Below, piece by piece: positions 1-64,000 of a stretch of 64,000 nucleotides of DNA. The stretch spans positions 62,001-126,000 of the forward strand of contig JAEUJM010000032.1 in the NCBI GenBank assembly GCA_016794585.1, written 5' to 3'. This stretch comes from Acidimicrobiales bacterium. GTDB lineage: Bacteria > Actinomycetota > Acidimicrobiia > Acidimicrobiales > DATDAH01. The notes below the pieces were generated by a model. That model saw only the letters and a program-made list of their open reading frames with translations. It was not told the DNA's origin and did no database searches. Within the stretch, counting starts at the first letter, position 1, and the number at the start of each line of letters is the position of its first letter. The position numbers were made by a program, and so were the translations under genes.

Positions 1-368
1 TCGCCGGCCTCGGCGCCGCCACCGTCGTGACCGCCCTGGTGGCGCTCGGCATGACCGTGGACCTCGACGACCTGCGCCACGCCAGCGCCGACGTCGTGTG
101 GCTCTCGGTCGTGCGCATGCTCGTGGCGCCGGCGTTCGCCCTGGGCCTGGCTCTCGTCCTCGGCATGGACGACGTGTTCTCGGCCGCCTTCGTGATCATC
201 TTCGCCCAACCCACGGCCAAGACCGTGTTCGTCCTCTCCGAGGACTCCGGCATCTTCACCAAGCCCGTCTCGGCCATCGTCACCCTCACGACGGTCTCGA
301 CCCTGGTGCTGCTGCCCGTGTGGATCCTGATCTGCGACCGGGTCTGGCCGTCGGCCTTCACCGGCTGA
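1..368 (+). CDS. AEC-type (auxin-efflux-like) membrane transporter, C-terminal end, truncated by window
   Basis: The reading frame is open from base 3, so the gene starts outside the window; about 121 residues are visible. The visible part has three to four hydrophobic membrane segments. The stretch around FAQPTAKTVFVLSEDSG, followed by a final long hydrophobic helix, resembles the last two helices of AEC-family carriers, where a conserved proline-containing segment precedes the terminal helices. It would export a small organic anion or auxin-like compound across the inner membrane. A bile-acid:sodium-symporter-type protein is the main alternative. It ends about 50 bases before the tRNA gene and is on the chromosomal side of the island insertion. 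Confidence 0.55.
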   Translation, partial: AGLGAATVVTALVALGMTVDLDDLRHASADVVWLSVVRMLVAPAFALGLALVLGMDDVFSAAFVIIFAQPTAKTVFVLSEDSGIFTKPVSAIVTLTTVSTLVLLPVWILICDRVWPSAFTG

Positions 369-419
369 CCGTTCCACTGGTGGCTCGGCGGCGACGGTCG
401 CCTAGACTGGCCGCTCCCT

Positions 420-493
420 GCGCTCGTAGCTCAATTGGATAGAGCATCTGACTACGGATCAGAAGGTTGGGGGTTCGAGTCCCTCCGAGCGCG
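420..493 (+). tRNA. tRNA-Arg (anticodon ACG)
   Basis: A full cloverleaf folds by eye. The acceptor stem GCGCTCG (420-426) pairs with CGAGCGC (486-492). A D-arm begins GCTC. The anticodon stem TCTGA/TCAGA (447-451 and 459-463) encloses the loop CTACGGA with anticodon ACG at 454-456. The T-arm is GGGGG-TTCGAGT-CCCTC at 469-485. The discriminator base is G and no CCA is encoded. The 3' half is the insertion site of two islands, and the left island end regenerates it, so the gene stays intact. Confidence 0.95.
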
Positions 494-496
494 CTG
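452..496 (+). repeat. att core copy 1 (attL), 3' half of tRNA-Arg
   Basis: This 45-bp segment runs from the anticodon loop to just past the tRNA end and recurs without mismatch at 4144-4188 and 21155-21199. Tyrosine integrases commonly recombine at tRNA 3' ends, and an identical partial tRNA copy marks the far end of the insertion. This copy belongs to the intact gene, so it is the left (chromosomal) junction. Confidence 0.93.
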
Positions 497-550
497 GAGT
501 CCCAGGTCACGGTCCTGTGGACTGATCTCTCCGGGGCTTCTTCCTCGACT

Positions 551-570
551 TGGCAATCCCTTGGCAATCC
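551..570 (+). repeat. Island 1 left arm-type repeats (TGGCAATCC x2)
   Basis: TGGCAATCC occurs at 551-559 and 562-570, spaced about one helical turn, just upstream of the integrase gene. The same paired motif recurs at the other end of island 1 (4019-4039) in the same orientation. Paired short repeats inside both ends of an integrated element are the usual layout of integrase arm-binding sites. The function is inferred. Confidence 0.6.
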
Positions 571-600
571 GACGGGCCTACGTGTCCGAGGAGGATTGCC

Positions 601-1755
601 ATGCGAGGCCACATCCAGCAGCGAGGGAAGACGAGTTGGCGGGTCAAGGTCTTCATCGGCCGTGATGCCTCGGGTGTCCGGCGCTACGTCGAGCGCACGG
701 TTCGGGGGACACGCCGGGAGGCGGAGCGGGAGCTGAGCCGCTTGCTCGTGGAGGTCGACGAGGGCCGCCACGCCGCAGCGGCACCGATCACTTTCGGCGA
801 GCTGCTCGACCGCTGGCTCGACGTGAAGCGCCGGCTGGTCGAGCCCAAGACGATCGAGTCCTACGAGTGGGTGGCGCGGAAGTATGTCCGTCCGGCGCTG
901 GGTGAGCGCAAGGTGGCGTCGCTGCGCCCGATCGACCTCGACGAGCTCTACAGCGAGCTGCACGGCCGAGGCCTGTCGGCTCGGACGGTGAGGATCTGCC
1001 ACACGGTGATCCGCCAGGCGCTCGAGCAGGCACGACGCTGGGGGTTGATCGCCCGGAACCCAGCCGTCGATGCGACGCCTCCGACGCAGCGCCGGAGAGA
1101 GATCGTGCCGCCTACGGTCGAGCAGGTCCAGACGCTCCTGGAGGCGGCGGAAGCCGAGGATCAGGACTTCGCGGCGTACCTGTGGGTGCTGGCCGCGACG
1201 GGGTGCCGACGAGGCGAGGCATGCGCCCTGCGGTGGACCGATGTCGATCTCGAGCGTGCGGAGGTGGCGATCCGCCGGTCGATCTCCCAGGTGAAGGGCG
1301 AGCTGCGGGAGAAGGACACCAAGACCCACCAGTCCCGCCGGGTAGCGATCGACGAGCAGACCGTCGCCGTCCTCCGAGCGGTTCGCCTGCGAGCGAGGGG
1401 GCGGTTCCTGGCGCTCGGTGAGCGCTTGGCGGACGACGCGGTGCTGTTCAGCGACGCCGAGGGTCGCCCGTGGCGCCCGGACGTCTGCACCAATCGCTTC
1501 GCCCGCCTGCGGGCGGGGGTGGGGCTGGAGAAGGTGCGCCTACACGACCTGCGCCACTTCGTGGCGACGGTCCTGGGTGGTGCCGGGGTCCCGATCGCGA
1601 CGATAAGCGGGCGCCTGGGCCACAGCGAGAACGCCACGACCCTGAACCTGTACACCCACGTGATGCCAGCCACTGATCAGGCAGCAGCGGTGTACCTCGG
1701 CAGCATCCTCAGCGAAATCCGTCGCACCACTGGCACCAGCGGTCCGCCACGCTGA
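601..1755 (+). CDS. Tyrosine recombinase (phage-type integrase) of island 1
   Basis: A 384-residue site-specific recombinase that would integrate and excise island 1 at tRNA-Arg. Residues 1-60 are an AP2-like/arm-binding N-terminus. Residues 62-160 form the SAM-like core-binding domain. Residues 165-380 are the catalytic domain with the complete set: R203 in TGCRRGE, K241, H315 and R318 in HDLRH, H341 in LGHSE and nucleophile Y351. The ATG at 601 is chosen because a strong GAGGAGG lies at 588-594; an earlier in-frame ATG lacks this. The gene points away from attL, the normal arrangement for tRNA-targeting integrases. Integrase 2 shares the att core but differs clearly in sequence. Confidence 0.95.
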   Translation: MRGHIQQRGKTSWRVKVFIGRDASGVRRYVERTVRGTRREAERELSRLLVEVDEGRHAAAAPITFGELLDRWLDVKRRLVEPKTIESYEWVARKYVRPALGERKVASLRPIDLDELYSELHGRGLSARTVRICHTVIRQALEQARRWGLIARNPAVDATPPTQRRREIVPPTVEQVQTLLEAAEAEDQDFAAYLWVLAATGCRRGEACALRWTDVDLERAEVAIRRSISQVKGELREKDTKTHQSRRVAIDEQTVAVLRAVRLRARGRFLALGERLADDAVLFSDAEGRPWRPDVCTNRFARLRAGVGLEKVRLHDLRHFVATVLGGAGVPIATISGRLGHSENATTLNLYTHVMPATDQAAAVYLGSILSEIRRTTGTSGPPR

Positions 1756-1917
1756 GCGAACGCCTAAGCAAGAGGTCCGGCGCGCACACATTGACAGGTT
1801 CCCCTACGGGAAACCTGCCGCCTCCCGCGCGACCTCCCGGACGCCGCCGAGCGTGGTGGACGAGACGGACTGACGATCGCCCGCGCATTCCTGGCCGTCC
1901 ACGAGGCCTACGAGGGC

Positions 1918-2223
1918 ATGAGCACCAACCAACCCCTGACCCTCACTGTCGAACAAGCCGCCGAGGTCCTCGGCGTCGGCCGCTCAACCGCCTACGAGCT
2001 CGTCCGCAGCGGCGACCTCAAGTGCATCCGTCTCCGCCGCCGCATCGTCGTCCCGGTCGCCCACCTCGCCGATTCCCTCGGTGTCGACCGATCTGCAGTG
2101 TGGACGGCGCTGAGCGAGGGGACGGACGTGCTGGCGAGTCCGGCATGTGACACGCCGTCCGAGACGGCCCCGCCCCGCCGGAAGCCGAGGTTCGCGGTCG
2201 AGACTCCGACGCTGTTCGGATGA
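1918..2223 (+). CDS. Excisionase-like helix-turn-helix protein of island 1
   Basis: A 101-residue protein. Residues 8-60 form a MerR/Xis-type winged helix: LTVEQAAEVLGVGRSTAYEL followed by a short basic stretch and IVVPVAHLADSLG. This fits the helix-turn-helix excisionase family, which reads one helix-turn-helix and directs integrase toward excision. The C-terminal 40 residues are polar and probably disordered. It lies 160 bases after the integrase on the same strand, matching an int-xis unit. Whether it acts as excisionase or only as a regulator cannot be decided from sequence. Confidence 0.8.
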   Translation: MSTNQPLTLTVEQAAEVLGVGRSTAYELVRSGDLKCIRLRRRIVVPVAHLADSLGVDRSAVWTALSEGTDVLASPACDTPSETAPPRRKPRFAVETPTLFG

Positions 2224-2345
2224 CACTCGATCCGGCGACTCGGTCCTCGCACCTTCAGCGAGAGGTCGGTCAGGCCCCCACGCAGATACAAGCGTGCCAC
2301 AAGGACAATCCACTGCGCGCGATCGGCACCGCTATCCGGGTCTCG

Positions 2346-2729
2346 TCAGGTGTCTGCCGACCCGGAGAGGTGCTGCCGGGCAGCGGTCCAGGCTCGCTCG
2401 AACTCATCGGAGCTGACCTGTTGACCGGGGTAGTCAGGACCCCACTCGTGGAGACTTCCCTCGGCGAGTCCACCAAACCTCTGCTCGTACGCGATCGTCG
2501 CTGGAGTCGCTGCCTGTCGGACCCAGCCCTGAGCCTCCCACCACTCGGCCGCGCTCGCCGCTGCTATTGGCGTCTGGTCCGGTCCGGCCAACTCGACCTG
2601 ACGGAGCACGTTCCCCTCAACGTTCATCTCGAATAGGAAGACCATTGGTGCGCCCTCGACGTCGCCCTCCTCCCAGACCGCGCGGTCCCATCGAACAGGA
2701 CGAAGGTCGAGTTCCACTCGGTCAGCCAT
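2346..2729 (-). CDS. Orphan protein of unknown function, island 1
   Basis: A 127-residue acidic protein that I do not recognise. It opens MADRVELDLRPVRWDRAVWE and contains a tryptophan-rich central part (SAAEWWEAQGWVRQ). The internal ATG at 2729 is preferred over an upstream TTG at 2756, although neither has a convincing ribosome site. It is the only gene on the minus strand of island 1, so it has its own promoter. Soluble, with no signal peptide or membrane helix. Codon usage is GC-rich and gene-like. The shape recalls small immunity- or DUF6881-like proteins, but that is a guess. Confidence 0.5.
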   Translation of the reverse strand: MADRVELDLRPVRWDRAVWEEGDVEGAPMVFLFEMNVEGNVLRQVELAGPDQTPIAAASAAEWWEAQGWVRQAATPATIAYEQRFGGLAEGSLHEWGPDYPGQQVSSDEFERAWTAARQHLSGSADT

Positions 2730-3021
2730 CGCCCGAGATTGCCGGATCGCGAGCAAGTCTGCATGCCGCCTGTCGCTCCGGTCGGGGAAGACCGCACCCC
2801 AGTTTCACCGGTGGCGACGGTCGTCGGGTGGCACCCGGACCCCGCCACACCCGACATCTCGCCGCGGCTGCCGATGCGATAAGCGCTCTCGGGACGGTCG
2901 CCGCATGTGCGATCGCCATCTCGGAGCGGGTCGGCCCTTCGGATCGGGCACGCTGTAGGGGTGGGTCGCTACGAACTATGGGTCAGCCAGGAGGGTGACG
3001 GGTGGCGGGCCATGTGGCAGC

Positions 3022-3318
3022 GTGACTGACGACGAGGCCTTGGCTGGCATCGAGGAGGTCGTCCGCAGGTCCGCCGCGCTCTACGAGCGACTTGGGCCGC
3101 TCGTGTGGAGTGAGGATGCTGACCCGGAAAAGGTCGCACAGCTGCGGAGCGAGATCGAAGGTGCGGCGGCCGACTGGTACGTCGTGCACGAGGGTGCTCC
3201 AAGGGTGTGGGACTTGACGAGGCGAGGCGAGTGGCCGGCGATGTTGGCGACGCTCAGCTCGGAAGACCGAGCCAGGCTCGAGGCCTTCCTCGGTGGCCTA
3301 CGAGAAGGGTCCTCGTAG
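3022..3318 (+). CDS. Small protein of unknown function, island 1
   Basis: About 98 residues, acidic and largely helical, containing EEVVRRSAALYERLGPLVW and ending RLEAFLGGLREGSS. No family recognised. The GTG at 3022 is used; an upstream in-frame GTG at 2995 is also possible and sits almost on top of GGAGG. It ends 10 bases before the antitoxin gene and is colinear with the VapB/VapC-like pair, so the three may be cotranscribed. No membrane segment or signal peptide. Confidence 0.45.
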   Translation: MTDDEALAGIEEVVRRSAALYERLGPLVWSEDADPEKVAQLRSEIEGAAADWYVVHEGAPRVWDLTRRGEWPAMLATLSSEDRARLEAFLGGLREGSS

Positions 3319-3328
3319 ACTGGCCGCC

Positions 3329-3580
3329 ATGCCGATGACCGTCGATCTGCCGCCCGATGTGGTGCGCCGGCTCGAAGCCGAGGCCGCGCGGCGTGGCGTC
3401 GTGGTGGACCAGGTCATCGCTGAGCTGGCCGCAGGGCTGCCGGAGGATGGAGCGGACGCACCGACGCGGTCTCAGCGATTGAGCTTCATCGGGATCGGTG
3501 CCTCCGGTGACACCCGGCCGTTCGACAGTCGTCGCGAGCGGGACGAGCTCGCCAGCCGCAAGCTCGCCGACGGCATCTGA
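3329..3580 (+). CDS. VapB-like antitoxin (ribbon-helix-helix type)
   Basis: An 83-residue protein beginning MPMTVDLPPDVVRRLEAEAA, a typical ribbon-helix-helix opening (beta strand, helix, turn, helix through about residue 40). A polar tail follows with SFIGIGASGDTRPFDSR and ends in a toxin-wrapping helix. It would neutralise the PIN toxin encoded 12 bases downstream and repress their shared promoter. The order antitoxin-toxin and the short spacing are standard for VapBC. Confidence 0.8.
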   Translation: MPMTVDLPPDVVRRLEAEAARRGVVVDQVIAELAAGLPEDGADAPTRSQRLSFIGIGASGDTRPFDSRRERDELASRKLADGI

Positions 3581-3592
3581 TCGACGCGGCCC

Positions 3593-4000
3593 ATGCTGCT
3601 GGTCGACACGAACATCCTCGTCGCCGCAGCAGACATCTCGACTCCCGAGCACGCTGCGTGCGCCGCGGTGCTCGACGAGCACGCTGACCTCCTCGTGCCG
3701 ACGCCGGTGGCCGTCGAGACCGCGTGGATGATCGAGTCCCGCCTTGGTGCCGAGGCGGAAGCAACGTTCGTCGATGCGATCGCGACCGGTGAGATCGAGG
3801 TCGTCGACCTCACCGCGGACGACTGGGCCCGCTGCCGGGACCTGATCGTCCAGTACGCCGACCTACGCCTGGGGCTGGTCGACGCGTCGGTCGTGGCCGT
3901 GGCCGAGCGTCTGAAGGTCACGACGGTCGCCACGCTCAATCGCCGGGACTTTGCCGTCGTGCGCCCAGCGCACTGCGACGCCCTCACACTGGTCCCGTGA
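3593..4000 (+). CDS. VapC-like PIN-domain ribonuclease toxin
   Basis: A 135-residue PIN domain. The first acidic residue is in MLLVDTNILVAAAD (D5), the second in VETAWMIESR (E42), and the third and fourth lie in LRLGLVDASVVAVAERL with a later NRRDF. These are the expected metal-binding acids of a VapC endoribonuclease that cuts tRNA or rRNA. It follows the antitoxin gene and is the last gene of island 1, 143 bases before the internal att copy. The pair probably stabilises the island by post-segregational killing. Confidence 0.88.
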   Translation: MLLVDTNILVAAADISTPEHAACAAVLDEHADLLVPTPVAVETAWMIESRLGAEAEATFVDAIATGEIEVVDLTADDWARCRDLIVQYADLRLGLVDASVVAVAERLKVTTVATLNRRDFAVVRPAHCDALTLVP

Positions 4001-4018
4001 CCTGACGCCTCCAAGAGT

Positions 4019-4039
4019 CGGCAATCCCTGTGGCAATCC
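4019..4039 (+). repeat. Island 1 right arm-type repeats (GGCAATCC x2)
   Basis: CGGCAATCC at 4019-4027 and TGGCAATCC at 4031-4039, the same motif, orientation and about one-turn spacing as at 551-570. It lies between the VapC stop codon and the internal att core and supports 4144-4188 as the right boundary of island 1. Nothing else is seen in the rest of the 4001-4299 gap apart from the att core and the island 2 repeats. Confidence 0.6.
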
Positions 4040-4143
4040 ACGCGGCGTCACGGACCCGGATTCCGTAGCACCCGCCGGACCCGAACCCCCGCCAGACCGG
4101 GTAGAACGGGACTCACAACAGCAGACGGACCCGTCGGGACCGC

Positions 4144-4188
4144 CTACGGATCAGAAGGTTGGGGGTTCGAGTCCCTCCGAGCGCGCTG
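4144..4188 (+). repeat. att core copy 2 (junction between islands 1 and 2)
   Basis: Exact 45-bp copy of tRNA-Arg positions 452-496. The 5' half of the tRNA is absent, so it is not a tRNA gene. The match to copy 3 runs three bases further (CAT) than the match to copy 1, and CCAGGTC follows shortly after all three copies. It is the right end of island 1 and the left end of island 2. Confidence 0.93.
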
Positions 4189-4245
4189 CATACTTCCAGG
4201 TCAGAGCTACATTTGCCCGGGCAGCACCACGGATCGCCCTCGCCG

Positions 4246-4300
4246 TGAGAACCAAATGAGAACCGGGGGCCGCACAAACCGGTTCTCACGGAGGTTCTCA
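4246..4300. repeat. Island 2 left arm-type repeats: TGAGAACC x2 and inverted GGTTCTCA x2
   Basis: TGAGAACC at 4246-4253 and 4257-4264, then its reverse complement GGTTCTCA at 4281-4288 and 4293-4300. The last copy overlaps the GGAGG ribosome site region and ends on the A of the integrase start codon, so protein bound here could also block integrase synthesis. The direct pair recurs at 21016-21035 near the right end. Integrase binding is inferred. Confidence 0.65.
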
Positions 4301-5469
4301 TGCCCAAGCTCCAGGGCGTCTACCGGGCCGACAACGGCTCGTGGTACTTCAAGGCCACCCTCGGTCGCGACCCGCTGAGCGGCAAGCGGCTCCAGGTCAC
4401 CAAGCGGGGATTCCCCACCGCCACCGACGCATCCCGCGCCCGCCGCGATCTGCTCGAGCAAGCCGACGACCGTGGCCTGCCGACGGTGGAGGGGTCGATG
4501 ACCGTGGACGAGTTGCTCGACCTGTACCTCGATGGGATCGATGCCGACGGCCGCCTCTCGCCCAAGACCCGCTACGACTACCGCCGCAACGCGGACGCGT
4601 ACGTGCGGCCGTGGCTCGGCCGGCACCGGGTCCGCGCGCTGACTCCGGAGGTGGTTCTCGCGTGGCAGCGCCAGTTGAGCGCAGGGACTGGCACCAAGCG
4701 CGGCAAGCCGCTTGCCCCGAACACGGTCCGTCTGGCGAGGGCCTCACTGGCCGGCGCGGTCGGTCTGGCGGTGAAGCTCGGGCTGCTGCGTACGAACCCG
4801 CTGACCTCGGTGCCTCGCCCCAAGGCTCGGCGGTCGACCCCGTGGCACTGGTCCCCCGAGCAGGCCCGAGCATTCTTGGCGTCCCAGGCCGGCGACCGGC
4901 TGTATCCGCTGTGGGCGTTCCTGCTCTGCTCCGGGCTCCGTATCGGTGAGCTGGTCTGGCTGCGTTGGCCCAACGTCGACCTCGATCGCCGCCGGGTCCG
5001 CATCGTCGAGTTCGCCACCTCACTGGGCTGGGACCTCGTCGCCTCCGACGGCAAGAGCGTCACCTCGAGACGCATCATCGACCTCGACGACAGCCTGGTC
5101 CAGGTCCTGCGCGCGCAGGCGCACCAGCAGCGCTTCGAGGCCCGAGCGCCGGGCTACGAGGCCACCGAGTACGTGTTCACCAAGCCCGCCGGTGGCTCGT
5201 ACCACCCCCAGCACCTGTCCAAGACCCTCGCCGACCTGTCAGTGGCCGCTGGGCTCCCTCGCCTCACCGCCCACGGGCTGCGCCACACCAGCGCCACCCT
5301 CATGCTCGACCAGGGCGTCGCCCCCAAGGTGGCCGCCGAGCGCCTCGGTCACGCTGATCCGACCTTGTTCGTGAACCTCTACAGCCACGTCACCCCGACG
5401 ATGCAGCGAGACGCCGCCGACGCCATCGGCGCCGCCCTCTTCGGCGACGAGGACGCCGCGGCGGGATAG
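4300..5469 (+). CDS. Tyrosine recombinase (phage-type integrase) of island 2
   Basis: A 389-residue integrase. Residues 1-60 are the arm-binding domain (VYRADNGSWYFKATLG). Residues 65-170 are core-binding. Residues 180-380 are catalytic with R214 in SGLRIGE, K252, H325 and R328 in HGLRHT, H351 in LGHAD and Y361. The ATG at 4300 has GGAGG at 4290-4294. It uses the same tRNA core as integrase 1, but the sequence is only distantly similar and the flanking repeats differ, so it is a second, independent recombinase. The gene reads inward from the left end of island 2. Confidence 0.95.
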   Translation: MPKLQGVYRADNGSWYFKATLGRDPLSGKRLQVTKRGFPTATDASRARRDLLEQADDRGLPTVEGSMTVDELLDLYLDGIDADGRLSPKTRYDYRRNADAYVRPWLGRHRVRALTPEVVLAWQRQLSAGTGTKRGKPLAPNTVRLARASLAGAVGLAVKLGLLRTNPLTSVPRPKARRSTPWHWSPEQARAFLASQAGDRLYPLWAFLLCSGLRIGELVWLRWPNVDLDRRRVRIVEFATSLGWDLVASDGKSVTSRRIIDLDDSLVQVLRAQAHQQRFEARAPGYEATEYVFTKPAGGSYHPQHLSKTLADLSVAAGLPRLTAHGLRHTSATLMLDQGVAPKVAAERLGHADPTLFVNLYSHVTPTMQRDAADAIGAALFGDEDAAAG

Positions 5470-5493
5470 GCGCCGCTCGGCACCTCGTGGAGC

Positions 5494-5742
5494 TCAGTCG
5501 GTCGCTCTGCGCCGCAGGTCGTTGCGTGCTCCGCTGGCCGGAACATGGGAACGCTGCAGCCACGTCTCGATCTCGTCAGGGTCGAAGCGCAGCAGGTGGC
5601 CCCATTTGAAGAACGGGATGCGCCGTTCCTGAACGAGGCGGCGGACGTGGCGCACCGAGACGCCGAGAAGGTCGGCGACCTCAGCGATCGACATCAGCGG
5701 GCGCTGGCCCCCTGATGCGGTGGGGTTGTCTGCGTCGTTCAC
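5494..5742 (-). CDS. Excisionase-like helix-turn-helix protein of island 2
   Basis: An 82-residue protein starting from a GTG at 5742 that is preceded by GGAGGTG four bases upstream. The core MSIAEVADLLGVSVRHVRRL with FFKWGHLLRFDPDEIETWL is the winged-helix excisionase fold. It is convergent with integrase 2, ending 24 bases from it. Its upstream region holds a promoter-like block shared with the relaxase gene (see 5774-5795), suggesting excision and mobilisation genes are expressed together. A longer upstream reading frame exists, but its extra residues look non-coding. Confidence 0.82.
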   Translation of the reverse strand: MNDADNPTASGGQRPLMSIAEVADLLGVSVRHVRRLVQERRIPFFKWGHLLRFDPDEIETWLQRSHVPASGARNDLRRRATD

Positions 5743-5773
5743 GGTGCACCTCCATGACCGGCTGTTGTCCATG

Positions 5774-5795
5774 TAGGCCGTTGAGGACACGAAAA
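5774..5795 (-). promoter_or_regulatory. Promoter-like block shared with the relaxase gene (CAACGGCCTA)
   Basis: Read on the minus strand, TTTTCG is followed after about 14 bases by CAACGGCC-TACATG. The relaxase gene has GTTTCG, a similar spacer and CAACGGCC-TATAGA at 10674-10696. The shared ten bases plus a -10-like TAnnnT ending suggest a common promoter or operator for the excisionase-like and relaxase genes. About 32 bases separate it from the GTG at 5742. Confidence 0.4.
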
Positions 5796-6122
5796 CTGCG
5801 CGGCCTGGCACCGGGTCGGCAGGTGCATTCCAATACCGGAGCGAGCGGGATGGTCGGGGGCGGTCCACCGCGTGGAGGATCAGGTCAGGCTTCGTCGGGC
5901 CTGCCGCTCAGGAAGTCGTTCCTGGCGCCAGTCCGGAGATTGATGATCGGTTCACAAGCGAAAGCCCGGAGCGCTGGTGGTGCCCAGCCGATGGAGAACC
6001 CGCTACGCGGTTACACCGACCACTGCCAGCCGTATGAGGCGGCCCGAGCCGGTCGTCGCGTGCCGGCCCACGATGATCTGCCTGATCCGGGTCCGCCGGT
6101 GGCGAGTCGGTACGGTCTTGGC
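5796..6122. other. Gene-free stretch between excisionase-like and PemK/MazF genes
   Basis: About 330 bases with no convincing gene on either strand. In particular I see no antitoxin-like reading frame in front of the toxin at 6123. Open frames crossing this stretch have atypical composition and no ribosome sites. It must contain the promoter of the toxin gene; none is clear. Confidence 0.4.
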
Positions 6123-6512
6123 GTGGCTGTTGTGCCGGTGGAGCGGGGAGACGTCGTGTGGGTTTGCCTGGTCGGTGCGCTCGGCGTGGAGAAGAAGGGC
6201 CATGACCCCAACGACCCGCTCAGCGAGCGGCCATGCCTGGTGGTCCAGAACAACGGGGGCAACGCGGGCAGCCCGCTGACGATCGTCGCACCGATCACCG
6301 ACGCCGGCGCCTACAAGGGCTACCCGGCCCAGGTCCAGGTTCCCGCCAGTGAGCTCGGCCCGGGCGGCAAGGACTCCGTCGTCGAGTGCGGACACATCCG
6401 CTCGATCGATCGGGATCACCGCATCAACGCCGCGCGCGGTGTGGTGGCGCACCTTCCGGCCTCCAGGATGGAATCGGTGGACAAGGCCCTGGAGGCGAGC
6501 CTCGGGCTCTAG
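6123..6512 (+). CDS. PemK/MazF-family toxin, apparently without antitoxin
   Basis: A 129-residue protein: VERGDVVWVCLVGALGVEKK, RPCLVVQNNGGNAGSPLTIV and a final helix SRMESVDKALEASLGL match the PemK/MazF SH3-like barrel. In this fold the Arg-Pro-Val/Leu-Val-Val strand and the following Asn loop bind RNA. Such toxins cut mRNA in the cytoplasm. Compared with typical MazF (about 110 residues) it has a short charged insertion (KKGHDPNDPLSE). The start is uncertain; GTG at 6123 or 6132 would fit. No antitoxin gene is adjacent on either side, so it may be unpaired or neutralised by a distant partner. Confidence 0.75.
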   Translation: MAVVPVERGDVVWVCLVGALGVEKKGHDPNDPLSERPCLVVQNNGGNAGSPLTIVAPITDAGAYKGYPAQVQVPASELGPGGKDSVVECGHIRSIDRDHRINAARGVVAHLPASRMESVDKALEASLGL

Positions 6513-6628
6513 TGGGAGGTTGCCGACGAGGCGACGCAGCTTCGCGCCGCGAATCCGGGCCGGCGCGTCGCAGGGGTAGGCGCCCAGCCCGACCGGTCGC
6601 TGCGGTCTCCCCGGTCGCGGCTCGCCGG

Positions 6629-7774
6629 CTAGCTGAGCAACTCGGACAGCTTTGAGCCGACCGTAACCGCCGCCCCGACCGTCGGGACGATCTCTTGGAT
6701 CCTGCTCCAGAGCGGGCGGAGCACAGAGCGCCGCTTGGGGCCCACCGCCTCGGCGACTAACGCCTCGGTCAGCTCTGCTGCCTCGGCATCGCCGGCACTT
6801 TCGACCACGGCGATCAGGCGCTCAAGATCCTCGCGGAGGCCGGAATCGGAGACCGAGTTGAAGGAACTCGTGATAGCCGAACGGTTGACAACCGTCGACC
6901 CCTCGCCCGCCTGGATCCGGTCTCCCGACATGTCCACGGCCATCCCCTCGGTCGAGGCTAGCTGGATCTGCGATGCGACCACGGAGTGGAAGTGCACGTT
7001 GACCGCCGACTGCTGCGCAGGCCCGATCTGGCTCCGGCCCGCGACGTCCCCGAGCAAGCCGAAGGCGACCGCCTCCGCGCCGCGACGGAGCATGAACGCG
7101 ATGGCGTACTGCAAGTCCGTCTGCGCGTAGACGAGCCACGAGCTCAGCCCACCGAGCGATTCGAGAGCCTTCGCCCGGGCTCCGGCGAGTACCCCCGGAT
7201 CCACTCCATCGTTCGGGTAGGCAGTCGGGATTGTGAGTGTGACGCAGCCCACGTACGACATCCACATCATGAGTGCGAACAGGTTCGACTGCGCTGCTTC
7301 GTTGCCTGACTCGGCCCTCGGCGCGACGAGGCCGTACCTCTCGATGTACCTGTCGATGTCGAACGGAAAGATGCGGCGAGAGACGTGCGAGACCACTTCC
7401 CCCCGGTCCGGGTACTCGAAGAGGATCCGGCGCACTAGATGGTCGTAGTACGAGAATAGGTGGTAGTAGACGAAGTCGAACGCGTGACTGCCCGGGAGCT
7501 CATCGAAGGCCGGGTCGACCAGGTGGAAGTCGATCGGCCTGCTCAACTTCTCGGCTGCTAGCTCGTCCGTCTGCAGCGTGGAGCCACTCCAGTCGAGCAG
7601 CTCGACCCTTGGTGCCGCCATCATCTCGTCGAAGCTCATCGCGAGGATCTCTGGTGCCGGCGTGCCAGGTGCGGGCGGGACCGCTCTGTCGTGCTCGGAC
7701 ACCGCCTCGCGGTGCCACTCGTAGGCCGCGTCCACCGCCGCTTCGGCGGCTTCATCCGGCCCGAGATCGTCCAT
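6629..7774 (-). CDS. Unrecognised 381-residue protein with effector-associated-like C-terminus
   Basis: I do not recognise the main body. Residues about 60-270 are mixed helical with aromatic and membrane-like runs (HAFDFVYYHLFSYYDHLVRR; LFALMMWMSYVGCVTLTIP). The last 100 residues show a short beta-like region (GEGSTVVNRSAITSSFNSV), then an acidic helix (LREDLERLIAVVESAGDAEA) and a hydrophobic tail (EIVPTVGAAVTVGSKLSELL). That tail pattern is common at the C-termini of bacterial effector-associated or NTPase-linked proteins. It sits between the toxin and relaxase genes, on the relaxase strand. Role unknown; a defence or membrane effector role is a guess from context. Confidence 0.6.
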   Translation of the reverse strand: MDDLGPDEAAEAAVDAAYEWHREAVSEHDRAVPPAPGTPAPEILAMSFDEMMAAPRVELLDWSGSTLQTDELAAEKLSRPIDFHLVDPAFDELPGSHAFDFVYYHLFSYYDHLVRRILFEYPDRGEVVSHVSRRIFPFDIDRYIERYGLVAPRAESGNEAAQSNLFALMMWMSYVGCVTLTIPTAYPNDGVDPGVLAGARAKALESLGGLSSWLVYAQTDLQYAIAFMLRRGAEAVAFGLLGDVAGRSQIGPAQQSAVNVHFHSVVASQIQLASTEGMAVDMSGDRIQAGEGSTVVNRSAITSSFNSVSDSGLREDLERLIAVVESAGDAEAAELTEALVAEAVGPKRRSVLRPLWSRIQEIVPTVGAAVTVGSKLSELLS

Positions 7775-7928
7775 CGCGCGACCCTAGAGCCGCCCACGGC
7801 CATAGGCCGCGGCCACGGGGCAGCTTGCGCGCACAGGCGTGGCGAAGCGCCAGTGCGGAGGACCGGCCTGCCAGTGTGCACCTTTCCTGCTCGGCGCCCA
7901 GGCGACGCGGAGGCACAAGGCCCGGCAC

Positions 7929-10580
7929 CTACCGGCCGAGCGAGTGATCGGGCGGAGGCGTCGGACGTCTCTGGATCTGGTCGAGTCGCTTGTGGATGCG
8001 TTCGACCTGCTCCTCAATGGTCGGCTCGTGACGCTCGCCTGCCCCTCCGGGTACCTCGCAGCCGGCGGCTCGGTGCAAGCGGTCTTGGACGGCGAGCGCC
8101 GACTCGCCGTTGGCCGCCCGGGCGGTGATTCGGGCAAATAGGTCGGCGGGGTCCTCGATGCCAGTGGGATCGACGAGGAGGGCGTCGTTGGCGTGGCGGC
8201 CGCGGGTCATGGCGACGTAGGCGTGGTTGCGGCTGGTTGTGACGTCGAGGACGGCGATGCCAACGTCGACCGTGTCGCCCTGGCTGCCGTATCCGGTGAC
8301 GGCCCACCCCAGCTCGACGTGGGCGGCGACGTACGAAGGTGGGAGATCGACGGTGCCCCGACGGGGATCCGTGACAGTCAATCGGCCGTCCGGACCCACC
8401 GCCGTGACCGTCCAGATCTGCCGGTTGCGGACCTTGGCCCCGCTTCCGCAGCGCAGGTTGGCGTCATTGCGGCGGGTGGCGACCTGGTCACCCACGTGCG
8501 CTCGGGTGCCGTCATGCAGGTCCGCCCCGGGGCCTCTGCTCTTGCGAAGCCACTGGATCTCGCGGTTGATGGCCCGCGCCGTCTCGGCGTTGCCGACAGT
8601 GATCGCCACCGATCGCCCGTCGCCTTCGGCGCGCTGATGGACTCGGGCGACTTGGCTGGCGACGAGGGCCGGGTGGGTCGTGTGAACACGATCGTGAGCG
8701 GCGTAGGCGTCGACGGCGTCGGGATCACCGGAGCGGAGACCGAGGCTGGCGGCTGCTTCCCATGGCTCGGTGAATCGTCGGGGCTCGTCGAGGGTGTGGG
8801 TCGGAAGGGTGTCGCACCAGCGGGCGAACACTCCGCCCCGCGCGACCGATGGGAGCTGGGCGGGGTCGCCGATGGCGACGAGCCGCCAGCGATGCTCACG
8901 CACGAGGCTGACGAGCTGTGCGAGATCGGCGGTGCCGGTCATGCCGGCCTCGTCGAGGACCACCGTCGTCCCGGCGCGCCACGGTGATGGCTTGTCGCGG
9001 TGGCGGGTGAGGAACCCGGCGACGGTGTTGGTCACGCAGTCGGCCTCGCGGGCGAGAACATCGGCTGCCTTGCCCGACGGAGCCAAGCCGACCACCGGGC
9101 GACCACGGGCGCTCATTGAGGCGACCGCCTGGGCGGTGGCGGTGGTCTTGCCCGCTCCCGCCGGGCCGACGACCAGCACCAGACAATCGTCTCCAGCCAT
9201 TGCCGCAGCCGCCGGGATCTGTCGGTCGCCCGACGTGGCTGTCTGCCCGATGCTCGCAGTAGCCCACGACTGAAGGTCCTTCTCTTCGTGGAGCACCGAC
9301 GGGGTGGTCAAGCGTCGGTCGGTGATGTGCTCGGTGACCGGTCGGCCGTCCGTTCGCCGTGGGGCGGCGGTGTCAGGTTCAGGTCCGAGGGCGACACAAC
9401 GAGCCTCGGCCAGGCTGGCGAGCCGGTCGATGTCGACCACGACCTCCTCGGCGGTCGGGCCGGCGTCGACGACGGTGGCGAGGTGACGGGCAAGGTCGGC
9501 TCGGAGCCATGAGGAGGACTCCTCCGCAATGCGCAACAGCGCCTCGTCGACCAGTTCCTCGTCGGTGATCGAGCCCATCGGAGGCCGTCGGCCTGCGATC
9601 CGCTCCGGCACCAGGGCGCTTGGGTCGAAGCCGGCGGCCCGGGCTTCGGCCGCCCATTCTGCGTGGAGCTCGCGGGCATCGGCGGGGTGGGTCTTGTCGG
9701 GCCGGGACTGCTCTGCGGCGTCACGCTCGAGCCGCGCGATCGTGCGTGGCGATGGTGGGAGTCCGTCGTGGTCGTCGCTCCACCGACGGACCAACTGTGC
9801 GAGCCGGGCCTCCACCTGGCCGGTGCGCTTCGAGAAGCCCTCGCGCACCGCCTCGGGGACACATGCCAGGTCGAACACCCCCGCTCCAGGGTCGACCCAG
9901 GTGGCGCCGAGGCGACTGGTGAGCTCGGTCCGGAGCGCCGCGTCGTAGACGGCGCCGATGCTGCGCTGCTGGTACTTGAGGAAGCGGGCGTCGAGGGACA
10001 GCCACCGAACCGAAGGGTCTTGGACCTTGGCCGCGAGGATGGCGTGCGTGTGCAACTGAGGGTCCATCGCCCGGGACGTGTGCTGGCGGAACAGCGCCGC
10101 CGTGACCCCGAGCGTGTCGACCTGGAACACGCCGTCGCGGCCTCGACGGGTGACGGCGCCGTGCCGTTCGAACCACGCCAGCGCTGCGTCGACCGCTGCG
10201 TCGTGCGCGGCGAGCACCTCGGCCCGTACCCACGGATCCGGTGTCAGCGCCCAGAGAACCGAGACTGACTTCGGGGCCGAGAACGTGGCATCGAACCCCC
10301 GCGCTGACGAGTCGCCGAACCGCCGACCCAGCTGCCGCCCGGTTGAGGGATGAGATCCGTCGAGCACCGCCCGCAGCTGCTCACCCGTGACGGCGCCGTC
10401 CAGGTCGAGGCCGGCCTGCCCTCGACCCCACCAGCGCCCCGGCGGCTCATCCGGGTCGAGGTAGTAGTCGACGGGCCCTCGGCCGAGACCGGGACGCTCC
10501 CGGTCCTCAGCCAGCCCGGCGTAGTAGGCGAGCAGCCCGGGCAACTTGTCCGAGGTGGCCTTCAGTGTCGTGACACGCAT
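7929..10580 (-). CDS. MobF-family (TrwC/TraI-like) conjugative relaxase-helicase
   Basis: An 883-residue protein that would nick the origin of transfer, bind covalently to the 5' end and unwind DNA for transfer to a new cell. The relaxase domain (1-300) has the N-terminal Tyr pair in LLAYYAG (about residues 19-20), the SAPKSVSVLWAL motif and the metal-binding histidines in DPQLHTHAIL (177 and 179). The helicase part (about 425-790) has Walker A VGPAGAGKTT (about 472-480), DEAG Walker B, GDPAQLPSV and the C-terminal UvrD/RecD motif HAYVAMTRGR. The start is set at the ATG at 10580 because MobF proteins begin close to the first beta strand. No coupling protein or type IV secretion genes are in the island. 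Confidence 0.93.
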   Translation of the reverse strand: MRVTTLKATSDKLPGLLAYYAGLAEDRERPGLGRGPVDYYLDPDEPPGRWWGRGQAGLDLDGAVTGEQLRAVLDGSHPSTGRQLGRRFGDSSARGFDATFSAPKSVSVLWALTPDPWVRAEVLAAHDAAVDAALAWFERHGAVTRRGRDGVFQVDTLGVTAALFRQHTSRAMDPQLHTHAILAAKVQDPSVRWLSLDARFLKYQQRSIGAVYDAALRTELTSRLGATWVDPGAGVFDLACVPEAVREGFSKRTGQVEARLAQLVRRWSDDHDGLPPSPRTIARLERDAAEQSRPDKTHPADARELHAEWAAEARAAGFDPSALVPERIAGRRPPMGSITDEELVDEALLRIAEESSSWLRADLARHLATVVDAGPTAEEVVVDIDRLASLAEARCVALGPEPDTAAPRRTDGRPVTEHITDRRLTTPSVLHEEKDLQSWATASIGQTATSGDRQIPAAAAMAGDDCLVLVVGPAGAGKTTATAQAVASMSARGRPVVGLAPSGKAADVLAREADCVTNTVAGFLTRHRDKPSPWRAGTTVVLDEAGMTGTADLAQLVSLVREHRWRLVAIGDPAQLPSVARGGVFARWCDTLPTHTLDEPRRFTEPWEAAASLGLRSGDPDAVDAYAAHDRVHTTHPALVASQVARVHQRAEGDGRSVAITVGNAETARAINREIQWLRKSRGPGADLHDGTRAHVGDQVATRRNDANLRCGSGAKVRNRQIWTVTAVGPDGRLTVTDPRRGTVDLPPSYVAAHVELGWAVTGYGSQGDTVDVGIAVLDVTTSRNHAYVAMTRGRHANDALLVDPTGIEDPADLFARITARAANGESALAVQDRLHRAAGCEVPGGAGERHEPTIEEQVERIHKRLDQIQRRPTPPPDHSLGR

Positions 10581-10791
10581 CACGACGACCACCATTCAAC
10601 CAGACTTCCCGGCCGACCTCCCGCCGGGTCTCCCGCGAGCGCCAATGCACTCGTCTGTCGCTCCATGCCTCTATAGGCCGTTGGGCGGGTCGAAACTCTG
10701 CACGGGCGGCCGCGCACACGAGACGGCCACCCGGACCGGGTCACGGAAGGGCCCTACAGTCGTGAGACTGCCGGACGAATGGGGTTGACGG
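10581..10791. promoter_or_regulatory. Divergent intergenic region between relaxase and methyltransferase; candidate oriT and promoters
   Basis: It holds the promoter-like block CAACGGCC-TATAGA (minus strand, 10674-10683 core) that matches the block in front of the excisionase-like gene. It also holds small inverted repeats such as CCCGG-A-CCGGG and GGCCG/CGGCC between 10700 and 10745. Transfer origins usually lie next to their relaxase gene, so this is the most likely oriT location, but no nic sequence can be recognised. Confidence 0.4.
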
Positions 10792-12726
10792 TTGGAGCCG
10801 AGCGGCCGCCTGGAGCTGACGTGGACGAACAAGCACCTGCGGCTGATCTCAGACCCCGAGGGCGGCTACCGGTGGGTCGACCCCGCTGACCCCAGGGTCA
10901 ACGAGGTGCGCTTGCTCCACGACGTCGACACCGTCGGTGCCATCTCGCCCGGGGACAGCAACTTGCTGATCGAAGGCGACGCTCTTCACGCCCTCACTGC
11001 GATGAACCGCATCCCGGAGCTCGCACGGCGCTACGCCGGGCAGGTCCGCCTCGTCTACATCGACCCACCCTTCAACACGGGGCAGGCCTTCGCCCACTAC
11101 GACGACAATCTCGAGCACTCGGTCTGGCTTTCGATGTTGCGGGACCGCCTGGTGCAGCTCAAGCCGCTCCTTGCTCCGAACGGCAGCATCTGGGTCCACC
11201 TCGACGACGCCGAGGTCCACCGCTGCCGGGTGGTCATGGACGAGGTGCTCGGAGCAGCGAACTTCGTTGCCGAGGTGGTGTGGCAGAAGGCCGACTCACC
11301 ACGCTCCGATGCCATGGGCCTGTCCATCTCGCATGACTCGCTGCTCGTGTATCGCAGGTCACCGGCATGGATGCCCGACCGACTGCCGCGGTTGAAGTCG
11401 ACCGACGACACCTTCGGCAACCAAGATGGGGATCCGGTCCGCTGGCGCAAGAAAGACCCCACGGCTCCCAGCGCCGCGTCCCATCAAGGCATGGTGTACG
11501 CGGTCCAGCACCCGATCGGCGGCCATCTCGTTTACCCGGGAGTCGGTCGCTGCTGGGCGATGGAGCAGTCCTCGATGCTCACCGAGCTCTCGCGGTACGC
11601 GCGCTATGAGCCCCGCGACATCGGCGATGAGGAGGCTCGCGCCCGCATCTGCGGTGTCGAGCCAGAACTGGTGCGACCGGGTGTGAAGGCGTTGATGCTC
11701 GTCGACCCGCTCGACACGGCGTCCGCCCAGGCCCAAGCGGTGTACGACGCAGGCAACTGGCCGACGATCTACCTCACCGGGCCCGGCGGAAGCCGAGGGT
11801 TCCAGCGAAAGCAGCACATCTCGGACGCGGGCAGGGTCCCTGACACGTGGTGGTCGCACGAAGAGGTTGGGCACAACCGCGCGGCGAAGAACGAGATAAA
11901 GGCATTGTTCGCCGGGCAGCATCCTTTCGCCACCCCGAAACCTGAGCGGCTCCTTCAGCGGATTATCCATATCGCCAGCGAGCCAGGTGACATCGTGCTC
12001 GACTGCTTCGCTGGGTCCGGGACCACTGCGGCAGTGGCCCACAAGATGGGGCGGCGCTGGGTGACCGTCGAACGGGAGCAGTCCACGGTGGAGACCTTCA
12101 CGAGGCCTCGTTTGACGAAGGTCGTGAATGGCGAGGATCCCGGCGGAGTCACCACTGTCACGAGACCTGCGGGCGACGACCCGCCGGCCGGGGTGAAGGC
12201 TGGCGAAGCCACGACGGCCGCGAAGGCGTTGAAGGCGATGTTCGACGACGGGCGGCTGGACGACACCGGGTTGGACGAGCCGACCATGAAGGCCGTGACG
12301 AAGGCCCTGCGGAGTGCTGACAAGACTGTGACCGAGACCCTGTGGTCCGGCGGCGGTGGGTTCCGGCATGTCCGGGTCGGGCCGTCGATGTTCGATCTCG
12401 ATGCCGAGACCGGTGACGTGTTTCTGGCGGAGTGGGCGACGAACGGCGCGTTCTCGGAGGCGATAGCGGCACAGCTTGGGTTCGTGAAGGTCGACGAGCC
12501 TCCGTTCTGCGGGCGGAAGGGGAGAACGCGTCTCGCGGTGCTGGACGGTGTGGTCGGCGCCGCCGAGGTCGAGTTCTTGGTTGCCGCGCTCGAGGAGCGG
12601 GAGCGGGTGGTCGTGGTGGGCCAGGCGTTCACCGAGGACGCTGAGCCGACACTGCGCCGGCTGTCGCCCGGCTCGAGGATCAGGCACGCGCCACACGACC
12701 TTCTGCGCGGGGGAGGACGACGGTGA
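10792..12726 (+). CDS. Type III restriction-modification DNA methyltransferase (Mod)
   Basis: A 644-residue adenine-N6 methyltransferase of the beta class: the catalytic motif [10 protein letters not shown] (residues 88-97) precedes the S-adenosylmethionine motif DCFAGSGTT (about 404-412), with the target-recognition region between. It would methylate one strand of an asymmetric site and also guide the Res subunit. The TTG at 10792 is the first possible start after an in-frame stop at 10786. The stop overlaps the start of res (GTGA), so the two are translationally coupled. The C-terminal 180 residues after the methylase core are probably for Res contact. Confidence 0.93.
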
Positions 12727-15185
12727 TCGTCCCGTTCGATCCTGTTGCGGTCGAGGACGTTGCGGCGCGCCTCGATCTCCGCGACCCGAACCGGCGCGCG
12801 GTGATGGCGGTGGCCGACACCCTGGATTCTGCCGAGCCGGGCGCAGAGATCGTCTGTGATCTGGCCACCGCGACGGGCAAGACGTACATCGCCGCCGGGG
12901 TGATCGACTACCTCGCGGCGGCGGGAACCCGCAACGTGCTGATCGTGTGCCCGGGGACGACGATCCTCACGAAGACGGTCACCAACTTCACGCCGGGGAG
13001 CGCCAAGTTCGTGGCCGGCCTCGAAGTACGGCCGACGGTGATCACGGCGGAGGACTTCGCTCGGGGCTCGGTGAGCGAGTCCCTCCGCTCGAGCGAGGAC
13101 TTCAAGCTGTTCGTGTTCAACGTGCAGCAGCTCCTGCGCCCGACGGCGAACACGTCACGGCGGGTCCGGGACTACGACGAGAACCTCGGCGCCAGCCTCT
13201 ACGAGCACCTCCGCTCGGTGCCCGACCTGGTGGTGATCGCCGATGAGCACCACAGCTACTTCGGCCCGCAGTTCTCCCGTGCTGTCCGCGACCTGTCGCC
13301 CCAGGCGCTGATCGGTCTCACTGCCACGCCGGATCCGCGGACGGATCCGGATCACATCGTGTTCCACTACCCGCTGGCCGAGGCCATCGCCGATGGCTAC
13401 GTGAAGGTGCCGGTCCTGGTGGCTCGGCGTGACGGGTCGGCCGACATCCGACGCCAGCTCGCCGATGGCGTGATCCTGCTGAAGCACAAGGCCGCTGCCC
13501 TCGCCGCCTACGCGGACCAGACGGGCGAGCCATCGGTGAACCCGGTGATGTTCCTGGTGTGCTCGACCATCGAGGAGGCAAACGAGGTCGCCGAGATCCT
13601 CGCCGGGCCGGACCTGCTGGGTGATCCCGCTCAGGTGCTCACCGTGACCAGCGACTCGCCCGATGCTGCGCTGGACGCCCTTGGCCGAGTCGAGGAGCCC
13701 GATTCGCCCGTGAGGGCGATCGTGTCGGTGCAGATGCTCAAGGAGGGCTGGGACGTCAAGAACATCTACGTCGTCTGCGCCCTTCGGGCCCTGGAGTCTG
13801 AGTCGTTGTCCGAGCAGGTCCTGGGTCGCGGGCTGCGCCTGCCGTTCGGACAGCGCACCGGGCGGCAGATGCTGGACACCGTCGAGGTGCTCTCGCACCG
13901 CAGGTTCCGTGACCTGCTGACCGATGCCGGCACGCTGTTGGAGGCGTTCTTCACCGAGCGCCATCCCACCCAGCTCGTTGCCCCCGACGACGGTTCGCTC
14001 GCGGGCGCTGGGGAGACAGCCGTACTCGAGGCAGCCGACGGCTCGGGCCGCCTCGACGTGCTCGTCGGGTCGACCGGCGTGTTCGGTGAGACAGGCGAAG
14101 TCGTGGACGGCGGACTGTTCGGTGCCGCGGTCGAGGACATCGAGCGCCGACTCGCCGAAACCGAGCAGCAGGCGCTCGCGCTGACAACGACGATGGACAT
14201 CGTCGCAGGGGCGTCGCGGGTGAAGTTCCCCCGGCTGGTCCCTCGCCTGGTGCCCCAGCCGTTCTCGCTGTCGACCGTGCCGAACCAGGCCGCCGCCGAC
14301 CTGGGTGCGCAGTTCGCCAGTGACACAGCGCCGACGCTCGACCGGCAGGCCCTCGGCGCCGACCGCATCGCCGATGAGACCGGTGAGGGGGTGCAGATCG
14401 CCGCCACTGTGGCCGAGGACCCCGTCGAAGCCTCTCAGCTCTCGCTGCCCGTTGACGCCCTGCGCGATCGCATCCGCAGTCAAGTGCTGCGCTCGCGCTA
14501 CGTCACCAGCACCCGCCAGGAGTCCAACGCCATCACCCGACTCGTCGCCGCCTTCCTCACTGGTGCCGGCGTCACCGACGAGGAGTCGACCACCTGGACC
14601 GACGCCAAAGTGGCCAACGCCGTCTCGTCTTTCCTGTCGCTCGTCCGCCAGTTCCACTCCCAACGGGGAACCTCGCTGCAGACCGGTGTCGAACTGGTCG
14701 ACCACCCGCCCACAGGGATCGTTGCGCCCGACGAGGTCTTCCCTCGCACCGCAGCTTGGGCACCGCGGCGCTGGTACAGCGGCTGGACCCGCTCGATCCT
14801 CCCATACGCCCGCTTCGACGCTCGCAGCACGGAGCTCGCCCTCGCCGAGCTGTTCGAGGCCTCCAACCCGGACGTCGCCTGGTGGCTGCGGGTCGAAACC
14901 CATCAGGACGTGTGGATCCCCTACGGCCACCGCCAACGCCACTACCCCGACTTCATCGTCGTGGCCGGCGACCGCGATCACTGGATGGTCGAGGGCAAGG
15001 CCGACGATCGCGCCAACGACCCCGACGTCCTTGAGAAGAAGAACGCCGGCTTCGAATGGGCCCGTTTCGCCAACGACAGCGGCGACGCCACCGCCACTTG
15101 GCACTACCTGTTCGCCACCGAGACCGCGATCAAGCAGGCCGGCGGCACCTGGTCGGGCCTGAAGAACTTCGCCGAGTGGGAGTGA
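12723..15185 (+). CDS. Type III restriction enzyme, helicase-endonuclease subunit (Res)
   Basis: An 820-residue SF2 ATPase with a C-terminal nuclease. Helicase motifs seen: Walker A ATATGKT (residues 48-54), DEHH box (about 173), GLTATPDP motif [17 protein letters not shown] motif V and [12 protein letters not shown] motif VI. The nuclease domain shows YPDFIVV (about 740) and WMVEGKAD (about 757), a PD-(D/E)XK site with E-G-K. It would cleave DNA between two unmethylated, head-to-head sites after ATP-driven movement. Start GTG overlaps the Mod stop; the next gene begins three bases after its stop, consistent with one operon. Confidence 0.93.
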
Positions 15186-15188
15186 CAG

Positions 15189-16589
15189 ATGCCGATCTGG
15201 AGGCAGCCGGAGCTTGAGGCTCTCCTCGGCGGGGCACTCGATGCCGAGGGTCTCAACCAAGCAGCAATTGAGCGCCTCGTGCACGAAGCCGTACACGAGT
15301 CCGAGGTCCTGGACTTCAAGGCGGCACTGGAACCTCCGACGAAGGGACCTCGCTCCGGGTGGTTACCCGAGCAGGAGTTCGCCAAGGACGTCGCAGCCTT
15401 CGCGAATCACCGTGGCGGGCTGCTGCTCGTCGGCGTGGAAGATGTCGACGGAGTGGCGACGAACGCGCCGGGGTGGAGCCTGTCCTCGACGGCGGAGCAA
15501 GAGGAGCGCCGGCTGCGACAGGCCGCGGTGAACTACCTCTCGCCGGTGGCGAGCTTTGAGTGCGTCTGGGTCGAGCGCACGCCCAGTGACCACTTTCTGG
15601 GGGTCGTCGTTCCGCCAAGCCCTCGATCGCCTCACGCGGTCAACAGCCCCAGTGGGGAGGGACGCACCGCGCTCCGTTACCCAGTCCGCCACGGCTCGGA
15701 CACCGTCTGGCTGAGCGAGCCTGAAGTGGCTGAGCGCTATCGCCAGCGGCTCGACGCACAGGCAGCTGAGGTCGCTCGCCTCGATGGTGCGATCGCAAAC
15801 GGCGTGAGCGCCCTCATCCGAGCATCGGGCGTTTGGCTGTTCGTGGCAGTCGCTCCGGAGGCGCCGGTTCAGGGCCGGCTCGACAAGGCGACCGTCGAGA
15901 GAATCGATCAGTGGCAACGCACGAATAGAACCTCATCACCGCTGGGAAGAACGATCGCCGCCTATGGGCAGGGAATCGCGGCCCCCGGGCGAGTCGTGTT
16001 CACTGGGTCGCGGTTTTCTTCGACGGAGGATGAAACCGACGTTCGCGAGGCGCTCGTGGAGCTTTACGTCGATGGCGGGGCTTTCGCCGCAGTCCCGATC
16101 GGGTTGAGATCCACGGGCGAGGATGATGGGCGCCAAGTCGGAGAGATCACCCTCGTGGACGACGGCGTGCTTCTCATGGACCTTGTTCTTCGCTGGTGTG
16201 CCGCCGAGGCGGGCGCGTGGGGCACGGCTCGCGTCGTCATGGGGTTCATCGACGCCGACGACGAGGAAGGCGTTCTCGGCGAGCCGATCGAGCTAATCGA
16301 GAGCGACACCGGCACGGTTCGAAGGGTTCGGCCCAGCCGGACCCTCACCGGGCGTGTGCGCTCCGAAACCATCGCGGACCTGAGCGCAACGCTCACCATG
16401 CAGCAGCGGTTGACCGTTCTTCATCAGTCGCTTGCAGGGCTTCTCCATTGGTTCGGACTGCCCGAACCGGCGCAGGTCCTGTCGGATGGCACCCTGGTCC
16501 CTCGCCAGTTCACCATGTCCCGCTATCACGAGGTCGAGGCATGGGCCACGGCCAACGACGTGAACGCGGAGCGGCTACGGCGGGCTTGA
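15189..16589 (+). CDS. AlbA_2 (Schlafen-like) domain protein linked to the type III R-M operon
   Basis: A 466-residue protein. Residues 30-130 match the AlbA_2 fold: ESEVLDFKAAL, then EFAKDVAAFANHRGGLLLVG. This fold occurs in Schlafen nucleases and in many bacterial defence-associated and transcription-related proteins, where it binds nucleic acid. Residues 170-215 continue with a helical region (EPEVAERYRQRLDAQAAEV). The remainder, including a second alpha/beta region, is unrecognised. It starts three bases after res, so it is very likely in the same transcript and part of the same system. Whether it is an RNase, a sensor or a structural partner cannot be told. Confidence 0.8.
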   Translation: MPIWRQPELEALLGGALDAEGLNQAAIERLVHEAVHESEVLDFKAALEPPTKGPRSGWLPEQEFAKDVAAFANHRGGLLLVGVEDVDGVATNAPGWSLSSTAEQEERRLRQAAVNYLSPVASFECVWVERTPSDHFLGVVVPPSPRSPHAVNSPSGEGRTALRYPVRHGSDTVWLSEPEVAERYRQRLDAQAAEVARLDGAIANGVSALIRASGVWLFVAVAPEAPVQGRLDKATVERIDQWQRTNRTSSPLGRTIAAYGQGIAAPGRVVFTGSRFSSTEDETDVREALVELYVDGGAFAAVPIGLRSTGEDDGRQVGEITLVDDGVLLMDLVLRWCAAEAGAWGTARVVMGFIDADDEEGVLGEPIELIESDTGTVRRVRPSRTLTGRVRSETIADLSATLTMQQRLTVLHQSLAGLLHWFGLPEPAQVLSDGTLVPRQFTMSRYHEVEAWATANDVNAERLRRA

Positions 16590-16702
16590 CCCCCCTGAGG
16601 ACTGCGTGCGACAGCAGTCCACCCACCGCCGGCAGTTGAAGTCAGAGGTGTCGGTGAGGCCGTCGTCCAACAGCAGGTGACTTCGCAGCGAAGCAGGCCA
16701 CG

Positions 16703-17416
16703 GTGCTGGTCGGCGATCATGCATTGGTGATCGATCTCGACGCCGCCACGGTGACAGCACTCCCCATTGACGAGCTGGGCCTCGCGGTCGTCGCAGACCT
16801 GGTCGCCGCGAACGAGTGGAACGAATACAACTACTTGAATAAGGCGTCCCAAGATCCTCGGTATGCGCATGACGACAGCGCTCTTCGTGCATTTGCTGAG
16901 GCACTCGGCTGGCTGCGTGCGCAAGGACTGATCGCTCGGACCCCGAAGCAGACCGCGGACGCCGCGATCTTCGTCACTCGTGCCGGCCACCGAGCAATAG
17001 CGGACGGTCTCGCCGCCGTCCGAGCGCGCCATCGCATGCAGACTGGGCTTCACCCGCTCGTGGAGCGGACCGCTCGACGCCAGTTCCTCCTTGGTGAGTA
17101 CGAGCAGGCTGTCTTCGTTGCCATGAAGGCTGTCGAGATCAGGGTCCGTGACCTCGGCAACTTTGCCGACGACTTGGTCGGGGTCGACCTCATGAATCAG
17201 GCGTTCGGGCCGTCTGGCCGTCTGACCGACCCTGACGCCGTGAAGGGTGAGCGGGAGGGGACCCGCGCCATGTTCGCCGGGGCTTACGCCGTGCTCCGCA
17301 ACCCGTCCGGACATCGGGAAGTTGACTACGACGATGTCGCCGAGGCGGCTGAAGCGGTCGTGGTCGCCAGCCTCCTCATGCGCGTGCTCGATCGGGTGGC
17401 AGCTCGCCTGGAATAG
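16703..17416 (+). CDS. TIGR02391-like (Ymh-type) protein
   Basis: A 237-residue protein. The C-terminal 130 residues follow the TIGR02391 pattern: VERTARRQFLLGEYEQAVFV, EIRVRDLGN, NQAFGPSGRLTDP, REGTRAMFAGAY and LRNPSGHREVDYDD. Proteins of this family often sit beside restriction or other defence genes, and their biochemical role is not established. The N-terminal 100 residues form a separate helical domain, possibly winged-helix (EALGWLRAQGLIARTPKQTA). It lies 113 bases after the AlbA_2 gene on the same strand, so it is likely the fourth gene of the R-M operon. Start GTG; its ribosome site is weak. Confidence 0.78.
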   Translation: MLVGDHALVIDLDAATVTALPIDELGLAVVADLVAANEWNEYNYLNKASQDPRYAHDDSALRAFAEALGWLRAQGLIARTPKQTADAAIFVTRAGHRAIADGLAAVRARHRMQTGLHPLVERTARRQFLLGEYEQAVFVAMKAVEIRVRDLGNFADDLVGVDLMNQAFGPSGRLTDPDAVKGEREGTRAMFAGAYAVLRNPSGHREVDYDDVAEAAEAVVVASLLMRVLDRVAARLE

Positions 17417-17483
17417 TCAGTAGCGCAACCAGCGGAGATCGAGGCGGCGAGGTTGTGCGCTTACGCCAGGGCCCACCCAGGCA

Positions 17484-18740
17484 TCACTCGAGCATGGCGA
17501 GGTGGACTCCGAGCTGGTCGGCCTGCCAGGCAAGCCAGCCCGGCAGATGGCGCACATACAGGTCGTGCCACCAGCGAACTTCGTCGGCCGAAGTATCCGG
17601 CGCACCAACGATGAGCGCGGCGTGCGTCACCCGATCGTCGGAGGCGACGATCGCGACGGATCGATCATCGGCCCATTCAACGCGATCGGGGTGGGGGTAC
17701 AGCGTTCTCGTCGTGAATACGAGTCCTGCAATCGCCGGGTGGGAGAGCTGGGCAGCGAACTCCCTCCTGAGCGACGCCAGCTGTTGGACCGGAGAAGCTT
17801 CGGCGAAGTCCCCGAGGTAGAAGGCAAATCCGCTGTGCAGTAGGTAGACCCAGGTCGCGTCGCCATCTGCAGCTTGATCGGCCTTCTTGTCGAGACGCCG
17901 CCGAAGGTCTCTCGCCTCGTCGTGCTCGACGATCGGTCCGCTGAGCTTCATCGGCGCATTCGACGTCGTCTGACCGATCGTGGCCGTCCAACCGTGTGGT
18001 CCGTCCAGGACGACCATTCGTCCGCCGAGCCCGGCACCCACGAGATCGGCTGCATCGGCGATGCGGGCCGAGAATGTCCACAGCTCGCCGTCAGTTGGAT
18101 CCTCGTCTCCGTGCTCGAGCCAGATCTGGACACCGTGGGTGCGACGGAGCCTGGCGAGGACTGCCGCCGATGCCCGATCCTGTCGACTGCTCGTCTCTCG
18201 CGTCAGGCGGTCAAGGCCACGAGTGGTGACCTCGACCAGCATGGACCGTCCATCGCTGAAGTCGACCTTCAGGTCAGCACTGCGCCTTGCGCCGTTGGCA
18301 GGTCCGAACGACACGGATGCGCCGCGCTTCCGCCAGAGCGCAGCGAGCTCCAGTTGAACCAACGCATGGGACCACGAGGCCGGGTCTCTGATCTCCTTGG
18401 CAAGTACCTGATCCAGTCCCTCGACATCTTCGGCACCGACAGCAGACAACGCGAAGGCGAGGAAACTGCGCAGCGGGGTCGAGATGCGGCGTTCAGTCTG
18501 GAGACTGTCGACCAAGCTCACGGCAGCCCCTCGCCGCCACACATCGTCCAGCCAGCTCTCGCCGGTCAGCCGTCGGACACGGTCCAGCAGAGCCCGGTAG
18601 GCCTCCGCGTCCGCGCCGCACAGATCGGCGTCATCGACGCCCTCATGGAAGACGCCCCAGGTGAGACACGCCGAACCGTCACCGCTGCGGACACGGCTCG
18701 CGGCCTCCAGGGCCACCCCCAATCGGTGACTAGCTCCCAC
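17484..18740 (-). CDS. Probable PD-(D/E)XK-fold nuclease-like protein
   Basis: A 418-residue protein of no named family that I can recall. A restriction-endonuclease-like core is visible: E131 in QLELAALWRKRG, D156 in SADLKVDF and E170 in SMLVEVTTR. This is the strand-loop-strand order of PD-(D/E)XK enzymes, but the usual lysine is replaced by threonine (EVT). Residues 1-120 are helical and the region after 190 is alpha/beta with a tryptophan-rich end (RWWHDLYVRHLPGWLAWQA). It is convergent with the TIGR02391-like gene and is followed on its strand by nothing. The start GTG at 18740 has GGGAG upstream. It may be an additional nuclease of the defence region or an inactive relative. Confidence 0.6.
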   Translation of the reverse strand: MGASHRLGVALEAASRVRSGDGSACLTWGVFHEGVDDADLCGADAEAYRALLDRVRRLTGESWLDDVWRRGAAVSLVDSLQTERRISTPLRSFLAFALSAVGAEDVEGLDQVLAKEIRDPASWSHALVQLELAALWRKRGASVSFGPANGARRSADLKVDFSDGRSMLVEVTTRGLDRLTRETSSRQDRASAAVLARLRRTHGVQIWLEHGDEDPTDGELWTFSARIADAADLVGAGLGGRMVVLDGPHGWTATIGQTTSNAPMKLSGPIVEHDEARDLRRRLDKKADQAADGDATWVYLLHSGFAFYLGDFAEASPVQQLASLRREFAAQLSHPAIAGLVFTTRTLYPHPDRVEWADDRSVAIVASDDRVTHAALIVGAPDTSADEVRWWHDLYVRHLPGWLAWQADQLGVHLAMLE

Positions 18741-18807
18741 GGTTCACGGACTCCCTGCTCGCTGCCCCAGCGACAAGCGGGTGGGGCTCCGGCTCCGATC
18801 GGGCGGG

Positions 18808-20001
18808 CTACGCCGCGGCGCGAGCGGCGAGAGCGCGCGAGATCCAGGCGATGTGATTGTCGAGCGGCTTCACATCCAGGGGCAGCTCACCGGCCGCTTC
18901 GAGGGCGCCGTTGATCGTGGCGAGAGTCGACCGTTGCTTCTTGAGACGCTCGTAGACAGAGGTGGCTCGCATGCTCGGGGGCAGAGCGTTCACGGGCTGG
19001 GCCTCCTCCACTCGCGCCCGGAGGGAGTGCTCTCGGGCCTGGTCGAGGAGATGGTGGCCGCTGAACCGGTGGCAGGGCAGTCGACAGGCGCGGAGCTCTG
19101 CTGCGGCTCCGGGCACTGCGAGAAGTCGCTCGACCTCGCTGGCTTCGAGGGATCGTCCGATCTGTCCGAAGTACATGCGGGACCGCCGGCCCCCGCCGGT
19201 CTTACGGTCCTCATCCGGATCCGGCTTGGTGCGTCGCTTCGCCGAGGATTGGTCGAAGTTCTCGCCGATCGCCAGACCCGCATCAGCGGCGTCGACGCCG
19301 AGCGCTCGGAGCGCCGGCGTCACTGCACCAGCGTGACCGGCGATCACCTGGAACCCGAGCGAGGCGGCGTGCTGGTAGACGCTGGTCAGCGCTTCCAGCT
19401 TCGACGGGCCGACCTTCATCGGGCAGATCGGCGTCATCTGCAGGTAGATGCCGGAGATGAAGTGCGGGAGATCGTCCAGCAGCGCCGCGACCTGGTCGAG
19501 GCCTTGGGTGTGGCCACCGACGAAGAGCACGAACGGCTTCGGCGCGACAGAGAGTTCGCTCGCTGTCGCGAGGATGTGCTCGTACGCGGGCCGCAGGTCT
19601 TCGTCGGGCGACGCGGGCAACCAACCGGGAACGAAGTACGCGCCGGCGCCCAGCTCGGCCTGGGCTCGCATGCTTGCTTCGACGAAAGGTGCGGCCGCCG
19701 ACTTGTTGACGGGTGACAGCGGCGAGGTCGGAGCCCAGCTGGCGTCGCGCAGCTTCCCGACGTCGAGGGCTGACTCGTAGCGATAGCGCCAGCCGTGTGT
19801 GTCGACGAGCAGATGCGTGCCGTGCTCGCGAAGCGTGCCGAGCAGCTCAGGCTTCTGCTCAGCCCAGGCACCGTCCACGATCGCCCACGGCAGGTCGAGG
19901 GAGGACGAGAACAAGTCGGTCGGCCCGACACAGCGGTCGACCGCCTTGTAGTTCTCCTCGCCGATGCGGGGGATGAAGCCATGACCGAAATCGGGATCCA
20001 C
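18808..20001 (-). CDS. Unrecognised 397-residue protein with TIM-barrel-like middle region
   Basis: A soluble protein without a recognised family. Repeated beta-strand/helix units fit a TIM barrel over residues about 35-260: HLLVDTHGWRYRYES, GAGAYFVPGWLPA, KPFVLFVGGHTQGL, SGIYLQMTPICPM, GFQVIAGHAG and GLAIGEN. The last 130 residues are basic and helical with CRLPCHRF and RLKKQRSTLATINGAL. Start GTG at 20001 with AAGGAG upstream. It is divergent from the RES/Xre pair and shares its 80-base promoter region, so the three may be regulated together. The barrel recalls TGT-like or phosphodiesterase folds, but no catalytic signature settles it. Confidence 0.55.
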   Translation of the reverse strand: MDPDFGHGFIPRIGEENYKAVDRCVGPTDLFSSSLDLPWAIVDGAWAEQKPELLGTLREHGTHLLVDTHGWRYRYESALDVGKLRDASWAPTSPLSPVNKSAAAPFVEASMRAQAELGAGAYFVPGWLPASPDEDLRPAYEHILATASELSVAPKPFVLFVGGHTQGLDQVAALLDDLPHFISGIYLQMTPICPMKVGPSKLEALTSVYQHAASLGFQVIAGHAGAVTPALRALGVDAADAGLAIGENFDQSSAKRRTKPDPDEDRKTGGGRRSRMYFGQIGRSLEASEVERLLAVPGAAAELRACRLPCHRFSGHHLLDQAREHSLRARVEEAQPVNALPPSMRATSVYERLKKQRSTLATINGALEAAGELPLDVKPLDNHIAWISRALAARAAA

Positions 20002-20018
20002 TGGATTCTCCTTACTGG

Positions 20019-20070
20019 CGCCCGACGTATACTATGACGTAAGCGCGACATTCCGCTACATGTTCGGGCG
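20019..20070. promoter_or_regulatory. Inverted repeat CGCCCGA/TCGGGCG with TATACT in the divergent promoter region
   Basis: CGCCCGA at 20019-20025 and TCGGGCG at 20064-20070 flank a segment with TATACT (20028-20033) and CATTCCG. It lies between the divergent start codons at 20001 and 20082. Xre-type antitoxins repress their own promoters, so this is a plausible operator that would also affect the divergent gene. GAGGAG at 20073-20078 is the antitoxin ribosome site. Confidence 0.45.
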
Positions 20071-20081
20071 ACGAGGAGATC

Positions 20082-20417
20082 ATGACGACACTCACCTCTC
20101 TGCTGGACCACCTCTACGAGGGCGACGTCGTCGACACTGCCGACCTAGCACGGGTGAGCGACAGCAATCCTCGAAGCGTGGCCAGGTGGAAGGCCGAGGC
20201 CGCAGCCCCTCGCCGAGAGGCGGAGGAGCGTCTGCTTGAGCTCCGGGCGGTCGTTGATCTCGCCCGGCGCGTCATGCGCGACGACGCAGCCCGCTTCTGG
20301 ATGCGCTCGCCAAACCCAGACCTCGGCTACGAGAAGCCTCTCGACCTGGTCGCCGCCGGCCAGTACCAGCGAGTGGTCGACCTCCTGCTTGCCTTGGCGG
20401 AGGGCGTCACCATCTGA
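20082..20417 (+). CDS. Xre/MbcA/ParS-type antitoxin (DUF2384-like)
   Basis: A 111-residue protein. Residues 15-55 are a DNA-binding helix-turn-helix-like region (DTADLARVSDSNPRSVARWK). Residues 70-110 match the toxin-binding end of the family: DDAARFWMRSPNPDLGYEKPLDLVAAGQYQRVVDLLLAL. Such antitoxins bind the RES toxin and insert their C-terminal residues into its NAD pocket. It ends one base before the toxin gene. The ATG has GAGGAG at proper distance. Confidence 0.88.
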   Translation: MTTLTSLLDHLYEGDVVDTADLARVSDSNPRSVARWKAEAAAPRREAEERLLELRAVVDLARRVMRDDAARFWMRSPNPDLGYEKPLDLVAAGQYQRVVDLLLALAEGVTI

Positions 20418-20418
20418 G

Positions 20419-20955
20419 ATGCCGTCGCTCGACCCCCGGGCGCTCGGCCTGATCCCCGGAACTTCCCTCTCCGTCGTCGCCTACCGGAACCAGGCGAAGG
20501 GCTTCGACCCTCGCAGCGGCGACGGTGCGAGGCGGCTTGGTGGTCGCTTCAACCCGCCACACAGCTTCCCTGTCCTCTACCTCTGCCTGACCCGACCCTG
20601 CGTCGCGGCAGAACTGACCCGACAGGCCGAGCGCCAAGGACTTGGCGTCGAATCGCTCCTACCACGCGAGCTCTACGAAGTCAGCACCGACCTCGACAAG
20701 GTCTTGGACCTCACGGACGCCGCGACCTTGGGCTCGCTCGGCGTCGAGGAAGCCGACCTCGTGCGGGAGGACCACGGGTTCACTCAGGAGATCGGCGAGG
20801 CCGCCCACGAGCACGCCTTCCAAGCCATCCGATCACCGTCTGCCACTGGAGTCGACAACGTCTTGGCGATCTTCCCGGAGACGCTCGCCGGTGCTGTCCT
20901 CCACGTGAAACTCCTCGGCGAATGGAACAGGGCGGAGGACTTGGACGGTCTGTAG
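20419..20955 (+). CDS. RES-domain NAD-degrading toxin
   Basis: A 178-residue RES-domain protein. The characteristic residues are visible: Arg in VVAYRNQAKGFDPRSG, GGRFNPP, a LYLCLTRPCVAAEL segment with its conserved Glu, and a later GVDNVLAIFPETL. RES toxins deplete cellular NAD+ by phosphorolysis or hydrolysis and are blocked by the upstream Xre-type antitoxin. It is the last gene of island 2, ending 200 bases before attR, mirroring the VapBC position at the right end of island 1. ATG start one base after the antitoxin stop. Confidence 0.9.
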   Translation: MPSLDPRALGLIPGTSLSVVAYRNQAKGFDPRSGDGARRLGGRFNPPHSFPVLYLCLTRPCVAAELTRQAERQGLGVESLLPRELYEVSTDLDKVLDLTDAATLGSLGVEEADLVREDHGFTQEIGEAAHEHAFQAIRSPSATGVDNVLAIFPETLAGAVLHVKLLGEWNRAEDLDGL

Positions 20956-21015
20956 GACCGTGACCCAACGGACCCGCGCGGCCTCGATCCGCACCGCCTC
21001 AAACGCGAATCTCCG

Positions 21016-21035
21016 TGAGAACCGGGTTGAGAACC
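21016..21035 (+). repeat. Island 2 right arm-type repeats (TGAGAACC x2)
   Basis: TGAGAACC at 21016-21023 and 21028-21035, spaced 12 bases, matching the pair near the left end of island 2 at 4246-4264. It supports 21155-21199 as the partner end recombined by integrase 2. The rest of the 20956-21241 gap contains only the att core. Confidence 0.65.
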
Positions 21036-21154
21036 AAACCCGGGGAACAGCGGTCTATGGTGGATCTTGTCGGGCAACCGCTCGACGGCAAATCCCCAGG
21101 TCACCGGCAACATTCGGTACTCACGGTCACTCCCGGCCATCCCTGCTGATCGAA

Positions 21155-21199
21155 CTACGGATCAGAAGGTTGGGGGTTCGAGTCCCTCCGAGCGCGCTG
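21155..21199 (+). repeat. att core copy 3 (attR of the tandem array)
   Basis: Third exact 45-bp copy of the tRNA-Arg 3' half. The base just before it also matches the tRNA (A), and the match to copy 2 extends to 21202. What follows is chromosomal sequence; if both islands were removed, the tRNA would be followed directly by the convergent lipoprotein gene at 21242. Confidence 0.93.
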
Positions 21200-21241
21200 C
21201 ATCAGTCCAGGTCGCCGATCTGGGACCGGTGCCGAAGGCCG

Positions 21242-21745
21242 TCAACCGTCGTCGAGTTCGACGTCGATCGTGTAGCGGGTGAGGAACCCCGTGACGGTCC
21301 TGCCGGAGGGTCCCGCCCGGATCGAGTACGTGTCGGTGCGGCCGTCGTCGCGGTAGCGGTAGGTGACGTCGTCGTCGAGCGTCCCGGGGGCCTGGGCGCC
21401 GCGTGGGTTCGACCACCCGCGGCGGGTCAATTCCGCCTCGTACCACTCGTAGACGTCGCTGCTCGACGTCGGCAGGTCGAGGTCGAAGGATCGGTCGAGT
21501 ACGGCCGGCGAGGAGAGGTCGTCGCCATGGATGGACCTCCCTGACTCATCCTCCAGGAAACTCCGGTCCGTCTCGATGGCGCCGGGGAAGGTCAGATCGG
21601 CCTCGGGCCGGAGATCGTCCTCGCCGTAGCGGGGCCCCGGCGCACACGCCCCGATCACCAGGGTGGAGACCAAGGCGGCAGTCGTACGGCCCAGCCGGCC
21701 GCGCCAGCGGCCTGGGCTGCGGTCGTGACGCCGAGCCTGCCGCAT
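21242..21745 (-). CDS. Predicted lipoprotein of unknown function
   Basis: A 167-residue secreted protein. The N-terminus is basic (MRQARRHDRSPGRWRGR), then hydrophobic TTAALVSTLVIGAC with a lipobox ending at Cys34, so it would be anchored on the outer face of the membrane. The mature part is acidic and contains VYEWYEAELTRRGWSNP and a C-terminal beta-rich half (YRYRDDGRTDTYSI), a layout seen in small actinobacterial lipoproteins of unknown role. It is the first chromosomal gene beyond attR and reads toward it. Confidence 0.75.
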   Translation of the reverse strand: MRQARRHDRSPGRWRGRLGRTTAALVSTLVIGACAPGPRYGEDDLRPEADLTFPGAIETDRSFLEDESGRSIHGDDLSSPAVLDRSFDLDLPTSSSDVYEWYEAELTRRGWSNPRGAQAPGTLDDDVTYRYRDDGRTDTYSIRAGPSGRTVTGFLTRYTIDVELDDG

Positions 21746-21772
21746 AGCGCTGGCGGTCAGGAGCCGGGCCGC

Positions 21773-23043
21773 TCAGGCGCCGACCCGAGCGGTGGGCGTG
21801 AAGCGGACCGGGAGGTGCTTGATGCCGGCGACCAGGGGCGGGCCCAGGGGGACCAGGGGGACGGGGTCGCCGACGACCTCGAGGTCGGGCAGGCGGGTCA
21901 GCAGCTGGCGGAAGACCACCGAGACCTCGCGGCGGGCGAGGTGGGCGCCGAGGCAGAAGTGGGGGCCCGGGCCGCCGAAGCCGACGTGGGGGTTGGGGTC
22001 GCGGAGCACGTCGAAGCGCTCGGGGTCGTCGAACGCCCGGGGGTCGCGGTTGGCGGCGCCGTAGAGAAGAGGACGACCCGGTCGCCCTCGTGGAAATCGT
22101 GGCCGGACAGCTCGATGTCGGTGGTCGCGGTGCGTCGCATGTAGGTCACCGGCGAGGCCATGCGGACGATCTCCTCGACCGCCGTGGGGGTGACCGCGTC
22201 GAGGTCCTGCTGCCAGATCGCCCGCTGCTCGGGGTTCCGGCACAAAAGGTCGACGCCGTGGCTGATGGCGTTGCGGGTCGTGTCGTTGCCGGCCACGGCC
22301 AGCAGGATGAAGAACGGCGCCACCTCGTTCGGGGCCAGGAGCTCCTCGCCGAGGTCGTTGTGGACGAGGGCGGAGGTGAGGTCGTCCTGCGGGTTCGCCC
22401 GACGCTCCTCGGCGAGCTCGTTCATCAGCATGTTCAGGCGCATGCCGGCGTTCATGAGTGCCGCCATCGGGTCCTCGTCACCGATGAAGTCGGGGTCACC
22501 GCCGCCGAGGATCACGTTGGTGGCCTCGAGGACGGTGTCGAACTCGCTGCGGGGGATGCCCATCATGTCGCAGATCACCAGCAGCGGGAACGGCTGGGAC
22601 AGGGCCTGGACCAGGTCGACCTCGCCCTGCTCGCACATGTCGTCGATGACCTCGGTGCAGATCGTCTCCACCGAGTCGAGCACGCCCTGGAGCTGCTTGG
22701 GGGTGAAGGACCGGGAGACGATGCCCCGCTGGCGGGCGTGGCGGGGGTCGTCCATGTTGATGAACGAGCCGAAGAAGTCGAGCGCCTCCACCGGGAGGTC
22801 GGGGATGGCGGTGGCGCCCTTGCCGGAGCAGAAGTCGAGCGGCCGGCGGCTCATCTCGACGACGTCGGCGTACCGGGTCGACGCGTAGAACGACTCGGTC
22901 TGCATGGTCATCGGGTTGTCGTAGCTGACGTGCAGGAACGGCCCCTCCTCCCGCAGGTCGGCGAACCGGGCCATCCGGTCGTCCAGCGGGAGCTGCCAGA
23001 AGTCGGGGTCGAGCAGCGGGTGGAGGGGGGCGACGTCGGTCAT
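21773..23043 (-). pseudogene. Cytochrome P450 monooxygenase interrupted by a frameshift
   Basis: A heme monooxygenase whose signatures lie in two reading frames. The first frame (from the ATG at 23043, MTDVAPLHPLLD) contains the I-helix AGNDTTRN and the ExxR segment EEIVRMASP, ending in DRVVLF near 22067. The second frame resumes with YGAANRDPRAFDDPERFD and has the heme-binding GPHFCLGAHLARRE, then ends at 21773. The break is at TTCTCTACGG on the minus strand, where one TC too many (or one base too few) is present. Joined, the length is about 420 residues, normal for the family; MDDPRHARQRGIVSRSF resembles the CYP125/142-type group. It could be a real pseudogene or a sequencing error. Confidence 0.85.
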
Positions 23044-23104
23044 CGACCCAAGCATGCCTCTCCGCCGAGGGCCACGCCCCTGCGGCGCCGGCCGTCCGTG
23101 GATG

Positions 23105-24064
23105 TCAGCCGTCGAGCTCGGTGAGGCCGTGGCGGATGGCGACCAGCTCGTCGACGACCGATTCGAGGGTCGACTCGACGGCGGCGACGTCGTTCAGCTG
23201 GTGGGGTCGGACGGAGAGCTCGATCACGCGTGCGGCGGCCTCGCCGAGCCGCGCCCGCAACACCAGGAGCCCGTCATAGGTCGACGCGACCTGGCCCTCG
23301 AGGCGCGACGCCGTGTCGAGCTGGGCCTGGAGCGCCTGGGTGGTCTGGACCCGCGACGGACTGGGGGCGAGGGCCTCGACCTGGCGCAGCTCATGGTCGA
23401 TGTCGGCGGTGTCGATGCGCAGGCGCGCGTGGGTGAGGCGCTGCCCGTCCTGGGCGAGCTGCCAGCACTCGCGGATGCCGGTCTCGACGTGGCCGGCGAG
23501 CAGCTGGAGCCGGTCGCGCATGGGCCCCGGCGGGGCGACCGCGACCGACGCCACGATCTCGCGTTGCGACTCGAGGGCGTCCGCCACGAAGGTTCGCCAC
23601 GGCTCCTCGAGCGGCGGCGGGGTGTTGGTGACGTACGCAGGAGGCGGTGGGGCAGGTGCGGTCATCGGCCCGTCGGGCCGAGGCGGTGGAAAGCGGGGCG
23701 CCATCGGCTCGGGTTGCGAGGCGAGGAAGTCGAGCCAGTGGCGGTTGGCGAGCAGCGCGTGGACGCAGCCGCCCACCCACACCCCGAGGATGTAGATCAT
23801 CCCCGCCACTCCGCGCCACCCCGAGGTGTCCGCGGTTCCGTCGGCGGCCTCCGGGGTGGAGTTCACGATCGCCAGGTAGATGATCGTCGCCACGCCGTAG
23901 CCCGCGGCCGCGGCCAGCCAGGACCGCCGCCTCGACCGGATGCCGATGTAGAGGAACGACGCCCAGGTCAGCAGGCCGCAGCACGCGATCGTCGGGAGGA
24001 GCCACATCGAGTTGCGCTCTCGCCATGGCTTCTCCCGGAGGAGCCGCTCGCCGCCTTGCACCAT
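23105..24064 (-). CDS. Membrane protein of unknown function with long helical cytoplasmic domain
   Basis: A 319-residue protein starting at the ATG at 24064. Three hydrophobic segments lie in the first 110 residues (SMWLLPTIACCGLLTWASFL, AAAAGYGVATIIYLAIVNS and GMIYILGVWVGGCVHALLA). A proline-rich linker (about 125-155) leads to a 160-residue soluble helical domain rich in Leu/Ala heptad-like runs (LEGQVASTYDGLLVLRARLG). No named family recognised. The upstream extension of the frame to 24259 has arginine-rich, non-coding character and is excluded. Confidence 0.65.
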   Translation of the reverse strand: MVQGGERLLREKPWRERNSMWLLPTIACCGLLTWASFLYIGIRSRRRSWLAAAAGYGVATIIYLAIVNSTPEAADGTADTSGWRGVAGMIYILGVWVGGCVHALLANRHWLDFLASQPEPMAPRFPPPRPDGPMTAPAPPPPAYVTNTPPPLEEPWRTFVADALESQREIVASVAVAPPGPMRDRLQLLAGHVETGIRECWQLAQDGQRLTHARLRIDTADIDHELRQVEALAPSPSRVQTTQALQAQLDTASRLEGQVASTYDGLLVLRARLGEAAARVIELSVRPHQLNDVAAVESTLESVVDELVAIRHGLTELDG

Positions 24065-24438
24065 CTCAGCCCCTCCGGCCGCTCCGCCGTCCTGGTCGAA
24101 CCCTACTGACCCGCCGTGGCGCGACCACCGGGGGTCCAGGTGCCGGCTGGACGGTCCGCCTCGCGGCGGAACCGTCGTGGCCGTCGCGCGTGCGGCGTCC
24201 GTTGGTACGTCGACGGTGTGACCGCGGACCACCCGAGCCGCACAGCGCCGGCCGGGCACTGCTGCTCGAGCGCCGAACGCCTGGCGAGGTGGTGGAGGCC
24301 AGACTGCGCCACCATGGCGTGCGCCTACCTGCTGGCGCCCCTCCCCGCGGGAAAGATGTTGCGTCGAGCGCAGGCCAGCCAGGATCTCTACGGTTTGGGC
24401 CGCCGGCGATCCCGAGCCGCACTGGAAGGAGCCGAGTC
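24065..24438. other. Gene-free divergent region of about 370 bases
   Basis: Lies between two divergent genes. Frames crossing it are arginine/proline-rich and lack ribosome sites, and I see no RNA gene or strong repeat. It must contain the promoters of both neighbours; no clear -35/-10 pair is visible. Confidence 0.4.
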
Positions 24439-25008
24439 ATGAGCCTCGACCTGCCCGCCGCCCACGCCCGCGCCGTCGAGAACACGCAGCGCATCGTCGA
24501 CGCCATCGGGCCCGACCAGCTCCATCAGCCGACACCGTGCGGGGACTGGGACGTGGCCGAGCTGCTCCAGCACGTGATCGCCGGGAACTGGTGGGTGGTG
24601 CCGCTGGTCGGTGGCCAGACCATCGAGGAGGTGGGCGACCGCTACGACGGCGACGTGGTCGGCGCCGACCCCGCGGCCTCCTACCAGTCGTCCGGTGAGG
24701 CGGCCGTCGCCGCGTTCAACGCCCCGGGGGCCATGGACGCGCCGTGTGCGGTCTCCTACGGGCCGGTGCCGGGCAGCGTCTACTGCGGCCACCGCTTCAT
24801 CGACGTGCTGGTGCACGGATGGGACCTCGCCGTCGGCACCGGCGGTGACACCGCGCTGCCCGACGACCTGGTCGAGGCGTGCATCGAGGTGGTGCTCCCG
24901 CAGCTCGACATGCTGGCCGGCAGCGCCATGTTCGGCGGGGCCCACGACCCCGGCGCCGACGTGGCGCCCCAGACCCGGTTGCTCACCCTCCTCGGCCGCG
25001 AAGGGTGA
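24439..25008 (+). CDS. DinB/MDMPI-fold protein (TIGR03086-like, putative metal-binding)
   Basis: A 189-residue four-helix protein of the mycothiol-dependent maleylpyruvate isomerase/DinB superfamily. Metal-binding-type histidines sit at the expected positions: H in LLQHVIAGNWWVV and H in DVLVHGWDLAVGTG. The opening VENTQRIVDAIGPDQLHQPTPCGDWDVAELLQH matches TIGR03086-type proteins. Those act, or are thought to act, in thiol-dependent or unknown cytosolic reactions. ATG at 24439 with GGAAGGAG upstream. No functional partner next to it. Confidence 0.8.
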   Translation: MSLDLPAAHARAVENTQRIVDAIGPDQLHQPTPCGDWDVAELLQHVIAGNWWVVPLVGGQTIEEVGDRYDGDVVGADPAASYQSSGEAAVAAFNAPGAMDAPCAVSYGPVPGSVYCGHRFIDVLVHGWDLAVGTGGDTALPDDLVEACIEVVLPQLDMLAGSAMFGGAHDPGADVAPQTRLLTLLGREG

Positions 25009-25012
25009 ACCA

Positions 25013-25035
25013 GGGGCGGTGACGATGGCCGCCCC
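25013..25035. terminator. Hairpin between convergent genes
   Basis: GGGGCGG (25013-25019) and CCGCCCC (25029-25035) form a 7-bp GC stem with a 9-base loop, located just after the stop of the DinB-fold gene and before the stop of the convergent lipoprotein gene. No T-run follows, so it may act as a bidirectional transcript end without being a classic intrinsic terminator. Confidence 0.5.
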
Positions 25036-25068
25036 GGCCACATTGGTGGAGGCGAGCGGACCGCTCGG

Positions 25069-26937
25069 TCAGGGGCTGACCGCGGACCAGGAGGCGCCGG
25101 CGTCGTCCGAGCGCACGGTGTGGGTCGTGCCCTGGACCGCCACCACCTCGGCGCCGTCGGCCGAGACCGCGAAGAGCTCCTGGTCGGTCGTCGTGTCGCG
25201 GGTGGTCCACGTCGTGGCGTCGGTCGAGGTGACGACGGCGCCGCCACCGCCGACCGCGACGTAGCCGGTGTCGGTCACCGCGATCGACCGCAGGGTGTCG
25301 AGGAAGCCGAGGGCACCGGCGTCCTCCTCGGTCCAGGTCACGCCGTCGGGCGAGGTGGCAACCCGCCCGCCGATGCCCACGGCGACGTAGCCGTTCTCGC
25401 CGGCGGTCACGCCCCGCAGGGTGCCCCGGCTGGGCAGGGGGCCGACCTCGTCCCAGGTCTCGCCGTCGGGCGAGTGGAGGATGACGCCGTCCACGCCGAC
25501 GGCCACGTAGCCCGCCTCGCCCAGGGTCACCGAGAACAGCGTGGTCGTGTTCTGCGACGTGACCTTCGACCAGGTGGCGCCCTGGTCCGTGGACGTCAGG
25601 ATCGTGCCCCCGGCACCCACCACGACGATGCGCTCGTCGTCGCCGGCCGCCGACCACAGCTCGGCGCCGACGCCGGTCGAGGCCCGCTCGTAGGTGGCGC
25701 CGTCGGCGGAGGTGAGGATGCTCCCGTCACCGCCGGTGACGACCCACGTCCCGGCGACCTCGTTGACGCCGCGCAGCTCATGGCGACCGACCTCCTGGTG
25801 CAGCACCTCCCAGCTCCCGTCGACCAGCTCGGCCACCACGCCGCCGCTGCCGGCCGCGACCGTCGTCCCGTCGGCCAGGTGGACTCCGTAGAAGAGGGGG
25901 CTGGTGGACGCCTGGCCGGTCCACTCCTCGGTGTCCGCGGAGCGAAGGAGCGTGCCGCCGGCGCCGCCGACGACCCACACGCCGTCGCCGTAGGCGGGGC
26001 GCCAGAGCTCGACGCCGACCTCGTCGATGTCGCGCGCCTGCCAGCTCGCGCCCCCGTCGGTCGACCGGAGCACGGTGCCGTCGGCCCCGCTGGCGAGCAG
26101 CCCGTCCGGATCAGCGGTGACGCCCCGCAGGGTCTGGGTCGTGCCCGTCGTGCGAGTCGTCCAGGAGGTGCCATCGGACGAGGTCACGAGCCCGCCCCCG
26201 CCGCCGGACACGATCCACGTACCGTCGTCGGCCGTGGTGACGTCCCACCACCAGGTGCCCGGGACCGGCGCGGCGGTCGTCCAGGTGTCCCCTCGGTCCG
26301 ACGAGGTGGCGATCGTGCCGTCGTCGGCGACAGCGGCCAGCTCGTATCCCGAGCCCCCTGAGCCGCCCGAGCCCTGGCCCGGGCGGGCATCGACGGCGAA
26401 GAGGTCCGCGGTCAGGCCGGCGTCGACCGTGGCCCACGTCTCCCCGCCGTCGGTCGAGCGTCGGACCGTCCCGCCCGCCCCGGTCGCGATCCACTCGCCG
26501 TCGACCGGGGTGGCCGTGACCCCGAGCAGCGGCGCGTCTGAAGTCGACTCCTGGGCCTGCCACGCGGCGCCGTCGTCGCTGGTGAGCACGGTCCCGCCCA
26601 TGCCCACCACCACGCCGTGTCCCGCGGTGTCGAAGTCGATCGCCCGGAGGGTCTCTCCTGTGCCGGTGTCGATGAGCTCCCAGTCCTCGCCGTCGCTCGA
26701 GCCGGCGACCACCCCGGAGTTGCCCACGGCGACGAAGCCTTCACCGCTGTAGCCGACGTCCCAGATCAGGTTCGCGCCGGCGACCCCACCGCCCCCGCTG
26801 GGGAGCGTCTCCGGGGAAGTCGAGGCGTCGGTCGTGGACGACGTGGAGTCGGCGTCGCCGCCGTCGCTGCCGCACCCGACGGCGGCGACGACCAGGACGA
26901 GGGTGAGCGCGGCGACGATGGCACGGAAGGGCTTCAC
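25069..26937 (-). CDS. Secreted lipoprotein with about 14 beta-propeller (BNR/Ycf48-like) repeats
   Basis: A 622-residue lipoprotein. Signal peptide AIVAALTLVLVVAAVGCG with the lipid-attached Cys near residue 22, then a Ser/Thr-rich linker to about residue 50. The rest is a series of about 40-residue repeats built on the pattern GGTVLTSDDGAAWQ followed by an aromatic strand, as in Ycf48 and BNR-repeat propellers. Fourteen or so repeats suggest two seven-bladed propellers outside the cell. Function unknown; extracellular binding or assembly is plausible. The start GTG at 26937 gives a proper signal peptide. Confidence 0.8.
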   Translation of the reverse strand: MKPFRAIVAALTLVLVVAAVGCGSDGGDADSTSSTTDASTSPETLPSGGGGVAGANLIWDVGYSGEGFVAVGNSGVVAGSSDGEDWELIDTGTGETLRAIDFDTAGHGVVVGMGGTVLTSDDGAAWQAQESTSDAPLLGVTATPVDGEWIATGAGGTVRRSTDGGETWATVDAGLTADLFAVDARPGQGSGGSGGSGYELAAVADDGTIATSSDRGDTWTTAAPVPGTWWWDVTTADDGTWIVSGGGGGLVTSSDGTSWTTRTTGTTQTLRGVTADPDGLLASGADGTVLRSTDGGASWQARDIDEVGVELWRPAYGDGVWVVGGAGGTLLRSADTEEWTGQASTSPLFYGVHLADGTTVAAGSGGVVAELVDGSWEVLHQEVGRHELRGVNEVAGTWVVTGGDGSILTSADGATYERASTGVGAELWSAAGDDERIVVVGAGGTILTSTDQGATWSKVTSQNTTTLFSVTLGEAGYVAVGVDGVILHSPDGETWDEVGPLPSRGTLRGVTAGENGYVAVGIGGRVATSPDGVTWTEEDAGALGFLDTLRSIAVTDTGYVAVGGGGAVVTSTDATTWTTRDTTTDQELFAVSADGAEVVAVQGTTHTVRSDDAGASWSAVSP

Positions 26938-26992
26938 GACCCCATTGTTGACGCGCACGGCACTCGGACGGGTCGTGGGGACCGTCCGCCGT

Positions 26993-27550
26993 TCAGGCGG
27001 GCCGGTACCGGAGGGCGACGGCGCCCGACGAGAGCTCCCGGCGGTCCACCAACCTCAGCTCGAGGTGCTCGTGGAGGCCGTCGAGCAGGCGCGGCCCGTG
27101 ACCCGCCAGGAAGGGCTGGACGAGGAACTCGTACTCGTCGATCAGGCCGAGGTCGGCCAGGGCGCGGGGGAGCGTGACCCCGCCGACGTGCAGGCCGTTG
27201 CCGGGCTGCTCCTTCAGCGCACGGACCGCGTCGCCCAGGTCGCCCTGCACGAGCTCGGCGTTCCAGTCGACCTGGTCCAGGGTGCTCGAGACGACGTACT
27301 TCTCGGCGCCGTCGATGGCCTCGGCGAAGGGCAGCAGCCCGTCATCGATCCAGTCGGGCCACGTGCCGCTCGCCGGCCGCCGCCACGCCTCCTCCATCAT
27401 CTGGTAGGTCACCCGACCGAGGATCAGGGCGTCGGCTTGTGCCATCTGGTCGGCCCAGTACGCGTGTGACTCGGCGTCGGGGACGGGACCCGCCTCGTGC
27501 GAGCAGCAGCCGTCGAGGGTGACGTTGATGGCGTACTTGAGCGGTCGCAT
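26993..27550 (-). CDS. RibD C-terminal-type dihydrofolate-reductase-fold protein
   Basis: A 185-residue protein of the bacterial RibD/DHFR-like family: MRPLKYAINVTLDG, QADALILGRVTYQMM, KYVVSSTLDQVDW and GLHVGGVTLPRALADLGLIDEY followed by VQPFLAGHGPRL. These motifs bind NADPH and a pteridine- or pyrimidine-like ligand, and the family reduces small heterocycles. It lacks the deaminase domain of true RibD, so it is a stand-alone reductase of unknown substrate. Downstream genes are on the same strand but separated by more than 50 bases. Confidence 0.88.
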   Translation of the reverse strand: MRPLKYAINVTLDGCCSHEAGPVPDAESHAYWADQMAQADALILGRVTYQMMEEAWRRPASGTWPDWIDDGLLPFAEAIDGAEKYVVSSTLDQVDWNAELVQGDLGDAVRALKEQPGNGLHVGGVTLPRALADLGLIDEYEFLVQPFLAGHGPRLLDGLHEHLELRLVDRRELSSGAVALRYRPA

Positions 27551-27694
27551 GAAGGCTCTCCTGATCGGACGGGGGGCGGGTCGTTGCCGCGCGCGGACGT
27601 TACCGAGACGTGCGTTAACGGGACGTGCGTTGTTCGAGACTCGCCCCGGCGCCCGTTCTCATCGGTGCCGGTCGAGGCCCGGCCCCTCCGAAGG

Positions 27695-28117
27695 TCAGAC
27701 GACCTCGCCGGGAAGCGCTGCGGCCTGCTCGAACCACGAGCGCAGAAGCGCCTCGTCGAGCGGGTCGTCCTCGTGGATGTCGAGGTAGCGGACCTCGGGG
27801 TGCTTGGCCGCCTTGGGGGGCTCGGGGTCGAGCGACGTGCCCCGGAAGAACTGCACCTGCACGTACTTCGTGTAGCAGCGGAACGCGGTGAACCAGCCCT
27901 CGCCCTCGAAGCCGAAGAAGGGCTGGTTCCACTTCACTGCCTTGTGCACGTCCGGGACGGCCTCCGCGATCAGCGCGTCGAGGCGCTCGCCGACGCCGCG
28001 CTTCCAGTCGGGCATGGCGGCGATGTAGGCCTGGACCGGGCCGTCTCCCTCGCCCTTGGGGATCTGGGGGTTTCCCCCGGACAACAGGACGGGCTCGTCG
28101 CCGTCGCCGGTGCTCAT
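27695..28117 (-). CDS. DUF1801 (YdhG-like) protein
   Basis: A 140-residue cytosolic protein: VQAYIAAMPDWKRGVGERL, AVPDVHKAVKWNQPFFG, EGWFTAFRCYTKYVQVQFF and a final EDDPLDEALLRSWFEQAAA. This follows the DUF1801/YdhG pattern of small alpha/beta proteins without known activity. Start ATG at 28117 overlaps the stop of the SRPBCC gene by four bases, so it is the third gene of the ArsR operon and probably follows the same control. Confidence 0.85.
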   Translation of the reverse strand: MSTGDGDEPVLLSGGNPQIPKGEGDGPVQAYIAAMPDWKRGVGERLDALIAEAVPDVHKAVKWNQPFFGFEGEGWFTAFRCYTKYVQVQFFRGTSLDPEPPKAAKHPEVRYLDIHEDDPLDEALLRSWFEQAAALPGEVV

Positions 28118-28623
28118 CGGGCGTCGTCGGCGGCGAGCAGCGCCTCGAGGGCGTCGAGCTGGGCCTTGTAGCCCCACTTCATGCCGAACGCGGCCATCTT
28201 GGCCTTCGGGCCGATCTCGGTGATGGCGACGTCGAGGGTGACCACCGTCGTGGCGCCGCCGTCGTCGGAGCGCAGGGCGAGGTCGTTGGTGTGGACGATG
28301 GTGCTCCCGGCCTCCTCGCCCTGGGTCCACGAGCGGGCGTCGTAGCGCAGCGCCTGCCCGTCCTCGATGTGGGTGAAGATGCCGTCCATGGGCCAGCGGG
28401 TGCCGGCGTACTTGCCCATCGCCTCGCCGGCCACGGTGACCACGAAGATCCGCCCGCCCACCCGCAGGTCGACCTCGCACTCCGCCACCTCGGTCTTCTC
28501 CGGGCCCCACCATTGGCGCAGCCGATCGGGCTCGGTCCAGGCCCGCCACACCGCGTCGGGTGGGGCGGCGTAGGTCCGCTCGAAGTGCAGGTCCTTCTTC
28601 TTGCGCAGCAGTGAGCTGATCAC
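28114..28623 (-). CDS. SRPBCC/AHSA1-domain protein
   Basis: A 169-residue START-like protein: HFERTYAAPPDAVWRAWTEP, RLRQWWGPEKTE, GGRIFVVTVAGE and a C-terminal helix GYKAQLDALEALLAADDAR. Such proteins have a hydrophobic ligand pocket and are commonly coded directly behind an ArsR-type repressor, as here. The GTG at 28623 overlaps the ArsR stop. Its ligand is unknown. Confidence 0.88.
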   Translation of the reverse strand: MISSLLRKKKDLHFERTYAAPPDAVWRAWTEPDRLRQWWGPEKTEVAECEVDLRVGGRIFVVTVAGEAMGKYAGTRWPMDGIFTHIEDGQALRYDARSWTQGEEAGSTIVHTNDLALRSDDGGATTVVTLDVAITEIGPKAKMAAFGMKWGYKAQLDALEALLAADDAR

Positions 28624-28946
28624 GATGGGCCCTCCTCGGGCGCGATGGTCTCCAGGTAGTCGCCCAGGGAGTCGAGCCGCACCTCCCAGAGGCGCTCGAA
28701 CGAGTCGACCCATCGGGTGATCCGCTCGAAGGGCTCGGCGTGCAGGTGGTAGATGCGCTGGCGGGCGCGCGGCTCGACCTCGACGAACCCGGCCTCGGAC
28801 AGCACCTTCAGGTGCTTCGAGACCTGGGGCTGGCGGAGGTCGAGTGCCTCGGCGATCTCGCCCACCGGGTAGGGGCGAGTCCGCAACAACTCGACGATGT
28901 CGAGCCGGCTCGGCTCGCTCAGGGCTCGGAACAGTGTCGCCTGCAC
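28620..28946 (-). CDS. ArsR-family repressor of the SRPBCC operon
   Basis: A 108-residue winged-helix protein: TLFRALSEPSRLDIVELLRT, VGEIAEALDLRQPQVSKHLK and a beta wing RARQRIYHLHAEPFERI. No metal-binding cysteines are present, so it belongs to the metal-free group seen in front of SRPBCC genes. It starts with GTG at 28946, only about eight bases after a good -10 sequence, so the mRNA is probably leaderless. It would repress its own operon through the inverted repeat at 28970-28991. Confidence 0.9.
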   Translation of the reverse strand: MQATLFRALSEPSRLDIVELLRTRPYPVGEIAEALDLRQPQVSKHLKVLSEAGFVEVEPRARQRIYHLHAEPFERITRWVDSFERLWEVRLDSLGDYLETIAPEEGPS

Positions 28947-28954
28947 GATCGTGG

Positions 28955-28991
28955 ACGGTAGAGGCCGCTCATATTCTTGTCAAGGAATATG
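28955..28991 (-). promoter_or_regulatory. Promoter and operator of the ArsR-SRPBCC-DUF1801 operon
   Basis: On the minus strand TTGACA (28978-28983) and TACCGT (28955-28960) are separated by exactly 17 bases. The -35 is enclosed by the perfect inverted repeat CATATTC...GAATATG (28970-28976 and 28985-28991), an AT-rich island in GC-rich surroundings. The GTG start follows about eight bases after the -10. Confidence 0.75.
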
Positions 28992-29178
28992 TGACGTCGG
29001 ATCGGGCACCAAGGGGCTGCACGCCGGGCCGGGAGATCCAACGGCCGGGGTCGTCGTAGAAGATGGCCAGGTACCCGGCGTAGACGAGCAGGCCGAGGGC
29101 GACCGACGGTTGGAAGCGCACCCCCTCCCACGGCGTGGGGGTGGTGTGGTCGTCCACCGTGCTGTCCGCGCTGGTCAT
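28969..29178 (-). CDS. Possible small single-helix membrane protein
   Basis: A 69-residue frame: a polar N-terminus, one hydrophobic stretch (PSVALGLLVYAGYLAIFY) that could span the membrane, and a polar tail. It runs into the ArsR operator, its stop lying at 28969. No family recognised and no clear ribosome site, so it may not be a gene. Listed because the hydrophobic segment and GC pattern look coding. Confidence 0.3.
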   Translation of the reverse strand: MTSADSTVDDHTTPTPWEGVRFQPSVALGLLVYAGYLAIFYDDPGRWISRPGVQPLGARSDVTYSLTRI

Positions 29179-29243
29179 CAGTGACTCCCGGTTTCGTACG
29201 GTCCGGTCCGACTCCGCCGCGGGCCGGTAGGTTCGGCGCCGCC

Positions 29244-30206
29244 ATGCCCCGCCTGCGTCCCTACGTCCCCGACGACGCCGCCGGCGCCCTGGCTCTGAAC
29301 CAGGCGAACGTACCGGAGGTGGGGTCGGCGGACGCCGAGCGGTGGGCGTGGCTGCTCGAGCTGGCCGACCACGCCGAGGTGGTGGAGGACGACGGTGAGG
29401 TGGTGGCGTTCCTCGTCGCCTTCGCCGAAGGCTCGATCTACGACAGCCCCAACTACCGCTGGTACGGCGCCCGCCACGAGCGCTTCGCCTACGTCGACCG
29501 GGTGGCGGTGGCCGAGGCCCACCGTGGCACCGGGATCGCCCACCAGCTCTACGAGTCGTTCGAGGCGTGGGGCCGGGGCCGGGGCGCAGGCGTGCTGTGC
29601 GCGGAGGTCAACACCGTGCCGCCGAACCCTCGCTCACTGCGGTTCCACGAGCGCCTCGGCTTCCGTCCGGTCGCGGAGCTCGAGCCCTGGGCCGACGAGC
29701 CCGGCCACCTCGTGGCCATGGTGGAAAGACCGGTGGCGCAGCGGAACGGCCGCACCGATCGCGGCTCGAGGGTCGTGCTCGCCCCGTCCGAGCAGGTGTA
29801 CGCCGCGCTGACCGACCCCGAGGCGCTCGTGGCGTGGCTGCCTCCGTCCGGGATGCACGGTCGGTTCGAGCACGTCGACCTGCGCGCCGGGGGCTCGTAC
29901 CGGCTCGTGCTCAGCTACGACGACCCGGACGACGCGAGCGGGGCCAAGGCGGCCGACGGCACCGACGTCGTCGAGGCCCGGATCCTCGAGGTCGACGCCG
30001 GTCGGCGGATCGTCCAGGCCGTCGACTTCGAGTCGGACGACCCTGCCTTCGCCGGCACCATGACCATGGCCTGGATGCTCGCCCCGGTGGCCGACGGCAC
30101 ACGCGTCGAGATCGTGGCCGACGACGTCCCCGTCGGTATCTCCGCCGAGGACCACGCCGCAGGCATCCACTCGTCCCTCGTGAACCTGGCGACCCACGTC
30201 GAGTAG
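29244..30206 (+). CDS. GNAT acetyltransferase fused to an SRPBCC domain
   Basis: A 320-residue two-domain protein. Residues 1-165 are a GNAT domain with the acetyl-CoA loop VDRVAVAEAHRGTGIAHQLY and NPRSLRFHERLGFRPV. Residues 175-320 are an AHSA1-type SRPBCC domain: VYAALTDPEALVAWLPPSGM, GGSYRLVLSY and SLVNLATHVE. Both are usually separate proteins; the join at about residue 170 has no stop or frame change. The GNAT half would acetylate an amine and the other half bind a hydrophobic ligand. Start ATG at 29244. Upstream residues of a longer frame are disregarded as non-coding. Confidence 0.88.
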   Translation: MPRLRPYVPDDAAGALALNQANVPEVGSADAERWAWLLELADHAEVVEDDGEVVAFLVAFAEGSIYDSPNYRWYGARHERFAYVDRVAVAEAHRGTGIAHQLYESFEAWGRGRGAGVLCAEVNTVPPNPRSLRFHERLGFRPVAELEPWADEPGHLVAMVERPVAQRNGRTDRGSRVVLAPSEQVYAALTDPEALVAWLPPSGMHGRFEHVDLRAGGSYRLVLSYDDPDDASGAKAADGTDVVEARILEVDAGRRIVQAVDFESDDPAFAGTMTMAWMLAPVADGTRVEIVADDVPVGISAEDHAAGIHSSLVNLATHVE

Positions 30207-30273
30207 CAGACCCCCGCCGCCGAGCTGATCGGGGGCGGGTCGGACCTGTCCGGCGCCTACGATCGAGGCGACC

Positions 30274-30732
30274 ATGAACGACGCCGGCGGCCATACTGCG
30301 GCGGTGGTGCCGTCAGCGAGACACCTGGTGCGGGCCAAGGACCTCGCCGATGCCCGCTACTCCGAGCCGCTGACTGTTGCCGACCTGGCCCGGGCGGCGC
30401 GCCTCTCGCCGGCGCACTTCAGCCGCGAGTTCCGCCGTACGTTCGGCGAAAGTCCTCACCAGTACCTGCTGACCCGGCGCCTGGAGCGGGCCGCGGCGCT
30501 GCTGCGCAACACCGATCGCCCGGTCATCGAGATCTGCTTCGCGGTGGGCCTGCGCAGCCTCGGCTCGTTCACCACCAGCTTCCAGCGGGTGTATGGCCGA
30601 CCCCCGGGCGCGTACCGGAGCAGCTTTCCGCCGGCAGCACGCCTGATACGCATCCCGGGCTGCGTGGCTCGTGGCTACGGCCGCCCGCAGAACCGCACGT
30701 TTCGAGAAGTCGGGCCGGCCGCGCACTCGTAG
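30274..30732 (+). CDS. AraC-family transcription regulator (short)
   Basis: A 152-residue regulator made almost only of the double helix-turn-helix: LTVADLARAARLSPAHFSRE and VIEICFAVGLRSLGSFTTSF with PPGAYR at the end. It lacks the usual ligand domain. The gene lies 33 bases before a VOC protein on the same strand, a pairing common in actinobacteria where the VOC or other partner may supply sensing. Start ATG at 30274. Confidence 0.9.
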   Translation: MNDAGGHTAAVVPSARHLVRAKDLADARYSEPLTVADLARAARLSPAHFSREFRRTFGESPHQYLLTRRLERAAALLRNTDRPVIEICFAVGLRSLGSFTTSFQRVYGRPPGAYRSSFPPAARLIRIPGCVARGYGRPQNRTFREVGPAAHS

Positions 30733-30765
30733 CGTCGCCTCCGAACCGACAACGGAGGAGACGCC

Positions 30766-31197
30766 ATGATCAGGATCGCCAACGCCGAATTCCGGGTGCA
30801 CGACCAGGACGAGGCCCTCGACTTCTACACCCGAACCCTCGGTTGGGAGGTGCGTTCCGACGTCACCATGGACGAGTGGAGCTTCCGGTGGCTCGTCGTC
30901 GGCCCGCCGGGGCAGGACGAGGTCGGCCTCGTGTTGATGGCCATCCCGGGTCCGCCGATGCTCGACGAGGAGACCGGCCGAGCGGTAGCCGAACTGGTCG
31001 CCGCCGGAGCGGTGGGCACGCTGTTCCTCGAGACCGACGACTGCCAGGCGGCGTACGACGACCTGAAGGCTCGAGGGGTCGAGTTCACCAACCCGCCGAC
31101 CGTGCAGCCCTACGGGATCGACACGGGTTTCCGCGACCCGTCCGGCAACAACATCCGCCTGACCCAGGTGATGGACTTCGATCCGGCCCGGCGCTGA
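30766..31197 (+). CDS. VOC-family protein (glyoxalase/dioxygenase fold)
   Basis: A 143-residue vicinal-oxygen-chelate protein: FRVHDQDEALDFYTRTLGWE in the first half and GTLFLETDDCQAAYDDLKAR with RDPSGNNIRLTQ in the second, the standard paired beta-alpha-beta-beta-beta units. Metal residues are not clearly placed, so enzyme activity is uncertain. It follows the AraC gene with GGAGGAG before the ATG and is probably in the same operon. Confidence 0.88.
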   Translation: MIRIANAEFRVHDQDEALDFYTRTLGWEVRSDVTMDEWSFRWLVVGPPGQDEVGLVLMAIPGPPMLDEETGRAVAELVAAGAVGTLFLETDDCQAAYDDLKARGVEFTNPPTVQPYGIDTGFRDPSGNNIRLTQVMDFDPARR

Positions 31198-31309
31198 GCC
31201 GGCATCGGAGGGCAGCTCGAGCCGGTGGCGTCGCCGACCACACCCTTGCTCCACACCGGATCGAGCTTTCGTCCCGACGGGGCGGCGCGAACTCGCCGTG
31301 GTTGCCGGG

Positions 31310-31912
31310 TCAACCGACGCCGTCGAGGTGGGCGCCGCGGCCGTCGCGGTCGAACACCATCAGCAGCTCGGCGGGGCCGTCCACCGCGGTGATGGCGTGG
31401 GGGACCATCGTGGAGAACTCGGCGGCCTCGCCGGCGTCGACCTCGATGCGGCGGTCGCCGAGCAGCAGGAGCGCCCGACCTTCGAGGACGAAGAGCCAAT
31501 CCTGGCCGGGGTGCACCCGCTGCTCCGGCGGCACGGCGGTGGGCTCGAGTCGGACCTTGACCGCGGCCAGGGGGCTGGCGGGCCGGGACAGGTTCCACAC
31601 CGTGCCGCCGTGCCCGTCGGCCGGCTGGGGCCGGATGACCACGTCGTCGACCGTCGAGGTGTCGAGCAGATCGTCGAGGTCGGCCCCGAGGGCGCGGGCC
31701 AGGGGGACGAGCACGTCGAGGCCGATGGTGCGGTTGCCGGTCTCGATGCGGGAGACGGTGGAGGCGCTGAGGTGGCTGCGGCGGGCCACCTCGTCGAGCG
31801 ACCACCCCGCGCTCGTCCGGAGCGCCCGCAACCGGGTGCGCACCAGCGCCTCCACGTCGGCGGGTTCGTCGGCGGCGGTGGCACGGTCGGCAGGGCGGTC
31901 GGCGGGTGGCAC
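31310..31912 (-). CDS. XRE-cupin transcription regulator
   Basis: A 200-residue regulator. Residues about 20-75 are the XRE helix-turn-helix (VRTRLRALRTSAGWSLDEVA, SHLSASTVSRIETGNRTI). Residues 120-195 are a cupin (RVHPGQDWLFVLEGRALLLL, AGEAAEFSTMVPHAITAV). Such proteins repress by sensing a small ligand in the cupin. The GTG at 31912 is the start; longer extensions overlap the divergent methyltransferase and are not gene-like. The inverted repeat at 31932-31948 lies in its promoter. Confidence 0.9.
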   Translation of the reverse strand: MPPADRPADRATAADEPADVEALVRTRLRALRTSAGWSLDEVARRSHLSASTVSRIETGNRTIGLDVLVPLARALGADLDDLLDTSTVDDVVIRPQPADGHGGTVWNLSRPASPLAAVKVRLEPTAVPPEQRVHPGQDWLFVLEGRALLLLGDRRIEVDAGEAAEFSTMVPHAITAVDGPAELLMVFDRDGRGAHLDGVG

Positions 31913-31931
31913 GGGGCCAGTGTGCCGTTGT

Positions 31932-31948
31932 CTTGCGAATACTGCAAG
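31932..31948. promoter_or_regulatory. Inverted repeat CTTGC-N7-GCAAG, likely operator of the XRE-cupin gene
   Basis: CTTGC (31932-31936) and GCAAG (31944-31948) enclose GAATACT. It lies 20 bases before the regulator start on the minus strand and 40 bases before the methyltransferase start on the plus strand, so one bound dimer could control both genes. AT-rich relative to its surroundings. Confidence 0.5.
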
Positions 31949-31987
31949 GAGTGATGCTGAATCAGGGCAGCGCCATACCGTGAAGGC

Positions 31988-32683
31988 ATGACCGACGACG
32001 ACCACGACAACGACAACGACCACCACCACGACGAGGACAGGCCGCAGGACCCTGATCGCTTCAGCGCGGCCCAGCAGGCCGTCGAGTGGGACCGGCGGTA
32101 CGGCGAGCACGGCGACATCCGGTGGAGCGGCCGGCCCAACGGGCGCCTCGTCGCCGAGGTGGCCGGGCTGGCGCCCGGCCGCGCCCTCGACGTCGGCTGC
32201 GGCGAGGGGGCCGACGCGATCTGGTTGGCGGCCCGCGGATGGACGGTGACCGCCGTCGACGTGTCCGAGGTCGCGCTCGAGCGGGCCCGGGCCGCGGCCG
32301 ACGAAGCGGGCGTCGTCGTCGAGTGGATCGGCGGCGACGCGCTCACCACGCCGCTCCCGACCGGCACCTTCGACCTGGTGTCGATCCAGTACCCCGCCCT
32401 GCCCAAGGCCACCGGCGAGGCCGCGGTGCGGGCCCTGCTCGACACGGTGCGGCCAGGGGGCGTGCTGCTCGCCGTCTACCACGACATCGACGCCGAGCAT
32501 CTGGCCCTCATGCCCGCCAAGGGCTTCGACCCCGCCGATTACGTGGGTGCGGCGGATCTCCGGGCGTTGCTCGGCGACGCCACCGACTTCACCATCGAAC
32601 TCGACGAGATCGCCCCCCGCCCCGATCCGCCGTCCGGCAACCCCCACGTGGCCGACGAGGTCCTCCGCGCCCGCCGGCGCTGA
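31988..32683 (+). CDS. Class I SAM-dependent methyltransferase
   Basis: A 231-residue methyltransferase. Motif I is ALDVGCGEGADAIWLAARGW, the acidic end of strand two is VTAVDVSEVALERARAA, and the later motifs IGGDALTTPLP and PGGVLLAVYHD follow. The start is an Asp/His-rich tail (MTDDDHDNDNDHHHDED) that might bind metal. Similar to thiopurine/tellurite-type methyltransferases; the substrate is unknown. It is divergent from an XRE-cupin regulator, a common pair. Confidence 0.9.
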   Translation: MTDDDHDNDNDHHHDEDRPQDPDRFSAAQQAVEWDRRYGEHGDIRWSGRPNGRLVAEVAGLAPGRALDVGCGEGADAIWLAARGWTVTAVDVSEVALERARAAADEAGVVVEWIGGDALTTPLPTGTFDLVSIQYPALPKATGEAAVRALLDTVRPGGVLLAVYHDIDAEHLALMPAKGFDPADYVGAADLRALLGDATDFTIELDEIAPRPDPPSGNPHVADEVLRARRR

Positions 32684-32829
32684 TCCGGCGCGGCCCGCCC
32701 CGGCCACCGTCTGTCCGGCCCGGCGGGCGCCCCGGGAAGGTCTGGCCCTTGACCGCCCTGCCGGTCGGCGCCGCGACCTGCCCGAGATCCTCCGCCCCTG
32801 GGGGGCACGGCTGTCGTAGGGTCGGTGCC

Positions 32830-33777
32830 ATGGTGGACGAGGCGGACGACTCGTCGGGGGACGCCTCCGCGGCGCTGGCCCGACCCATCTCCTTCGAGGC
32901 CCGCTACGGCGCCGGCCACGAGCGGGCCCTGGTGCTGGGCGGCGGCGGGCTGTGGTTCGTGGCGTGGCAGGTGGCCTACCTGCACGCCCTCACCGAGCGG
33001 GGCATCCCCGTGGCGAAGGCCAGCCGGGTGATCGGGACGTCGGCAGGGTCGCTCGTGGCCTCGATCGTCAGCGCCGGCCACCTGCGCCGCATCGCCGCCG
33101 AGGTGGAGTTCCTGGCCAAGGTGCCCCGTCTGGTGGGCGCGCTCGCGGGGGAGGGCGAGCTCCACCCCAGCCAGGAGCGTGCCCTCGAGCTGTTCGGCAA
33201 CGCCACCGACGCGGCACCGGCCACCATCACCGCCATCGGCCACGCCGCGCTGGCGGCGCAGGCTCCACCCCCCGACCGGTCCCGCCGCTCGATGCGCGCC
33301 GTGCTCGGGATGCGACGGTGGCCCGCGGCGCTGCACACCACCGCGGTCGACGCCTACACCGGTGAGCGCCTCGTGGTCACCCAGGCCTCGGGGCTCTCGG
33401 TGGCCCGGGCGGCCACGGCCAGCAGTTCGGTGCCGGGGATCTTCTCGCCCCAACCGCTGCACGATCGCCGGGCCATGGACGGCGGGGTGAGCGGCACCGG
33501 CATCCACGCCGACCTGGCCGCCGGGGCCGGCCGGGCGTTGGTGATCTCGTTGGCCGCCCACGCGCCCGACGACCAAGCGGGCATGACCAACCCGGCCGGC
33601 GGTCAGCGTCGCGAGATCGCCGCGCTCGAAGCCACCGGCACGCAGGTGCTGCTGCGGGGCCCGGCCAGCGTGGACTCCGACGTGCTCATGGACCCTGCGC
33701 AGGTGGCGGCCGCTCGGGCCGACGGCGCCGCGCAGGCCGCCGAGGACGCCGAGGCCATCGCCGCCGCCTGGGCCTGA
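32830..33777 (+). CDS. Patatin-like phospholipase
   Basis: A 315-residue lipid acyl hydrolase. The oxyanion loop GGGGLWFVAW (about residue 38), nucleophile serine in GTSAG (about 68) and the DGG with the catalytic aspartate in RRAMDGGVSG (about 220) are all present, completing the Ser-Asp dyad. No signal peptide. The gene stands alone; the start ATG at 32830 gives a usual N-terminus. Substrate and cellular role unknown; members act on phospholipids or stored lipid. Confidence 0.9.
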   Translation: MVDEADDSSGDASAALARPISFEARYGAGHERALVLGGGGLWFVAWQVAYLHALTERGIPVAKASRVIGTSAGSLVASIVSAGHLRRIAAEVEFLAKVPRLVGALAGEGELHPSQERALELFGNATDAAPATITAIGHAALAAQAPPPDRSRRSMRAVLGMRRWPAALHTTAVDAYTGERLVVTQASGLSVARAATASSSVPGIFSPQPLHDRRAMDGGVSGTGIHADLAAGAGRALVISLAAHAPDDQAGMTNPAGGQRREIAALEATGTQVLLRGPASVDSDVLMDPAQVAAARADGAAQAAEDAEAIAAAWA

Positions 33778-33817
33778 ACAGGCGGCGCCGGGCGGCGGCC
33801 CGTGCCACGATGCCTCG

Positions 33818-34912
33818 ATGAGCGATCTCGCCGCGCTCTGGCGGTACGTCGCCGACACTTCCTGTCGTGGGTACTCCCCGCTGTACGACCGGATCTGTCG
33901 GACGGTGGCTGAGCGCGAGGAGGTCCTGGACCTGGTGTCCGAGGCGCCGCCGCGGGGCCACAATCCGCTGCTGCTGCTCGCCGCGGTCCACTACCTGTTG
34001 TTGGATGGCCTCGACCACCCGCTGGCGGCGGTCTACGCCGCCGGCGACGAGCCCGAGGCCGGGGCCGGCACCGGGACCGACGCGGATCCCGGCGCCCTCT
34101 TCGTCGACGTGTGCCTCCAGCACCGCGACCAGATCCTCGGACTGCTCGCCACCGAGCGGGTGAACACGAACGAGGTGGGACGGTCGGCGGTCATCGGCCC
34201 GGCGCTCACCCTGGTGTCGCAGCGGCTCGGCGTGCCCCTCGGCCACGTCGACGTCGGCTGCAGCGCCGGCCTCAACCTCCTGGGCGACCGCTACCGCATG
34301 GACTACGGGTCGAGGGGAGTGACGGGCCCCGCCGACGCCGCGGTCGAGCTGCACTGCGAGGTGCTGGCCGGGCGGCCACCGATCGCCGAGGCTCGACCGG
34401 CCATCGCCGCACGGTTCGGCCTCGACCTCGCTCCCACCGACGTCCACGACCCCCACCAATTCCGGTGGCAGCTGGCATGCGTGTGGCCCGACACGGGCCG
34501 CCTCGCCCGCACCCGGCGGGCGTTGGAGGAGGCCCGACGTCACCCGCTCACCCTGGTGCCGGGTGACGCGGTCGAACAGGTGGGTCAGGTGATCGCCGAG
34601 CTCCCGGACGACGCCGTCGCCGTGGTCACGACCACCTGGGTCGTGGGCTACTTCTCGCTGGAGCAGCGGGCGGGATTCCAGGAAGCGCTGGCAATCGCCT
34701 CGATCGCCGGCTCGCGGCCGGTGGCCTGGATCAGTGCGGAGTCCCAGGGTGTGGTCGCGGCCATCCCGAGCGATGGCCCGCCGAGCGACGACCTCGGCGT
34801 CGAGTGCAGCGTGCTGGGGCTGGTCACCTACGACGACGGCCTCGTCGTCCCCGAGTTGCTGGGCTACACCCACCCGCACGGCCAGACGCTCGACTGGCGG
34901 GCGACCGGGTAG
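33818..34912 (+). CDS. DUF2332 protein
   Basis: A 364-residue cytosolic protein of the DUF2332 family: AALWRYVADTSCRGYSPLYD, HNPLLLLAAVHYLLLDG, TNEVGRSAVIGPALTLVSQR and DVGCSAGLNLLGDRY. The last part resembles a Rossmann glycine loop as in methyltransferases, so a SAM-dependent role has been a possible reading, though no activity is known. It stands alone between the patatin and oxidoreductase genes. Confidence 0.88.
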   Translation: MSDLAALWRYVADTSCRGYSPLYDRICRTVAEREEVLDLVSEAPPRGHNPLLLLAAVHYLLLDGLDHPLAAVYAAGDEPEAGAGTGTDADPGALFVDVCLQHRDQILGLLATERVNTNEVGRSAVIGPALTLVSQRLGVPLGHVDVGCSAGLNLLGDRYRMDYGSRGVTGPADAAVELHCEVLAGRPPIAEARPAIAARFGLDLAPTDVHDPHQFRWQLACVWPDTGRLARTRRALEEARRHPLTLVPGDAVEQVGQVIAELPDDAVAVVTTTWVVGYFSLEQRAGFQEALAIASIAGSRPVAWISAESQGVVAAIPSDGPPSDDLGVECSVLGLVTYDDGLVVPELLGYTHPHGQTLDWRATG

Positions 34913-35053
34913 GAGGACCGCACCACCGGCGCGGGGCAGCGCGGCGCCGGCGGTCGACGACCGCGGGTCGTCGGTGATCGGTCGGACCGTGGCCACCGAC
35001 ACCGAGGGCAGGACGCGGTCATCCGGGAACGGGGGTGGCTCCGGAGACCCACC

Positions 35054-36796
35054 GTGCCCCACGACGACCACGACGCCGCACCGGCTGGTCACCGCCGCCT
35101 CCGGTGCGCGGCCAGCGGCCTGCTGGCCGCCGCGGTCGGGCTGGGCGCGGCGGAGCTGACCACCGGGCTCGTCCGCTCGTGGCGCTCGCCGGTCGAGGTC
35201 GTGGCCGAAGTGGTCATCGACAAGGCGCCTTCGTCGGTGACCAGGTTCGGCATCGAGGTCTTCGGGAAGAACGACAAGCTCGCCCTGATCATCGGCATCC
35301 TCGCCGCTCTGACCGTGATCAGCCTGGTGGTCGGCCTGCTCAGCTGCCGGCGCCCCTTCGCCGGGGTGGTCGCGTTCGCCGGCTTCGCCCTCGTGGGCGC
35401 CACCGCCGCCCTCCAGGTGGCCGGCGCTCCGCTCGTCGCGGTGGTGCCCTCGCTCGTGGCCGGCGCCGTCGGCCTCGTGACCCTGCGCTTCCTCCAGGGT
35501 CGTGCCGTACTGCCGGGCCGGGCCGCCACGACGTCGACGGTCCCGGCCGCCGCCGGCGGCGCGGCCACCGCGGCGGCGCAGGCCGACCCGGACCCCGCCG
35601 ACCCAGGCGCCGCCCCTTCGAGCGCTCCCGTGGCAGGGGAGAAGCCGGTGCACCCCGACGGTCCCGAGCCCGACCCGTCCCTCGGCGTCGGCGGTGCGCG
35701 CATCGCCGCCGGCGCCGGGGTCGGCCTGGACCGCCGCCGCTTCCTGCTCGTGTCCGCCGGCCTGGTGGCCTTCGCCGGGTTCGCGGCCGCCGGGGGCCGG
35801 GCGCTGCGCGAGCGCTTCAGTGCCGTCCAGTCCCGGCGGGAGCTGGTGCTGCCGGCCGCCGCCGAGCCGCTCGCCCCCCTCGCCGCCCGTCACGGGGTCG
35901 ACGTCGAGGGCATGACCCCCTTTCGCACCTCGAACGCCGACTTCTACCGCATCGACACCGCCCTGACCGTGCCGCAGGTGCCGGTCGAGGGCTGGACCCT
36001 CGCCGTGAAGGGAATGGTCGACGACGAGCTCACCCTCACCTTCGACGAGCTCTGCGCCCTCGGCCTCGTCGAGGCCGACGTGACCATGACCTGCGTCTCC
36101 AACCGGGTCGGCGGCGATCTCGTGGGCAACGCCCGGTGGCTGGGCGTCCCCGTGCAGCGGCTGCTCGACGAGGTCGGCGGCGACCCCGCCGCCGACCAGC
36201 TCGTGGGCCGCTCGGTCGACGGGTACACCTGCGGGTTCCCCGTGAGCGCCGTCGGCGACGGGCGCACCTGCCTGGTGGCCGTGGGCATGAACGGGGAGCC
36301 CCTGCCCCTCGAGCACGGGTTCCCCGCCCGACTCATCACCGCCGGCCTCTACGGCTACGTCTCCGCCACCAAGTGGCTCAGCGAGATCGAGCTGACCACC
36401 TTCGACGACTTCGAGGCCTACTGGGTGCCCCGGGGCTACGCCCAGGAGGCCCCCATCAAGACCCAGTGCCGCATCGACGTGCCCCGCACCGGGACCGCCG
36501 TGCCCACCGGCGAGCAGTACATCGCCGGCGTGGCCTGGGCCCAGACCCGCGGCATCGCCAAGGTCGAGGTCCGGGTGGACGACGGGCCCTGGCGGGAGGC
36601 CGAGCTGGCGCCCGAGCTGACCGCCGAGACGTGGCGGCAGTGGCGCCTGCGCTGGAACCCCCGACCGGGCTCGGCCCGCATCACCTGCCGAGCCACCGAC
36701 GCCGACGGCGCCCTGATGCCGGAGGAGCGCAGCGAGCCCCTCCCCGATGGCGCCACCGGCTGGCAATCGAAGCTCGTGATCGTCCAGGCCGCATGA
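35054..36796 (+). CDS. Membrane-anchored molybdopterin-dependent oxidoreductase (sulfite-oxidase family)
   Basis: A 580-residue protein. Residues 15-160 hold four hydrophobic segments; a polar linker runs to about 220; RRRFLLVSAGLVAFAGFAAA is a further membrane anchor; the catalytic domain from about 290 has the cofactor cysteine in VTMTCVSNRVGGDLVGNARW and the sulfite-oxidase motifs PLEHGFPARLITAG and VSATKWLSEIEL. The C-terminal 100 residues are the Ig-like Mo-co dimer domain. It would oxidise or reduce a small sulfur or nitrogen compound outside the membrane. It is followed by a FAS1 lipoprotein. Confidence 0.92.
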   Translation: MPHDDHDAAPAGHRRLRCAASGLLAAAVGLGAAELTTGLVRSWRSPVEVVAEVVIDKAPSSVTRFGIEVFGKNDKLALIIGILAALTVISLVVGLLSCRRPFAGVVAFAGFALVGATAALQVAGAPLVAVVPSLVAGAVGLVTLRFLQGRAVLPGRAATTSTVPAAAGGAATAAAQADPDPADPGAAPSSAPVAGEKPVHPDGPEPDPSLGVGGARIAAGAGVGLDRRRFLLVSAGLVAFAGFAAAGGRALRERFSAVQSRRELVLPAAAEPLAPLAARHGVDVEGMTPFRTSNADFYRIDTALTVPQVPVEGWTLAVKGMVDDELTLTFDELCALGLVEADVTMTCVSNRVGGDLVGNARWLGVPVQRLLDEVGGDPAADQLVGRSVDGYTCGFPVSAVGDGRTCLVAVGMNGEPLPLEHGFPARLITAGLYGYVSATKWLSEIELTTFDDFEAYWVPRGYAQEAPIKTQCRIDVPRTGTAVPTGEQYIAGVAWAQTRGIAKVEVRVDDGPWREAELAPELTAETWRQWRLRWNPRPGSARITCRATDADGALMPEERSEPLPDGATGWQSKLVIVQAA

Positions 36797-36832
36797 CCCC
36801 CCGCCGCCGGACGACCCCCCTCTCGCCCCACG

Positions 36833-36935
36833 GGCGAGTTCCCACAGCAGCACCCCCAACACCAAGCAGCACCCCCAAGGCACCACCCGCAGCACCAACC
36901 AACCCCCAACACCCATCAACCCTCAACACGAAGGT
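36833..36935 (+). other. A/C-rich, G- and T-poor stretch before the FAS1 gene
   Basis: About 90 bases consist nearly only of A and C, with recurring AGCACCCCCAA and ACCAACCCCC units. It covers the leader of the FAS1 gene. Such an unpaired leader could act as a translation enhancer or a low-structure ribosome standby site. No gene on either strand fits it. Confidence 0.5.
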
Positions 36936-36942
36936 GAAACCA

Positions 36943-37641
36943 ATGTTCCGCACCAACCTGCTCCGCTTCCTGGGGCTCTTCCTGGCGCTCGGTCTCGTGA
37001 CCGCCGCTTGCAGCAGCGACGACAACGGCGACTCGGCGTCGTCGGGCGACACCACGGAGACGACCGCCGCCGCCGGCTCGGACGAGAGCTCCGACGACAC
37101 CATGGCGACCGACGACTCGGCCACCGAGGCCGCCGACTCCGCTGCCATCTGTGACACCGACGGCCTCGTCGAGGCCGTCGAGTCCGGCCCGGACGAGGGC
37201 ACCCTCGCCGGCATGACCGACGATCCGGTCGGCACCGCCGCCTCGAGCAACCCCGTCCTGACCACGTTGGTCTCCGCGGTCACCGCCGCCGAGCTGGTCG
37301 ACACCCTGAACAGCGCCGAGGCCCTCACGGTCTTCGCCCCGACCGACTGCGCCTTCGCCGAGTTCGACGAGGCCACCCTCCAGGCGGCGATGGACGACCC
37401 GACCGGGCTGCTCACCACGGTGCTCGGCTTCCACGTCATCCCCGAGCGCCTCACCTCCGAGGACCTCGAGGGCATGACCGAGCTGACCACCTTCACCGGT
37501 GAGACGCTGCCCATCGAGGTGGATGGCGACACCATCTCCCTCAACGACGGCGCCGCCACCGTGCAGGTGCCCGACATCGAGACCGCCAACGCCAGCGTGT
37601 TCCTCATCGACTCGGTGATGGTCCCGCCCAGCGTCGGCTGA
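36943..37641 (+). CDS. FAS1 (fasciclin) domain lipoprotein
   Basis: A 232-residue secreted protein: signal FLGLFLALGLVTAACSS with lipid-attached Cys near residue 23, an acidic Ser/Thr/Asp-rich linker to about residue 70, and one FAS1 domain with NPVLTTLVSAVTAAELVDTL, LTVFAPTDCAFAEFD and LLTTVLGFHVIPERL. It would sit outside the membrane and mediate adhesion or support the oxidoreductase just upstream. Start ATG with AAGG upstream. Confidence 0.92.
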   Translation: MFRTNLLRFLGLFLALGLVTAACSSDDNGDSASSGDTTETTAAAGSDESSDDTMATDDSATEAADSAAICDTDGLVEAVESGPDEGTLAGMTDDPVGTAASSNPVLTTLVSAVTAAELVDTLNSAEALTVFAPTDCAFAEFDEATLQAAMDDPTGLLTTVLGFHVIPERLTSEDLEGMTELTTFTGETLPIEVDGDTISLNDGAATVQVPDIETANASVFLIDSVMVPPSVG

Positions 37642-37661
37642 TCGACCCTCCCCCTTGGGGT

Positions 37662-37696
37662 GCTGCGGCGCCGGGCCCTCGGCCCGGCGCCGCAGC
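37662..37696. terminator. Bidirectional terminator between convergent genes
   Basis: A perfect 16-bp inverted repeat with a 3-base loop: GCTGCGGCGCCGGGCC (37662-37677) pairs with 37681-37696. It sits in the short gap between the FAS1 stop and the stop of the convergent PspC gene and would terminate both directions. No T-run, as is common in high-GC genomes. Confidence 0.85.
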
Positions 37697-37711
37697 GCGT
37701 CCCCGGCCGGG

Positions 37712-39232
37712 TCAGCGGGTGCCGTCGCCGGACGGGACCGTCGGAACGGGAGGCGTGGTGGGTTCGGGCGCCCCCGCCGGGTCGGGCGGGGTGGGCCGTT
37801 CCCGGGCCCGCTCCTCGCCGGGCGACACGTGGTCGATCTCGATGTTGCCGACGGCGAGGTGGGCGTCGACGGTGAAGACGTCGAGACCCGTCGGCCCCTC
37901 GTCGAACTGGCGGCCCCCGTCCTCGTCGCCGCCGACCTGGGCCACCTCGTCCACCGTCACCGCACCGAGGTGGACGCCGGCGTGGATGGCCACCCGCATG
38001 CCTTGGGGGACGCGCAGCACGATGGCGCCGGCGGCCTGGTGGATCTCCATGGTGTGGCCGCGGCCGGCGCCGGCGGGCAGCTCGGTGAGGTCCACCGTGG
38101 TGCGGCCGAAGGCGAGGCGGACCTCGTCGGGCAGAGCGTCCTCCGAGCGGGGGACCAGCAACTGGTCGCCGGTGCCGTCGGACAGGCTGGCCGCGCTCGT
38201 GCCGAAGGTGGCGATGATCGACAGGCCGACGAGCACCCACAGGACGTTGAGCCAGGGGGTCCGCCGGAACAGGCCGCCGACCACGAGGGACACGAGGCCC
38301 ACGGCGACCAGCGCCCAGCCGTAGGTGGAGATCGGGATGCCGCGGGTGGCGTCGAGCGCGATGAGCACCCCGAGGGTCACCACCAGGGCGCCGAACGAAC
38401 CCCAGCGGGCGGGCGCCATCCGGGCGCGGCGTTCCTGGCGGGCGGCGCGCTGGGACTCGCGGGCGGCGGTGCGAGCGGTCATGACCCGGGCCTGGGCCTC
38501 CCAGCGGCGGACGTCGGGAGGCTCGGGCGGCGGGCCGAAGGCCTGGGTGGGGTCGGCGACCGAGTACCCGGTGGGGTACCCCGGCCCGCCTACCGCCGCG
38601 GGTGCGGGCGCGGTCTGCGACGCCGGCTGGGGCGCAGTCGGGTCCTGGTGGGGTGCGATCGGGGCGAAGGGCTGGGTCGGGTCGGTCGGGCCGAGTGGGC
38701 GGGTTGGCGCCGTCGGGCCCGCAGGCGCGTTCGGGTCGGTGGGGCCGGTCGAGGCCGGGGCCCGCTTCGACAGGGCGATGGCGATGATCACCACGGCGAT
38801 GGCGATGGGCCCGAGCCCGAACGGGGACCAGTCCGGCAGCACGAAGATCCAGAACAGGACGCTGAGGGTGCCGAGGAGGATCCAGAGGGCCACGCCGCGG
38901 TGGCGCAGGTCCTCGACGAGGCGGTCCACCGGCGGGTCGACGGCGCCCTCCTCCGGGAGCAGCGCCCAGCCGAGCGCGTAGGCGAGCACGCCGATGCCTC
39001 CGAAGAAGGCGGTGACCGCGAAGAGGATGCGCAACAGGACGGGGTCCACGCCGAAGTGGTGGCCGAGCCCGCCGGCCACGCCGACGAGCACCCGGTCGTC
39101 GGCACTGCGGCGCAGCGGGCGCGTGCCCGACGGGTCGACGGGCGCCCCGTCCCCGGGTCCGCCGTCGGCGCGGTCACCGTCGCCGTCGTCGGGGGGCTGC
39201 GGGAGGGTGGGGTCGTCGGTGATGGTGCTCAC
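37712..39232 (-). CDS. PspC-domain membrane protein with LiaF-like C-terminus
   Basis: A 506-residue protein. Residues about 40-105 are a PspC domain (RPLRRSADDRVLVGVAGGLG, LAYALGWALLPEEG). Two membrane helices follow, then a long Pro/Thr/Gln-rich linker, two further membrane segments (FGALVVTLGVLIAL, WALVAVGLVSLVVGGLF) and a C-terminal beta region like LiaF/DUF1707-linked domains (TVDLTELPAGAGRGHTMEIH). It may sense envelope stress. It is divergent from a PspC histidine kinase gene, which supports one signalling unit. Start GTG at 39232. Confidence 0.85.
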   Translation of the reverse strand: MSTITDDPTLPQPPDDGDGDRADGGPGDGAPVDPSGTRPLRRSADDRVLVGVAGGLGHHFGVDPVLLRILFAVTAFFGGIGVLAYALGWALLPEEGAVDPPVDRLVEDLRHRGVALWILLGTLSVLFWIFVLPDWSPFGLGPIAIAVVIIAIALSKRAPASTGPTDPNAPAGPTAPTRPLGPTDPTQPFAPIAPHQDPTAPQPASQTAPAPAAVGGPGYPTGYSVADPTQAFGPPPEPPDVRRWEAQARVMTARTAARESQRAARQERRARMAPARWGSFGALVVTLGVLIALDATRGIPISTYGWALVAVGLVSLVVGGLFRRTPWLNVLWVLVGLSIIATFGTSAASLSDGTGDQLLVPRSEDALPDEVRLAFGRTTVDLTELPAGAGRGHTMEIHQAAGAIVLRVPQGMRVAIHAGVHLGAVTVDEVAQVGGDEDGGRQFDEGPTGLDVFTVDAHLAVGNIEIDHVSPGEERARERPTPPDPAGAPEPTTPPVPTVPSGDGTR

Positions 39233-39362
39233 GGTTCGAGCATGGACGACCCCGGCGGCGTTGCCCATCGGGCAGGACCCTGATTCGACCCTGAGATGCC
39301 CCGGGGTGATTTCCGGGGCCGCCCCGGAGGCGCTGCGGGGGCCGAGGGGCGATCATGGGGGG

Positions 39363-40664
39363 ATGCCGGCCCCCGTCGAGCCCCCTGGCGTGGGCCCGCC
39401 CGTCGTGGACCCGCCTCCGGGGGGCGACCCCCTTCACGTCGGTGGGCCGGCGGACTCGGCCGCGTCCGGGCCGCCCCCACGACTGGAGCGGCGGGGTCGG
39501 GGTCGGTTGGTGGGCGGGGTCGCCGGCGGCATCGCCGACCACCTCGGCATCTCGGCGGTCGCGGTGCGTCTCGCCTTCATCGCCGCAGCCTTCGGCGGGG
39601 GGCTGGGCGTCGTGCTCTACGCCGTGTTCTGGATCGTGCTTCCCGCCGCGCCCCGCTCGGACGGTCGCCGGGGCATGTCCGCGTTCGAGTACGTCGTCGC
39701 CGTCACCGCCGGCCTCGTCGTCCTCGCCACCTCCACGTGGGTGTCGCCCCTCGGCGACCTGTTCATCCCGGCCGCCATCGGCTGCGTCGGCGCTGCCCTG
39801 CTGTGGCGCCAGGCCGGTGCGGGACAGCGCGAGCGGTGGCGTGAGCTGTCGCGCACGTCGCTGACCGCGTCGGCCGACGATCGCTGGGGGCTGGCCCGGG
39901 TCGTGGTGGGCGTCGCCCTCGTGGTGGTCGGCTGTGCCGCGGCCCTGGCCGGCGCCGACGTCGCCGCGCTCCGCGACGGGCTGCTGGCCGTGGTCATCAC
40001 CCTCGTCGGGGTGGGGCTGATCACCGGCCCGTGGTGGGTCCGGATGGTGACCGAGCTCGGCGACGAGCGGCGCGAGCGGATCCGGTCGCAGGAGCGGGCC
40101 AACCTCGCCGCGCAGCTCCACGACTCGGTGCTCCAGACCCTCGCCCTCATCCAGCGCAACGCCGACTCGCCCCGGGAGGTCACCCGACTCGCCCGCAGCC
40201 AGGAGCGCGAGCTGCGGGCCCTGCTCTATCCCGCCGAGGGCGGCCCCGCCGGGAGCGGCTCGACCGCGGCGCCGGGTGCGGCCGGGCGCCTGGGCGACGC
40301 CCTCCGCGCCGCCGCCGCGGAGGTGGAGGACGCGTACGCCGTCACCGTCGACGTGGTGGTCGTCGGCGACCTCGACCTCGACGAGCGGTTCCAGGCCCTG
40401 ATGGCCGCGGCGCGCGAGGCCATGGCCAACGCCGCCCGCCACGCCGGCGTCGACACGCTGTCGGTCTACGCCGAGGTCGAGCCCACCTCGGTGGTCGCCT
40501 ACGTGCGCGACCGGGGCTGCGGGTTCGACCTCGACGCCGTCGCGCCGGACCGCCAAGGCGTACGGGGTTCGATCGTCGACCGCATGGAGCGACACGGTGG
40601 TGAGGCGACCGTCGAGTCCTCGACGGGCGCGGGCACCGAGGTGACCGTCAGGATGCCCCGATGA
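39363..40664 (+). CDS. PspC-domain sensor histidine kinase
   Basis: A 433-residue membrane kinase. Residues 40-100 form a PspC domain (RLERRGRGRLVGGVAGGIAD). Then about four membrane segments to residue 220, the dimerisation/phosphoacceptor region ANLAAQLHDSVLQTLALIQR with the His (about 255), and an ATPase domain with AMANAARHAGVD and DRGCGFDLDAV. This is the NarL-type (HisKA_3) architecture. Its stop overlaps the response regulator start (ATGA). Start ATG at 39363. It would respond to envelope or membrane stress. Confidence 0.92.
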   Translation: MPAPVEPPGVGPPVVDPPPGGDPLHVGGPADSAASGPPPRLERRGRGRLVGGVAGGIADHLGISAVAVRLAFIAAAFGGGLGVVLYAVFWIVLPAAPRSDGRRGMSAFEYVVAVTAGLVVLATSTWVSPLGDLFIPAAIGCVGAALLWRQAGAGQRERWRELSRTSLTASADDRWGLARVVVGVALVVVGCAAALAGADVAALRDGLLAVVITLVGVGLITGPWWVRMVTELGDERRERIRSQERANLAAQLHDSVLQTLALIQRNADSPREVTRLARSQERELRALLYPAEGGPAGSGSTAAPGAAGRLGDALRAAAAEVEDAYAVTVDVVVVGDLDLDERFQALMAAAREAMANAARHAGVDTLSVYAEVEPTSVVAYVRDRGCGFDLDAVAPDRQGVRGSIVDRMERHGGEATVESSTGAGTEVTVRMPR

Positions 40665-41329
40665 CCATCCGCGTGTTCCTCGTCGACGACCACGCCATGT
40701 TCCGAGCCGGCGTGCGGGCGGGCCTCGGCGACGGGGTCGAGGTGGTGGGGGAGGCCGGCACCGTGCCCGAGGCCGTGACCGGTATCGGGGCCACCGAGCC
40801 CGACGTGGTGCTGCTCGACGTGCACCTCCCCGCCGGGGGTGGACCAGCGGTGATCGCCGGCGTCCGCGCCGCCGCCGCGTCGTCGGCATCGGGGTCGGCG
40901 AACGAGGAGCACCCCCGGTTCCTCGCGCTGTCGGTGTCCGACGCGCCCGAGGACGTCGTCACCGTCATCCGCGCCGGCGCCCGCGGCTACGTCACCAAGG
41001 CCATCTCGGCGGCGGAGCTCACGGCCGCCATCGAGCGGGTGGCCGAGGGCGACGTGGTCTTCAGCCCGCTGCTCGCCGGCTTCGTGATCGACGCGTTCCG
41101 GGCCACGCCGACGGTGGCGCCCACCGACCCCGAGCTCGACCTGCTCACCCCGCGTGAGCTCGAGGTCATGCGCCTGCTGGCCCGCGGCTACGCCTACAAG
41201 GAGATCGCCGCCGAGCTCTACATCGGCACCAAGACCGTCGAGACCCACGCCTCGAACGTCCTGCGCAAGCTCCAGCTCTCCAACCGCCACCAGCTCACCC
41301 GGTGGGCCGCCGAGCGCCGCATGCTCTGA
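40661..41329 (+). CDS. LuxR/NarL-type response regulator
   Basis: A 222-residue regulator. The receiver domain begins TIRVFLVDDHAMFRAGVRAG and has its phosphoacceptor Asp in DVVLLDVHLPAGG (about 52). The C-terminal helix-turn-helix is LTPRELEVMRLLARGYAYKE and IGTKTVETHASNVLRKLQLS. It overlaps the kinase by four bases, so the pair is translated together. An insertion (SSASGSANEEHPRF) lies in the receiver domain. Confidence 0.95.
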   Translation: MTIRVFLVDDHAMFRAGVRAGLGDGVEVVGEAGTVPEAVTGIGATEPDVVLLDVHLPAGGGPAVIAGVRAAAASSASGSANEEHPRFLALSVSDAPEDVVTVIRAGARGYVTKAISAAELTAAIERVAEGDVVFSPLLAGFVIDAFRATPTVAPTDPELDLLTPRELEVMRLLARGYAYKEIAAELYIGTKTVETHASNVLRKLQLSNRHQLTRWAAERRML

Positions 41330-41354
41330 CCGCGGCCGGGAGCGCCGACGCCGC

Positions 41355-42254
41355 TCAGGTGTGCAGCGGGGACTGGAGGGGCTGATGGCCCCACTCGCTG
41401 ATGCGGTCGTAGCGGCGGTCGTCGGTCCAGGGCTCGTCGACGGTGCGCCCGCCGTAGCCGAACTCGAGCTGGAAGCCCGCCGGCGTCACCACGTAGAAGC
41501 TGAACATCTGGTCGTTGTCGTGCTTGCCGAGGGCGTTGGCGATGGGCAGGCCGGCGGCCCAGGCCCGGTCGAAGGCCCTGCCCACGTTGTCCTGCGACAC
41601 GGTCTCGACCATGACGTGGTGCATCTTCTGGGGCAGCGCCATCCCGAGGGTGCCGAGGGCCAGGGTGTGGTGCCGCGGGTTGCAGTGGTAGAAGCGCACG
41701 GTCAGCGGGAGGCCACCCAGGTCGGTCTCGAGCCAGTCCGACTGGGTGAGCCCGAGGGCCTCGCGGGCGAAGGCGTCCGCCTCGTCGAGGTCCTCCACCA
41801 CGAAGACCACGTGGCCGAACCCGACGCCGTCGGTGACGAAGCCCCCCGGCACGAGGTCGGAGGTGAACGGCTCGGCGGCGGTGGCGAGGCCGTGTACGAG
41901 CTCGAAGGGGATGCCCCACGGTGACTCGACCCGGGTGAGGGCGGTCACCCCGCGGGCGGCCAGGGTGGCGGCGTCGCCCTCGGTGACCGTGGCGCCGGCG
42001 GCACGGGCCCGGTCGACCGCGGCGGCGTAGGCGGCGGCGTCGGGTGCCTCGATGCCGACGAAGGCGGCGTCGTTGGCCTCACCCTCGCCCACGAGGATGC
42101 GGTGGACCCGGTCGTCGTTGCGCCAGGCCGAGCGCCCGTCGGCGGTGCGCTCGCCGCGCACGAGGCCGACGACGTCGGCCAGGAAGTCGTCCATCGCAGC
42201 CGGGTCGGCCAGGTCGAGGCCGAGGTAGGCCAGTTCATTGCGGTCCGTGGTCAT
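41355..42254 (-). CDS. Extradiol ring-cleavage dioxygenase (two-domain VOC, BphC-like)
   Basis: A 299-residue iron enzyme of the type I extradiol class. Two VOC halves: residues 5-130 and 140-290. Metal ligands are placed as expected: His in GFGHVVFVVED, His in RHHTLALGTLG and Glu in FQLEFGYGG. It would cut a catechol ring next to its hydroxyl groups. It overlaps the start of the FAH-family gene by four bases (ATGA), so the two are one operon, on the opposite strand to the transporter and hydroxylase. Confidence 0.9.
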   Translation of the reverse strand: MTTDRNELAYLGLDLADPAAMDDFLADVVGLVRGERTADGRSAWRNDDRVHRILVGEGEANDAAFVGIEAPDAAAYAAAVDRARAAGATVTEGDAATLAARGVTALTRVESPWGIPFELVHGLATAAEPFTSDLVPGGFVTDGVGFGHVVFVVEDLDEADAFAREALGLTQSDWLETDLGGLPLTVRFYHCNPRHHTLALGTLGMALPQKMHHVMVETVSQDNVGRAFDRAWAAGLPIANALGKHDNDQMFSFYVVTPAGFQLEFGYGGRTVDEPWTDDRRYDRISEWGHQPLQSPLHT

Positions 42255-43096
42255 GACGCCTCCTTGGCGGTGAAGGTGGTGTGCAGCGTGCCGACGCCCT
42301 CGACGGTCGAGACCAGTTCATCACCGGGGGCGAGGAAGCGCGGCGGCGTCCGGGACCCGCCGACGCCCGAGGGCGTGCCGGTGAAGATCAGGTCCCCGGG
42401 GAGCAGCGGGGTGATCGACGACAGGTGGTGCACCAGCGCGTCGACGGGGAAGATGAGGTCGGAGGTGCGGCTCTTCTGCACCTCCTCGCCGTTGACGGTG
42501 CAACCGAGGGCGAGGTCGTCGGGGTCGACCAGCTCGTCGGTGGTGACGACCCACGGGCCGGTCGGGCCGAAGCCGGGGAAGGACTTGCCCAGGCTGAACT
42601 GGGGGGCGGGCGGCCGGAGCTGCACCATGCGCTCGGACAGGTCCTGGCCGACGGTGACGCCGGCGACGTGACGCCAGCCCTCGCCGACGGGGACGTCGTG
42701 GGCGGGGGTGCCGATCACCACGACGAGCTCGACCTCCCAGTCCACGAACTCGGTCGGCAGGGCGACCGTCGCGACCGGGCCGGTGAGGCAGGTGACGAAC
42801 TTGGTGAACGTCGGCGGGAAGCCCGGGGGCTCGACGCCGGCCTCGGCGGCGTGGGCGGCGTAGTTCATCCCGATGCCGAACACCTGGCGGGGGCGGGGGA
42901 CCGGTGGGCCGAGATCGGCGGGCTCGTAGGCCACCGCGATGCCGGTGGCGGTGGCGGCCCAGGCGCGGAACGCCTCCCACTCCTCGTACACGGCCTGGGG
43001 GTCGGCGCCGAAGCGGCCCTCGGAGGCCTGCTCGACGTCGATCACCCCGTCGTCGGCGACGAGGACGAGGCGTCCTCGGTGGTTGGCGAGCTTCAT
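42251..43096 (-). CDS. Fumarylacetoacetate-hydrolase-family protein
   Basis: A 281-residue FAH-fold enzyme: RQVFGIGMNYAAHAAEAGV, FVDWEVELVVVIG with its metal-binding glutamates, VTVGQDLSERMVQ, LITGTPSGV-like LIFTGTPSGVGG. Such enzymes hydrolyse or decarboxylate ring-cleavage products (acylpyruvases, MhpD/HpcE-type). It is the first gene of the pair with the dioxygenase and would process its product. Start ATG with GGAGGAG upstream. Confidence 0.92.
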   Translation of the reverse strand: MKLANHRGRLVLVADDGVIDVEQASEGRFGADPQAVYEEWEAFRAWAATATGIAVAYEPADLGPPVPRPRQVFGIGMNYAAHAAEAGVEPPGFPPTFTKFVTCLTGPVATVALPTEFVDWEVELVVVIGTPAHDVPVGEGWRHVAGVTVGQDLSERMVQLRPPAPQFSLGKSFPGFGPTGPWVVTTDELVDPDDLALGCTVNGEEVQKSRTSDLIFPVDALVHHLSSITPLLPGDLIFTGTPSGVGGSRTPPRFLAPGDELVSTVEGVGTLHTTFTAKEAS

Positions 43097-43131
43097 GGGT
43101 CTCCTCCTGTGGCGACGGACAGACCTTAACC

Positions 43132-43175
43132 ACCGATCTTGGATCTGTAAATCGATTTCTTCTTGACAAATCGGT
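43132..43175. promoter_or_regulatory. Operator/promoter candidates in the divergent aromatic-locus region
   Basis: ACCGAT (43132-43137) and ATCGGT (43170-43175) form an inverted pair. The palindrome AAATCGATTT (43149-43158) and a -35-like TTGACA (43163-43168) lie between. The nine bases ATCGATTTC recur before the GntR-type regulator gene (51396-51404). It is the only AT-rich island in the region and is shared by both transcription directions. Confidence 0.5.
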
Positions 43176-43222
43176 CTGTGGTGTTCAGAGTCACGTCACC
43201 CGAGGGGGAGGAGACCACCCAC

Positions 43223-44536
43223 ATGGCCGCTCGCCAGCCCAGTCGCCGAAGCACCAGTCGTCGCACCACCCGCCGCCCTGCCGCGCGTCGGGGCCTGACC
43301 GCCGCGGTCGCCGGCTGCGCCGCCGTCCTGGCCCTGGGTGCCTGCGCCTCCGACGGCGCGTCCACCTCGTCGCTCACGGACGACACCGTCGCCACCGACG
43401 TCACGGTCACGACGCTGCCGGCGCCCACCGGCGACCCGATCGTCCTGGCCATGGTCAGCCAGGAGTCCGGCCCCGCCGCCATCCCCGACGCCCGCCTCGC
43501 CGCCGAGGCCGCCGTCGACTACGTGAACACCGAGCTCGGCGGCGCCGCCGGCCGGCCTCTCCAGCTCGAGACCTGCGTGACCGACGGCTCGCCCGAGCAG
43601 TCGTCGGCCTGTGCCAACCAGCTCCTCGAGTCCGACCCGGTCGCGTTCGTGGGCCAGTCCGAGCTCGGCACCTCGGGCAGCGTCCCCATCATCGAGCAGG
43701 CGGGCGTGCCCCTCATCGGGCCCGCCGCCGTCACCCCCGAGCTGGTCCTCTCCGAGCAGGCCTACACCGTCGGCCTCGATGCCGTTTCCGGCCCCGCCGG
43801 CTGGACCAAGTACCTGGCCACCGAGGGCGGCGCCACCGACCTCGGCGTCATCTACGTCGACATCCCCGCCGCGCCGGTCATCAACTCGACGGTCAGCTCG
43901 GTGGCGGAGGCCAACGGCGCCACGGTCGTCGACACGGTGCCGCTCGCGGTGAGCGCCTCCGACGCCTCGTCCCAGATGGCCGCCGCCACCCAGGGCGACC
44001 CCGACGCCGTGGTCGCGGTCGTCCCCCAGCAGTTGTGCGTGCCGGTGCTCCAGGCCCACGCCTCGGTGGCGCCCGACGTGCCGCTCCTGGTGCCCGGCAT
44101 CTGCGCCAGCCCCCAGGTGCTCGACACCGCCGGCGCCGCGGCGACCGACGTGCTCGTCGGCTTCTCGTTCCTGAACCCCTACGAGCCCGAGGCGGACGAG
44201 CAGGTCGCCACCTACCGCCGCGTCGTCGACGGCCAGGACGAGGCCGTGCCGCTGTCCGAGTTCGCCAGCAACGCCTTCGCCGGCATCGTCGACCTCAAGA
44301 CCGTCATCGACGACCTGGGTGCCGAGGGCGTCGACTCGGCGGCACTCGCCGGTGCCTTCGCCGAGGCCCGCGACGTGCCCAACTTCATGGGCCGACCCAT
44401 CTCCTGCGATCAGCCCATCTCGCTGGCGCCGTCCGTGTGCGTCACCGGCCAGCGCATCCTCCAGGTGCAGGACGGTGAGGTCGTCGACGTCGGCGGCGAC
44501 TGGTTCGACGGCACCGCCGACATCGACCTCGGGTGA
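43223..44536 (+). CDS. ABC transporter substrate-binding lipoprotein (branched-chain amino acid/aromatic type)
   Basis: A 437-residue periplasmic-type binding protein. Signal: basic RRTTRRPAARRG, hydrophobic LTAAVAGCAAVLALGAC with the lipidated Cys near 46. The mature protein has the two-lobed layout of the Leu/Ile/Val family: PIVLAMVSQESG, DYVNTELGGAAGRPLQLETC, FVGQSELGTSG and a long second lobe. It would deliver an aromatic acid or amino acid to the permease. Start ATG at 43223 with GGAGGAG upstream. It opens the six-gene operon. Confidence 0.9.
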   Translation: MAARQPSRRSTSRRTTRRPAARRGLTAAVAGCAAVLALGACASDGASTSSLTDDTVATDVTVTTLPAPTGDPIVLAMVSQESGPAAIPDARLAAEAAVDYVNTELGGAAGRPLQLETCVTDGSPEQSSACANQLLESDPVAFVGQSELGTSGSVPIIEQAGVPLIGPAAVTPELVLSEQAYTVGLDAVSGPAGWTKYLATEGGATDLGVIYVDIPAAPVINSTVSSVAEANGATVVDTVPLAVSASDASSQMAAATQGDPDAVVAVVPQQLCVPVLQAHASVAPDVPLLVPGICASPQVLDTAGAAATDVLVGFSFLNPYEPEADEQVATYRRVVDGQDEAVPLSEFASNAFAGIVDLKTVIDDLGAEGVDSAALAGAFAEARDVPNFMGRPISCDQPISLAPSVCVTGQRILQVQDGEVVDVGGDWFDGTADIDLG

Positions 44537-44549
44537 CGGCGGCCCTCCG

Positions 44550-46559
44550 GTGAGCGACCTGGTCCTCTACGCACTGCTGGGCCTCGGCGCCGGCGCGGTC
44601 TTCGCGCTGCTCGCCGTCGGTCTGATCGTGCAGTGGCAGGCGTCGAACGTCGTGAACTTCGCCTACGGGGCCATGGCCATGCTGTGCGCCTACTGCTTCT
44701 CGGAGCTGCGCACGACGGGCGACCTGGTGCTGCCGGTGATCGGCCTGCCCCACCGGCTCCCGCTGGCGGACGGGGGCCTCGCCCTCGGGCCGGCGCTCGC
44801 GATCACCCTGGTCTACGGCGCCCTGCTCGGCGTGGTGGTGCACGCGGCGATCTTCCGCTGGCTCCGCCACGCCCCCGCGCTGGCCAAGGTCGTGGCTTCC
44901 ATCGGCCTCATGCTCGCCCTCCAGGCGGTAGCGGTCCTGCACTTCGGCACCTCGGCCCGACCGACGCCGCCGGTGTTCGCCGGGGGGAACGTCGAGGTGC
45001 TCGGTGCCTCGGTCGGCCAGGACCGCCTCCTCGTGGCCGGCATCGCCGTGCTCCTCGCCGTGGGCCTGACCCTGCTCTACCGCTTCACCCGCTTCGGGGT
45101 GGTGACCCGGGCCGCCGCGCAGAACGAGCGGGCGGCGGCGTTGCTCGGTCTCTGGCCCATCCGCAGCGAGGTCGCCAACTGGGCGCTCGCCTCGGCGTTG
45201 GCCGCACTCGCGGGCGTACTCGCCGCGCCCATCACCTCGCTGACGCCGAGCACCCTGACGCTGGCCATCGTGCCGGCGCTCGCCGCCGTGCTGGTGGCCG
45301 GGCTCTCGTCCTTCCTCGTCGCCGCGGTGGCGGGCCTGGCCATCGGCATCGGCCAGTCGCTGTGCGTGGACGCGGCGACGACGTGGGACTGGTTCCCCCA
45401 GCAGGGCGTGGCCGAGGTCCTGCCCTTCCTCGTGATCGTCGGCGCCATGCTGGTGCGGGGCGCGGGCCTGCCCACCCGGGGCGAGTCCTCCGAGGGCCGG
45501 CTGCCCCGGGCGCCGCTCCCGCAGCGGCCGTGGCTCGCCCTCGCGGTGTTCACGCCGGCTGCCGCCCTGTTGCTGGTCGTGACGCAGGCGGGGTGGCGGG
45601 CCGCGGTCATCCAGAGCCTGATCACGGCTTGCGTCTGCCTCTCACTCGTGGTGCTGACCGGCTTCGTCGGCCAGGTCTCGCTGGCCCAGGCCGCGCTGGC
45701 CGGGATCGGCGGCTTCACGCTGGCCAAGCTGCTCGACGCGATCGGCCTGCCCTTCCCGGTGGGCCTGCTCGTCGCGGGGCTCGTGACCGTCCCCATCGGG
45801 CTGCTCATCGGCTTGCCCGCCCTGCGCATCCGGGGGATCAACCTGGCCATCGTCACCCTGGGCGCCGGCGTGGCCCTCGACGCCTTCGTGTTCCGCAGCG
45901 AGACGGTGTCGGGCGGGCTGGCCGGCGTCTCGGTTCCCGCGCCGGACCTGTTCGGGCTCGACGTGGGCATCAACGGGTCGGCGCCGGCGGACTACCCCCG
46001 GATCGTGTTCGGCCTCGTGGCTCTCGCTGTGTTCGTGCTGCTCGCGGTCCTCGCCGTCAACCTGCGCCGCAGCGCCACCGGTGCTCATTGCCTCGCGGTC
46101 CGCTCGAACGAGCGGGCCGCGGGCGCCATCGGCATCAACGCCGCCGCCACCAAGCTGCTCGCCTTCGCCCTGTCGGCCTTCGTCGCCGGCGTGGCCGGCG
46201 GGCTCATCGGCTACCAGCAGGGACGGCTCTCCCCGGAGAGCTTCTCCATCTTCGTGAGCCTGATGTTGCTGTCGATCGCCTACATCGGCGGCATCGCCAC
46301 CATCCCCGGCGTGCTCGTCGCCGGCTTCCTGCTGGCCCCGGGTGGTCTCGGCTTCACCGCCCTGGAGCGGTGGTTCGAGCTCGGCCGGTACCAGCCGTTG
46401 ATCGCCGGCCTCGGCGTGGTGGTGAGCGCGGTGCTCAATCCCGACGGCCTCGCCGCTGCCCGCCGGCGGCGGACGGAGCGACCACCGGCGTCGGTGCGCG
46501 TGCCCGCCGTCCCGTCGTCGGGGCCGGCTGCCCCTGCCCTCGCCGGGAGCGAGGCGTGA
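44550..46559 (+). CDS. Fused LivH-LivM ABC permease
   Basis: A 669-residue membrane protein joining both permease halves of a branched-chain-type importer. Residues 1-300 are LivH-like (GLIVQWQASNVVNFAYGAMA, FTRFGVVTRAAAQNERAAAL). Residues about 340-640 are LivM-like (TGFVGQVSLAQAALAGIGGF, PALRIRGINLAIVTLGAG, AVRSNERAAGAIGINAAATK). Normally two genes, here one continuous frame. The EAA-type loop for the ATPases is present in each half. The GTG at 44550 follows the binding protein by 13 bases. Confidence 0.93.
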   Translation: MSDLVLYALLGLGAGAVFALLAVGLIVQWQASNVVNFAYGAMAMLCAYCFSELRTTGDLVLPVIGLPHRLPLADGGLALGPALAITLVYGALLGVVVHAAIFRWLRHAPALAKVVASIGLMLALQAVAVLHFGTSARPTPPVFAGGNVEVLGASVGQDRLLVAGIAVLLAVGLTLLYRFTRFGVVTRAAAQNERAAALLGLWPIRSEVANWALASALAALAGVLAAPITSLTPSTLTLAIVPALAAVLVAGLSSFLVAAVAGLAIGIGQSLCVDAATTWDWFPQQGVAEVLPFLVIVGAMLVRGAGLPTRGESSEGRLPRAPLPQRPWLALAVFTPAAALLLVVTQAGWRAAVIQSLITACVCLSLVVLTGFVGQVSLAQAALAGIGGFTLAKLLDAIGLPFPVGLLVAGLVTVPIGLLIGLPALRIRGINLAIVTLGAGVALDAFVFRSETVSGGLAGVSVPAPDLFGLDVGINGSAPADYPRIVFGLVALAVFVLLAVLAVNLRRSATGAHCLAVRSNERAAGAIGINAAATKLLAFALSAFVAGVAGGLIGYQQGRLSPESFSIFVSLMLLSIAYIGGIATIPGVLVAGFLLAPGGLGFTALERWFELGRYQPLIAGLGVVVSAVLNPDGLAAARRRRTERPPASVRVPAVPSSGPAAPALAGSEA

Positions 46560-47353
46560 CCGGCTCGGCGCCGCTGCTGGCGGTGCGCGACCTGCACGTG
46601 GCCTTCGGCGGCGTCGCCGCGGTCGACGGCGTGAGCTTCGACGTCCCCGCCGCCACGTTGGTCGGCCTCATCGGGCCGAACGGCGCCGGGAAGACCACCT
46701 GTATCGACGCCGTCACGGGGGGATTGCCCCAGGCCGACGGCTCGGTCACCTTCGACGGTCGCGAGCTCCGGGGCCTCGCCCCGTACCGGCGGGCCCGCCT
46801 CGGGCTGATCCGCACGTTCCAGTCCATCGAGCTCTTCGACGACCTCACCGTCCGCGACAACCTCCGGGCCGCGGCCAACCGGCGCACGTGGTGGCAGTCG
46901 CTCGGCGACCTGGTCGCCCCGCGCTGGCACGACGACGAGTCGGCCATCGACGCCGCCCTCGACCTTCTGGGCCTCACCGACGCCGCCGACGCACTGCCCG
47001 CCGAGCTGTCGCAGGGCGAACGGACCCTCGTCGGCGTGGCCCGCGGCCTGGCCGCCCACCCCCGGCTCCTCCTGCTCGACGAGCCCGCCGCCGGCCTCGA
47101 CAGCACCGAGACCCTCGCCCTCGGCGAGCACCTGCGGGCCATCGTCGACGCCGGGGTCACCGTGCTCCTCGTCGACCACGACATGGGCCTGGTACTGGGA
47201 TCGTGCGACCACGTGATCGTCCTCGACTTCGGCCGGGTCCTCGTCGAGGGACCGCCGGACGCGGTGCGCTCCGACGAGCGGGTGATCGCCGCCTACCTGG
47301 GCGACGACGCCCTCACCGGCACGGACACCGCGGGTGGGACGGGGGAGCGATGA
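46556..47353 (+). CDS. ABC transporter ATPase (LivG-like)
   Basis: A 265-residue ATPase. Walker A GPNGAGKTTC (about residue 41), signature LSQGERTLVGVARGLA, Walker B LLLLDEPAAGLD and switch LLVDHDMG are complete. It has the LivG-specific insertion with RTFQSIELFDDLTVRDNL. Starts inside the permease stop (GTGA) and overlaps the next ATPase (ATGA). It powers import by the fused permease. Confidence 0.93.
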   Translation: MTGSAPLLAVRDLHVAFGGVAAVDGVSFDVPAATLVGLIGPNGAGKTTCIDAVTGGLPQADGSVTFDGRELRGLAPYRRARLGLIRTFQSIELFDDLTVRDNLRAAANRRTWWQSLGDLVAPRWHDDESAIDAALDLLGLTDAADALPAELSQGERTLVGVARGLAAHPRLLLLDEPAAGLDSTETLALGEHLRAIVDAGVTVLLVDHDMGLVLGSCDHVIVLDFGRVLVEGPPDAVRSDERVIAAYLGDDALTGTDTAGGTGER

Positions 47354-48132
47354 GCCTGCTCGAGGTCGACGGGCTGACCAGCGGGTACGGCGACTCGGTC
47401 GTCGTGCGGGACCTGCAGCTACGGGTGGAGGCCGGTGAGGTGGTGTCGCTGCTCGGCGCCAACGGCGCCGGCAAGACGACCACCCTGCTGACCCTCACGG
47501 GCACGCTGCGCCCGATCGCCGGGTCCGTCCGCCTCGACGGCGAGCGCCTCGACGGCCGGCCCGCCCCGGCGGTCGCCCGCCGCGGCGCCGTGCTCGTCCC
47601 CGACGACCGCGGCCTCTTCCCGAAGCTCACGGTGCGCGAGAACCTGGCCCTCGTCGGCCGCCGCCGGCGCTCGGACACCGACCCGTTCGAGGTGTTCCCC
47701 GAGCTCGCCGACCGTCGCCACGTGGCTGCCGGGCTCCTGTCCGGCGGCCAGCAGCAGATGCTGGCCATCGCCCGGGCGCTCCAGTGCCGGCCCCGCCTGC
47801 TCCTCATCGACGAGCTGAGCTTCGGGCTCGCGCCAGTCGTCGTCCAGCGGCTGCTGCCCATCGTGCGCCGGGTCGCCGACGAGCAGGGTGCGGGCGTCCT
47901 CCTCGTCGAACAGCACGTGCACCTCGGCCTGGCCGTGGCCGACCGGGCCTACGTCCTGCGCCACGGGCGGTGCGTGCTCGAGGGCACCGCGGCGTCGCTC
48001 CAGGACGACGTGTCCCTCCTGCACGCCAGCTACCTGGGCGAGGTGGACGAGGTGCCGGACGAACCGGACGCTGCCGCCGGCGCCCCGACCCACCGCTCGA
48101 TCCCACCCGCCGCCGAGGAGGCGCACCGATGA
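47350..48132 (+). CDS. ABC transporter ATPase (LivF-like)
   Basis: A 260-residue ATPase: Walker A LGANGAGKTTTL, PDDRGLFPKLTVRENLAL, signature SGGQQQMLAIARAL, Walker B LLLIDELSFGLA and LVEQHVHLGLAVADRAYVL. In Walker B the usual Glu is followed by Leu rather than Pro, as often in LivF. It overlaps its neighbours on both sides by four bases. The second ATPase of the importer. Confidence 0.93.
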   Translation: MSLLEVDGLTSGYGDSVVVRDLQLRVEAGEVVSLLGANGAGKTTTLLTLTGTLRPIAGSVRLDGERLDGRPAPAVARRGAVLVPDDRGLFPKLTVRENLALVGRRRRSDTDPFEVFPELADRRHVAAGLLSGGQQQMLAIARALQCRPRLLLIDELSFGLAPVVVQRLLPIVRRVADEQGAGVLLVEQHVHLGLAVADRAYVLRHGRCVLEGTAASLQDDVSLLHASYLGEVDEVPDEPDAAAGAPTHRSIPPAAEEAHR

Positions 48133-49766
48133 TCCCCGCGACCATGGGCGACCTGCCCCTGACCGTCAACGCCATCCTCCGCCACGGCCGCACGGTCCAC
48201 GGCGGCGCCGAGTGCGTGACCTTCACCGGCGAGGGCTGCCGGCGCGCCACCTACGCCGAGGTGGCCGCCAACGCCGACCGCCTCGCCGCTGCCCTCACCC
48301 GCCTCGGCATCGGCGAGGACGACCGGGTCGGCACCTTCCTCTGGAACAACCAGGAGCACCTCGAGGCCTACTTCGCGGTGCCGTGCATGGGAGCGATCCT
48401 GCACACCCTCAACATCCGGCTCTCCGCCGAGCAGCTCGTCTACGTGGTCGGGCACGCGCAGGACCGCATCGTGTTGGTGGACGACTCGCTCGTACCCGTG
48501 ATCGGCGCCGTCGCCGACCAGCTCACGACGGTCGAGGCGTGGATCGTCGTGGGCGCCGGCGACGCCGGCCCGCTCGAGGCCACCGGCAAGCCGGTCCACC
48601 GCTACCTGGAGCTGCTCGCCGCCGAGGCGCCGGGGTTCGCCTACCCGGAGCCGGACGAACGGGCCGCCGCGGCCATGTGCTACACGAGCGGCACCACCGG
48701 CGACCCCAAGGGCGTCGCCTACTCGCACCGCTCGACCTTCCTGCACTCGCTGGCGGTGTGCACGCCGGCGGTTCTCGGGCTCGCCCCGGGAGACGCCGTG
48801 CTCACGATCGTGCCGCAGTTCCACGCCAACGCCTGGGGCCTGCCCTACGCGGCGTTCCTCTCGGGTGCCGACCTCCACCTGCCCGACCGCTTCCTCCAGG
48901 CGGAGCCCCTGGTCCGCTTCATCGCCGCCGAGCGCCCGACGCTGTCTGCCGCGGTCCCGACGGTGTGGTCGGACATCTACCGCTACGGCGACGACCACGA
49001 GCTCGACCTCTCGTCGCTGCGGGCGGTCGTCTGCGGCGGCGCCGCCGTCCCCCGCTCGCTCATGGAGCGGTTCGCCGAGCGGGACGGGCTGCGCCTGCTG
49101 CAGGGCTGGGGCATGACCGAGATGTCGCCCATCGGCGCGGTCGCCCACCCGCCGCCGGCCGTGGTGGAGGGCAGCGAAGAGGACTTCGGCTGGCGGGCCA
49201 GGACCGGCCGGGTCCTGCCCGGCGTCGAGCTGCGCATCGTCGACGACCGAGGCGAGCCCCTCCCCTGGGACGGGGAGGCGGTCGGCGAGTTCGAGGTGCG
49301 CGGCCCCTGGGTGACCACCGCCTACTGGGACGACCCAGCGGCCGAGAAGTTCCACGACGGCTGGCTGCGCACGGGCGACGTCGGAACGGTCACGCCCAAC
49401 GGCTTCATGGCCATCACCGACCGGGCCAAGGACGTGATCAAGAGCGGCGGCGAGTGGATCAGCTCGGTCGAGCTCGAGAACGCGATCATGGCCCACCCCC
49501 GCGTGGTCGAGGCCGCCGTCATCGGCATCCCCGACCCCCGGTGGGACGAGCGCCCGCTGGCCTGCGTGGTGGTCGACGGCGACGTCACCCCCGGCGACCT
49601 GAAGGCGTCGCTGGCGGACGGGTTCGCCCGCTGGCAGCTGCCGGAGTCCTGGGCCTTCGTGGAGGCGATCCCCCGGACCTCGGTGGGCAAGTTCGACAAG
49701 CGCGCGCTGCGGCGCGCGCACGAGGATGGCGATCTGGCGATCGTGCGCGAGGAGGGTGGACGATGA
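48129..49766 (+). CDS. Acyl-CoA synthetase (AMP-forming, fatty/aromatic acid:CoA ligase)
   Basis: A 545-residue adenylating enzyme. P-loop-like A3 motif MCYTSGTTGDPKGVAYSH, A5 LQGWGMTEMSP, A7 DGWLRTGDVG, A8 KDVIKSGGEWISSVELEN and the A10 lysine in PRTSVGKFDKR are all present. It converts an organic acid to its CoA thioester using ATP. In this operon the likely substrate is an aromatic or phenylpropanoid acid, but medium-chain fatty acids are possible. Overlaps its neighbours by four bases. Confidence 0.93.
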   Translation: MIPATMGDLPLTVNAILRHGRTVHGGAECVTFTGEGCRRATYAEVAANADRLAAALTRLGIGEDDRVGTFLWNNQEHLEAYFAVPCMGAILHTLNIRLSAEQLVYVVGHAQDRIVLVDDSLVPVIGAVADQLTTVEAWIVVGAGDAGPLEATGKPVHRYLELLAAEAPGFAYPEPDERAAAAMCYTSGTTGDPKGVAYSHRSTFLHSLAVCTPAVLGLAPGDAVLTIVPQFHANAWGLPYAAFLSGADLHLPDRFLQAEPLVRFIAAERPTLSAAVPTVWSDIYRYGDDHELDLSSLRAVVCGGAAVPRSLMERFAERDGLRLLQGWGMTEMSPIGAVAHPPPAVVEGSEEDFGWRARTGRVLPGVELRIVDDRGEPLPWDGEAVGEFEVRGPWVTTAYWDDPAAEKFHDGWLRTGDVGTVTPNGFMAITDRAKDVIKSGGEWISSVELENAIMAHPRVVEAAVIGIPDPRWDERPLACVVVDGDVTPGDLKASLADGFARWQLPESWAFVEAIPRTSVGKFDKRALRRAHEDGDLAIVREEGGR

Positions 49767-51376
49767 GCGACGAGCCCGAGATCTACGACGTGGCGGTGGT
49801 GGGCTACGGCCCGGTCGGCGCAGTGCTGGCCATCCTGCTCGGCCAGCAGGGCCGGCGGGTCGTGGTGCTCGAGCGCCACCACGAGCCGTACCCGCTGCCC
49901 CGGGCGGTCCACTTCGACCACGAGATCAACCGCATCCTCCAGTCGTGCGGGGTGGCCGAGGAGGTGTCGGCCATCGTCGAGCCGGCCGAGGTCTACGACT
50001 TCCTCACCGCCGACCGGCGCCCGCTGATGCGGGTCGGCCGGGTCGGCCGCGGGCTGTCGGGTTGGCCGCAGTCGTCGATGTTCTCCCAGCCCCAGCTCGA
50101 GCAGGTGCTGTTCGACCGGGTCGACGCGCTGCCGTCGGTCGAGGTGCGCCGGGGTGTGGCGGTGACCAACCTCGTCGAGGAGGACGGCGCCGTGCTCGTC
50201 GAGAGCGAGGGCGTGGGCCGGTCCGAGCCGGTGCGGGCCCGCTACGTCGTGGGTTGCGACGGGGCCAACAGCACGGTGCGGCACCTGCTCGGCCTGGCCA
50301 TGGTCGACAAGGCCTTCTTCTACGACTGGCTCATCGTCGACGTGGTGTTCGACGAGCCGCGGGTCTACGACCCCGTGAACTTCCAGGTGTGCGACCCGGC
50401 GCGTCCCACGACGGTCGTCTCGGGCGGGCCGGGGCGCCGGCGTTGGGAGTTCATGGCCCTGCCCGGCGAGACCGCCGTCGAGCTCGACGACGAGGCCATG
50501 GCCTGGCGCCTGCTCGAGCCGTGGGACGCCCGGCCCGACAACTGCACCCTCGAGCGCCACGCCGTCTACCGCTTCCAGGCCCGCTGGCTCGAGGAGTGGC
50601 GACGCGGCCGGGTGCTGCTCGCCGGCGACGCCGCCCACCAGACCCCGCCGTTCGCCGGCCAGGGCATGTGCGCCGGGATGCGCGACGCCGCCAACCTGGC
50701 CTGGAAGCTCGACGCCGTGCTCCGCGGGATGGCGCCCGACGCGCTGCTCGACACCTACGGCATCGAGCGCGCCCCGAACATGGAGGCGGTCATCGGTGTG
50801 GCCATGGACATGGGTGGGCTGATCTGCGTCACCGACCCCGACGAGGCCGCCGCCCGCGACGAAGCCTTCACCGCGGTGTTCGACGGCTCGGTCTCCGAGA
50901 TCCCCCCCTTCCCCGGCATCGCCGACGGCGTCGTCCTGGCGGGCACGCCGCAGGCCGGCGAGCTGTTCCTCCAGGCGGAGGTCGAGGCCGGCGGGCGCCG
51001 GGCCCTGCTCGACGACGTGGTCGGCGGCGGCTGGCGACTCGTCATCAGCGAGCCGGGCGTGGCCGACGGGCTCGACCCGGCCCTGGCCCGGTGGTTCGAG
51101 GACCTCGGCGGCGCCGTCGTGACGGTCGTGGCGGCAGGCGCGGCCGGGCTGACCGGCGACCGCGCCGGGGCCGCGCCCGGCTCCGAGCCGAGCGCGGCCG
51201 CGACCACCGTCGTCGACGTCGACGGCACCTACGGGTCGTGGTTCGCCACCCACGGCGTCGTGGCCGCGCTCCAACGCCCGGACTTCGCCGTGTTCGGCAC
51301 CGCGCCGGCGGCCGCCGACGTCGACGGGCTGCTGGCCGCCCTGCGCGACGTGCTCGCCGCCCCGGCCGGTCGCTGA
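49763..51376 (+). CDS. FAD-dependent aromatic hydroxylase (MhpA-like, 3-(3-hydroxyphenyl)propionate type)
   Basis: A 537-residue flavoprotein monooxygenase. FAD motif DVAVVGYGPVGAVLAILLGQ (about 10-30) continuing to VVVLERH, the DG motif VVGCDGANSTVRHLLG, and the GD motif RVLLAGDAAHQTPPFAGQGM with RDAANLAWKLDAVL. The length and C-terminal thioredoxin-like extension fit MhpA rather than shorter hydroxybenzoate hydroxylases. It would hydroxylate a phenolic acid to a catechol, the substrate of the dioxygenase coded at 41355. Start ATG overlaps the ligase stop. Confidence 0.9.
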   Translation: MSDEPEIYDVAVVGYGPVGAVLAILLGQQGRRVVVLERHHEPYPLPRAVHFDHEINRILQSCGVAEEVSAIVEPAEVYDFLTADRRPLMRVGRVGRGLSGWPQSSMFSQPQLEQVLFDRVDALPSVEVRRGVAVTNLVEEDGAVLVESEGVGRSEPVRARYVVGCDGANSTVRHLLGLAMVDKAFFYDWLIVDVVFDEPRVYDPVNFQVCDPARPTTVVSGGPGRRRWEFMALPGETAVELDDEAMAWRLLEPWDARPDNCTLERHAVYRFQARWLEEWRRGRVLLAGDAAHQTPPFAGQGMCAGMRDAANLAWKLDAVLRGMAPDALLDTYGIERAPNMEAVIGVAMDMGGLICVTDPDEAAARDEAFTAVFDGSVSEIPPFPGIADGVVLAGTPQAGELFLQAEVEAGGRRALLDDVVGGGWRLVISEPGVADGLDPALARWFEDLGGAVVTVVAAGAAGLTGDRAGAAPGSEPSAAATTVVDVDGTYGSWFATHGVVAALQRPDFAVFGTAPAAADVDGLLAALRDVLAAPAGR

Positions 51377-51395
51377 CCCTGCGCCGGCCCGTAGG

Positions 51396-51404
51396 ATCGA
51401 TTTC
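51396..51404 (+). promoter_or_regulatory. ATCGATTTC motif before the GntR-type gene
   Basis: The same nine bases occur in the divergent promoter region at 43151-43159. It lies 34 bases before the regulator start and 20 after the hydroxylase stop. A shared site would let the regulator control itself and the catabolic genes. Chance occurrence is possible for nine bases, but both copies are in regulatory positions. Confidence 0.35.
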
Positions 51405-51437
51405 GTCCCCGTCCGTCGATTCGAGGAGCTTCCGCAC

Positions 51438-52139
51438 ATGGCACGCGCCCGGCGAGGCCGCTCGCTCGTCGAAGAGGTCCACGCCGCGCTGCGCGAGGAC
51501 ATCCTCTTCGGACGCCGCCTGCCCGGCGAGCGGCTGCAGCTCAACGAGATCGCCGAGCAGCAGGACGTCAGCCTGAGCGTCGTCCGCGAGGCGACGACCC
51601 GTCTGGCGTCCGAGGACCTCGTCGAGGCATCGCCCCAACGGGGGTTCCGGGTCCGCCCGGTGTCCCTGGAGGACCTCCGGGACCTCACCTGGGTGCGCGT
51701 CCAGCTCGAGACGCTGGCGCTGCGGGAGTCGATCGCCAAAGGGGACGTCAGCTGGGAGGCCGACCTCGTGGCTGCCCACCACCGGCTCTCGGCGACGCCG
51801 ATGTTCCTGGACGACGGCACCGGGAACACCGACTGGATGGCGGCACACGGTGCGTTCCACGCCGCGCTCACGTCGGCGGCGGGCAGTCCCATCCTGGAGC
51901 GCCTCCGGCGCCAGCTCTACGACGCCTCCGAGCTCTACCGCTACTGGTCCAGCCTGCTGCCCCGACGCGAACGGCCCCGCGCCACCCCCGACGAGCACAA
52001 GGCCATCTGCGACGCCGCGCTGGCCCGCGACGCCGACCTCGCCGTCCGGCTCCTCACCGAGCACCTCCAGAGGACGGCCGACCTGCTGGCGGGATCGATC
52101 GACGCCATCGAGGCCTCCGAGCTCACGGCCGGCGCCTGA
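51438..52139 (+). CDS. GntR/FadR-family transcription regulator (FCD type)
   Basis: A 233-residue regulator. Residues 1-75 are the winged helix: LVEEVHAALREDILFGRRLP, QLNEIAEQQDVSLSVVREAT and DLVEASPQRGFRV. Residues 85-225 are the helical FCD ligand domain (LRDLTWVRVQLETLALRESI; later H in DEHKAICDAALARD). It would sense an acid intermediate and regulate the transport and degradation genes. Start ATG with GAGGAG upstream. Confidence 0.92.
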   Translation: MARARRGRSLVEEVHAALREDILFGRRLPGERLQLNEIAEQQDVSLSVVREATTRLASEDLVEASPQRGFRVRPVSLEDLRDLTWVRVQLETLALRESIAKGDVSWEADLVAAHHRLSATPMFLDDGTGNTDWMAAHGAFHAALTSAAGSPILERLRRQLYDASELYRYWSSLLPRRERPRATPDEHKAICDAALARDADLAVRLLTEHLQRTADLLAGSIDAIEASELTAGA

Positions 52140-52195
52140 CGGCCAGGGCAGGGCGAGGACCCTGCTCCGTGAGGGGCGCGCTCGACCGGGATCTC

Positions 52196-52296
52196 GGTGC
52201 ATGAATCACGTAACCGCTGGGTAGAAAGGGTTTCGGTGTGCCGGGAAGCCTGGTCGGCGTGATCTTGCCGACCCCTGGAACGGGCCCTCATGCACC
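52196..52296 (+). ncRNA. Candidate structured leader RNA (possible riboswitch) of the mrp operon
   Basis: GGTGCATGA (52196-52204) pairs perfectly with TCATGCACC (52288-52296), closing an 83-base domain. Inside it GGTCGGC/GCCGACC (52252-52258 and 52267-52273) forms a hairpin whose loop GTGATCTT can pair with ATCAC (52205-52209), a pseudoknot. I could not match it to a known riboswitch class. It lies just before the mrp genes, and the closing stem would hide the ATG at 52290. Confidence 0.5.
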
Positions 52297-52400
52297 CCCA
52301 CAACGACCCGCACGCGAGCGCGTCCCGCACCGACACGTGGCTGCTCCTCGTCGCCTGCGATGACGGCCGCGCCATCGAGGCGCTTCGGGGGCCCGGGTAG
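52290..52400 (+). CDS. Possible 36-residue leader peptide before mrpA
   Basis: A short open frame from ATG 52290 to TAG 52398-52400 encoding MHPHNDPHASASRTDTWLLL then 16 more residues. It ends two bases before the mrpA start codon, close enough for translational coupling, and its ATG lies in the closing stem of the candidate leader RNA. No homologue is known to me and there is no strong ribosome site, so it may not be translated. Confidence 0.3.
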   Translation: MHPHNDPHASASRTDTWLLLVACDDGRAIEALRGPG

Positions 52401-52402
52401 CC

Positions 52403-54742
52403 GTGTTGCTCGCACTCATCGGGCTCCACGCCGTGCTCGGCTCGGTGGTCCTGACCGCCGGCCGTCGTCTCGGCCGCTGGGGCCTCCTGATCGGCGGCCT
52501 CGCACCGGCGGTGACCGTGGTCGCCGCCCTCGCGCTTGCCGGACCGGTCCTCGACGGCGACCCGGTGACGTCCTCGGTGTCCTGGGTGCCGCAACTCGGG
52601 CTCGACCTCGATCTGCGTCTCGACGCGTTCTCGCTCCTGATGATCGTCCTCGTGTCGGGCATCGGCACGCTGGTGTTCGTCTACGCCTGGCACTACTTCG
52701 CCCACGCACCGAAGGCGGGGCGGGCCGCGGGACTGCTGACCCTGTTCGCCGGCTCGATGCTGGGGGTCGTCCTGGCCGACAACCTGCTGCTGCTCTACGT
52801 GTTCTGGGAGCTCACCTCGGTCACCTCGTATCTGTTGATCGGCATCGACGACGCCGACCCCGATGCCCGGGCGGCGGCGCTGCACGCCCTCCTGGTCACG
52901 GGGATGGGCGGCCTGGCCATGCTCGGAGGGTTCGTCGTGCTGGGCCAGGACGCCGGCACGTACCAGATCAGCGAGCTGTTGGCCGACCCACCCACGGGGA
53001 CGGCGGCGGCGATCGCCCTGGTGCTCGTGCTGCTGGGAGCGTTCACGAAGTCGGCGCAGTACCCGTTCCACAGCTGGCTGCCGGGCGCGATGGTGGCGCC
53101 CACCCCGATCAGCGCCTACCTGCACTCGGCGGCGATGGTGAAGGCCGGGGTCTACCTCGTCGCCCGGTTCGCGCCGGCGTTCGCACTGGTGGGCGTGTGG
53201 CGGCCGCTGGTGGTGGGCGTCGGCCTCCTCACCATGGTCGCCGGTGGTCTGCGGGCGTTGCGACCCTTCGACCTCAAGCAGCTGCTGGCCTTCGGGACCA
53301 TCAGCCAGCTGGGCTTCCTCATGGTCCTGCTGGGCATCGGGCAGCCGGAGGCGACCGCCGCGGGGTGCGCGCTGCTCCTCGCCCACGGGCTGTTCAAGGT
53401 CGGTCTCTTCATGGTCGTGGGCATCGTCGACCACGAGACCGGCACCCGCGACATCCGTGAGCTGCCGGCCCTCGGCCAGGGGTGGGGCCCGACCCGTGCC
53501 GTCGCGGTGATCAGCGCCGCGTCCATGGCCGCCGTCCCGCTCACCGCCGGGTTCATCGCCAAGGAGAAGGCCTACACCGCCTTCGTCGAAGGTGGCGCCG
53601 GCGACCGGTTGGTGCTCGTGGGCATCGTGGCCGGTTCGATGCTCACCGTCGCGTACAGCCTGCTCTTCGTCGCGGCCCTCCTCCGGCCGGGTGCGGTGGC
53701 CGGCGAGACCGAGCGGAGGGTGGCCGACCACGCCCCGACCACCTGGTTCGTGCTTCCCGGGATCATCGTCGCGACCGCCACGATGGTGCTCGGGATCGCC
53801 CCGGCGCTGTGGTCCGGGCTCGTCGACGCCGCCGCCGGCGCGCTGGATCCCGAGGCGAGCGCGCACCTGAAGCTCTGGCACGGCGTGAACGCGCCGCTGT
53901 TGCTGTCGATGGCCACCCTCGCCGCCGGCGTGGCGATCTTCGCGGCACGGCGCCCGGTCGGACGCGCCCAGGCCCGCCTGGCGCCGACCATCACCGGGCT
54001 CGAGGTGTACGAGGGCGTCGTCCGTGGCGTCCTGCGGTTCGCGGCCCGCACCACCAGCATCGTGCAGTCGGGATCGCTGCCGGTCTACGCCACGATCATC
54101 ATGGCCACCGCCGCTCTGGCTCCGGGGCTCGCCATGGTGACGGGCCCGTGGTGGTCGGGCCTGCCCGAGACCATCGCCCGGCCCGCACACGTGCCCGTGG
54201 CCGTGCTCCTCGTGACCGGGGCGCTCGCCGCCACGTTGGCCACCCGCCGCTTCGCCGCGGTGCTGTTGCTGGGGGTCGTGGGCTACGGGATGGCCGCGCT
54301 GTTCGTGGTGCAGGGCGACCCCGACCTCGCCCTCACCCAGTTCGCGGTCGAGACGCTCTCGGTCGTGGTGTTCCTCCTGGTCCTGCGTCGACTGCCCGAT
54401 CGCTTCGAGCGACGGCGGCCACCGGTGCTCGAGGGGGTCGCCAGGGTGGCCGTGTCGGCCGCGGTCGGGGTCGTCATCGCCGCAGCGGCCTTCGCCACGG
54501 CGGGCGCACGGACGGAGGCGCCGGTCTCGCGCGAGATGTCCGAGCGGGCCCTGCCCGACGGCGACGGCAAGAACGTCGTCAACGTCATCCTCGTCGACAT
54601 CCGCGGCCTCGACACCCTCGGCGAGATCACCGTGCTCGTCGCTGCGGCCATCGGCATCACCGCGCTGGCCCGGGCGGGTCGAGCCCCTGGTTCACGATCG
54701 CCGGGACGCGCCGACCCGGCACCGCAGGAGGTCGAACCGTGA
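52403..54742 (+). CDS. mrpA: Mrp Na+/H+ antiporter subunit A
   Basis: A 779-residue membrane protein, the NuoL-like core of the multi-subunit antiporter, which exports Na+ in exchange for H+. About 20 membrane helices. Conserved segments: LRLDAFSLLMIVLVSGIGTL, NLLLLYVFWELTSVTSYLLI (helix 5 Glu), FTKSAQYPFHSWLPGAMVAP with the essential Lys, and GFIAKEKAY. The C-terminal end (VNVILVDIRGLDTLGEITVL) is the MbhE/subunit-A tail. GTG at 52403; the stop overlaps the mrpB start. Confidence 0.95.
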   Translation: MLLALIGLHAVLGSVVLTAGRRLGRWGLLIGGLAPAVTVVAALALAGPVLDGDPVTSSVSWVPQLGLDLDLRLDAFSLLMIVLVSGIGTLVFVYAWHYFAHAPKAGRAAGLLTLFAGSMLGVVLADNLLLLYVFWELTSVTSYLLIGIDDADPDARAAALHALLVTGMGGLAMLGGFVVLGQDAGTYQISELLADPPTGTAAAIALVLVLLGAFTKSAQYPFHSWLPGAMVAPTPISAYLHSAAMVKAGVYLVARFAPAFALVGVWRPLVVGVGLLTMVAGGLRALRPFDLKQLLAFGTISQLGFLMVLLGIGQPEATAAGCALLLAHGLFKVGLFMVVGIVDHETGTRDIRELPALGQGWGPTRAVAVISAASMAAVPLTAGFIAKEKAYTAFVEGGAGDRLVLVGIVAGSMLTVAYSLLFVAALLRPGAVAGETERRVADHAPTTWFVLPGIIVATATMVLGIAPALWSGLVDAAAGALDPEASAHLKLWHGVNAPLLLSMATLAAGVAIFAARRPVGRAQARLAPTITGLEVYEGVVRGVLRFAARTTSIVQSGSLPVYATIIMATAALAPGLAMVTGPWWSGLPETIARPAHVPVAVLLVTGALAATLATRRFAAVLLLGVVGYGMAALFVVQGDPDLALTQFAVETLSVVVFLLVLRRLPDRFERRRPPVLEGVARVAVSAAVGVVIAAAAFATAGARTEAPVSREMSERALPDGDGKNVVNVILVDIRGLDTLGEITVLVAAAIGITALARAGRAPGSRSPGRADPAPQEVEP

Positions 54743-55224
54743 CGCCGCGCCGATCGCTGATCTTCGACACGACCACGCGCCTGCTCTTCGACGCCACCCT
54801 CGTGCTCTCCGCCTACCTGCTCTTCGCCGGGCACAACCAACCGGGCGGTGGCTTCGTGGGAGGGCTGGTGGCGTCCGCCGCGGTGGCGCTCCGTTACATC
54901 GCCGGTGGCATCGACGAGGTGCGCTCGTTGGTGAACGTCCAGCCGTGGACCTTCCTGGCTGCAGGCCTGGCGCTCGCCGTCGTCACCGCCCTCGTCCCCC
55001 TCGCCCTCGGTGACGGCCCCTTGAACCAGGACGCCTACGAGGTCCAGCTCCAGCTGCTCGGCAAGGTCAAGGCCACGACCGCCACCGTGTTCGACACGGG
55101 GGTGTACCTGATCGTGATCGGCCTCGTCCTCATGATCTTCGAGGGCCTCGGTGACGAGCGCACCGAGCCCGCGGATCTCGCCGAGGCCGATGATCCCGCC
55201 TCGGACGGGGAGGGCGCGCGGTGA
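54739..55224 (+). CDS. mrpB: Mrp antiporter subunit B
   Basis: A 161-residue membrane protein with four helices: TTTRLLFDATLVLSAYLLFA, then GHNQPGGGFVGGLVASAAVA, which is the signature of MnhB/MrpB, then two further helices ending in FDTGVYLIVIGLVLMIFEGL. The acidic C-terminal tail is cytoplasmic. GTG start overlapping mrpA, stop overlapping mrpC. Confidence 0.95.
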   Translation: MTPRRSLIFDTTTRLLFDATLVLSAYLLFAGHNQPGGGFVGGLVASAAVALRYIAGGIDEVRSLVNVQPWTFLAAGLALAVVTALVPLALGDGPLNQDAYEVQLQLLGKVKATTATVFDTGVYLIVIGLVLMIFEGLGDERTEPADLAEADDPASDGEGAR

Positions 55225-55598
55225 ACGTCCTCCTCGTCATCACCGCCGGCTTCCTGTGCGCCTGCGGGACCTACCTGTTGCTGGGCCGCCAGCTCAGCCG
55301 CATCATCATCGGGATCGGCCTGCTCGGCCACGGCATCAACGTCCTGCTCGTGCTCTCGGGCGGCGACGGGGGCGCGCCGGCCTTCGTCGGCGGCGACATC
55401 GACCGCTTCGCCGACCCTCTGCCCCAGGCCCTCGTGCTGACCGCCATCGTGATCACGTTCGGCGTCATCGCCTTCCTCCTGGCCCTCGCCTACCGGAGCT
55501 GGCAGTTCACCGAGGACGACGAGGTCGAGGACGACGTCGAGGACCGCCGCATCGCCCGTGCGTCCCACGAGCACGCCGGCGAGGAGCATCCCTCGTGA
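55221..55598 (+). CDS. mrpC: Mrp antiporter subunit C
   Basis: A 125-residue NuoK-like protein with three helices: VLLVITAGFLCACGTYLLLG, IIIGIGLLGHGINVLLVLSG and ALVLTAIVITFGVIAFLLAL. The DPLPQALVLTAIVI segment is typical of MnhC. Hydrophilic acidic tail. GTG start overlapping the mrpB stop and stop overlapping mrpD start. Confidence 0.95.
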   Translation: MNVLLVITAGFLCACGTYLLLGRQLSRIIIGIGLLGHGINVLLVLSGGDGGAPAFVGGDIDRFADPLPQALVLTAIVITFGVIAFLLALAYRSWQFTEDDEVEDDVEDRRIARASHEHAGEEHPS

Positions 55599-57079
55599 GC
55601 CTCCTCCTCGCCGTGCCCATCCTGCTCCCGCTGCTCGGCGCCGCACTCTCGGTCGGCCTCGGCCGGTCCCGGCAGGCGCAGCGCGTCATCGGGGTGGCCA
55701 CCCTCGCGGTCGTCACCGTGACGAGCGTCGCACTTCTCGTGCGGGTCGACACCGAGGGCATCCAATCCGTCCAGGTCGGCGGTTGGGCCGCTCCGGTCGG
55801 CATCACCCTGGTGGCCGACGGGCTGGCCGCGATCATGCTCGTGGTCGCCGTGCTCATGCTGCTGGCGGTGCTGGTCTACGCCATCGGCCAGCCCGGGGCC
55901 GAGGACGAGCACGTGGGGTTCCACCCCGTGTACCTGATCCTCGCGTCCGGGGTCGCGGCGGCCTTCCTCACGGGTGACCTGTTCAACCTGTTCGTCGCCT
56001 TCGAGGTGACCCTGATGGCGAGCTACGTCCTCATCACCCTCGGGGGCCGGCCCGCGCAGGTGCGCAGCGGCATGACCTACGTCGTGATCAGCCTGATCGC
56101 GTCGCTCCTCTTCCTGCTCGCGCTGGCGTTCGTCTACACGGCCACCGGCACCCTCAACCTGGCCGACCTCAACGACAAGATCGCCGCGCTGCCCGCAGGG
56201 GTGCGCAGCGGGCTCGCCGTCCTGCTCATCGTGGTGTTCGGCATCAAGTCGGCCATCTTCCCGTTGTTCTTCTGGCTGCCCGACTCGTACCCGACGGCCC
56301 CGTCGCCCGTCACCGCGGTCTTCGCCGGGCTGCTCACGAAGGTCGGGGTCTACGCCCTCATCCGGAGCCAGACGCTGCTGTTCCCCCCGGACACCCAGCC
56401 CGGCGACCTGCTGCTGGTGGTGGCGGGGTTGACGATGCTCGTGGGGGTGCTGGGGGCGATCACCCAGAACGACGTGAAGCGGATCCTGTCGTTCCACATC
56501 GTCAGCCAGATCGGCTACATGGTGATGGGCCTCGGGCTGTTCACGCTCGTCGGCCTGGCGGGCGCGGTGCTCTACGTCATCCACCACATCGTGGTGAAGA
56601 CCACCCTCTTCCTCGTCGCCGGGCTCATCGAACTGCGGGCGGGGACGTCCAACCTCGCCAAGCTGTCGGGGGTGGCCCGCCTCGAGCCGCTCCTCGCCAT
56701 CCTCTTCCTGCTCCCCGCGCTCAGCCTCGCCGGCATCCCCCCGTTCTCGGGGTTCGTGGCCAAGCTGGCCCTCGTCGACGCCGGCATCGGGGCCGAGGCG
56801 TACGCCGTGGTCGCGGTGAGCCTCGTGGTCAGCCTCCTCACGCTCTATTCCATGAGCAAGATCTGGGCCAACGCCTTCTGGGGCGCGCACGAGCCGGGAC
56901 CGGCGGTCCCCGCGCTGAGCACTCCCCGGCGGGCGCTCATGGTCTGGTCGACGGGCGGGCTCGTCGTGCTCAGCCTGGGCATCGCCGTGGCGAGCGGCCC
57001 CCTCTACGACCTCTCCGAGCGGGCCGCGGCCGATCTCATCGATCCGACCGCGTACGTCGAGGCGGTGCTGGGCCGATGA
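55595..57079 (+). CDS. mrpD: Mrp antiporter subunit D
   Basis: A 494-residue NuoM/N-like protein with about 14 helices. Key parts: GDLFNLFVAFEVTLMASYVL with its charged helix-5 Glu, GIKSAIFPLFFWLPDSYPTA with the conserved Lys, and FSGFVAKLALVDAG. It forms the second proton-channel-like subunit of the complex. GTG at 55595, overlapping mrpC by four bases; stop overlaps mrpE. Confidence 0.95.
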   Translation: MSLLLAVPILLPLLGAALSVGLGRSRQAQRVIGVATLAVVTVTSVALLVRVDTEGIQSVQVGGWAAPVGITLVADGLAAIMLVVAVLMLLAVLVYAIGQPGAEDEHVGFHPVYLILASGVAAAFLTGDLFNLFVAFEVTLMASYVLITLGGRPAQVRSGMTYVVISLIASLLFLLALAFVYTATGTLNLADLNDKIAALPAGVRSGLAVLLIVVFGIKSAIFPLFFWLPDSYPTAPSPVTAVFAGLLTKVGVYALIRSQTLLFPPDTQPGDLLLVVAGLTMLVGVLGAITQNDVKRILSFHIVSQIGYMVMGLGLFTLVGLAGAVLYVIHHIVVKTTLFLVAGLIELRAGTSNLAKLSGVARLEPLLAILFLLPALSLAGIPPFSGFVAKLALVDAGIGAEAYAVVAVSLVVSLLTLYSMSKIWANAFWGAHEPGPAVPALSTPRRALMVWSTGGLVVLSLGIAVASGPLYDLSERAAADLIDPTAYVEAVLGR

Positions 57080-57597
57080 TGCGGGTCGCTCGGGTCCTGT
57101 TCCTCGTGGGCATCTGGCTCTGCCTGTGGTCGGACCTCTCGGTGGCCAACGTCGTGAGCGGGGTGGTCGTGGCCGTCGCCATCGTGGCCGTGTTCGGTCA
57201 GCGACCCGGCCGCCTCATCGTGCGACCCATCGCCCTGCTGCGCTTCTCCCTGTACTTCATGCGGAAGCTGGTCGAGTCCACCGTCGTCGTGGCCCGAGCG
57301 GTGATCTCCCCGGGGTCGGCGGTGCACACCGGCGTGGTCGCCGTTCCCCTCGAGGGCTGTTCCGACGCGGTCGTCACCCTCATCGCCGACGCCATCAGCC
57401 TCACCCCGGGCACCTTGACCATCGAGGTGCACCAGGACCCGCCCACCCTCTTCGTGCACGCGCTCGACGTGCGGGACGTCTCTCGCGTGCAGGCCGACAT
57501 CCGCACCCTGGAGGTGCTCGCCATCCGCGCCTTCGGGACTGCCGAGGCCATCGAGGGCCTCACCTTCGACGACAGCGTGTCCTGGAGAGGTCGATGA
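57076..57597 (+). CDS. mrpE: Mrp antiporter subunit E
   Basis: A 173-residue protein: two N-terminal helices (VARVLFLVGIWLCLWSDLSV and NVVSGVVVAVAIVAVFG), the positively charged PIALLRFSLYFMRKLVESTV segment, then a cytoplasmic domain with DAISLTPGTLTIEVH, the hallmark of MrpE. Starts ATG overlapping the mrpD stop. Confidence 0.94.
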   Translation: MMRVARVLFLVGIWLCLWSDLSVANVVSGVVVAVAIVAVFGQRPGRLIVRPIALLRFSLYFMRKLVESTVVVARAVISPGSAVHTGVVAVPLEGCSDAVVTLIADAISLTPGTLTIEVHQDPPTLFVHALDVRDVSRVQADIRTLEVLAIRAFGTAEAIEGLTFDDSVSWRGR

Positions 57598-57845
57598 TCA
57601 CCGTCGCGCTCGTGCTCACCGTCTGCGCCGGCCTGTGCTTCCTCGTCCGGGCCGTGGTCGGGCCGTCGCTCGCGGACCGGGTCGTTGCGGTCGACGGTCT
57701 CATCGTCACCATCGTCGCCGGCGTGCTGCTGCACTCCATCCGCATCGACGCCGCCTGGTTCCTCGACGTGGGGATCGTGGCCGCCTTCACGGGCTTCGTC
57801 GGCACCGCGGCCGGCGCCCGCTTCATCGAGCGGCGGGGCGGCTGA
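57594..57845 (+). CDS. mrpF: Mrp antiporter subunit F
   Basis: An 83-residue protein with three helices: ITVALVLTVCAGLCFLVRAV, then the MrpF core GPSLADRVVAVDGLIVTIVA and WFLDVGIVAAFTGFVGTAAG. The polar residues of the core (Asp in ADRVVAVD) are implicated in ion passage. ATG overlapping the mrpE stop; mrpG follows after one base. Confidence 0.94.
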   Translation: MITVALVLTVCAGLCFLVRAVVGPSLADRVVAVDGLIVTIVAGVLLHSIRIDAAWFLDVGIVAAFTGFVGTAAGARFIERRGG

Positions 57846-57846
57846 C

Positions 57847-58266
57847 GTGGCCGACACCGTCATCGGCGTGATCGCCCTCACGGGCGCGCTGCTCGTGCTC
57901 CTCGCCGGGGTGGGGGTGGTGCGGTTCCCGGACGTCTACGCCCGCATGCACGCGGCCACGAAGGCCACGACCCTGGGCATCACCTTCGTCGGCCTCGCGG
58001 CGGCCCTCGCCCTCGAAGGGGTCGGTGCGGGCGTGAAGGTCGTCCTCATCGTCGCGTTCATCTTCACCTCGCCGAGCGTCGCCCACCTGGTGGGCCGGGC
58101 CGCGTACCGGGCCGAGGGCATCGACTTCGACGTCGAGGCCCGCGACGACCTCGCCGAGCGGCTGGCCGAGGCCAACGACCTCGACGTCGAAGCGGGCGCC
58201 GACCTCGCGGAGGTGGTCGTCGAGGCCGAGGACACGGCCCGAGCCGCCGACGCCGGGGGCGCCTGA
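57847..58266 (+). CDS. mrpG: Mrp antiporter subunit G
   Basis: A 139-residue protein. Three helices: VIGVIALTGALLVLLAGVGV, FPDVYARMHAATKATTLGIT, and VVLIVAFIFTSPSVAHLVGR. FPDVYARMHAATKATTLG is the MrpG signature. An unusually long acidic tail of about 45 residues (EARDDLAERLAEANDLDVEA) follows the last helix. Completes the antiporter; GTG start. Confidence 0.94.
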   Translation: MADTVIGVIALTGALLVLLAGVGVVRFPDVYARMHAATKATTLGITFVGLAAALALEGVGAGVKVVLIVAFIFTSPSVAHLVGRAAYRAEGIDFDVEARDDLAERLAEANDLDVEAGADLAEVVVEAEDTARAADAGGA

Positions 58267-58291
58267 CCGCGTCGGGCCGTGGGGCGCGGGA

Positions 58292-59653
58292 TCAGGAGAA
58301 CGCGAAGGCGGGTGGGAGCACGAGCACGACCACCGCCACCCAGGCGGCGAACACCGGCAGGTAGGACGTCTGCCAGCGCTCGAGGCGGTGGATGGTGGTC
58401 CGTCCGGCGAGGAACCGTGCCGAGAGCCAGGCGGCGCCGGCCAGGTTCACCAGGAGCAGCAGGTTCAGGCCGAGCGCGGCCACGCGGTTGGGGGTCAGCC
58501 CGAGGTCGCCGATGCGGGCGACCATCGAGCCCAGCACGAGCACGTCGAGCGCGAGCGCGCTGACCACCGCTACGAGCTGGATGCGGTCCATCCATCCGGG
58601 GCGATCCGACGGCTCGCGGGCCGAGAGTCCGTAGAGCACGAGGCCGAGCACCGCGACCATCAGCGCGTCGAAGACGCCGACGAGCTCGCGGTCGAAGGCC
58701 TCGCCCAGACCGTCGACGGCGTAGGCGACCGCGGCGGCGACGAGCATCGCCGCGAACAGTGGCGTGAAGAGCATCGTGAGGACCGGGGCCATGTTCTCGA
58801 CGACCTGCTGTTTGGCCTCGACCAGCCACGCGGCGACGATCACCGCGCCGGCGGCGCCCGACAGGAGCAGCCAGGTGGCGACCGTGTCGGGGTCGATGCC
58901 GGTCGGCTCGAGCACCGCCAGGGTCAGGGCCAGGAGGACGCCGCCACCGAAGGCGATCAGTGCGTAGTAGATGCACCACTCCCCGGTGAAGCGCACCATG
59001 TCCATGCGCCGTTCGTGCGAGCGCAGGGTGGCCCCCATGAAGGGGAACGCGACCACGCACCACGACAGCACGGGCAGGTGGGTGGCCACGAGGACCTCGG
59101 TGGCGGCGTCCTCGTCGTAGGGGAACACGTTGACGGCAACGGCGAGGCCGGCGAAGACGCCCGCGGTGGCCAGCCACGCGGTCGACGAGAGCCGCCGCCG
59201 GCGGGCGAACCAGGCGGCGAGGAAGGGGAGCACGAACAGACTGGCGTTGCGGAACAGCCAGTCGGGCTCGTCGTCGGGGAACCCGGCCAGGAGGCGGGCG
59301 ATCTGGAGGGCGACGGCGGCGGCGACTGCGAACCCGAGGGCTTCGGGCCAGGCCCGGGCGACCGCGTCCAGCCGGGCGTCGGACCCGCCCCCGGTCGCTC
59401 CGCCGGCGAGGACGAGCTGCTTCCACAGCCGCCCGCTGTGCTCGCGGGCGTACTCGTGGGAGAGGTCGTCCACCGAGCCGAGGCGCTTGACCGCCACGAG
59501 GAAGGCTTCGTCGTCGGCGAGGCCGACGTCGTGCAGGTCGGCGATCTGGTCCCGCAGGTGGCTCTCCAGCTCCTCGACGTCGTGGACGTCGACGCCCGGC
59601 CGGCGGCCCACGTACGAACGCCACTGCTCGATCTCCAGCTCGAGGGACTCCAT
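58292..59653 (-). CDS. Permease-prefix-domain membrane protein
   Basis: A 453-residue protein. Residues 1-75 are a helical prefix domain (LELEIEQWRSYVGRRPGVDV, VEELESHLRDQIADLHDVGL, VAVKRLGSVDDLSHEYAREH), common in actinobacterial permeases and PadR-linked membrane proteins. About ten hydrophobic segments follow. The partner is the PadR gene just upstream, whose stop overlaps an alternative GTG start at 59659; ATG 59653 is chosen since GGAGGAG lies at a better distance. It is convergent with the mrp operon. Function unknown. Confidence 0.85.
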   Translation of the reverse strand: MESLELEIEQWRSYVGRRPGVDVHDVEELESHLRDQIADLHDVGLADDEAFLVAVKRLGSVDDLSHEYAREHSGRLWKQLVLAGGATGGGSDARLDAVARAWPEALGFAVAAAVALQIARLLAGFPDDEPDWLFRNASLFVLPFLAAWFARRRRLSSTAWLATAGVFAGLAVAVNVFPYDEDAATEVLVATHLPVLSWCVVAFPFMGATLRSHERRMDMVRFTGEWCIYYALIAFGGGVLLALTLAVLEPTGIDPDTVATWLLLSGAAGAVIVAAWLVEAKQQVVENMAPVLTMLFTPLFAAMLVAAAVAYAVDGLGEAFDRELVGVFDALMVAVLGLVLYGLSAREPSDRPGWMDRIQLVAVVSALALDVLVLGSMVARIGDLGLTPNRVAALGLNLLLLVNLAGAAWLSARFLAGRTTIHRLERWQTSYLPVFAAWVAVVVLVLPPAFAFS

Positions 59654-59655
59654 GG

Positions 59656-60015
59656 TCACGCTCCTCCGAGGGCCAGGGCCCCCAGGTCCCCGCCCCCGAA
59701 GACGTCACGCAGCGCCTGCGTGACCGTCGCCCACTGCCGCTTGTGCTCGACGAGGGCCGTCCGGCCCTCGCTGGTCAAGGCGTAGTACTTCCGCCGCCGG
59801 CCCTCCGGGGGCACCTGCCACTCGGTGGTCACCAGGCCCAGCCGCTCGAGGCGGTGGAGCAGGGGGTACAGCATCCCGTCGGTCCACTCGAGCTCTCCGC
59901 CCGAGAGCTCGCGGACCCGCTTGAGGATGGCGTACCCGTAGTTCTCGCCCTCGTCGAGGATGGCCAGTACCAGGGGAGTCGCCGACGCGGCGACGAGGTC
60001 CTTGTCGATCTGCAC
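59656..60015 (-). CDS. PadR-family repressor
   Basis: A 119-residue regulator: VLAILDEGENYGYAILKRVR, LEWTDGMLYPLLHRLERLGL and GRRRKYYALTSEGRTALVEH. This is the winged-helix PadR fold with its C-terminal dimerisation helix. It represses itself and the coupled membrane protein gene. GTG at 60015 with AAGGAG upstream. The AT-rich segment with GTATAG-like sequences at 60040-60065 is its likely promoter. Confidence 0.93.
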   Translation of the reverse strand: MQIDKDLVAASATPLVLAILDEGENYGYAILKRVRELSGGELEWTDGMLYPLLHRLERLGLVTTEWQVPPEGRRRKYYALTSEGRTALVEHKRQWATVTQALRDVFGGGDLGALALGGA

Positions 60016-60127
60016 GGGCGCTCCTTTACCTGTCGGCACAATGCATAGAACTACAAGGTATAGCGCAGTCGTGGCCGTGGCAAGGGGTGCGCCACCGGCT
60101 CGTGTGCCGGCGGTACCGTCGCCTGTC

Positions 60128-60295
60128 ATGCCGGATCACCCGCCCGCACCAGCCGTCGCGCCCGGCTCCGTCGTCTGCGAGACGCCGCGTCACGCCATCT
60201 TCAGCGAGTGCCCCCAGTGCGGGGGATCGATGCGTCCCGAGCACGCGCACTACCGGTGTGCGGGCTGCGGCTGGCGCGGCTCCTGCTGCGACTGA
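60128..60295 (+). CDS. Small zinc-ribbon protein
   Basis: A 55-residue protein with a C-terminal zinc ribbon: CPQCGGSM and YRCAGCGWRGSCCD, giving two Cys pairs 16 residues apart. No other domain. Such tiny ribbons may bind nucleic acid or partner proteins. Divergent from PadR. The ATG at 60128 lies 44 bases after an AT-poor region without clear ribosome site. Confidence 0.65.
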   Translation: MPDHPPAPAVAPGSVVCETPRHAIFSECPQCGGSMRPEHAHYRCAGCGWRGSCCD

Positions 60296-60317
60296 CCGCC
60301 CGGGACGGATCGGTCAG
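60292..60317. terminator. Hairpin over both stop codons of convergent genes
   Basis: CTGACCG (60292-60298) and CGGTCAG (60311-60317) form a 7-bp stem with a 12-base loop. The arms include the stop codons of the zinc-ribbon gene and of the convergent membrane protein gene. Likely a bidirectional transcript end. Confidence 0.5.
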
Positions 60318-61081
60318 GCGGTGGGGGGCGCCGGCGGGGGCGGGGGCGGCGAGGCCGGCGGGCCCGGGTCCTGCGGCGGCCAGGTGGGCGCCGGCTCCTG
60401 CGGCGGCCACGCCGCGGGCTGCGGCGCGGGCTGCGGGGCGTAGCCCGGGCTCGGGGCGTACGCGCCGCCGGCCGGGGGGTACCCGCCGCCCCCGTAGGCC
60501 GCGGCGCGCTGCTGCTTCTTGCGGTTGCCGCGGCGGACGAGGGTGACGATCAGCAGGATCAGGGCGATCACGAAGCCGACGAAGCCGACGGCCATGCCGC
60601 CGAAGAGGAAGCCGAGCATCTTGCCGAGGTTCAGGGTGCCCACGCGCACGTCCGTGCCCTCGGGCGCGTCGATGTCGAAGACGTAGGTGCCCGGGGTGTC
60701 GACGTCGAAGAAGCCGAGCGGGACGAACTGCTCGCCGTCGGTCTCGGCCGAGCTGGTGGGGATGGTCTCCTGGCTGAGGGTCCTGGTGGTGCCGTCGGGG
60801 TCGGTGATGCGGACGTCCACCAGCTCCTCGGCCGACCCGAAGGGCACGGAGGCGAACACCCAGGCGTCCCCCGTGTCCAGCTGCACCTCGTCCTGGCCGG
60901 GCGCGGAGATGCGCTGGCTGTCGTCGATGTCCTCCACCAGCTGGCGGATGCCCAGCACGAAGAGCACGCCGCCGATGACGGCGGTGACGAGGAAGATGCC
61001 GAGCGCCCAGAAGAAGCCGGCCTTGGGCAGCTTGGCCGGGGCGGCGGCCCCCGGCATCGGTGCGTAACCAGGAGCGGTCAT
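60314..61081 (-). CDS. Two-helix membrane protein with extracytoplasmic domain
   Basis: A 255-residue protein. First helix FFWALGIFLVTAVIGGVLFV (about 23-45), then an external beta-rich domain of about 100 residues (DAWVFASVPFGSAEELVDVR, GTYVFDIDAPEGTDVRVGTL), a second helix GFVGFVIALILLIVTLVRRG, and a cytoplasmic Pro/Ala/Tyr-rich tail. The architecture is common in actinobacteria; no function known. Alone, in antisense to the zinc-ribbon gene. Confidence 0.75.
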   Translation of the reverse strand: MTAPGYAPMPGAAAPAKLPKAGFFWALGIFLVTAVIGGVLFVLGIRQLVEDIDDSQRISAPGQDEVQLDTGDAWVFASVPFGSAEELVDVRITDPDGTTRTLSQETIPTSSAETDGEQFVPLGFFDVDTPGTYVFDIDAPEGTDVRVGTLNLGKMLGFLFGGMAVGFVGFVIALILLIVTLVRRGNRKKQQRAAAYGGGGYPPAGGAYAPSPGYAPQPAPQPAAWPPQEPAPTWPPQDPGPPASPPPPPPAPPTA

Positions 61082-61149
61082 GGCCGCGACGCTACTGCGG
61101 CGGAACCGAGTCGTCGCCGAAGGCCGGCGCGGGGCGCCAGGTCAGCTGG

Positions 61150-61839
61150 TCACCCGGTCAGCACGGCGAGCGCGCGATCGACATCGCTCAGATCGGCCAG
61201 CACCGCGTCGGCGCCCAGGGCCTCGAGGCCCTCCTGGCCGCCGGTGCCCACCAGCAGGCAGTGCACCCCGCCGGCCCGTGCGCAGGCGAGGTCGTTGGGG
61301 GTGTCGCCGATGACCCACACCTCGTCGGGCGCGTACGCCTCGCCCCGGAAGCGCTGCGCCCGCTCGAGGGCGATGGGCACCAGCTCGAGCCGGTCGGCGT
61401 GATCGGTGCCGTACGCCCCGATCTCGGTGTCGAAGAGGTGGGTCAGCCCGAAGGCGCCGACCTTCACCGCGGCGTTGGCGGTGAGGTTGCCCGTCAGCAG
61501 GGTCTGGCGCACGCCGTCGGTGGCGTCGAGGCGCTCGAGCAGCTCCTCGACGCCGGGCAGCACGCTGCCGTTGGCCCGGAGCTCCTCCTCGGCGGCGGCG
61601 AGTGCCGCTTCGGCGGCGACCATGGCCTCGGGGAGGAGCGCGTCGATGTGATCGGCGGCGAGCTCGGCGGCGGTGAAGATCTCGCGCAGGATCTGGGGGT
61701 CGGTCTTGCCGCTCATCACGATCTGCGGCACCTCGGCCAGGCCCGCCACGGCGGCGGCAGCCTCCTCCATCACCCGCCGGCCGACGCCCCGGCTGGTGAT
61801 GATGGTCCCGTCGATGTCCCAGAGGATCAGCCGCCGCAC
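61150..61839 (-). CDS. HAD-superfamily phosphatase
   Basis: A 229-residue hydrolase. Motif I LILWDIDGTIITSRG (nucleophile Asp 8), motif II TLLTGNLTANAAVKVGAF, and motif III/IV DEVWVIGDTPNDLACARAGG are complete, with a cap of the helical (phosphoglycolate-phosphatase-like) type between. Substrate unknown. Start GTG at 61839. It follows the PIG-L gene on the same strand across the inverted repeat at 61875-61923. Confidence 0.92.
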   Translation of the reverse strand: MRRLILWDIDGTIITSRGVGRRVMEEAAAAVAGLAEVPQIVMSGKTDPQILREIFTAAELAADHIDALLPEAMVAAEAALAAAEEELRANGSVLPGVEELLERLDATDGVRQTLLTGNLTANAAVKVGAFGLTHLFDTEIGAYGTDHADRLELVPIALERAQRFRGEAYAPDEVWVIGDTPNDLACARAGGVHCLLVGTGGQEGLEALGADAVLADLSDVDRALAVLTG

Positions 61840-61874
61840 GGGCCCGACCCTCCCTGCTCCACCCACACGCTTCG

Positions 61875-61923
61875 TTCCGGGTACTCCCCTGTGTGCTGAG
61901 CGGTACCGCCGGAGTACCCGGAA
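61875..61923. repeat. Nested inverted repeats between PIG-L and HAD genes
   Basis: TTCCGGGTACTCC (61875-61887) pairs with GGAGTACCCGGAA (61911-61923), a perfect 13-bp stem. The 23-base loop contains the 10-bp palindrome GCGGTACCGC (61900-61909). Located between two colinear genes. It may be a terminator, an operator or an end of a small repeated element. Confidence 0.6.
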
Positions 61924-61936
61924 GCGGCGCCGGGCA

Positions 61937-62647
61937 TCAGCCGATCACCTCGAAGGTGGCGGCGAGGTCGACGCCGAGGCGCTCGCCGGCGCCGGCGGCG
62001 TTGTCCCGGAGGAACGCGGCGGGCGAGGCCATGTCACCACCCAGGTTGTCGAGATACGTGCGGTGGCACTCGAGCGAGCGCACGCCGGCGTCGAAGGTGG
62101 CGGTGACGTCGACCGCGTGCGTGGGCTCGGGGCTGGCGTTGAAGGCCGTGAACCGGACGCCGCCCCACGCGTCGCCGCGGTCGGGGAAGCACCAGGGGTT
62201 GGCGGCATCGCGGACCGCGTCGAGCAGGGCCCGGCCGACGGCGCGGTGGTCGGCGTGGTTCCAGGACGGCCCGCCCCACGAGTCACGGAAGTTGATGGAC
62301 AGCACCACGTCGGGGCGGTGGCGGCGGATGGCGGCGGCGAGGTCGGCCCGCAGCTCGAGGCCTTCGACGATGGCGCCGTCGGGGTGGCCGAGGAACTCGA
62401 CGTCCTCGACGCCCACGACGCCACAGCTGGCCACCTGCTCGTGGCGGCGCAACGGCCCGGCCTCGGCGGGGGCCATGGCCTGGATCCCGGCCTCGCCGTC
62501 GGACACCAGGACGTAGCCGACCCACTTGCCCTGCCCCGTCCACCGGGCGACCGCGGCGGCGGCGCCGTACTCCATGTCGTCGGGGTGGGCCACGACGGCG
62601 AGCGCGCGGTCCCAGTCCTCGGGCATCGGTGGCAGCGAATCGGCCAT
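61937..62647 (-). CDS. PIG-L-family deacetylase
   Basis: A 236-residue zinc hydrolase: VVAHPDDMEYGAAAAVARWT with the AHPDD zinc motif and WNHADHRAVGRALLDAV with the third ligand His. These enzymes remove acetyl groups from N-acetyl sugars, including mycothiol-related MshB. The present sequence is shorter than MshB and its substrate is uncertain. Start ATG at 62647. Confidence 0.9.
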   Translation of the reverse strand: MADSLPPMPEDWDRALAVVAHPDDMEYGAAAAVARWTGQGKWVGYVLVSDGEAGIQAMAPAEAGPLRRHEQVASCGVVGVEDVEFLGHPDGAIVEGLELRADLAAAIRRHRPDVVLSINFRDSWGGPSWNHADHRAVGRALLDAVRDAANPWCFPDRGDAWGGVRFTAFNASPEPTHAVDVTATFDAGVRSLECHRTYLDNLGGDMASPAAFLRDNAAGAGERLGVDLAATFEVIG

Positions 62648-62681
62648 GCGCTCACCGTAGGCGCCGTCCGTCCCGCTAGTG

Positions 62682-62699
62682 CATCAATCTTGTTTGATG
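62682..62699 (+). promoter_or_regulatory. Inverted repeat CATCAA-N6-TTGATG, operator of the ArsR-ArsC gene
   Basis: CATCAA (62682-62687) and TTGATG (62694-62699) flank TCTTGT. ArsR-type arsenic repressors bind ATCAA-type inverted repeats. It lies 13 bases before the start codon at 62712, so repressor bound here would block the promoter. The TATTGT at 62699-62704 may be the -10. Confidence 0.7.
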
Positions 62700-62711
62700 T
62701 ATTGTCCGGCC

Positions 62712-63533
62712 ATGGCCACCGCCGTCAGCACGCCGCCCGGCTCGCTCGAGGCGCTCGCCGACCCGGTCCGGTGGCAGCTACTGGGTGAGCTGGGCCGCAG
62801 CGACCGACGGGTGGGCGAGTTGGTCCGCCTGGTCGACCGCCCCCAGAACCTGGTCTCGTACCACCTGCGGGCGCTGCGCGACGCCGGCCTGGTCACCGCC
62901 CGGCGCAGCGCCTACGACGGCCGCGACACCTATTACCGGGTGGACCTGGACCGCTGCGCCGACCTGCTCCGCGTCGCCGGGGAGGCGCTGCACCCGGGGG
63001 TGCGCCTCACCCCGGCCGCGCCCCGGCTGCCCACCACCGACCCGCGGCGGCGGGTCCTCTTCCTCTGCACCGGAAACAGCGCCCGGTCTCAGATGGCCGA
63101 GGCGCTCCTGGCCCACGTCGCGGGCGGGACGGTCGAGGCCCGCAGCGCCGGCAGCCATCCCAAACCGCTCCACCTGAATGCAGTTCGGGTGATGGCGGCT
63201 CGCGGCATCGACATCTCGACCCACCGCACCAAGGCCGTCGACGAGGTGGCGGACCGGCGCTTCGATGTCGTCGTCACCCTCTGCGACAAGGTGCGAGAGG
63301 TGTGCCCCGAGCTGCCCGGCGCACCCGTGGCGGCGCACTGGAGCATGGGCGACCCGGCGGCCGAGGGGGACACCGACGAGGCCACCCTGGCGGCCTTCGA
63401 GCGCACGGTGTCCGAGCTCGAGGTGCGCATCCCCCATCTCCTCGCCGCGCTCGCAGCCCTCGGCCTTCCCGCCGCCGACGCCCCCGACCCCGCCCACCGA
63501 CGCCCACCGAGGGACCAACCAGGAAAGAGGTAG
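62712..63533 (+). CDS. ArsR repressor fused to ArsC-type arsenate reductase
   Basis: A 273-residue fusion. Residues 1-90 are an ArsR winged helix (SLEALADPVRWQLLGELGRS, VDRPQNLVSYHLRALRDAGL). Residues about 115-255 are a low-molecular-weight phosphatase-like arsenate reductase: VLFLCTGNSARSQMAEALL (CX5R loop) and VVVTLCDKVREVCPELPG with the resolving cysteines, as in thioredoxin-coupled ArsC. It would sense arsenite and reduce arsenate. No ArsB efflux gene is visible in the window. The VOC gene begins five bases after its stop. Confidence 0.92.
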   Translation: MATAVSTPPGSLEALADPVRWQLLGELGRSDRRVGELVRLVDRPQNLVSYHLRALRDAGLVTARRSAYDGRDTYYRVDLDRCADLLRVAGEALHPGVRLTPAAPRLPTTDPRRRVLFLCTGNSARSQMAEALLAHVAGGTVEARSAGSHPKPLHLNAVRVMAARGIDISTHRTKAVDEVADRRFDVVVTLCDKVREVCPELPGAPVAAHWSMGDPAAEGDTDEATLAAFERTVSELEVRIPHLLAALAALGLPAADAPDPAHRRPPRDQPGKR

Positions 63534-63537
63534 GACC

Positions 63538-63939
63538 GTGCCCGATGAGCCCCGCGTCACCGAGAACACCGTCAGCGTGCGCTACCTGGTCGACGACGTC
63601 GCCGCGTCCGTCGACTTCTACACCACGCACTTCGGCTTCACGCCCCACGTCGACGCGTCGCCCGCCTTCGCCGACGTCCTCCGGGGCAACCTCCGCCTGC
63701 TGCTGAGCGGCCCGCTCAGCTCGGCGGGGCAGCCCATGGCCGACGGCGAGCGGCCACGCGCGGGCGGTTGGAACCGCATCCACCTGATCGTCGACGACCT
63801 CGACGCCGAGATCGCCCGCCTCGAGGGTGAGGGGGTGACCTTCCGCAACGAGGTCGTCCGTGGCCCCGGCGGCGCCCAGGTCCTGGTGGTCGACCCCTCG
63901 GGCAACTTCGTCGAGCTCTTCCAGTCCGCCTTCCACTGA
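63538..63939 (+). CDS. VOC-family protein next to the ArsR-ArsC gene
   Basis: A 133-residue VOC protein: VRYLVDDVAASVDFYTTHFG and GGWNRIHLIVDDLDAEIARL with VVDPSGNFVELFQ. His and Glu metal positions look intact (H in NRIHLIV, E in FVELF). It starts with GTG shortly after AGGAAAGAGG and follows the fusion gene by five bases. Similar VOC genes occur in arsenic operons, but here a resistance role is only suggested by position. Confidence 0.85.
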   Translation: MPDEPRVTENTVSVRYLVDDVAASVDFYTTHFGFTPHVDASPAFADVLRGNLRLLLSGPLSSAGQPMADGERPRAGGWNRIHLIVDDLDAEIARLEGEGVTFRNEVVRGPGGAQVLVVDPSGNFVELFQSAFH

Positions 63940-64000
63940 GGGTCTCGCGGGCGTCGGGTCACGGGCACGACGCGTCCGGGCTCAGGCGAAGATGCGACCC

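What the first reader, a model, noticed from the sequence alone, without database searches (positions are those of the whole stretch)
52196..52402. Candidate riboswitch-like leader before the Mrp antiporter operon
A perfect 9-bp closing stem, an internal 7-bp hairpin and a possible loop pseudoknot (GTGAT with ATCAC) form a compact RNA. The closing stem hides the ATG of a 36-residue frame ending two bases before mrpA. Sodium, proton or c-di-AMP control of an antiporter by RNA would be natural, but I find no known class.
Basis: partly seen in the sequence, partly recalled or inferred. Interest (0 to 1): 0.58.

Follow-up and report, generated by a model that had tools for sequence, protein, structure and literature searches.

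The report
Small leader RNA of actinobacterial cation-transporter genes
At the predicted start of this sodium/proton pump message lies a 26-letter RNA hairpin that recurs almost unchanged across one large bacterial phylum, mostly in front of genes that move sodium, potassium or protons; it is in no RNA family searched here and looks like an undescribed switch for salt balance.

Summary
The 9-bp closing stem exists (52196-52204 / 52288-52296), but its 5' strand and the pseudoknot partner lie upstream of the predicted transcript start, 52235. What is conserved is a 26-nt element, 52235-52260: GGHGH-GCCG-GGAAGNCUGGU-CGGC-R. Its exact core occurs in 49 of 296 class genomes (backward control 0) and near-identical copies phylum-wide. 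159 of 203 downstream genes fall in cation/proton-transporter groups (112 NhaA; also Mrp, NHE, KimA, Na/Ca exchangers). A -10-like hexamer stands at fixed distance in 117 of 204 sites. The hairpin is supported by compensatory stem changes (7 of 7 variants before associated genes, 1 of 23 others) and U.G/C.A covariation at +5/+25 (151 of 204, 90 expected). Nucleotides 18-22 are complementary to CGACC, the most enriched downstream 5-mer, so two exclusive folds are possible. No Rfam 15 family matches. Best reading: a new class of cis-regulatory, riboswitch-like leader for alkali-cation homeostasis, Na+ the likeliest signal. Ligand, transcript start and switching direction are untested; simple release of the ribosome site was not supported by folding.

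The parts
52222..52227 (+). -10-like hexamer TAGAAA, 7 nt before predicted +1
   Evidence: sequence; in relatives A2/T6 of a hexamer at -12 or -13 in 117 of 204 sites against 8-17 at four control offsets. Inferred, no transcript data.
52235..52235 (+). predicted transcription start (+1), first G of GGTGT
   Evidence: G in all 204 aligned sites, fixed distance to the -10-like hexamer; not measured
52235..52260 (+). conserved 26-nt leader element GGTGTGCCGGGAAGCCTGGTCGGCGT
52239..52243 (+). hairpin A, 5' strand (+5 to +9, TGCCG; +5 is the wobble position)
   Evidence: compensatory changes at 6-24, 7-23, 8-22; +5/+25 covariation
52244..52254 (+). near-invariant 11-nt loop GGAAGCCTGGT (+10 to +20); only +15 is free, +17 is sometimes G
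   Evidence: exact-pattern retrieval fixes the core in most of these sites
52255..52259 (+). hairpin A, 3' strand (+21 to +25, CGGCG)
   Evidence: as for the 5' strand
52252..52259 (+). 5' strand of alternative helix P2 (GGTCGGCG), overlaps hairpin A
   Evidence: fold; downstream pairing of 18-24 above shuffles
52266..52273 (+). 3' strand of P2 (TGCCGACC), contains the CGACC box
   Evidence: CGACC in 85 of 204 downstream regions against 19 expected and 15 upstream
52274..52280 (+). CCTGG, able to pair with CCGGG 52241-52245, running into a weak Shine-Dalgarno-like GGAA
   Evidence: fold; CCGGAG enriched in the same region in relatives (33 of 204 against 4.4 expected)
52290..52400 (+). 36-codon frame, probably translated and coupled to mrpA
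   Evidence: codon-position G+C 0.75/0.56/0.94, like mrpA 0.74/0.51/0.93; no convincing homolog in 58 other genomes; no Pfam family
52403..54742 (+). mrpA (with MbhD and MbhE domains)
   Evidence: Pfam PF00361, PF00662, PF13244, PF20501
54700..58266 (+). rest of the operon: mrpB, C, D, E, F, G
   Evidence: Pfam PF04039, PF00420, PF00361, PF01899, PF04066, PF03334

Best explanation
A cis-acting leader RNA at the very 5' end of the mrp transcript. Nucleotides 1-25 fold first, during transcription, into hairpin A: a wobble pair +5.+25 (U.G or C.A), four Watson-Crick pairs and a nearly fixed 11-nt loop that I take to be the sensor. Later RNA offers a CGACC box and often CC(C)GG beside the Shine-Dalgarno, which compete for the same nucleotides (P2, 18-24; and 7-11). 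The competition sets translation of the first reading frame, here the 36-codon frame coupled to mrpA. The same element before NhaA, Mrp, NHE, Na/Ca exchanger, KimA, Kup and Trk genes points to a signal of Na+ (or Na+/K+) imbalance, read by the RNA itself. Shown here: conservation, gene association, hairpin A by covariation, enrichment of the competing box. Inferred: transcript start, folding order, sensing by RNA, Na+ as signal, control at translation.
For: Exact core in 49 of 296 class genomes, 56 sites, backward control 0. Structure-blind model R1: 214 of 346 phylum genomes at E<=0.3, 86 of 346 with best E<=1e-5 by hand count of the listing. Gene groups: NhaA 112, NHE 16, MrpA 11, KimA-like 6, Na/Ca exchanger 4, CitMHS/ArsB 4, cation efflux 2, P-ATPase 2, H+-PPase 1, TrkH 1, together 159 of 203 (one member per group named). 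Stem variants found without using pairing: four WC pairs in 7 of 7 that precede NhaA or ABC genes, 1 of 23 others, Fisher p 4e-6. Two further variants before kup carry A7-U23 (found with a structure-aware model). +5/+25: U.G 101 and C.A 50 of 204; wobble type 151 against 90 expected (maximum of 10000 permutations 111), WC type 18 against 79. Both types occur inside single loci and within NhaA. Pairing of 18-24 with real downstream 0.78 against 0.54 shuffled; CGACC is the top downstream 5-mer.
Against: Forcing hairpin A does not free the Shine-Dalgarno: unpaired 0.41 to 0.38 in 146 sites and 0.37 to 0.31 in the 52 of 204 with CGACC plus a nearby SD. Hairpin A is a median 10.6 kcal/mol less stable than the free ensemble, so it needs a ligand, a protein or folding kinetics. 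A 26-nt sensor is small for a riboswitch. Some associated genes are not ion transporters (CBS, ABC, hydrolases, PEP synthase). On the 26-row alignment the formal pair count is weak (pairs changed on both sides 2, reached by 48 of 500 shuffles), because few rows vary and C.A is not counted. In the window alone the fold is unremarkable (z -0.99).
Confidence: 0.55

Rival explanations
1. A protein-binding RNA hairpin: an undescribed actinobacterial RNA-binding regulator recognises the fixed loop, and the cation signal reaches the RNA through that protein.
For: Same RNA evidence as the best explanation; a fixed loop on a covarying stem is usual for protein sites (general knowledge); large energy gap to the alternative fold.
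Against: No regulator gene recurs as the first downstream gene in the groups; none was searched for by co-occurrence.
Confidence: 0.25
2. A DNA operator just downstream of the -10 box, bound by a repressor; the RNA hairpin is incidental.
For: Fixed distance to the -10-like hexamer; pseudo-palindromic outer letters GCCG/CGGC; very strong sequence conservation.
Against: The +5/+25 states are U.G and C.A, not the complementary letters that a palindrome would favour (WC type 18 of 204 against 79 expected). The inner 11 bp are asymmetric. Downstream sequence complementary to the element is selected. Stem changes before associated genes are compensated, although a palindromic site could also vary symmetrically.
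Confidence: 0.08
3. A 5'-terminal stabilising hairpin that protects these mRNAs from 5' decay, without sensing anything.
For: Position at the predicted extreme 5' end.
Against: Loop nearly fixed, narrow gene set, and selected competition with the CGACC box; a stabiliser needs none of these.
Confidence: 0.07
4. One reading: 9-bp closing stem, inner hairpin and GTGAT/ATCAC pseudoknot.
For: Letters are there; z -1.99 for the 101 nt.
Against: The 5' strand and one pseudoknot partner lie upstream of the predicted +1; the sequence there is not conserved apart from the -10-like hexamer.
Confidence: 0.03

Closest known systems
Li+-I riboswitch (nhaA-I motif, Rfam RF03057)
   Same: Leader RNA before nhaA and other cation transporters; proposed to act on the ribosome site (PMC9646797, passages and the first part of the text read)
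   Different: Model of 55 positions with two stems and another fixed loop region (consensus shown); 0 of 59 relatives over the cut-off and none of the listed weak hits falls on our sites
Na+-I riboswitch (DUF1646 motif, Rfam RF03071)
   Same: Leader RNA of Na+ extrusion genes with a mixed list that includes K+-annotated transporters (PMC9337991, passages read)
   Different: Two extended stems P1 and P2; best match in this genome E 4.06, on another contig
c-di-AMP riboswitch (ydaO/yuaA)
   Same: Controls K+ transporters such as Kdp in Firmicutes (PMC6488665, search listing with start of abstract only; KimA link recalled)
   Different: Much larger RNA (recalled); no Rfam match at any site scanned
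Small compact riboswitches such as preQ1-I (recalled)
   Same: Tiny hairpin-based sensor close to the ribosome site
   Different: No shared family by the Rfam scans; other genes

Membership tests
Li+-I riboswitch, RF03057 | match to the family covariance model over its cut-off | tested here: not met
   0 of 59 genomes over the cut-off; no hit at the sites in all-family scans at gathering score or E<=10
Na+-I riboswitch, RF03071 | match to the family covariance model over its cut-off | tested here: not met
   own genome, best E 4.06 elsewhere; all-family scans as above
c-di-AMP riboswitch, ydaO/yuaA | match to the family covariance model | tested here: not met
   all-family scans: window, window 52100-52450 at E<=10, 20 loci, 15 loci at E<=10, 18 named loci
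cis-regulatory leader RNA | fixed place and orientation before functionally related genes | tested here: met
   179 of 203 downstream frames fall into 16 gene groups, 159 of 203 in cation/proton-transporter groups
cis-regulatory leader RNA | conserved secondary structure with compensatory changes | tested here: met
   weak on the 26-row formal test
riboswitch | direct ligand binding by the RNA | not testable with these tools
   none
riboswitch | two mutually exclusive folds coupled to an expression signal | tested here: inconclusive
   overlapping helices and a selected partner box, but no predicted gain in access to the ribosome site; no terminator in 52100-52450
palindromic DNA operator | symmetric half-sites | tested here: not met
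   outer letters symmetric, but +5/+25 avoid complementary letters and the central 11 bp are asymmetric

The most novel reading that the evidence does not exclude
A further structural class of alkali-cation riboswitch: a 26-nt, transcript-terminal hairpin whose wobble-capped stem and fixed 11-nt loop bind Na+ (or read Na+/K+) directly, controlling a phylum-wide regulon of Na+ extrusion and K+ uptake in Actinomycetota, among the smallest natural sensor RNAs.
Probability: 0.33. Interest if true: 0.9.

Novelty: new variant of a known kind. Interest (0 to 1): 0.74.

Why it matters
How actinobacteria, including antibiotic producers and mycobacteria, sense sodium is, to my knowledge, largely open. 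A single 26-nt element that marks Na+/H+ antiporters, K+ importers and related pumps across the phylum defines a candidate regulon from sequence alone and makes the question directly testable. If the RNA is the sensor, it would be a very small natural ion sensor.

Tried and rejected

Local hairpin B (7-10 with 16-19), the best local fold of the element alone in ViennaRNA: not favoured, because compensated stem changes follow hairpin A and U17-to-G variants break its G9.U17 pair.

Release of the Shine-Dalgarno by hairpin A: tested twice, not supported. Terminator: none found in 52100-52450.

The element as a coding stretch: +5 is C or A in 78 of 204 sites, which removes the GTG at +4 to +6 seen when +5 is T; I take this against a conserved peptide.

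Known nhaA-I or DUF1646 RNA: rejected by model scans (and the all-family scans).

Rows dropped before counts. In one search, 22 of 263 sites (20 loci) were left out as chance pattern hits, and four loci found or fetched through the structure-aware model (L312-L315) were kept out of the structure-blind set; one search then counted every non-standard stem, misses included, except those four loci. Of the intermediate hits, 20 were fetched; of the non-standard stems listed, those in 19 newly fetched loci were read, besides those in loci already held. L156 (Mesorhizobium) has no plausible downstream gene and looks like a chance match. L268 has a compensated stem but precedes a selenium-binding protein gene; left as uncertain. 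In some searches most sites come from searches that fix the core letters, so conservation inside the core is overstated there; searches are the less biased view.

Literature: searches of an open-licence library listed no description of this element that I could recognise; the 2017 survey of 224 motifs was not held, but Rfam 15 was scanned. Many subscription papers could not be seen.

Full report
What is in the window. The region holds a GntR/FCD regulator gene (51438-52139), then the leader, a 36-codon frame (52290-52400) and a complete mrpA-G operon (52403 to 58266). The 101-nt form folds modestly better than shuffles (z -1.99), the whole 207 nt does not (z +0.89). Rfam 15 has nothing here, at gathering score or at E<=10.

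The conserved element. A DNA search with 52190-52310 against 99 genomes (the window's own and relatives of its order) matched 58 at E<=0.1. The strong matches share one stretch, 52240-52258, GCCGGGAAGNCTGGTCGGC. As an exact pattern it occurs in 49 of 296 class genomes (56 sites) with none for the backward control. A sequence-only model of 26 positions hits 214 of 346 phylum genomes at E<=0.3; 86 of 346 have a best E<=1e-5 by my hand count of the listing, and one large genome has ten matches. The window's own genome has a second copy before nhaA (L045).

Gene association. For 203 of 205 distinct sites I took the most coding-like downstream frame and assigned frames by BLAST to 16 representatives: NhaA 112, NHE-type 16, MrpA 11, KimA-like 6, CBS 5, Na/Ca exchanger 4, DUF2254 4, ABC 4, CitMHS/ArsB 4, alpha/beta hydrolase 4, PPDK_N 3, cation efflux 2, P-type ATPase 2, H+-pyrophosphatase 1, TrkH 1, unassigned 24. 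NhaA, NHE, MrpA, KimA-like, Na/Ca exchanger, CitMHS/ArsB, cation efflux, P-type ATPase, H+-pyrophosphatase and TrkH add up to 159 of 203. Group names rest on one member each (Pfam; KimA by similarity to PDB 6s3k, E 4e-29). One unassigned frame has a TrkA_N domain. Two variants found later precede kup (PF02705).

Where the RNA starts. Aligning 204 sites on the core shows T at -12 (101), A at -11 (119) and T at -7 (116), and G at +1 in all 204. A hexamer with A at position 2 and T at position 6 begins at -12 or -13 in 117 of 204 sites against 17, 8, 15 and 8 at four control offsets. In the window this is TAGAAA (52222-52227), whose sixth letter is not T, and +1 is 52235. No transcript data were available. 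The median distance from +1 to the chosen start codon is 61 nt, quartiles 55 and 75, for 191 sites with a start; in the window the 36-codon frame starts 55 nt after +1. Its codon-position composition equals that of mrpA (0.75/0.56/0.94 against 0.74/0.51/0.93), so it is probably translated, but no convincing homolog appeared in 58 other genomes (for the best, L324 at E 0.025, I recognised no mrpA frame around it).

Structure. Two searches could not have favoured pairing: the sequence-only model and a pattern that left both stem strands free. Among the fetched hits with a non-standard stem, all 7 that precede an NhaA or ABC gene keep four Watson-Crick pairs: C7-G23 became U-A (L072/L234, L226, L264, L267), C8-G22 became U-A (L265), G6-C24 became U-A (L227, L260/L270). 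Of 23 others, 1 does (L268, C7-G23 to G-C). Fisher p 4e-6. A structure-aware model then found two kup leaders with A7-U23 and an NHE leader with U7-A23. Pair 5.25 is U.G in 101 and C.A in 50 of 204; the Watson-Crick types are depleted (18, expected 79), the wobble types enriched (151, expected 90; maximum of 10000 permutations 111). U.G and C.A+ have the same wobble geometry (recalled), so this reads as RNA rather than DNA symmetry. Both types occur in one locus (for example L116, L119, L165, L175, L206) and within NhaA (57 and 29), which argues against a simple lineage effect. On the small hand-picked alignment A2 the formal test is weak (2 pairs changed on both sides, 48 of 500 shuffles), and the rival hairpin B gains no support.

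The competing fold. With real downstream sequence nt 18-24 pair downstream with mean probability 0.78, against 0.54 with shuffled downstream (204 sites, p 2e-24). Without any folding, the most enriched downstream 5-mer is CGACC, complement of GGUCG 18-22 (85 of 204; 19 expected; 15 in the upstream control), and CCGGAG is enriched too (33; 4.4 expected; 8 upstream). In the window the partner is TGCCGACC 52266-52273, next to CCTGG 52274-52278, which pairs with CCGGG 52241-52245 in the predicted fold. Hairpin A and P2 use the same nucleotides. Yet forcing hairpin A does not expose the ribosome site in silico, so the direction of switching stays open.

Interpretation. I take it as a cis-regulatory RNA with high confidence (about 0.9), as a switch between hairpin A and P2 with moderate confidence, and as a direct cation sensor with about one chance in three. 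Na+ is preferred because one control on both Na+ exporters and K+ importers fits high Na+ or low K+; a c-di-AMP or pH signal is not excluded. The gene mix resembles that of Na+-I riboswitches, where K+-annotated transporters also occur (PMC9337991, passages).

Known kinds. Not Li+-I, not Na+-I, not in Rfam at the sites scanned. Passages read of PMC11109978, PMC8632094 and PMC6429828 and the paper searches named under Tried and rejected show no such motif.

Noticed in passing
window 52290-52400: 36-codon frame with the codon-position composition of a real gene, stop two bases before mrpA; probably a translated, coupled leader peptide without known relatives.
   Followed up: partly
L116, L165, L175, L206: Divergent pairs of the element some 110-150 bp apart, serving genes on both sides (L116: NhaA and TrkH); some pairs hold one U.G and one C.A type.
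   Followed up: partly
G471 (large genome), C1:374573-378838 and C1:2552292-2594072: Ten model matches in one genome, several clustered within a few kilobases.
   Followed up: no
L217, L218, L219, L224, L312: Loop variant with G instead of U at +17, before MrpA-like, ABC and Na/Ca exchanger-like genes by reading; could mark a changed specificity.
   Followed up: no
L183, L192, L094, L201: The element also precedes universal stress protein, PP2C phosphatase, STAS-like (by reading) and CBS-domain genes, which may be unrecognised members of a cation-stress regulon.
   Followed up: no
window 51438-52139: GntR/FCD-family regulator gene just upstream of the leader, same strand; no sign seen that it is tied to the element elsewhere.
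   Followed up: no
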